From a virus, in the IMG/VR virus record IMGVR_UViG_3300046011_000346, positions 1 to 23,369 of that record: 23,369 nucleotides of DNA; one strand, written 5' to 3'. How positions within the stretch are numbered: position 1 is the first letter of the stretch; each line of letters starts with the position of its first letter. Made by a program: the position numbers and the translations under genes. This document shows, one piece after another, positions 1 through 23,369 of the stretch. Under the pieces are notes generated by a model. The model saw nothing but the letters and a program-made list of their open reading frames with translations. It was not told where the DNA came from and did no database searches.

Positions 1-191
1 AACCAGTTATAATTTCCAGCAGTAGTATCGCCATTAAATTGAATTTGCATATTTGCAAATCCTCCATTGGAGCGTGCAGATAATTTGATTACCAAATCAG
101 TATAGGTCTGCGGTATGTTAAGGAAGTCAATACTTGCAATACCACCACTACCTACTGTGTAGGTTGCTATCTTAGAGTATGTGTATGCCAT
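1..191 (-). CDS. Partial paralog of the LYG-ending beta-protein array (sixth member)
   Basis: The ATG at 191 overlaps the stop of the upstream gene as TAATG. About 63 codons are present and the C-terminus lies beyond the window. The translation starts MAYTYSKIATYTVGSGG, followed by IPQTYTDLVIKL and NGDTTAGNY. These match the conserved blocks of the five complete neighbours. It mixes features of both subtypes in the array: the VGSGG segment and NGD of the HLQIR type, and the YTDLV strand of the other type. The function is unknown. Its position downstream of the fibre gene suggests a virion surface or receptor-related protein, which is inference. Confidence 0.8.
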   Translation of the reverse strand, partial: MAYTYSKIATYTVGSGGIASIDFLNIPQTYTDLVIKLSARSNGGFANMQIQFNGDTTAGNYNW

Positions 192-709
192 TATGCCGCC
201 GCAATTCCGTAGAGGGTAAAGGTTGAGCCTAGTGCTAAATCTCCACTACCAGTTCTGCCTATAGTTATAGATGTAATTGCTGCAGTATTGCGCCATAAGT
301 TTACATAAGCACCAACTCCAGGATAACTGGTACTACCATTAGGTTGGTTAGCCCTACTGATTACAGTCTTGTTAGTTGTAGTATTGGAGTAGTTCATTAT
401 ATTAGCAATATAGTTCTGACCTAAATCAGTACCACCGCCAATATTATATTGTAGGTATGCAACTGTTTGATTGCTTGCTCTGGCTGATGAAGCAGAACTG
501 CCATTACCCCTTAACTCAGTTACAGAATAGTTGCTGCCAGAATCAGAATTAAATCGCAACCATACATTGTCGCCTTGGCTTAGGGTTCCTCCATTGATTA
601 CCAAAACTAAATCAGTATAAACTCCACTAATATTACTAAACACTACAGTAGCAGCAGCGCTGCTTAGCGTAGTCCTGGCAAGTGGTGTATATGTTTTTCC
701 TGCTGGCAT
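191..709 (-). CDS. Array paralog, 172 aa, YTDL subtype
   Basis: This is a complete 172-residue protein, predicted to be all-beta and rich in Ser, Thr, Asn and Gly, with no signal peptide or membrane segment. Conserved blocks are YTDLVLVI at about residues 31-38, NSDSGSNYS at 54-62, LRGNGSSAS at 67-74, NYSNTTTNKTVISR at 106-119, LWRNTAAITSI at 138-148 and STFTLYGI at 162-169. The same blocks in the same order occur in its neighbours. The start ATG overlaps the upstream stop (TAATG) and follows a GGGGTG Shine-Dalgarno-like stretch. I know this domain type as common in metagenomic phages near tail fibre genes but cannot assign a function. Structural or adhesin-like use is inferred from context. 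Confidence 0.85.
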   Translation of the reverse strand: MPAGKTYTPLARTTLSSAAATVVFSNISGVYTDLVLVINGGTLSQGDNVWLRFNSDSGSNYSVTELRGNGSSASSARASNQTVAYLQYNIGGGTDLGQNYIANIMNYSNTTTNKTVISRANQPNGSTSYPGVGAYVNLWRNTAAITSITIGRTGSGDLALGSTFTLYGIAAA

Positions 710-1272
710 TAGTTCACCCCGTATAGTGCGAAATGAGAGTACTGAGAAAATGTTGATGAAGAAGGAAATAATTTTATTGAACTAATAGCAGAAGTACTAC
801 GCCAAAGACCAGAACCTAAAGCAAGATTTCCAGATGAGTTATTATCATTACCGTGTAGTGAACGTATTGTTTTAAATTTGTTAGTATTTGCGTAATCTAA
901 TATATCAATAACAAATGGCGCAGGTGTGTTAGTTGCAACAAAACCATTTATGAACAACCAGTTTTCAGTTTGATTTGCTCCAGCACTTGCCACAGCACCA
1001 GAACCATTACCTTCTAAAAAATGGTAAGTGTAATTAGAGGCCGTATCGCCATTGTAACGCAAATAGATTCTCGGTGTTGCTCCACTTTGTGCCCAACCTC
1101 TTATCTGCAAATGACTATAAGTGCTAGGTATAGAAGTAAAATCAATACTAGAACTACCACCGCTACCTACAGTCACAGTAGCAATAGACTCATAGGAGCC
1201 AGGCATAATGACTGGGTTACCGACTAGGGCGCTTCTACTAAACTGTCCTGTCTTAAGACTTCTGATAGCCAT
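709..1272 (-). CDS. Array paralog, 187 aa, HLQIRG subtype
   Basis: This complete 187-residue beta-rich protein has a longer N-terminus than the YTDL-type members. Blocks are VTVGSGGSSSIDF at about residues 33-45, IPSTYSHLQIRG at 48-59, NGDTASNYTYHFLEGNG at 74-90, DILDYANTNKFKTIR at 123-137, LWRSTSAISSI at 156-166 and FSQYSHFALYGV at 175-186. It is closest in motif content to the 192-residue member at 2318-2896, not to its immediate neighbours. The start ATG at 1272 lies in a TAATG overlap, with GGAG seven bases upstream inside the preceding gene. It is probably part of the virion surface or adsorption apparatus, by location only. Confidence 0.85.
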   Translation of the reverse strand: MAIRSLKTGQFSRSALVGNPVIMPGSYESIATVTVGSGGSSSIDFTSIPSTYSHLQIRGWAQSGATPRIYLRYNGDTASNYTYHFLEGNGSGAVASAGANQTENWLFINGFVATNTPAPFVIDILDYANTNKFKTIRSLHGNDNNSSGNLALGSGLWRSTSAISSIKLFPSSSTFSQYSHFALYGVN

Positions 1273-1784
1273 TATAGAACTCCGTATAGGGTGAAGGTTG
1301 AGTTGGTCATAAAACTTCCACTACCAGAAATTACATCTATTCTATTTATAGCAGAAGTACTAGGATATAGTCCAGCAACCATAGATGCATATGCTGTAGT
1401 AGCATTATTTTCCCCTACTCCATCAGCACTAAAAGATTTGTTTACTGTAGTGCTTGAATAGTTTGGTATATAAATATGTGCGCTAGCAAAAGTGCTAGCA
1501 GTGCTGGAATCTCCAGTTCCTTCAACTGCATAAATACTGCCAACAGTAGAATAACTGGTGCTACTTGCTGTAGAACCATCGCCAAGTAAACGCCTTGCGG
1601 TATATGTAGAACTTGTGTCATTATTAAACTTAAGAGTAAAAGTACCCCAAATGCTTCCAGTTGAACGCCTTGTACTTGTTGTTAACAATAAATCAGTATA
1701 CCCACTAGGTATGCTACTAAAAGTAATTTCAGTTACAGGACTCTCAACAGTGGTAGATGCAATCTTAAATAGTTGTAGCGCCAT
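1272..1784 (-). CDS. Array paralog, 170 aa, YTDL subtype (divergent)
   Basis: This complete 170-residue member carries TFSSIPSGYTDLLL (about 21-34), NNDTSSTYTARRLLGDGSTAS (about 54-74), NYSSTTVNKSF (108-118), the degenerate LYPSTSAINRI (139-149) and STFTLYGVL (162-170). The usual LWR motif is replaced by LYP, so it is the most divergent of the complete copies in that block. Start and stop both lie in TAATG overlaps with the adjacent paralogs, implying translational coupling. There is no signal peptide or transmembrane segment. The role is unknown and is likely the same class of virion-associated beta protein as its neighbours. Confidence 0.85.
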   Translation of the reverse strand: MALQLFKIASTTVESPVTEITFSSIPSGYTDLLLTTSTRRSTGSIWGTFTLKFNNDTSSTYTARRLLGDGSTASSTSYSTVGSIYAVEGTGDSSTASTFASAHIYIPNYSSTTVNKSFSADGVGENNATTAYASMVAGLYPSTSAINRIDVISGSGSFMTNSTFTLYGVL

Positions 1785-2314
1785 TAGAGATTACCTGCCT
1801 CTATGCCGTAGAGTTTGAAGGTGGAGCCTGTATCAAGGTTACCAGCATAACCAATGCAACTAATAGAGTTAATAACAGATGTGTTACGCCATAATGCTAC
1901 CACTGCATCAGTTCCGCCACCAGCAACACCTGCTCTGCTAATTAATGTTTTAAATGTAGTGCTGTTTGAGTAATCTAAAAATTGAACTACAGTTGCAGAA
2001 AATGTTCCTGCCGCTGCTCCTGCCCCGTTCATAGCATTTGATGCAAGCCGATAGTAAGTATCATTAGTATTTCTTCCACTAAGAGCAGAAGTACCATCAC
2101 CTCTTAAATAGGTTGCAGAATAATTAGAACCAGTATCCGAGTTAACCCTAATTGCTAAACCGTCTTGAATTGCTCCAGCAGCAGTTGACCGCCCAGATAC
2201 AACAAGAACTAAATCTGTATAAGTTGCTGGTATAGAACTAAAAGTTACCGTAGAGGTTGATGTGCTTAGCGTAGTACTATTAATCAGAGTATATGTGCCT
2301 GTCTTAGCAGCCAT
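1784..2314 (-). CDS. Array paralog, 176 aa, YTDL subtype
   Basis: This complete 176-residue protein has TVTFSSIPATYTDLVLVV (about 22-39), NSDTGSNYSATYLRGDGTSA (58-77), FLDYSNSTTFKTLISR (112-127), LWRNTSVINSI (141-151) and STFKLYGI (164-171). It is the clearest example of the YTDL subtype. The ATG at 2314 sits three bases after the upstream TAG and has a good AAAGGGG ribosome-binding site with six-base spacing, so it is the only array member after the first that does not use a TAATG overlap for its start. The function is unknown; a tail or capsid surface role is inferred from the neighbouring fibre gene. Confidence 0.85.
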   Translation of the reverse strand: MAAKTGTYTLINSTTLSTSTSTVTFSSIPATYTDLVLVVSGRSTAAGAIQDGLAIRVNSDTGSNYSATYLRGDGTSALSGRNTNDTYYRLASNAMNGAGAAAGTFSATVVQFLDYSNSTTFKTLISRAGVAGGGTDAVVALWRNTSVINSISCIGYAGNLDTGSTFKLYGIEAGNL

Positions 2315-2317
2315 TGT

Positions 2318-2896
2318 CTACCCCTTTATACCATATAGTGAGAAGCGTGAGTATTGAGAAAAGTTAGACGCTTCAGGAATAATTGTTAAACTTGTAACAG
2401 CATCAAAACTTCTCCAGTTACCAGATATTAATCTTATATATCCAGGGGGAGAAGCAGCATTGTAATCAACTCCTGATAACGCTCTAACAGTTTTATATTT
2501 ATTAGTATTTGCATAATCTAATAAATCAAAAACAGCAATAGAATAAGTGCTAGATAATTGACTATCTCTTGGAGCCTGTCCACCAAGTAAATAAGTAGTA
2601 TTTACTTCAGCCTGTGCTGATGCGCTTGCACCATCACCAGTTAAAATATGATAAGAATAATTAGTTGCTCTGTCGTTATTACAATATGCAAACCAATAAT
2701 TTGTTCCAGTAGCAGACTGAGTGGTTCTAGAAGTTGCTCTAATTTGTAAATGCTTATAGGTCTGGGGTATGTCATTAAAGGTTACTTGGTTAACCCCACC
2801 ACTACCGACAAGGGTAGTGGCTATAGGCTCCATAAAGTTGTTGTCTAGTGCCAGGCTGATACCTGTCGCACCAGACTTAACACTAGTTATTGACAT
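2318..2896 (-). CDS. Array paralog, 192 aa, HLQIR subtype (first member)
   Basis: This 192-residue protein is the first member transcribed after the 108-residue protein. Blocks are TLVGSGGVNQVTF (28-40), IPQTYKHLQIRA (43-54), NNDRATNYSYHILTGDGASAS (73-93), DLLDYANTNKYKTVR (124-138), GNWRSFDAVTSL (159-170) and FSQYSRFSLYGIKG (179-192). The DYANTNKYKT and FSQYS blocks are shared with the 187-residue member. The start ATG overlaps the stop of the upstream gene (TAATG). This DNA is visibly more AT-rich than the capsid gene, in keeping with an accessory or exchangeable region. The function is unknown. Confidence 0.85.
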   Translation of the reverse strand: MSITSVKSGATGISLALDNNFMEPIATTLVGSGGVNQVTFNDIPQTYKHLQIRATSRTTQSATGTNYWFAYCNNDRATNYSYHILTGDGASASAQAEVNTTYLLGGQAPRDSQLSSTYSIAVFDLLDYANTNKYKTVRALSGVDYNAASPPGYIRLISGNWRSFDAVTSLTIIPEASNFSQYSRFSLYGIKG

Positions 2897-3222
2897 TAGA
2901 CCGAAGCCTCATCTCCGTATGCGTGGAACACTAGGTTCGCAGTAGATGCATACACGGTGATGACATCGGTAGTAGCAAGGGTGACACCTACAGTAATGAT
3001 AGTTGTATCAGCAGCACCGACAGTTACATCATAGGCTAGGTAGTGAACATTAGCCAAGGTTGCTCCAGCAGGGCGGATAGCAATACGGTATGTGGCAGAT
3101 GATGATGCCAAGTTACATACTGAGATGCTGGATACTACAGCCTCTTTAGCAGAAGGAACTGTGTATAGGGTTGTTGCAGTTGTCGCAGATGGGTTTGATT
3201 GCCCAAGGACTTTTTTAGCCAT
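2896..3222 (-). CDS. Small beta-rich structural protein, 108 aa
   Basis: This 108-residue, beta-rich protein starts at ATG 3222 with AAGGAG upstream. It contains a LYTVPS segment near residue 19, SSISVCNLAS near 31-40, and a C-terminal VHYLAYDVTVGAADTT and DVITVYAS region. Proteins with this VPxxxxAVVSSIxVCN and VITVYAS pattern are frequent next to tail fibre genes in metagenomic and actinobacterial phages, from memory. They are usually annotated as hypothetical or structural. It lies between the Ala/Ser/Thr-rich fibre gene and the paralog array, so a baseplate, fibre-tip or decoration role is plausible but unproven. Confidence 0.75.
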   Translation of the reverse strand: MAKKVLGQSNPSATTATTLYTVPSAKEAVVSSISVCNLASSSATYRIAIRPAGATLANVHYLAYDVTVGAADTTIITVGVTLATTDVITVYASTANLVFHAYGDEASV

Positions 3223-3237
3223 TTAGATATTTCTCCT

Positions 3238-5004
3238 TTAAGCGCCCATCAGCATAAATACTGACGGTGTTGGGTCGGTTACGATTGATGCCCACGAAGC
3301 AGTTGTTCCGTTCGTAGTCAAATACTTTCCATTGTTTCCAGTCTGGGAAGGTAGTCCAGATGGTGCTGCAGCCCAAGCAAGTCCTGTTGCTGTAGCACTT
3401 GATACTGTAAGAACATATCCATCCGTTGATGCTACTGTTAGAATCGCTGGGGTGTCATTAGCGCTAGCGGCAAGTATATCACCCTTGGCTGCAAAGATAG
3501 TCGGTTGAATTACTGCAGTTGTATCAAGGCTAAGTGTTACTGAACCTGATGTACCGCCACCAGTAAGTCCTGTACCAGCGGTAACTCCTGTGATGTCACC
3601 TTGATTAGGTGCAACCCACTCAAGTCCCGTTGCGGTAGCAGAGTTGACAGAAAGAATATATCCAGCAGTTGTAGCAACTGCTAGTGGGCTGAAGGCGTCT
3701 AGCCCTGTACCTACTAGCAAATCTCCCTTTGCATCAAAGGAAGCAGCAACTGCAGCAGCAGCGCTGGCTGCACTTACAGCAGCAGAGTTAGCAGAAGTCA
3801 GAGCAGATGAAGCAGATGTGCTTGCACTAGCAGCAGAGGTAGCAGCAGCAGTTGCACTGGCTGCAGCAGATGTTGCGCTAGTAGCAGCAGCGGTAGCGCT
3901 AGCGGCAGCACTAGTAGCACTTGTTGCAGCGGCAGTGGCTGAGGCAGCAGCCGAAGTAGCAGATGTGGCAGCAGCAGAAGCAGAGTTAGAAGCCGTAGTT
4001 GCATAGCCTGCAATTGTGGCTACAGAGTTAGCAGCCGTTAGGGCAGAGGCAGCAGCGCTTGTGGCACTGGTAGCCGCTGCAGTCGCAGAAGCCGCTGCAG
4101 AGGTTGCAGAGGTGGCTGCTGCTGTGGCTGAGGTAGATGCACTGTTAGCGCTAGTAAGGGCGCTAGAAGCGCTTGTAGAGGCGCTAGAGGCACTCGTAGC
4201 GGCAGAGGCAGCACTGGTAGCAGCCGATGCTGCTGAGGTTGCTGCAGCCGTTGCTGAGCCTAGAATGCTATCTACATAATCTTTAGGTGTGGCTGATGAT
4301 GAAATCATCCCTGCACTAGATAGACCAGTTATGACTGGACTGCCCGAGATAGTAGGGCTGGTCAGAGTCTTGTTGGTTAGGGTTTGGGTAGCATCTACGA
4401 TAACTACGGTGCCCGTTGTGTTAGGCAAGGTAATCGTATTATCTTGAGTTGGGTCTACAACTGTCAGAGTAGTTTCGTATGCGTCTGCAGTTGTACCTTC
4501 AAATACCAACACGGCACCTGCTGAAGCGGTGCCTGTAATTGTTGGGTCAGAGATTGTTGGAGACGTAAGGGTTTTGTTGGTAAGAGTTTGTGTCTTAAGT
4601 GTACCTACGACAACGCCTTCGCCTGAACCGATACCGTGCATTGTGTGAGCATTACCAGAACCATCGTTATAAGAAGCATCTGCCTCTGCGTGGAGGTTTG
4701 CGTCACGAAGGTCTCGACCAATTGCCATATGTCGAACTACTGCACCTGCTGAGTGAGACTGAGCAGTTGAGCCATCAATGGCTCGTGTTACGGTAAAGGT
4801 GTTAGTAGATACCGCAGTGGCATCTACAATTTCTTCAAGCGCCGTATCTGGGTCAATAACAAGAGTAAATGTTCTGCCTGATGGAATCGTTACACCACCA
4901 AGGAGAGTTGTTCCAGAGACAACTGTAAATGACGTAGCGCCAGCGGTAATGGCACCTGTCAGCGTTGACTGCTGAGAGCGAGAGGAGTATTGGCGAGTTG
5001 TCAT
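3238..5004 (-). CDS. Tail fibre protein with Ala/Ser/Thr-rich stalk, 588 aa
   Basis: This is a probable virion fibre for host recognition. Residues 1-100 form a beta-rich head with a TNTFTVTRAIDGSTAQSH segment (about 67-84). TLTNKTLTSPTIS occurs twice (about 140-152 and 208-220), a motif typical of phage fibres. Residues about 250-422 are almost entirely Ala, Ser and Thr, with tandem 14-residue units, like Phage_fiber-type stalk repeats. The C-terminal part has two similar units of AKGD(L/I)L ending in SATATGL(E/A)W (about 425-463 and 506-544), separated by GVTAGTGLTGGGTSGSVTLSLD-like sequence. There is no peptidase or chaperone tail at the C-terminus. The ATG at 5004 lies eight bases beyond the preceding stop and AGGA is upstream. 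Trimerisation is expected by analogy. Confidence 0.85.
   Translation of the reverse strand: MTTRQYSSRSQQSTLTGAITAGATSFTVVSGTTLLGGVTIPSGRTFTLVIDPDTALEEIVDATAVSTNTFTVTRAIDGSTAQSHSAGAVVRHMAIGRDLRDANLHAEADASYNDGSGNAHTMHGIGSGEGVVVGTLKTQTLTNKTLTSPTISDPTITGTASAGAVLVFEGTTADAYETTLTVVDPTQDNTITLPNTTGTVVIVDATQTLTNKTLTSPTISGSPVITGLSSAGMISSSATPKDYVDSILGSATAAATSAASAATSAASAATSASSASTSASSALTSANSASTSATAAATSATSAAASATAAATSATSAAASALTAANSVATIAGYATTASNSASAAATSATSAAASATAAATSATSAAASATAAATSATSAAASATAAATSAASASTSASSALTSANSAAVSAASAAAAVAASFDAKGDLLVGTGLDAFSPLAVATTAGYILSVNSATATGLEWVAPNQGDITGVTAGTGLTGGGTSGSVTLSLDTTAVIQPTIFAAKGDILAASANDTPAILTVASTDGYVLTVSSATATGLAWAAAPSGLPSQTGNNGKYLTTNGTTASWASIVTDPTPSVFMLMGA
3739..4257 (-). repeat. 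Ala/Ser/Thr-coding tandem repeat within the fibre gene
   Basis: This tract encodes residues about 250-422 of the fibre. The clearest unit is 14 residues (42 bases), AAATSATSAAASAT, present in consecutive near-identical copies around residues 345-390 and again around 296-322. The two blocks are separated by a non-repetitive insert near residues 323-344. Repeats of this type build rigid fibre shafts and can change in copy number by slippage. Long open frames on the opposite strand are a by-product of the biased codons. Confidence 0.85.
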
Positions 5005-5012
5005 TCAGGTTC

Positions 5013-5930
5013 CTATCGGTTGAATCGAATGCGGGGAGGATATTGACCTTGGAAGGCGGAAATTTCTTCTCGTAGTCTTTGTGTGTATAGGGCAAAGATT
5101 TGACGTACTGCATTGTTGGCTGAACCAAATGGACGCTTAGCGTCAATCTCGTCAGCCTGTGGGCTAATCTGAGAAGCACGTGCAGGGTCTAGGTAAGCAA
5201 GTAATCTGTAAGCAGCACCTAAGATAATTACATCTCGTGCTGATTCAGGGTATCCTGTTCGTACTGTAAACTCTTGTTCGTTAGATGTAAACGCCTGAGG
5301 CTGTGTTACATACATAACCTTGACGGTACGACCAGGTGTAATAAAGTCATAGATTGAAATAGTCTGGCTTCCTTCGCCCCACGTTGCAGTCTCTGCTAGC
5401 GGGTCAAAGTCATAACGACCAACGCGAATCCACTCTTGAGATGGACCAGTATCTTGCCACATTACAGTCAAGATAGATTCTATGTTCAGCGCCCCTAGGT
5501 CATATGTGGTCTGTGCAGCATTGAATGTAAATGTGGTCTGCTTCACAACCATCAACTGAGTTCCTACAGCACGGATTGTATCATTGATTGCCTTCTTAAC
5601 CACATAACGTGGGAAGATAGGAGAGACAGTAACCTTTGTATCAACGGCTGCTGTAGCGGCTGTAGTGCCTAGGTAGCCACGCCCATAAGGGGCGATAGTG
5701 GCTGTGTTAGCAACACGGTCAAATGAGTCAACCCACATCAACTCTTCGCCTACTTCAAGAACGCCTTTACCTACTGAGTCAGTAGAGCCTAGGCTTAGGA
5801 TGGTAGGAGAAGAACTAGGAGAAGTTAATGTGGTGACTGCTGCGGTAAGATATGTGGAGCGGTCCTGCTGATATGTGTAGCCTGAGAGGTTAATCAAAAC
5901 CTCATCAATCATATTACTGAGAGTTGTCAC
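5013..5930 (-). CDS. Probable neck/head-tail or tail structural protein, 305 aa
   Basis: The GTG start at 5930 overlaps the upstream stop as GTGA and has AAGGAG at a suitable distance, so I prefer it over the internal ATG at codon 7. Residues about 60-105 hold a beta module with VGEELMWVDSF, TIAPYGRGYLGTTAA and KVTVSPIFPR. It is followed by an alpha segment, VVKKAINDTIRAVG, then a beta region (about 130-220). The C-terminal half contains the helical stretch ESARDVIILGAAYRLLAYLDPARA and ends RIRFNR. The pattern resembles proteins encoded between capsid and fibre genes in actinobacterial and uncultured phages, where neck or tail-tube adaptors are expected. I cannot name a family with confidence. 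Confidence 0.7.
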   Translation of the reverse strand: MTTLSNMIDEVLINLSGYTYQQDRSTYLTAAVTTLTSPSSSPTILSLGSTDSVGKGVLEVGEELMWVDSFDRVANTATIAPYGRGYLGTTAATAAVDTKVTVSPIFPRYVVKKAINDTIRAVGTQLMVVKQTTFTFNAAQTTYDLGALNIESILTVMWQDTGPSQEWIRVGRYDFDPLAETATWGEGSQTISIYDFITPGRTVKVMYVTQPQAFTSNEQEFTVRTGYPESARDVIILGAAYRLLAYLDPARASQISPQADEIDAKRPFGSANNAVRQIFALYTQRLREEISAFQGQYPPRIRFNR

Positions 5931-6202
5931 AGGTTAATACTCCTTAAGGCATCAGTCGGTGAAAGGTCTGTTGTTCCAGCAAGTTCATTGCATACAGCGC
6001 CTAAGCCTTTGTATTCATCAGGCTGGCGAGTAGGGTCTGCTTCTAGGTTAAGGGCACCGAGTAGTCCAAGCCCTGAAGTGCCAGAGTATTCGTTGGCAGC
6101 ACCGACAGGTGCAAGATATGCAGTCAATACTGGATATGTCCCACCATTAGCCAAGCGGTTGAGTTCGCTTGTAAATGTACTACCTGCTGTGCCTGTTGCC
6201 AT
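5927..6202 (-). CDS. Small hypothetical protein, 91 aa
   Basis: The ATG at 6202 overlaps the preceding stop (TAATG) and the gene ends in a GTGA overlap with the 305-residue gene, so it sits in a coupled chain. The protein has a Gly/Ala/Thr-rich N-terminus, a short helix (ELNRLAN), a central GLGLLGALNLEA segment and a C-terminal DALRSINL. It lacks the Lys richness of the small genes just upstream. The last two features recall short phage proteins that bind tail or neck components, but I do not recognise the family. It is real on the evidence of coupling and codon continuity. Confidence 0.7.
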   Translation of the reverse strand: MATGTAGSTFTSELNRLANGGTYPVLTAYLAPVGAANEYSGTSGLGLLGALNLEADPTRQPDEYKGLGAVCNELAGTTDLSPTDALRSINL

Positions 6203-6363
6203 TACTTGCCTTTCTTCTTGGCTACTGCTGCGTTGTCTACCAAGTTAGGATAAGGACGTCCCGCTGCCTTAGCCCTTTTCTTTGCTGCTGCCTTTTGAGC
6301 AGGAGTAAGTTTCTTAGATGTCTTCTTTGGATTCTTTGTATCCCAGAATGCTTTCTTCTTCAC
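6202..6363 (-). CDS. Small basic phage protein, 53 aa (KKAFWDTKNPKK type)
   Basis: The frame reads from GTG at 6363, overlapping the upstream TGA (GTGA), to TAA at 6202, which overlaps the next ATG (TAATG). Key segments are KKKAFWDTKNPKKTSKKLTP, QKAAAKKRAKAAGRPYPN and the Lys-rich end AKKKGK. I recognise this combination (FWDTKNPKK, then LTP.QKA..K.RAKAAGRPYPNLVDN) as a recurrent tiny protein in phage contigs, but know no function. It may be nucleic-acid binding or a virion constituent because of its charge, which is inference. It is short enough to be missed by standard gene callers. Confidence 0.75.
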   Translation of the reverse strand: MKKKAFWDTKNPKKTSKKLTPAQKAAAKKRAKAAGRPYPNLVDNAAVAKKKGK

Positions 6364-6659
6364 CACTTCACCTTATCTGCCCAATAGGCTGCGCTCATCT
6401 TGCCTTTAGCAATATTCTTTGAATGACGTGCTTTGAAAGATGCACGCTTCTTTTTCATTCTGTCAGACTCCCCAGCCTTAGGAGCACCAGCGGTCTTAGC
6501 GCCTTGTTCGCCAAAGCGAATAGTCTTTACTTTGTCCCCGACTTTAGCCACAACAATATGTGATTTTTTGGGATGGGTAGGAGTACGCTTAGGCTTGTTG
6601 AAGCCTGATACGCCTGCTCGCTTAAGCCTTGGGTCTCTCTTGCTTTCCATATTCCCCAT
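6360..6659 (-). CDS. Small basic conserved phage protein, 99 aa
   Basis: This Lys/Arg-rich 99-residue protein has a disordered basic N-terminus (ESKRDPRLKRAG, KPKRTPTHPKKS), a central beta pair (HIVVAKVGDKVKTIRFGEQGA) and a C-terminal conserved block with KAGESDRMKKKRASFKARH followed by GKMSAAYWADKVKW. The C-terminal SFKARH...SAAYWA.KVKW pattern is familiar from many marine and freshwater phages, where it is annotated as hypothetical. The ATG at 6659 has AGGAAAG just upstream; an ATG at 6650 is an alternative. The gene overlaps the 49-residue frame upstream by 38 bases. The function is unknown. Confidence 0.8.
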   Translation of the reverse strand: MGNMESKRDPRLKRAGVSGFNKPKRTPTHPKKSHIVVAKVGDKVKTIRFGEQGAKTAGAPKAGESDRMKKKRASFKARHSKNIAKGKMSAAYWADKVKW

Positions 6660-6771
6660 ACTTTCCTAATACTGTTTTGATTCTGCCATCTTTACGAAGC
6701 CTCACAACCATTCCATCTTTAATCTGGATTGGGTTAAACCCTCTGTGAGGCTTCAATTTTCCTGACGACAT
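6622..6771 (-). CDS. Very small basic protein, 49 aa
   Basis: The frame runs from ATG 6771, which overlaps the preceding stop (TAATG), to TAA at 6622. It encodes MSSGKLKPHRGFNPIQIKDG, then MVVRLRKDGRIKTVLGKYGE and a short basic tail. The VVRLRKDGRIKTV segment looks like a two-strand beta hairpin. It fills the otherwise empty 110 bases between two neighbours and its start is coupled, which argues that it is real. Its 3' end overlaps the next gene by 38 bases, more than is typical here, which lowers confidence. No family is recognised. Confidence 0.6.
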   Translation of the reverse strand: MSSGKLKPHRGFNPIQIKDGMVVRLRKDGRIKTVLGKYGEYGKQERPKA

Positions 6772-6950
6772 TATTTCTTTTTCTTCTTTGCCATACCTGC
6801 TGAAGATAGGGCGATAGCAATTGCTTGCTTACGGCTCTTCACAACTGGAGCCTTCTTAGGACCCTTTGGGTTTTTTCCTGAATGAAGAGTTCCAGCCTTG
6901 TACTCGCGCATTACTTTTGCGACTTTCTTTTTTGCTGCTGACTTTTTCAT
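6771..6950 (-). CDS. DUF6496-like small basic protein, 59 aa
   Basis: I chose ATG 6950 because it overlaps the upstream stop as TAATG; an in-frame TTG at 6962 would add four residues. The protein has KVAKVMREYKAGTLHSG, a short linker and KSRKQAIAIALSSAG, ending in poly-Lys. The KVM.E.K.G.L.SG ... SRKQAIAIALS.A pattern is that of DUF6496, a family of unknown function widespread in phages and some bacteria (from memory). Net charge is strongly positive. Function unknown; a DNA-associated or virion-internal role is speculation. Confidence 0.75.
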   Translation of the reverse strand: MKKSAAKKKVAKVMREYKAGTLHSGKNPKGPKKAPVVKSRKQAIAIALSSAGMAKKKKK

Positions 6951-7111
6951 TATTTCCACCAAGGATATTTCTGCTTCATAATCTTGTCGAAGGTCTCACC
7001 TTGATTACCTTGAGCAGCAAACGTAGGCTGAGGTGTAGCAAGATTTCCAATTCTTGTCTTACCAGCCTTCGGCGTTGGTGTAGGTGTTGGTGTAGGTTTC
7101 TTCTTGGACAT
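6950..7111 (-). CDS. Small protein with Pro-Thr repeat, 53 aa
   Basis: The frame runs from ATG 7111 to TAA 6950. The start overlaps the TAA of the upstream Lys-rich gene, and the stop overlaps the next ATG (TAATG). The protein begins MSKKKPTPTPTPTPK, followed by AGKTRIGNLATPQPTFAAQG and a C-terminal QGETFDKIMKQKYPWWK. The ETFDKIM...YPWW ending looks like a short conserved helix with aromatic residues, while the PT repeat is a likely flexible linker. I do not recognise the family. Coupling on both sides supports it as a real gene. Confidence 0.65.
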   Translation of the reverse strand: MSKKKPTPTPTPTPKAGKTRIGNLATPQPTFAAQGNQGETFDKIMKQKYPWWK

Positions 7112-7287
7112 TACTTCTTCTTGCCCATCTTCTTGATTGACTTTTTAGCAGCCATCTTCTTCATACCTTTTTTGGCTTCCATTTTCTTTTCTGCTTTTGA
7201 TTCCATCTTCTCGCCCATTGCATAAGCCTTGGCTGCTTTCTTGCCCTTTGCTGTGTATGGGAATTTCTTGCCGCCTACCATTGGCAT
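7111..7287 (-). CDS. Extremely Lys-rich protein, 58 aa
   Basis: The frame runs from ATG 7287 to TAA 7111, with GGAG eight bases before the start inside the end of the upstream gene. Of 58 residues 21 are Lys and 8 are Met. The N-terminus (MPMVGGKKFPYTAKGKKAAK) is followed by an amphipathic run with KK pairs and Met at spaced positions. The VGGKKFPYTAKGK start is seen in small phage proteins, from memory. The composition resembles histone-tail or DNA-condensing peptides, so binding to packaged DNA is conceivable. No functional assignment is possible. Confidence 0.7.
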   Translation of the reverse strand: MPMVGGKKFPYTAKGKKAAKAYAMGEKMESKAEKKMEAKKGMKKMAAKKSIKKMGKKK

Positions 7288-7289
7288 AT

Positions 7290-7601
7290 CTATACTCCTA
7301 GTTCTTTCATTACTGCTGCGGATTTTTTGTTTATATGCTTTGCTGGAGGCATCTTCTCGGCGTTGTAAGGTTTGCCTAGTGTTTCACTAGCCTTAACTGC
7401 TTCTTGGATTTTGTCCATTGTTGTCCCAGCGGGTTGAATACCTTGGTCTCTTGCTTCCCTATAGGCATCCAATTCTTTGTTGTGACGCTTGTTAGTCATA
7501 AACTTACGACTGTCAGCATCTCCTGCGTTCATCTGAATACTTAGTCCCTTACATCCAAAGCAGGTTTCTACTGGCTCAGGATGGTATTCCCAATGTTTCA
7601 T
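7290..7601 (-). CDS. Small protein with Cys pair, 103 aa
   Basis: The ATG at 7601 overlaps the preceding stop (ATGA). The N-terminus carries H3, H7 and the pair C14-x2-C17 in HPEPVETCFGCKGLSIQMN, which could bind a metal or form a disulfide. It is followed by NAGDADSRKFMTNKRHNKEL and a helical, charged C-terminal half (about 40-103). The CFGCKGLSIQ and GDA segments recur in small late proteins of actinobacterial and uncultured phages, as far as I recall. There is no second Cys pair, so a classic zinc ribbon is not complete. Function unknown. Confidence 0.7.
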   Translation of the reverse strand: MKHWEYHPEPVETCFGCKGLSIQMNAGDADSRKFMTNKRHNKELDAYREARDQGIQPAGTTMDKIQEAVKASETLGKPYNAEKMPPAKHINKKSAAVMKELGV

Positions 7602-7873
7602 AGTTGAGTAAAGTTACTTTCTGTTACACCTACATTGCCTGCAATAAGCGCAGCCTTGGTAGCGTCATCAACTGTGTACTTATATCCACCGCGATATACC
7701 TGAGGATAATCAGGTAGTGACTCATCTAGTGGGTAACGTATCTGTTGATATGTCCCTGTTGTTGGATTCATTACGATTGTTATTCCTCGTGTCAGTTTGT
7801 AGAACTGAAACAACCGCTGAACACCTGTAAGTCCTTCATCCACTGTTGGTGGAAGAAATTGCCATTCAGCCAT
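7598..7873 (-). CDS. Conserved small late protein of actinophage type, 91 aa
   Basis: I chose ATG 7873 because AGGAGG sits four bases upstream; an in-frame GTG at 7894 would add seven residues but lacks such a site. The protein begins MAEWQFLPPTVDEG and has QFYKLTRGITIV, YQQIRYPLDESLPDYPQVYRGG and a C-terminal ATKAALIAGNVG. The WxFLPPTV ... RG ... YP ... GG(Y/H)xY pattern matches a family of small proteins found after capsid genes in many actinophages (memory). A head-completion or minor virion role is plausible. It lies right after the hairpin that follows the capsid gene. Confidence 0.75.
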   Translation of the reverse strand: MAEWQFLPPTVDEGLTGVQRLFQFYKLTRGITIVMNPTTGTYQQIRYPLDESLPDYPQVYRGGYKYTVDDATKAALIAGNVGVTESNFTQL

Positions 7874-7877
7874 AAGT

Positions 7878-7883
7878 CCTCCT
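7878..7883 (-). promoter_or_regulatory. Strong ribosome-binding site deciding the start at 7873
   Basis: The minus strand reads AGGAGG, then ACTT, then ATG at 7873. This is a full anti-Shine-Dalgarno match and selects this ATG over the upstream GTG at 7894. Confidence 0.75.
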
Positions 7884-7900
7884 AATGAACTCACCCCAAA

Positions 7901-7924
7901 GGGCAGACTTTCAAGGGTCTGCCC
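7901..7924 (-). terminator. Hairpin after the major capsid gene, possible terminator
   Basis: A perfect 8-bp stem, GGGCAGAC with GTCTGCCC, encloses an 8-base loop. It lies 14 bases beyond the capsid stop codon. On the minus strand it is followed by only TTT and then GGGG, so it may be a leaky terminator or an mRNA-stabilising structure. Either would let capsid mRNA exceed that of the downstream genes. Confidence 0.55.
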
Positions 7925-7938
7925 CCAGAGTCAATCAA

Positions 7939-9141
7939 CTAGAGAGCAGCGATTGAGGAACCTGAAGTAATGCGATACAACGCTTCGTCGCGGTAAACTG
8001 CGAAGCCGAGTACGCCGTACCAGCCCATAGGGCGGAAGCGCATCAACTTGTCAGTGACGTTACCGATAACGACGTGTGGTTCTTCAGCGACGGCTTCTGC
8101 CATTGCTTGAGCACCGCAAACGATTGTATTGAATACACGGGTTACTGGAGTTACAGTTACAGTTGTTGTTGCAGTAACTGCAGCAGTGTTTGCTGTATCT
8201 ACAGTAATTGTGGTTGTTGAACCAGTTGTGCTGATTGCAGAAATCTTTGCACCTGAAGCAATACCAGTTCCAGCAATCTTATCGCCAACTTCAGCACGTG
8301 AAGCAATGACGGAAGATGAAGCAACACCGAAGGTGAAGCCCGCTGATGTACCTGCAACAGTTACAGCGGTTGTAGCGAGTGCGGTCTGGTCTGCACCTGA
8401 CTTAGCATTGTAAAGACGTGGTGACTCTACGAAGAATGCACCTTCGTAATCTCCGATTTCTCCAGCCCAGATGTTATCTACTGCTGGGTTTGAGTTAGCG
8501 TGAACAAAGTTCCAGCCCATATTTCCTGTTTCTGCACGAAGGTCGTGTGAAACTTGTGGGTGGATACCTGTCCAGTAAAGGCTTCCGCGACGTGCCTTTG
8601 CCTTGTTTGAACGAAGGCGAGCAACGGACTTGCGGATGTCTGCTGAGTCAATTGTATCTGAAGCAGTAACTCCAGCAACGGAAGTTGCGGTTCCTGCGAA
8701 GATGTTGTTTGAACCAGAGCGGAGAGTTGTCATTGCAACTGCATCAATTGAGTCAGCGAGGTTGTAAGCAATGATGTTTGCAATCGCTGGGTCAACGTCT
8801 GCGAGTGAGAACAACTCGAGAGCGCGGGTTACGAGAACTGCGTTACCGTACTCAGAAAGAGTAATGGTGACGGAGGTTGGTGTTGAGAGTGCAACTGCAT
8901 CTGGGTCTGTTGTTTCAGTAAGAGCAGTTGTTGCTTGTGCAAGGTCAACGTACTTCTGTAGAACTACTGTTGAGCCTGGGAATGCTTGGCGAGCAGGACG
9001 CTTATCTGCAACCGAACGGATTAGGGGTTCGGAACGGAGAGCGAACTCGAGAAGACGGTCATACGCCTTCTGTACGAGACCTGCGCCACCAACGGAACCG
9101 CCGAGCGAGGTGCTCGACGTATCTGTATATGCGTTAGGCAT
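7939..9141 (-). CDS. Major capsid protein, HK97 fold (N4 gp56-like), 400 aa
   Basis: This forms the icosahedral shell. It follows directly after the scaffold gene and has AAGGAG upstream of ATG 9141. The N-terminal part has VQKAYDRLLEFALRSEPLIR and FPGSTVVLQKYVD, typical of an N-arm and first beta strands. ITLSEYGNAVLVTRALELFS precedes a long helix, NLADSIDAVAMTTL (127-140). SLYWTGIHPQVSHDLRAETG (187-206) and GEIGDYEGAFFVESPRLYN (227-245) are characteristic P- and A-domain segments of the N4 gp56-like capsid family. Residues about 247-332 form a Thr/Ala-rich beta insert. The C-terminus has RPMGWYGVLGFAVYRDEAL. Codon use is richer in G and C than in the fibre array, as expected for a highly expressed gene. 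Confidence 0.85.
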   Translation of the reverse strand: MPNAYTDTSSTSLGGSVGGAGLVQKAYDRLLEFALRSEPLIRSVADKRPARQAFPGSTVVLQKYVDLAQATTALTETTDPDAVALSTPTSVTITLSEYGNAVLVTRALELFSLADVDPAIANIIAYNLADSIDAVAMTTLRSGSNNIFAGTATSVAGVTASDTIDSADIRKSVARLRSNKAKARRGSLYWTGIHPQVSHDLRAETGNMGWNFVHANSNPAVDNIWAGEIGDYEGAFFVESPRLYNAKSGADQTALATTAVTVAGTSAGFTFGVASSSVIASRAEVGDKIAGTGIASGAKISAISTTGSTTTITVDTANTAAVTATTTVTVTPVTRVFNTIVCGAQAMAEAVAEEPHVVIGNVTDKLMRFRPMGWYGVLGFAVYRDEALYRITSGSSIAAL

Positions 9142-9170
9142 TTAATTTAGTCTCCTTGACTATGAACGGA

Positions 9171-9641
9171 TTATTCTTGTGAACGGAGAAGACCCAGAAT
9201 TTCTTCTGCTGAACTTGCGTTGTTTAGACGCATTTCAAAGTCTTCTGCCCTGTCGGGAGTAACCGCTCCCTGAGTAAGAACATCTTGATTGCGAAGTGCA
9301 GCAAGATTCTTCTTGTCTACTTCGGGGGCTTCTGCTGTCTTAATACCGAATAAGTCTGCGTTATCTTCGAGCCAGGAATTTACTGTCTCTTCGTTAACGT
9401 CATCTAAGTCTTTCATAATAAGACGTGCAGCCTTTGCGTTTACGCCCTTCTTTTCTAGGACTTGACGGACGGTGTTTTCTTTCTTCTCTTTGAGGAATCC
9501 CTCTAGTTGTTCTGAAAGTTCCTTGATACGTTTCTCGTCGGACCTTTTGGCTTTACGTAGTTTCTTAACTAGGTCATTGCCATCTAGTACTTCGTTTGTG
9601 TCTATATCGTCGTCTTCGTCTTCCCAGTAGTTGTTGCTCAT
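9171..9641 (-). CDS. Capsid scaffold protein, 156 aa
   Basis: This acidic, highly charged, helical protein sits immediately upstream of the capsid gene, the usual place for a scaffold. The N-terminus is strongly acidic (WEDEDDDIDTNEVLDGND). Residues about 24-65 are a predicted coiled coil rich in Lys and Glu (KKLRKAKRSDEKRIKEL, EQLEGFLKEKKEN). Residues 66-100 contain an alpha-helical DUF-like segment with NAKAARLIMKDLDDV. The C-terminus is helical, ending SSAEEILGLLRSQE, a suitable capsid-binding tail. There is no protease domain. Proteins of this layout are annotated as scaffold in actinophages. It should assemble the procapsid with the portal and then leave the head. Confidence 0.75.
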   Translation of the reverse strand: MSNNYWEDEDDDIDTNEVLDGNDLVKKLRKAKRSDEKRIKELSEQLEGFLKEKKENTVRQVLEKKGVNAKAARLIMKDLDDVNEETVNSWLEDNADLFGIKTAEAPEVDKKNLAALRNQDVLTQGAVTPDRAEDFEMRLNNASSAEEILGLLRSQE

Positions 9642-9766
9642 AGCAACGTTCCACCCTTCTATTCGTTGTTAGTTCGTAAGCCACAGTTGCCATTCGGGGA
9701 AATGGGCTGGCTCTTACTACCAGTCTTATACGCTGGCGGGGCTGGTCGGTCCGCTCAGGATTCTAT
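9642..9766. other. Intergenic gap before the scaffold gene
   Basis: This 125-base gap is the largest inside the operon. It is richer in G and C than its flanks (GGCGGGGCTGGTCGGTCCG at about 9734-9752). It could hold a promoter or processing site for the scaffold and capsid genes. I found no convincing -35/-10 pair, no strong hairpin and no gene. Confidence 0.5.
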
Positions 9767-11191
9767 TTAGAAAGCGCGATTTGCTCTGCGCTGCGATGCA
9801 AGTCCAAGTTCTGCTCGACCTGCTTTACCAGAGAAGCGACCAATTTCTTCTTCTCCGAGTTTCTTGATTGTCTCCATTGGTTGTGCAAGTCCGCTGATAA
9901 GCGCTTGCTCTACTCCAACTTGACCAATATCTGCTGCCTTTGATATTCCAGCAAGTTTGCCAACAGTAGGAGTTACTTCTCTTACTTGAGCAAACTTAGG
10001 AAGAAGTTCGCTGTAACTGTATCCAAGTCGAGCATAATTTTGTGCTCGCTCTTCTGTTACTCCGCCAACTATGCCCTTAGCACCAAGTGCTCCGACTCCC
10101 TGTTGTTCTGCTGCAGCCAATACGTCATACTTATTGAGTTCATCAACAAGTTGGGTAACACCCTTCTCGCCCAAGAGAATTGTTTTAGCAAGGGTTGGTC
10201 TGTCAACTGTTGGGAAATAACGACCCAATACATCTTTAATTTCTTTTGGAGCCATATCAATACGCTTGTATACATTGGCTATTTTATCGGCAACAGTACT
10301 GACTGAGTTTCCTTTGCCAATAAGTTCTCCAGTAAACTGTTCAGTAGAAATATCTCCCAGCCCAGCCTCATTAAGTATGTCAGCCATACCTTTTTGTGCT
10401 GCAACATACTCAGCAATAGTAGGTACGCTAACTGGCTTTCCAGCCTGTCTTAAGTCTTGAAGTGCGTAGATGCCTTTGAATCGGTCTGTGAATGCTTTGA
10501 GATTAGGATTGTTGCGGGAATCTAATAAAGCCATATTTAGTGATGTGGCTACGTCTGTACCACTTCTATAGAACTTAGATACCACATTGTAAAGTTCATC
10601 CATCCACGCCTTGGATAATTCTGCTTCTCCAAAGAAAAGAGCAAGTGTCTGCTTAAATACATCTTTGGCTAAGGTCGGACCAGTTACAATATTTCCCGTA
10701 TTAATGTTGCCAGTGTTGATATTACCAGTATTTACGTTACCAGTATTTACATTACCAGTATCTACATTGCCAGTATTAATGTTACCAGTATTAATATTAC
10801 CAGTGCCAGTATTACCAGCACCAGTTTGAGTACCGTACTTTTGGTATCTTACTAAACTCCAATAACCACCGCGTCCGCCTGGTTCAGACCTCCATACATA
10901 ATCGTATGTATATTCTTCATCTGCTGGTGGCGGTGTTGGCTTTTCTCCTCTGCCAGCCTCTTCTTGTGCTGCAGTGTATTCAGCCTGACGAATGGTAGAA
11001 AGTTGTTCTGCTCTAGAAAGACCGCCTACATTTACTCCAGCAGCCTCTGCTTTTTGTGCAGTAGCAAGCGCTCTTTTTGCAGCACTGAGTGCTCTGCTTG
11101 CTGCGGTAACATTTCTTACGCCAGTTCCCTTGGCTGCATCAAAAGCCTTTTGAGCCTCGTCTAATGCTGCTTGTGCTTCTTCAACGGTCAT
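9767..11191 (-). CDS. Virion-associated protein with NTGN(I/V) repeat linker, 474 aa
   Basis: Residues 1-80 are a helical, Ala-rich coiled coil (VEEAQAALDEAQKAFDAAKG and ASRALSAAKRALATAQKAEA). Residues about 82-120 form a small domain with PTPPPADEEYTYDYVWRSEP and GGYWSLVRYQKYG. Residues 124-171 are tandem five-residue repeats of the type NTGN(I/V). Residues 175-474 are a largely helical domain. The RRANRAF C-terminus is basic. It follows the 373-residue gene after TAA and two codons, in the same frame. Being in the stretch between portal and scaffold, it is most likely an internal or ejected virion protein, or part of the tail. I recognise no enzymatic motif. Confidence 0.75.
   Translation of the reverse strand: MTVEEAQAALDEAQKAFDAAKGTGVRNVTAASRALSAAKRALATAQKAEAAGVNVGGLSRAEQLSTIRQAEYTAAQEEAGRGEKPTPPPADEEYTYDYVWRSEPGGRGGYWSLVRYQKYGTQTGAGNTGTGNINTGNINTGNVDTGNVNTGNVNTGNINTGNINTGNIVTGPTLAKDVFKQTLALFFGEAELSKAWMDELYNVVSKFYRSGTDVATSLNMALLDSRNNPNLKAFTDRFKGIYALQDLRQAGKPVSVPTIAEYVAAQKGMADILNEAGLGDISTEQFTGELIGKGNSVSTVADKIANVYKRIDMAPKEIKDVLGRYFPTVDRPTLAKTILLGEKGVTQLVDELNKYDVLAAAEQQGVGALGAKGIVGGVTEERAQNYARLGYSYSELLPKFAQVREVTPTVGKLAGISKAADIGQVGVEQALISGLAQPMETIKKLGEEEIGRFSGKAGRAELGLASQRRANRAF
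10679..10822 (-). repeat. 15-bp tandem repeat coding for NTGN(I/V) pentapeptides
   Basis: Nine or so copies of a 15-base unit encode residues 124-171 of the 474-residue protein. The pentapeptide is NTGN followed by I or V, with one DTGN variant. Copies differ mostly at the I/V codon and at silent positions. The unit length keeps the frame, so copy number can change by slippage without breaking the gene. Confidence 0.9.
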
Positions 11192-11197
11192 ATTTTT

Positions 11198-12319
11198 TTA
11201 TACTCCGAATCCCATAGCGCTTGCCAAGCCAGTAGCAAGGTCTCGTGCACCATTAATTGCCCAGGTTGTTTTTTCTGCATTTGGATGGAACTTAAGATAC
11301 GTCTCAAAGTCAGCAAGACTTCCCATTGGTGTCTTGCCTGCTGTTCCATCTGGACGCAGGAACTTATCAAGGTCTGCATTGGATAGGTCAATTGTTGTTG
11401 GGTCTACTTCCCAATACTTGACCATTCTTCCAATATAAGGTTCAGCCAAGTCCATCACAGTTAAGTTAGGGTTAGCCTTGAGGCGGTCAGCAAAGAGTGG
11501 GTAAAGTTCTGCAGCCTTTGCATTGAATTGCTTCTTGAGGTCATCAAGAGTTACATCGCCCTTTGATAATTGCAAAGCGTAGTTAGCAATTTCTTTCTGA
11601 CCTAAATAGTCAAGACCATTCATCTTAAGAACTGAACGAAGAGCATCAACTTTATTTAGAACGCTGGTTGGTATGGTCTTTGGGTCTCCAATATTGACCT
11701 TAGCCCATAGGTAATTCTGGGCAAAAGCATTGGCATCAAAGCCACCAGGAGTGGTGATGATTTCCTTAGTTCCGTCTGGACGGATAACTTCTTTAGTTTC
11801 TTTGCCCGCAGCCTTGGCTGCTTCAGTTAACTTCTCAAAGAATTGGGCAAGGTCTTGTTCGCCAAACTGAGCAAATGAACCCTCAGCAAAACCTAATTGC
11901 TTGGCTGCATTACGAAGAATGGCATCAGATGTAATCTTGTCATAGTTCGTATAGTTGATGGTTACGCCAGTTTGGGTTGGAGCATTGTCCAACTGAATCT
12001 TTAGGACATCCCAAGGGGTCTGCTTCTTACCCTCTTTGTATGAGGCTACGGCTGCGTCAACCAGGCTATTAAATAGAGTCTTGCGAGCAGCATCGGTAGG
12101 CATACGATTCTGAGAAATAAGATACTGAGCAAGTGCTGCCTGTGCTGATTCTGATAGTTTAGCGAACGACTTCTTGACGAATGCAGAATCTTTCTTGACT
12201 AAGTTACCATCTTTATCTGGCATCCAGATATAGTTGATTACTTTTTTGCTTCCTTTGGCAGGGAAAACAATGTTGGTACTAGGGGCAGGTAAATTACCAT
12301 TATCTCTATACCTACTCAT
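11198..12319 (-). CDS. Putative internal virion protein, 373 aa
   Basis: This 373-residue mostly helical protein starts at ATG 12319, eight bases inside the 3' end of the giant gene. A short beta-rich N-terminus (NIVFPAKGSKKVINYIWMPD) leads to a helical body (about 45-350) with KKSFAKLSESAQAALAQYL and ALRSVLKMNGLDYLGQ. The C-terminus contains YIGRMVKYWEVDPTTIDLSN, DLDKFLRPDGT and DLATGLASAMGFGV. No signal peptide, transmembrane segment or catalytic motif was seen. The gene is coupled to the giant gene and followed in frame by the 474-residue gene, so the three may act together, for example in a core or ejectosome-like structure. That is inference from layout. Confidence 0.75.
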   Translation of the reverse strand: MSRYRDNGNLPAPSTNIVFPAKGSKKVINYIWMPDKDGNLVKKDSAFVKKSFAKLSESAQAALAQYLISQNRMPTDAARKTLFNSLVDAAVASYKEGKKQTPWDVLKIQLDNAPTQTGVTINYTNYDKITSDAILRNAAKQLGFAEGSFAQFGEQDLAQFFEKLTEAAKAAGKETKEVIRPDGTKEIITTPGGFDANAFAQNYLWAKVNIGDPKTIPTSVLNKVDALRSVLKMNGLDYLGQKEIANYALQLSKGDVTLDDLKKQFNAKAAELYPLFADRLKANPNLTVMDLAEPYIGRMVKYWEVDPTTIDLSNADLDKFLRPDGTAGKTPMGSLADFETYLKFHPNAEKTTWAINGARDLATGLASAMGFGV

Positions 12320-15300
12320 TTCCTACCTCCGTAAGTTTGTCGCTCAAGAAATATCTGTCAAAGATGTCTGCTAGATTCGGGTCAAGTAAATCAATAACTG
12401 ATTCAACATATTCAGTCCAAGCGTTTTGAACTGCTGACTTATATCCAGAGGGTGCATCTTTGTAAAGTTTTGCGTAGTCGTCTCTGTACTTCATCATTGC
12501 TTTGGCGTGAACCCAGAACTGACTGTTGCCGTGCTTTTCCATAAACTTATCGTTCTTAAGAATTTGGGTAAGTCCCCAAGCGTACTTGTAAGAACTATCT
12601 TGACTTACTCGATTCTTATAAACTCTACCCCAGGCTGGGCTATATACCGTAAGTTCTTGTGCATACTTTTGTAGTGCTTCACGCAATTCAGGAACTGAGG
12701 CATAACTTGCATAGCCTTTTTCTTTAGCCATTTTGTTTAGAAGGTCTTTATAATCTACGTAGACATCCCAAACTTTACCAACTTCAATATCGTTTTCTAC
12801 ATCCTTGATAGACTTTAAGGGTAAATTTAGGGTAGTTCCATCTGGAAGTCTTGTCCCTGGCTTATTGAGGATACGGCTAATGTTGGGGTCAGACTCTGAA
12901 CCAATCAAATCTGCTGTCATAAGACCGATAAGGTTCTTGTCAAACTCGCCTAGTTTTTTAGCAAGTCCAGCATTGTCTTCCCATACTCGGCTATAACCTT
13001 CAACCGTAGGTACAACATACGTTGCCTTTGGTTTTAACTTTGCACCAAAATATAGTCGGTCTTTGTCGAATGGCTGAGTTGCACCAAGTACTGCTGCTCT
13101 TTCATTCAAATCGTTTAGGGCAGCCTGGCTTGCTTCCTCATCGCTCATATTGGCAGCCTTGTATTTATCATAGGATGCTCTGTAATATGTCGAGAAGATA
13201 CTGTCTGGGCGCATATCAATGACGGCAGGTGAGCCAAGTGGTGAACCAAACTGCCACAAGAATTTTTCTCTGAATTTATTGCTTGTTTGTTTTGCAACTA
13301 TTTCTTCTGTTGGAGCCTTGCCAATACCCATTTCATATAGAGCCATCTGATAGTTCCATTCAGATGCGTAGGTATCTAGCCATTCTCTATCGCCAATATC
13401 TCCAGTAATCCATTGAACAGCGTTTCTTGCCCAGGCTGGAGTGAATGTTCTAATGGCTGCATCGCCTAAATCAGGGTTAACTCCATATGGGAATAGGTCT
13501 TCATATGAGTATCCAGGAATCTTGCCAAAGGTCTTATCAATTGCTTCACGAACCATTGTGCTTGCTTCAGGCTTAAAACTTACGATTGCACCCACAGCAA
13601 TTGGAATTGCGTAAGCAGGTCCAGCAAAGTTGGCAATAAAGTTAATGGCACGAGTTCCAACCATAATACCTTTGCCATTCTTAAGACCAAGTTCTTTGGT
13701 TCCTGGAACAATTAAGTATTCAGCATCTAATGGGTTATCTACTGGGTTTCCGTATTTGTCAACTCCGAAGGAGTTATACGCTCCATAGTATGAGTTGAGG
13801 AATCCAGCCATACGCGTTGGCGCCTTAGCAGCAAATCTTGTATAACGATATAAACCGCTGACAGATGCTGCTGGGAACGATAAGACTGTTCGTGCTGCAA
13901 AGATTGCTCTATTCTGACGGCGAATTGAGTAAAAAGTCTTCTCAGCCTCTTTAACCATTTCAATTGCTGCAGCCTGGCGAACAGAGTTAATTGTTCCAGT
14001 AGTAACTTCATAGCCTTGGGAAGCAAGAAGATTCAACTTTTCAGTTGTTCTATTACGCCATTCAACACTGCCCCAAGCCCAACGGATTGCATTTTCAGGG
14101 GCACCTAATTTAGCCCACGCTGCGCTGGTGGCTCTATCAAAAGCCTCCATAAGATTCTTGTTGTCTCTTATTGATGTTGAGTATTGATTATCCAATGGAT
14201 TGATTGGGGTCAATCTCTCTAGTTTGTCACCAAGAATTTGTGCTAATTGGTTACCACGAACCTCACCCTGAAGGGCTGCTGCCTTTGCTTCTAAGGTAGG
14301 TAGATAGCGGTTGACGTATGCTATCTGGTCATCAATCATATCAATTATGTCAGAGGCATCCCGACCAAATTCTTCGGCGTATGTCTTTCCGCCGCGCTTT
14401 ACACCCCAGGTTGCAATAATGTCATTGCGACTGCGACCAGAAAGAATCTGGTCAATAAGAACATCGCCTCGCATATAGTTATTAACAACATAGGCTAGTT
14501 CATCAAAATATGCTGGGTCATATACAGGAGTAATTCGGTTTGGTGTCTTACGACCTAACATTCCTACTCGGCTAGCAAAAGACTTATCTCCAAGAAGTTC
14601 AATCTCACGTGTGTGACGGTTGGAGATTTCAGCCTTGTATGAAGTTCCTAGGTGATTCTCACTCTCAAGACGAGGGATGTTAATGCTCTGTCCATTGGTT
14701 AGAACATATCCTTGTTCTTCTTGACGACCCTTACGGCGAATACGGCGGTTATCTGCAACCGACCATTCATCTGCTACAGCCTTGCGAGAAGGACCCATAT
14801 CAACAAGGACTTTATCAATATCATCATAAGCCTTTTTGATTGACACATTAAGTTTGTTTAGGTCTGGCGCCAAAGTGTTAATGTCACCTGCAGCCTTTGT
14901 AATTGCAAGTTCTGCTGCACTAATATCCCCAGCCAACTTAGGGTCATTTAATGACTTAAGATACATAGTTCTACGAACTAGACCATAAAGAGTTGGAACC
15001 TCTTCGCGGACAGTATTGAACTCCCTGGCTCTGTCTCGTGCTCTGCCTTCAAGGTTAGCAAGCAAGCGCTCTGCTGCCCGCAGGTTATCCTTGACAATTT
15101 CTAGGTTATCTGCTCTGGTTACTGGTGAGCGTTTTGTTGTATCTACAAAGAACTCAACCCATTCAGATACTGCATTGTCAGCAATATCAATAGCCTGCTC
15201 AATCTGCTGAGTATACATTCTATACTCATCCTTGAGGGCTTTCTTACGCAACTTATCCTTAATATTAGCCTTATCAACAGCAGCAAAGAAACGATTCCTG

Positions 15301-17564
15301 TTATTAAATAGGCTGTTCTTTACAAATGTCTCTGTTGAATCTGCAAGGAACTTTGAACCGAGAGACATAGTGGCAGCGTTCAAAGGCTCAAAGATAGAGT
15401 TCTTTGGAATATATGCTGGGCGGACAAGTTGTGCGAATGAGAATATCTTGTTACCAAACTCAAATGTTTGTCTACCAGCAGAAGTAAAGACATTCTGGCG
15501 TGGGTCAATAACGCCCTTTATTCTTGCTACTTGTCTTACAATTTCGCCCATTGGAATCAATGGTGTAGCGTTAGCCAATTGACGTTGAGTTTGAGGATTG
15601 ATTACAACCCTGTATCCACTTGGGTCCATAGCAAATGAATCCCGCTTGAGGTCGCCGTGATACTGACGCATACTTGTACTGAATTCTTCAACGAACGCTT
15701 TAGCCTGAACTCGGGTTAAACCCATACTATTGAGTGTGTCAATGGCTACATCGTCGCTCATCTTCTCAAAGAAAGCAGACCGAGCACCATCAGTCTTCTG
15801 CATTAGAGCCTGGTCAATAAGGTTGCGACGATAATCTGCAGCAGTTACGGTTGTTCCATCGGCTAATTTAACAGTCCTTTTGCCATCACGGAATAATGGA
15901 ATGTCATCAAGCCACGCATTGATTTCTTCAACTGCGTCACCTGGGCGTAGACCAGAGTGGCTTATAATTCCTCTAGGTAGTTTGCTACCAGTAAAGTGCA
16001 TTAGTACTGTGGCTGCTTTACCTTGAGCACCACCACCAATGACTTGTTGAACTATGCCGCCTACCTGACTATAATCGCGGACTTGAGTTCCTACAGAAAA
16101 CCTCTGACCAGTTTCACGAATCTTTGCTACAGCCCCACGACCAACTGGTGTTTTAACTAGAGGAATTACTGGCTCTATTGGTTTATAGGCAGTGCCTAGC
16201 ATACGAGGCTCTGGCAAGAACTGTCCTGATTGGATGTCATACTCATCGCGCATAAACGCATCAAAGATGTCCCGAGTTTCAGGATTCTTGGCAATAGCAT
16301 CATCAAATGCTTTGCTCCAACGCTCTTTAGCCTGTTGGTTGTATGAAAGATATTGACCAGTCTTAATGTAATTAGACGCTATTTCTTCGCCAGCATTGGA
16401 TAGATACCAGACATCATCCATCTTCTTAGCGCCAGCAAGGCGCTCAATTGCTGGGGCATAACCCTTATCAGCAAGAAGAAGGTCACGAACAAAGTTCGGG
16501 TCATTAGTATCTTTGATTAATGTAGCCAAACGAGGGTTGTTTGTGTGTGGCTTTAGAATCCTATTAATTAAAACAATGTCTTGCGTGTTGGCAAGATTGA
16601 CAATATCTGAACCAAATACAGTCTGTTGCGTACCTGAGATATGGTCATCTGCTAGTTTCTCTAATTTAGAGATAGCATTAACATCATAAACATTTATCTT
16701 GTTGCTTAATCCAGAGGCTCTTGCTGCTGCCTTAAGTGCTGAAACAGATGCTGAACCTACGCCAACAATTGCTGCATTACCAACTAAGAAGTCAGTAAAG
16801 CCAGTTAACCAACGACCAGTTGTATTGTCAACAAAGTTCTTTTGAACATCATTATCGTCCCATAGATTAACTCGGTCAATATCAATACCGCCATCTTCTA
16901 GGATGGCATCTGATACTCCTGTAATATGAAATGGATTTAGATAAGACTTTGTGAGGGCTACGCCAAGTGAAACATTCTTGCTTCGCTCATATGCAGTTTG
17001 AATGTCACTTAGTTGAATACCTTTACCATAGGCATCGTCTTCAAACAATGGACTTTCTGGGTCAGTAAGAAGTGCTGCTGCTGAGATAGGGCGCTTAATA
17101 TAAGGGCTAAGTACCTTCTCTTCAAGTTTAGCCGATACTTGCAATAATGGGTCAACAGGAATTGCTGCTTCCGCTGCTGTCTTTGCAGCATATTCAGACA
17201 TACCATCTCTAAGAAGTTGGTTTAGGTCTGTGCCATAGTCTTGTGAAATATCAGCGGCAGTTTTGGTAACACCAATTCTTGCTCCAGCCTGGAGGGCTGT
17301 GGCACCAGGACCTGCGCCAGGCTGTGCGCCTAATGCTTGAAAAGGAGTTGTTATACCTTTGCCTAGAAAACTAAGTACCTTACCTGCTGGTTCAAGAACT
17401 GGAGATGCAACATCTGTTGCCTTCTTTGCTACACCAAGTGCAGTCTTGACATTTTTTTCGGCACTTCTTTTAAGGATATTAAATGGAGAAAGAGCATCAA
17501 CAACTTGTCTTGCTGCTTTTTCGTCGCCACCTAAAGCCTTCTTAAAGTTATCCCAAAATGCCAT
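12312..17564 (-). CDS. Giant virion protein, 1750 aa
   Basis: This is the largest gene in the window. The ATG abuts the stop of the 68-residue gene. The N-terminus is basic and amphipathic (AFWDNFKKALGGDEKAARQ), with GKVLSFLGKGITTPFQALGA and an Ala/Gly-rich stretch to about residue 100. There are hydrophobic segments at about 255-280 (FTDFLVGNAAIVGVGSASVS) and about 1308-1330 (FAGPAYAIPIAVGAIVSF). The middle has long charged helices, about 760-860, with KDKLRKKALKDEYRMYTQQ. The C-terminal third has aromatic-rich helices. Length and position suggest an internal or ejected protein like those of short-tailed phages, able to cross the host envelope. I searched by eye for RNA polymerase, lysozyme and peptidase motifs and saw none. 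Confidence 0.75.
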   Translation of the reverse strand: MAFWDNFKKALGGDEKAARQVVDALSPFNILKRSAEKNVKTALGVAKKATDVASPVLEPAGKVLSFLGKGITTPFQALGAQPGAGPGATALQAGARIGVTKTAADISQDYGTDLNQLLRDGMSEYAAKTAAEAAIPVDPLLQVSAKLEEKVLSPYIKRPISAAALLTDPESPLFEDDAYGKGIQLSDIQTAYERSKNVSLGVALTKSYLNPFHITGVSDAILEDGGIDIDRVNLWDDNDVQKNFVDNTTGRWLTGFTDFLVGNAAIVGVGSASVSALKAAARASGLSNKINVYDVNAISKLEKLADDHISGTQQTVFGSDIVNLANTQDIVLINRILKPHTNNPRLATLIKDTNDPNFVRDLLLADKGYAPAIERLAGAKKMDDVWYLSNAGEEIASNYIKTGQYLSYNQQAKERWSKAFDDAIAKNPETRDIFDAFMRDEYDIQSGQFLPEPRMLGTAYKPIEPVIPLVKTPVGRGAVAKIRETGQRFSVGTQVRDYSQVGGIVQQVIGGGAQGKAATVLMHFTGSKLPRGIISHSGLRPGDAVEEINAWLDDIPLFRDGKRTVKLADGTTVTAADYRRNLIDQALMQKTDGARSAFFEKMSDDVAIDTLNSMGLTRVQAKAFVEEFSTSMRQYHGDLKRDSFAMDPSGYRVVINPQTQRQLANATPLIPMGEIVRQVARIKGVIDPRQNVFTSAGRQTFEFGNKIFSFAQLVRPAYIPKNSIFEPLNAATMSLGSKFLADSTETFVKNSLFNNRNRFFAAVDKANIKDKLRKKALKDEYRMYTQQIEQAIDIADNAVSEWVEFFVDTTKRSPVTRADNLEIVKDNLRAAERLLANLEGRARDRAREFNTVREEVPTLYGLVRRTMYLKSLNDPKLAGDISAAELAITKAAGDINTLAPDLNKLNVSIKKAYDDIDKVLVDMGPSRKAVADEWSVADNRRIRRKGRQEEQGYVLTNGQSINIPRLESENHLGTSYKAEISNRHTREIELLGDKSFASRVGMLGRKTPNRITPVYDPAYFDELAYVVNNYMRGDVLIDQILSGRSRNDIIATWGVKRGGKTYAEEFGRDASDIIDMIDDQIAYVNRYLPTLEAKAAALQGEVRGNQLAQILGDKLERLTPINPLDNQYSTSIRDNKNLMEAFDRATSAAWAKLGAPENAIRWAWGSVEWRNRTTEKLNLLASQGYEVTTGTINSVRQAAAIEMVKEAEKTFYSIRRQNRAIFAARTVLSFPAASVSGLYRYTRFAAKAPTRMAGFLNSYYGAYNSFGVDKYGNPVDNPLDAEYLIVPGTKELGLKNGKGIMVGTRAINFIANFAGPAYAIPIAVGAIVSFKPEASTMVREAIDKTFGKIPGYSYEDLFPYGVNPDLGDAAIRTFTPAWARNAVQWITGDIGDREWLDTYASEWNYQMALYEMGIGKAPTEEIVAKQTSNKFREKFLWQFGSPLGSPAVIDMRPDSIFSTYYRASYDKYKAANMSDEEASQAALNDLNERAAVLGATQPFDKDRLYFGAKLKPKATYVVPTVEGYSRVWEDNAGLAKKLGEFDKNLIGLMTADLIGSESDPNISRILNKPGTRLPDGTTLNLPLKSIKDVENDIEVGKVWDVYVDYKDLLNKMAKEKGYASYASVPELREALQKYAQELTVYSPAWGRVYKNRVSQDSSYKYAWGLTQILKNDKFMEKHGNSQFWVHAKAMMKYRDDYAKLYKDAPSGYKSAVQNAWTEYVESVIDLLDPNLADIFDRYFLSDKLTEVGNE

Positions 17565-17771
17565 TTAGAACTCCAAGTAATCTGGGTTAAAGTTAGAAGG
17601 TTCTCCGCCTTTAACGTCTTGACCAGTGATTTCTCTAATAAAATTATCTCTATCTGTTGGGCTTTCCCAAGGAACCATTGACAGCATAAAAGCAATCCCA
17701 AAGTTGTCGTAACCTAGGGAGTTACCGAACTTATCTAAATGGTCAAAGAATGTGTTTTCTGTCCATCTCAT
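17565..17771 (-). CDS. Small hypothetical protein, 68 aa
   Basis: This 68-residue acidic and aromatic protein contains RWTENTFFDHLDKFGNS, FGIAFMLSMVPWESPTDRDN and NFNPDYLEF. The ATG at 17771 overlaps the previous stop (TAATG), and its TAA is immediately followed in the same frame by the ATG of the giant gene. No membrane segment or signal peptide is evident, although the AFMLSMVPW stretch is hydrophobic. The family is not recognised. The order (RGGF-type protein, this gene, giant protein) suggests a virion or assembly factor. Confidence 0.7.
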   Translation of the reverse strand: MRWTENTFFDHLDKFGNSLGYDNFGIAFMLSMVPWESPTDRDNFIREITGQDVKGGEPSNFNPDYLEF

Positions 17772-18277
17772 TACATTATCTCTCGCATAAGAGAGTTAAT
17801 CATTCTCTTGTATGAATCAGGTGCACCTGGAATACGGGCTGCGTTGAGTAGGTCTGGAAGATAACGCTTTACTAATTCAACATTTTCAATCTGACGATTG
17901 TTTGGGTTAAGGCTATTAGGTATTACTTCGCTACCGCGACCACCACCAAAATCTACGCCATCTGTAATAGGGCGGAACTCTTGTGGCTCAGAATCAAGTG
18001 GGTCAATAGCGCCAAGGAGGTCTGCAATACCAGCGCCACTTGGCAACTTAGATGCTGGATTTGCTGCATTTGCTGTACTAGCCACGTTACCACCTTCTGA
18101 AATTTGTTGAGATATAGCAGTATTCATTCCCTGAGTAAAGCCAGATGGACGAAGTTGTGCAGCCTTTGCTGCCTTTTCTGCTACAAACTTTCCTGATTGA
18201 CCATCTCCACCATCACCAGAAACAGAGAATGGATTATTTTGCTGCGCCTCAGGGCGAAATCCTCCGCGAACCATCAT
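17771..18277 (-). CDS. RGGF-type phage protein, 168 aa
   Basis: The ATG at 18277 overlaps the preceding stop (ATGA); a second ATG follows directly at 18274. The N-terminus MMVRGGFRPEAQQNNPFSVS, with a Gly-rich run GDGGDGQSGKF, recalls small proteins with RGGY..P....VSG starts coded after the portal in many actinophages, from memory. The middle (about 40-120) is low complexity and probably disordered. The C-terminal 40 residues form helices (ENVELVKRYLPDLLNAAR and YKRMINSLMREIM). Function unknown; a link between head components or a disordered assembly protein is possible. Confidence 0.7.
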   Translation of the reverse strand: MMVRGGFRPEAQQNNPFSVSGDGGDGQSGKFVAEKAAKAAQLRPSGFTQGMNTAISQQISEGGNVASTANAANPASKLPSGAGIADLLGAIDPLDSEPQEFRPITDGVDFGGGRGSEVIPNSLNPNNRQIENVELVKRYLPDLLNAARIPGAPDSYKRMINSLMREIM

Positions 18278-18501
18278 TTCTCCTCTGGTGTGTATGAATA
18301 TTCTTCAGCGCTCAATAGCATTCCTTTGGCTAACCAAGGATTCATATTGTCGCTAACGTCTGTCATTAAGTATCGAGTGCCCTCATAATCTGACCACTCG
18401 CTTACAAGAACCCATCCTGTGCAGATTTGGCTCTCTGAATCTTCTAACTCTTCGGCAAGGATACGCATTGCCTTGTCTATAGCCTCGTTAAACTTGCTCA
18501 C
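18274..18501 (-). CDS. Small acidic protein, 75 aa
   Basis: The start is GTG at 18501, overlapping the stop of the protease gene as GTGA. Residues 1-20 form an amphipathic helix (KFNEAIDKAMRILAEELEDS). Residues 26-60 contain ICTGWVLVSEWSDYEGTRYLM and NPWLAKGMLLSAE. The GWVLVSEW...G.R......PW..KGML pattern recurs in small proteins near the portal in actinobacterial phages, from memory. The function is unknown. There are no catalytic or membrane features. Confidence 0.7.
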   Translation of the reverse strand: MSKFNEAIDKAMRILAEELEDSESQICTGWVLVSEWSDYEGTRYLMTDVSDNMNPWLAKGMLLSAEEYSYTPEEK

Positions 18502-19034
18502 TTATATTGAACTTCTTCATAAAAGGGAGGCGCTGAATAAGCGCTAACCTTAGATGCAATCTCCATAGCCTGCATTGGTTCTGCTCCTGCGTAAAGAGCA
18601 CCTAATGCGAATGGACCACCGCTACCAATAGCGTATACGTTGTCTTCATTCTTCATTACCGATAGGTCTTCATCAACATCAAAGATTTCTCCACCGACTG
18701 AGATAAGAAACTGAAAGCGCATACCGTCTTTCTTATCCTCGTCAAAGTTGTAGCCATTGTCTGTAAGGCATTTGCGAAGTGATGGCATAACCTTGGTAAT
18801 CATAAAGCGATAGACGTCTTTTTTGTCTTTCGCTGTAAACTGTGGCGGGTTCCAAATGTTCTGCGCTATATCGCACGGAGCAACTTCTCCAGCACCAGCG
18901 ATAAGCAAAGCGCCTCGCTTAGCAATCTTTCTCATTACCTTGTGGGCATATACTCGACCTGAATCGTCAATAACACGACTATCAGCAACTAGCACGCTCT
19001 TATCGCCATATTCAATTCCGATAATCGTTGTCAT
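18498..19034 (-). CDS. Proteasome beta/HslV-like Ntn hydrolase, 178 aa
   Basis: This is a probable self-compartmentalising Thr protease. The N-terminus MTTIIGIEYGDKSVLVADSR aligns with HslV (TTIVSV...). Removal of Met1 would expose Thr2 as nucleophile. Asp18 and Lys36 (in VMRKIAK) match the conserved Asp17 and Lys33 of mature HslV, with a two-residue insertion. LLIAGAGEV (43-51) matches the glycine turn. NVYAIGSGGPFALGALYAG (132-150) matches the HslV GSGG motif with Ser138. The HslV-like C-terminal helix follows. Length fits HslV (about 175). It has no propeptide. It lies between portal and virion genes, so head-maturation proteolysis is an attractive role. No ATPase partner is seen here. Start is fixed by a strong AGGAGG site. 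Confidence 0.85.
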   Translation of the reverse strand: MTTIIGIEYGDKSVLVADSRVIDDSGRVYAHKVMRKIAKRGALLIAGAGEVAPCDIAQNIWNPPQFTAKDKKDVYRFMITKVMPSLRKCLTDNGYNFDEDKKDGMRFQFLISVGGEIFDVDEDLSVMKNEDNVYAIGSGGPFALGALYAGAEPMQAMEIASKVSAYSAPPFYEEVQYK

Positions 19035-19037
19035 TGT

Positions 19038-19045
19038 CCCCTCCT
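19038..19045 (-). promoter_or_regulatory. Strong ribosome-binding site of the Ntn hydrolase gene
   Basis: The minus strand reads AGGAGGGG, ACA, then ATG at 19034. It is one of the two strongest Shine-Dalgarno matches seen here and leaves the start as MTT, which matters because Thr2 is the expected nucleophile. Confidence 0.75.
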
Positions 19046-19048
19046 AAA

Positions 19049-20836
19049 TTATCGTCGTCGAATAGTTCTTACGCTTGCGTTCGCTTCTCCTGCACCTGTA
19101 ATGCTTGATAGAAGACTTAGAATGTCTGGTGCGCCTGCTGCTGGTGGTAGTTCTGGTGCTGCACCTGCTGGAAGAGCGCCTTCTACTGGAGCGCCTATGG
19201 GAGCAGGGGACGGTTGCTCAACCATTTCAGGGGCAACCCCAGCAGAAGGAACTTGTTCTGCAGCGGGGAATGCTTCTTCAATCGCATCCTCTAGGGCAAC
19301 ACCTTTCTGGCGAGCCTTGATAACTGCAGCAATCTTACGCACAATATCAGATGCGTCTCCACCCTGTGTAGCCATTGCTGGAATTGCTTGTGTGTAAGCA
19401 GTCAATGAACCAAGCAACGCTTGGCGCATATTTTCAACTTCAATCTTTTCAAGTTCTTGTGTGACGTTAACTGTGAATGGAAGTTCACGCATAGCCAAAT
19501 CTTTAGAGATAAGACCGCCACCGAGAGCCTGAAGCATAAAGATTAGACCTTGTGCTGGATTAAGACCAGCGAGCATTCCGTAACGGACATCTGCAGAGTA
19601 ATCACCTTTAATGTCTTTGACTGGGCTGTAGGTGATTTCATAAGGTGAACCAGCATCTACACCACGAATTGTCTTTGTCTCTGGAAAAATCTTTTCGTCT
19701 ACTTCAAAGCAAATCTGAATTACATCGCGTAGTGCACTAGCAAAGATTGCTTGAGCGCTCTTAACCTGGGTATCAAATGCACCCATAAGAGCCTGTACGC
19801 CTTGACCAGTAACAACTGAAGCGTCAATATTTCCTGTACGTCCTTCAGGATAACGTGCACCTACACGCATTTCTTGATTGAGCAATGTCTGCTCTGTGAA
19901 TGCGCCTTGAGGAAGATTAAGTTCTACACGACGAACGCCCGCTGGTGAGTTGGTGCGGATAATCGCATCTCCACCAAGCATAAGTTCTTGTACGTCTGTA
20001 GGCAGAACGATAGGAGCCTGAACAGATTTCTCTGCTGCTTCCATTGCAAGGAGAGCGAAGCGGTTGCGTAGCAACTGAATACCAATGATGTCATCGAATT
20101 GACCACGCATATCGCCATCAACAGATGGCTTCTTTGCGACAACAATCATCATCTTTCCAAGTGGATTCTTAGCAGTTGAAAGAACTAAGTTGCCCTTTGT
20201 TGGAAGATAAACAACCGATTGGTCTTTATCGTAGTAGCGAATCATCTCAACCTGTTGAGTCAAATCTTGCTTGTAGCGTAACTTGCCAAGCAGTTCGAAC
20301 TCAAATTCAGGGAACAAGGAAACAAGTTCGCCTAGTGTCATTGTGTATCGTTTTGCAAAAGCAACGCACCGTCCGTAGCGGTCGAAATCAGGGTAAGCAC
20401 CTATTGGGTTCTCTAGGCGTATGCGTGGCAGTTTTGCTTCTTCGTCGAGTTCTACTACGAACGGGACGAAACCATATGTGATGTACCAGTCTGCGCCTTG
20501 ATACATCTGTACAGATAAATCTGAGTGAGCAAAATAATTAGAGGCAATGCGAGTACGTGTATCAGCAAACTTACGAGCCCTATCAGAAACCGAATTCGCC
20601 GCGTTACAGTTAACCGCTGGTAGTGGAGCCATAACCTCTGAGAGGTCTCGCGCAACAATATCCACAAAATTTGCAACGACATTGGCATCTACCCCATCTG
20701 GAAAAAAGTCAGGGTATACAGAAGCAATCTGACCTTTGCGTACAGCAAGGACGTCAAGGTTGCGCTGGTCCCTGTCTACAGAGCGGTAGCGTAGAGACTC
20801 TACACGCGCTGCAATCTGCTCGATTGATAATGCCAT
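19049..20836 (-). CDS. Portal protein, 595 aa
   Basis: This forms the dodecameric DNA entry ring at one capsid vertex and docks the terminase. It follows the terminase by one small gene, as expected. The N-terminal part has RNLDVLAVRKGQIASVYPD, VVANFVDIVARDLSEVMAPL and MYQGADWYITYGFVPFVVEL, a pattern I associate with portals of actinobacterial phages. IRLENPIGAYPDFDRYGRC and later helices (EAAEKSVQAPIVL, TLLNQEMRVGARYPEGRTG, VVTGQGVQALMGAFDTQV) fit the wing and stem. The C-terminal part (about 515-595) is Pro/Ala/Gly-rich. The ATG at 20836 has AAAGGA upstream. No fused MuF or protease domain is present. Confidence 0.8.
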   Translation of the reverse strand: MALSIEQIAARVESLRYRSVDRDQRNLDVLAVRKGQIASVYPDFFPDGVDANVVANFVDIVARDLSEVMAPLPAVNCNAANSVSDRARKFADTRTRIASNYFAHSDLSVQMYQGADWYITYGFVPFVVELDEEAKLPRIRLENPIGAYPDFDRYGRCVAFAKRYTMTLGELVSLFPEFEFELLGKLRYKQDLTQQVEMIRYYDKDQSVVYLPTKGNLVLSTAKNPLGKMMIVVAKKPSVDGDMRGQFDDIIGIQLLRNRFALLAMEAAEKSVQAPIVLPTDVQELMLGGDAIIRTNSPAGVRRVELNLPQGAFTEQTLLNQEMRVGARYPEGRTGNIDASVVTGQGVQALMGAFDTQVKSAQAIFASALRDVIQICFEVDEKIFPETKTIRGVDAGSPYEITYSPVKDIKGDYSADVRYGMLAGLNPAQGLIFMLQALGGGLISKDLAMRELPFTVNVTQELEKIEVENMRQALLGSLTAYTQAIPAMATQGGDASDIVRKIAAVIKARQKGVALEDAIEEAFPAAEQVPSAGVAPEMVEQPSPAPIGAPVEGALPAGAAPELPPAAGAPDILSLLSSITGAGEANASVRTIRRR

Positions 20837-20858
20837 TGTATTCCTTTGTTAGTAAAAG

Positions 20859-21068
20859 TTAGCGCCAGCGATAAACTTTGTCTACACGCTTTTGGTCTTC
20901 AAATGTCTTGCGTGGTAGTGCAGTTGTACCTTTAGGAAGTAGTGATTGAGATGGGATGCTTGCAGTCATATCAGCACTTGGTGTAGACGGAGTGCGAGGT
21001 TTAGCAGCGTTAGGAGTTGATGAAGCGCTCCCCTTGATTGGTGTTCTTTTTTCTTGATACTTAGGCAT
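20859..21068 (-). CDS. Small basic, Pro/Ser/Thr-rich protein, 69 aa
   Basis: This short gene lies between terminase and portal, with GGAAAC before ATG 21068. The protein is likely disordered: KYQEKRTPIKGSASSTPNAA and TPSTPSADMTASIPS, then a basic end KTFEDQKRVDKVYRWR. Position suggests a packaging or portal accessory, but the sequence is not recognised. Low-complexity composition means weak conservation would be expected even if the gene is real. Confidence 0.6.
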   Translation of the reverse strand: MPKYQEKRTPIKGSASSTPNAAKPRTPSTPSADMTASIPSQSLLPKGTTALPRKTFEDQKRVDKVYRWR

Positions 21069-21077
21069 TGTAGTTTC

Positions 21078-22943
21078 CTATCCGTATATTTCTTGCCATT
21101 GTTCTGCAACGGCTTCGTCTAAATTAATTGTTGTACGTCGTTGAGTTTGTGCTCTAGTTGCCCAGCGATTTTGAACCCAACGTTGAGTTTGAGTTCCTGA
21201 TTGCATCATCTCGCGGATACGGATAACGGCGAACCATAAAGCCATCACGCAGTCGGTTGCGTTTCTTGTGTCAGGCTTCCAGGTAATCAATTGCTGAACT
21301 AGCGCCTTAAGACCTTCAGAGCCTTCGTTGCTAGGTAGTTCTATTAAATTGTTATCTTGGAATCTTCCATCTCTAAGAGAGCCGAAAAGGCTTGCCATAG
21401 AAGCCACACCAAAACTAGTATCCCACTTATTTTTACCAGTGAAGTGAGAGTTGAGTTGGCAGCCGTGCATTGACAGCCAGTTTCGCAATTCGTCATCGAG
21501 GGCGTAGGCTTTCTGGTGAGCGTTAATTTCAATACGTAGTTCTTGTGGTTTGTATCGTTGTACCCAATCCTCAATCAAGTATCTGATTTTCATAGGAGTT
21601 GGGTCGGTCATATTGATACAATCAAGAATATAAATCATTGAGTCAGCCTTGTTATAGGTTGCTATAACTGCTGCTGTGTTGCCCGTCATTGCTGGGTCAA
21701 GCCCTATAACGGTATACCCCTCGAGGTGTTGTGGATGACCTGGAGCACCTGGTTTAAGCGGTCCGCGCTTTCGCATACCGTTGACACATCCTGCAACTGC
21801 TGCTGGCGCAAAGATTGCGTCTTCAACGACGTCTTCTTGCTGATAGACCATAGCCCATACAGAGGGAGCAACTTCGCTTCTTCTTGTGAAGAGAGCGCCT
21901 CCATCCCACTTTGGGTATAGTCCTTGTTCATCAGGTTCATCATTCTCGCCTTCAGGGCGGTCTGTTTTTGCCCACAACGTTTTCCAGTTGGCAGGCTTTT
22001 CGTCAAACTCTAAAACGGCTGGCATCGCACAATAAGTGAAAGGCGATTTACCACCAGTCCAGTTAGAGCCGTCCCGTATCTGTTTGTATAAATCTACAGG
22101 GGCAACACGGGTTCCTACGATAAGGAGTTTCCCGTGTCGTCCCAAACGCGTGATAACTTCTTTTTGAAGCCATTCAATTTGCTTCTCCCACTCGTGGGCA
22201 TTGGAGTTCATCACGACATCGTCGAGGATAATCAGGTCGGCACGTGCACCGTAAATCTGGGAGCCAAAACCCAAGGCTTGAACCGTAGGGTCTTTCTCAC
22301 CAGAATCTCGACCTGAGCCAAGATAAATCATATCGGCGGACCACGTAGGCGAGTCCGCCTTATATCCACCATTAGGACCAAAAGCGGTCTGGAGTTTAAT
22401 CCAGGACGGATGGCTTAGTCTGGTCTTGATGGCTGAAAGGAACTTACGCGCCATACCCTGGGTCTTGGAGACCAAGATGATTCTGATGTTAGGGTTGGTG
22501 GCAATTCGGTAGGTGACGTAGTTGATGGTCAGTACCGTGCTCTTGGCGTGTTCAGGGGGCACGTTAATCAGAACTCGGTTATGCGCCCCTGGTTCGAATA
22601 TCATAGACGGGTGTAGCCAAGATGGCTCCCGTCCCTCAAGTAAATCTATCCAGGTTCTTTGGTGAGGAAAAATCTTAGTGTCAAGGAACTCTTCGGAGAA
22701 TTGTTCGAAGGAAATGTCCTTGAGGTTGGCTAGGTCAGCCTTGACCCCTTTGCCCGTTAGTCTTGCTTTGTCAGAGCGTTCTTTGAATTCAGGGTCAGCC
22801 ATCACCCATTGGCGGAAGGTCACTTCGTTTCGGTTAACCGACTCCATAGCCGCCTTGATAGTGCTACCTTGGCTCAGTTGATGAAGGACGCGCTCCTGGG
22901 CTTCGCCCTTTGGGATGTCAACTTTTCCCGATTTTCGTCCCAT
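21078..22943 (-). CDS. terL: Terminase large subunit, with small-terminase-like N-terminus, 621 aa
   Basis: This is the ATP-driven DNA packaging motor and nuclease. The variant Walker A motif VPPEHAKST lies at 128-136, Walker B LIILDD at 237-242 with catalytic Asp/Asp, and the coupling motif IVGTR at 275-279. The C-terminal RNase H-like nuclease domain shows GLDPAMTG (Asp416), LRIEIN (Glu472) and TDCVMAL (Asp564), the usual acidic triad. Residues about 14-62 look like a helix-turn-helix of the kind used by small terminase subunits (ERVLHQLSQGSTIKAAM, TFRQWVMADPEFKERSD). A separate small terminase gene was not found. The ATG at 22943 follows GGGGG with six-base spacing. The 621-residue length exceeds a typical 450-550-residue large subunit, fitting the N-terminal extension. 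Confidence 0.9.
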   Translation of the reverse strand: MGRKSGKVDIPKGEAQERVLHQLSQGSTIKAAMESVNRNEVTFRQWVMADPEFKERSDKARLTGKGVKADLANLKDISFEQFSEEFLDTKIFPHQRTWIDLLEGREPSWLHPSMIFEPGAHNRVLINVPPEHAKSTVLTINYVTYRIATNPNIRIILVSKTQGMARKFLSAIKTRLSHPSWIKLQTAFGPNGGYKADSPTWSADMIYLGSGRDSGEKDPTVQALGFGSQIYGARADLIILDDVVMNSNAHEWEKQIEWLQKEVITRLGRHGKLLIVGTRVAPVDLYKQIRDGSNWTGGKSPFTYCAMPAVLEFDEKPANWKTLWAKTDRPEGENDEPDEQGLYPKWDGGALFTRRSEVAPSVWAMVYQQEDVVEDAIFAPAAVAGCVNGMRKRGPLKPGAPGHPQHLEGYTVIGLDPAMTGNTAAVIATYNKADSMIYILDCINMTDPTPMKIRYLIEDWVQRYKPQELRIEINAHQKAYALDDELRNWLSMHGCQLNSHFTGKNKWDTSFGVASMASLFGSLRDGRFQDNNLIELPSNEGSEGLKALVQQLITWKPDTRNATDCVMALWFAVIRIREMMQSGTQTQRWVQNRWATRAQTQRRTTINLDEAVAEQWQEIYG

Positions 22944-22964
22944 CAGTTACCCCCGTTAAAACTT

Positions 22965-22993
22965 AGAATAAACGCCCTTTGTTAAACGGTCAG
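22965..22993 (-). promoter_or_regulatory. Possible sigma70-type promoter for the late operon
   Basis: On the minus strand CTGACC is followed by a 17-base spacer and TATTCT. Each hexamer matches four of six consensus positions. The -10 element lies about 20 bases before the terminase ATG, giving a short leader. The match is modest and phage-specific polymerases or other sigma factors are possible. Confidence 0.35.
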
Positions 22994-23007
22994 AATACGG
23001 GCACCTG

Positions 23008-23041
23008 ATATATATTATATATAATTATATATATTATATAT
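23008..23041. repeat. 34-bp AT palindrome
   Basis: This all-AT stretch is self-complementary around ATAATTAT, with one mismatched pair (23015 with 23034). It could extrude a cruciform or melt easily. Such elements are seen at origins and regulatory regions. Confidence 0.85.
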
Positions 23042-23062
23042 AGTCGCGTAGCCCGCAAGAGG

Positions 23063-23077
23063 CGGAGCGACGCTCCG
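23063..23077. repeat. GC-rich hairpin
   Basis: CGGAGCG and CGCTCCG are perfect complements around a single A, giving a compact GC hairpin between two AT palindromes. No T run follows in either direction. Confidence 0.7.
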
Positions 23078-23100
23078 TATAGATATATAAATATCTATAC
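23077..23100. repeat. 10-bp stem AT hairpin
   Basis: GTATAGATAT and ATATCTATAC form a perfect 10-bp stem around an ATAA loop, directly adjoining the GC hairpin. The last G of one stem is the first base of the next, so the two could compete as alternative structures. Confidence 0.8.
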
Positions 23101-23109
23101 ATATAAGAT

Positions 23110-23142
23110 AACCTGTTCAAATCGGAAAACCGAACAGGTTTT
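23110..23142 (+). terminator. Terminator-like hairpin, plus-strand direction
   Basis: AACCTGTTC pairs with GAACAGGTT (9 bp), and the loop holds an inner CGG/CCG stem with an AAAA loop. On the plus strand the stem runs into TTTT. The T run is short, and no plus-strand gene precedes it, so it may instead be a regulatory or packaging structure. Confidence 0.45.
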
Positions 23143-23168
23143 CGGGAAGTATTTTTATATCCAGTCCT

Positions 23169-23192
23169 TTTTGCGCCCTTTGGGCTACAAAA
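23169..23192. repeat. Hairpin TTTTG/CAAAA with GCCC/GGGC
   Basis: An outer TTTTG/CAAAA stem and an inner GCCC/GGGC stem with a TTT loop are separated by a small internal loop. T is upstream and A is downstream on the plus strand, so this is not a normal intrinsic terminator in that direction. Confidence 0.6.
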
Positions 23193-23369
23193 GTCCTGTT
23201 CAATAGGTTATAGGGCGAATATAACAGAAATATTTTAGGTGACTATATGTATATATATACGACCGATTTAATGTAATGCGGGGTCAAACCGCCTTGAGCG
23301 GTGCGTCCCTACAGCAGACTCACTTCCGACGGCAGGGGTATCTCTTCTTCTTAGGTCTTAAGTAATGAT

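Follow-up and report, generated by a model that had tools for sequence, protein, structure and literature searches.

The window, by which we mean the whole 23,369-base stretch analysed here, is from a virus record (IMGVR_UViG_3300046011_000346). On its minus strand, genes for terminase, portal, protease and capsid are followed by a tail fibre gene, a gene for a small beta protein and then an array of related genes. Class HMMs, described below, score this array as ABCABC with its end cut, and the features are as follows.

3238-5004, minus strand: tail fibre, 588 aa (phrog_38058, E 1e-127)
2896-3222, minus strand: 108-aa beta protein, directly upstream of the array (matches the tail-fibre PHROGs 11338 and 693, and phrog_1276)
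2318-2896, minus strand: A1, A subunit of triplet 1, 192 aa (class A HMM; AlphaFold2 pLDDT 90)
2834-2896, minus strand: putative anchor peptide of slot 1, MSITSVKSGATGISLALDNNF, N-terminal in A1 (low confidence in the AlphaFold2 monomer model)
1784-2314, minus strand: B1, B subunit of triplet 1, 176 aa (class B HMM)
1272-1784, minus strand: C1, C subunit of triplet 1, 170 aa (class C HMM; AlphaFold2 pLDDT 88)
709-1272, minus strand: A2, A subunit of triplet 2, 187 aa (class A HMM)
1195-1272, minus strand: putative anchor peptide of slot 2, MAIRSLKTGQFSRSALVGNPVIMPGS, N-terminal in A2
191-709, minus strand: B2, B subunit of triplet 2, 172 aa (class B HMM)
3-191, minus strand: C2, C subunit of triplet 2, first 63 codons, the gene being cut by the contig end (class C HMM)

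An earlier note, made from the sequence alone, had described six minus-strand genes of 170-192 codons sharing ordered sequence blocks. Five of the genes are complete, and the sixth amounts to only 63 codons. The blocks are present in the members with exceptions in several genes: ISGVY replaces IPxxY in 191-709, NYSSTTVNKS takes the place of the form ending in KT in 1272-1784, and LYPSTSAI and NWRSFDAV stand where LWRxTxAI is expected. The common ancestry proposed in the same note is borne out, in that the class profiles match one another with an hhalign probability of 100% (E 2e-44 and 5e-41), and so is the position of the array after the tail fibre, with the one 108-aa beta gene between. What went unnoticed is the grouping of the six into two A-B-C units, of which the second is truncated by the contig end. 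Members are 30-49% identical to one member used as reference; a Pfam scan of the window members gave no match at E up to 1, and B2 weakly matches PHROGs, in the C-terminal portions of longer phage proteins.

Some further observations concern the window itself. A 45-base block over the DYANTNKYKT motif is 89% identical between the two A genes (869-913 versus 2490-2534) even though the A1 and A2 proteins are only about 42% identical, and is a possible recombination site. In the head-gene region, 18498-19034 (minus strand) encodes a proteasome/HslV-like protein (phrog_1040, E 8e-28; PF00227, E 1e-5), possibly a prohead protease. Elsewhere, 12312-17564 (minus strand) encodes a 1750-aa protein whose sole match is phrog_10618, of unknown function, with none in Pfam. 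For the major capsid protein, identity is 79% with OX376640 and does not exceed about 55% with Streptomyces phages. By record name, OX376640 is LanE43-AprE7 and OX376641 is LanE43-AprF5, the two isolated Planktophila phages (PMC10202952). Capsid likeness to E7, together with the identity of E7 and F5 as Planktophila phages, indicates that the window is probably from a freshwater actinophage.

A unit of three genes across relatives

Relatives were fetched with seeds of all classes (A, B and C queries). Merging left 121 independent groups, for the most part viral contigs from metagenomes, and 100 of these are not cut at a contig end. Class HMMs were trained on the first loci and then applied to all. 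Of the first 90 loci, 62 have three copies, 13 have six and 4 have nine, most of the others being cut by contig ends. Counting copies in relatives, as the earlier note had advised, thus gave multiples of three: 93 of the 100 uncut groups are exactly one to three repeats of A-B-C (ABC 78, ABCABC 9, ABCABCABC 6), and gene numbers in uncut pure arrays are always multiples of three. Three more uncut groups (L068, L160 and L054) combine complete triplets with divergent relatives, which in L054 and L068 lie outside a triplet, and the remaining four hold single relatives only, namely Microdon and three retrieved deliberately, using a fibre-fused single as query. All 34 held-out uncut pure arrays are in A-B-C order. 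Cut arrays end in phase except for that of L090 (7323-9413), the sole out-of-phase array, which consists of a divergent member, an HNH-like gene, an anchorless A-class domain and C. Directly ahead of an ABC triplet, two phages (L107, 863-1321, and L161) have a divergent relative that ends in LYG.

Class also corresponds to position. With tree labels given to members by gene order alone, the tree requires 5 label changes, against a minimum of 121 and a mean of 133 in 200 shuffles. The three clades, A, B and C, each have their own signature and a clear class consensus. Gene junctions are mostly one-base overlaps or gaps of 1-3 bases, and 16 spacing breaks are listed among the arrays. Those falling between A, B and C genes contain ORFs with HNH-like motifs, recognised by eye (L030, L046, L070, L080, L083, L104, L123, L129, L132 and L133), and gene order is kept across them; a Pfam search of two such ORFs, from L046 and L123, found HNH_3 in both. 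Breaks past a complete triplet, in L068, L032 and L054, contain a small EEIAQREADA protein. Downstream of the last C, 52 loci encode a protein of this type, and others have endolysin-like genes there, again by eye. The 108-aa beta protein is the usual neighbour of the array in one set of relatives (39 loci) and possibly a docking partner for the structures proposed below. Downstream of the nine-gene array of L013 is a gene (19175-20473) that by eye is tail-sheath-like (MAFSRPGVYVQE...), on which basis contractile-tailed phages may carry the module too. A prophage origin was also considered: when bacterial and archaeal genomes were scanned once, the only confirmed cases were two contigs from a single actinobacterial MAG, with one ABC each, which suggests that carriers of the array are mostly lytic phages.

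Genes of this family have probably been seen before. The Planktophila phages LanE43AprE7 and F5 were reported to carry 'three proteins encoding DUF2541' and two collagen-like proteins in a second genomic island, possibly linked to host recognition (PMC10202952). E7 (OX376640) has one A-B-C triplet, and from their number and place the three DUF2541 proteins are probably this triplet, though the main text of that paper describes no classes, triplet unit, multiples or complex. We did not reproduce the label: no window member matched a Pfam family at E up to 1, and DUF2541 does not appear, at a cut-off of 0.01, in the list of families for 75 B members. A more sensitive method may lie behind the published label. 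What is new here is the unit of the array, the fixed A-B-C triplet.

Fold, extensions and co-variation of the three chains

The AlphaFold2 models of C1 and A1 contain 12 beta-strands and no helices, and the fold predicted for the domain common to A, B and C is a 12-stranded beta-sandwich. Many phage relatives are found in BFVD, some named fibronectin III or glycine-rich. Fold matches in the PDB are weak (Z up to 7.8) and comprise GH32 sandwiches, Pgp3, C1q-like and lectin folds. The C1 model matches the C-terminal domain of Pgp3 with Z 7.6 (2.7 A over 105 aligned residues), C1QL2 with Z 6.5 and Cbln1 with Z 6.0, lectins and GH32 sandwiches scoring alike, and the A1 model matches Pgp3 with Z 6.3. 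Foldseek against the PDB returned nothing at E 0.001 or better, no solved chain matched the A, B or C profile at E up to 1, and the domain is without a Pfam family in these scans.

Outside this domain the classes differ. The median N-terminal extension is 26 aa in A and 3 aa in B and C, and long C-terminal tails were found in ten B or C cases and in no A. Fusions of A to fn3 or to fibre segments occur in some relatives, as does a C-terminal glycine-rich domain, PF21722, on B and C; the Pfam scan did not find this domain in the window members. The window follows the triplet pattern, with classes in order and the N-terminal extension on A only, A1 consisting of the slot-1 peptide and the beta-sandwich domain. 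Across six related multi-triplet phages, the A anchors of slots 1, 2 and 3 are 93, 80 and 81% identical and the A domains 51, 48 and 53%, which indicates turnover of the domain on a fixed anchor. Between slots, the corresponding values are 31 and 44%. The slot-2 A domain of one phage (L006) is closest to slot 1 of another (L008), an exchange of A with A. The most variable parts are strands 4, 6 and 7 together with loops 3 and 6, plus loop 7 in A; loop 2 is conserved, as are the strands at either end of the domain.

Co-variation was analysed in 73 loci that have a single triplet and are no more than 62% identical. The strongest inter-chain column pairs score z 11.0; permuted data reach about 5. 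The leading columns, 1-6 and 161-167, are the first and last strands; the same strands are involved in all three chain pairs and also co-vary within chains, and adding multi-triplet phages gives a similar picture. Because C-to-A pairs lie about 1 kilobase apart, DNA neighbourhood is unlikely as the sole cause, although linkage or shared descent could account for part of the signal. The fit of A, B and C by co-variation for same-slot versus other-slot combinations gave p values from 0.017 to 0.36, depending on the cut-off.

A proposed heterotrimeric head and its alternatives

At the level of sequence, the family thus presents homology, three classes, a fixed order and unit, anchors on A only, tips on B and C only, slot anchors that are conserved beside diverging domains, and co-variation between the chains. 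We consider it likely that the array encodes obligate A:B:C heterotrimeric receptor-binding heads, one per triplet, of which the window encodes two and probably three. Each triplet would supply three homologous beta-sandwich chains, one of each class, packed round a pseudo-threefold axis, with the first and last strands of the three chains forming a shared core. A alone would dock the head on the virion through its slot-specific N-terminal peptide and would hold B and C. The host surface would be bound by the variable strands and loops of all chains or, in some relatives, by the C-terminal glycine-rich domains of B and C. The phage of the window would then carry two heads, a third being probably encoded past the contig end with an anchor like MASISLKYKSKQGSLTAPGD. 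Physical 1:1:1 assembly, the site on the virion and receptor binding are what we infer here.

A precedent exists in the mycobacteriophage Mysterious (subcluster B5), where a cryo-EM preprint describes gp35, gp36 and gp37 as a heterotrimer present six times per baseplate (PMC13252515). The likeness extends to three consecutive genes of about 200 codons and to a beta-sandwich heterotrimer at the tail tip anchored by N-terminal arms, and this preprint was the only close case in word searches of papers for heterotrimeric tail fibres or tailspikes. The sequence of Mysterious was not found, and Acadian served as a stand-in; we take Acadian to be a B5 phage, and its gene sizes agree. Acadian gp35-37 are three tandem paralogues (phrog_282), which, taken with the Mysterious structure, suggests that a single heterotrimer can be made of three tandem tail paralogues. 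Acadian has one triplet at this place, however, and the A-B-C family up to three. Its gp35-37 have no detectable homology to the A and C profiles (hhalign probability 0.3%, with a shallow Acadian profile of three rows), and phrog_282 is not among the PHROG matches of the window members. The globular head of complement C1q is likewise built from A, B and C, paralogous jelly-roll chains encoded by neighbouring genes, but given the weak fold match to C1QL2 this is an analogy only.

Equal gene numbers and a fixed order would also be expected if A, B and C each formed a homotrimer and these were stacked as successive fibre segments, all needed in order. Single-copy relatives, perhaps homotrimers, do occur in Streptomyces phages: the C-terminal domain of Microdon gp29 and its relatives is homologous to A (hhalign probability 98.5%), although, unlike the A-B-C sets, gp29 is a single copy fused to its own N-terminal part and presumably a homo-oligomer. 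We nevertheless regard stacking as rather unlikely, since B and C, with about 3 residues ahead of the domain, are without linking segments, and co-variation of the same strands in all three chain pairs better suits a shared core.

Less probable still is the main reading of the earlier note, an interchangeable repertoire of independent adhesins whose number and identity alter host range. Fast divergence of the domains and their exchange between slots in relatives would fit such a repertoire, as would the hypervariable island to which the E7/F5 authors assign what are probably the same genes, with a possible link to host recognition (PMC10202952). Yet the unit of duplication is a fixed triplet (3, 6 or 9 genes in A-B-C order) from which uncut pure arrays never depart, the anchor is on A only, the clades stay separate and the one clear between-slot exchange is within class. 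The broader suggestion of that note, a duplicated set of probable surface, receptor-interacting proteins, is supported, as is its hint of hetero-oligomers.

The trimeric fibre gp24 of Pam3 has a TNF-like beta-sandwich followed by a glycine-rich receptor-binding domain, and needs a 3:3 chaperone with a beta-sandwich N-terminal domain (PMC9608196). B and C might by this example be folding or capping partners of A that leave the mature virion, but glycine-rich tips on B and C, not A, in some relatives and a single fold family for all three chains make this very improbable. The tips of Pam3 gp24 and S16 gp38 fibres do resemble the PF21722 tips of some B and C chains, and the shared build of beta-sandwich and glycine-rich domain speaks for the proposed head; gp24, however, is a homotrimer of one gene, while in the A-B-C family the glycine-rich domain is optional and missing from A.

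More tentatively, heterotrimeric heads of this kind raise the possibility that freshwater phages carry up to three different adhesins of this type simultaneously, nine paralogous chains per operon, each with its own A anchor, and that slot exchange confined within classes renews binding surfaces with assembly unbroken. Phage fibres and tips are mostly regarded as homotrimers, and a head made of three obligatory paralogues would differ from these. The claim is directly testable, since two relatives have been isolated; their host, 'Ca. Planktophila', belongs to an order that is abundant in fresh waters. If the claim is true, a wide family whose sets are duplicated whole would provide a composite, non-symmetric binding site, and the rule for reading such arrays in metagenomes would be to count sets, not genes.
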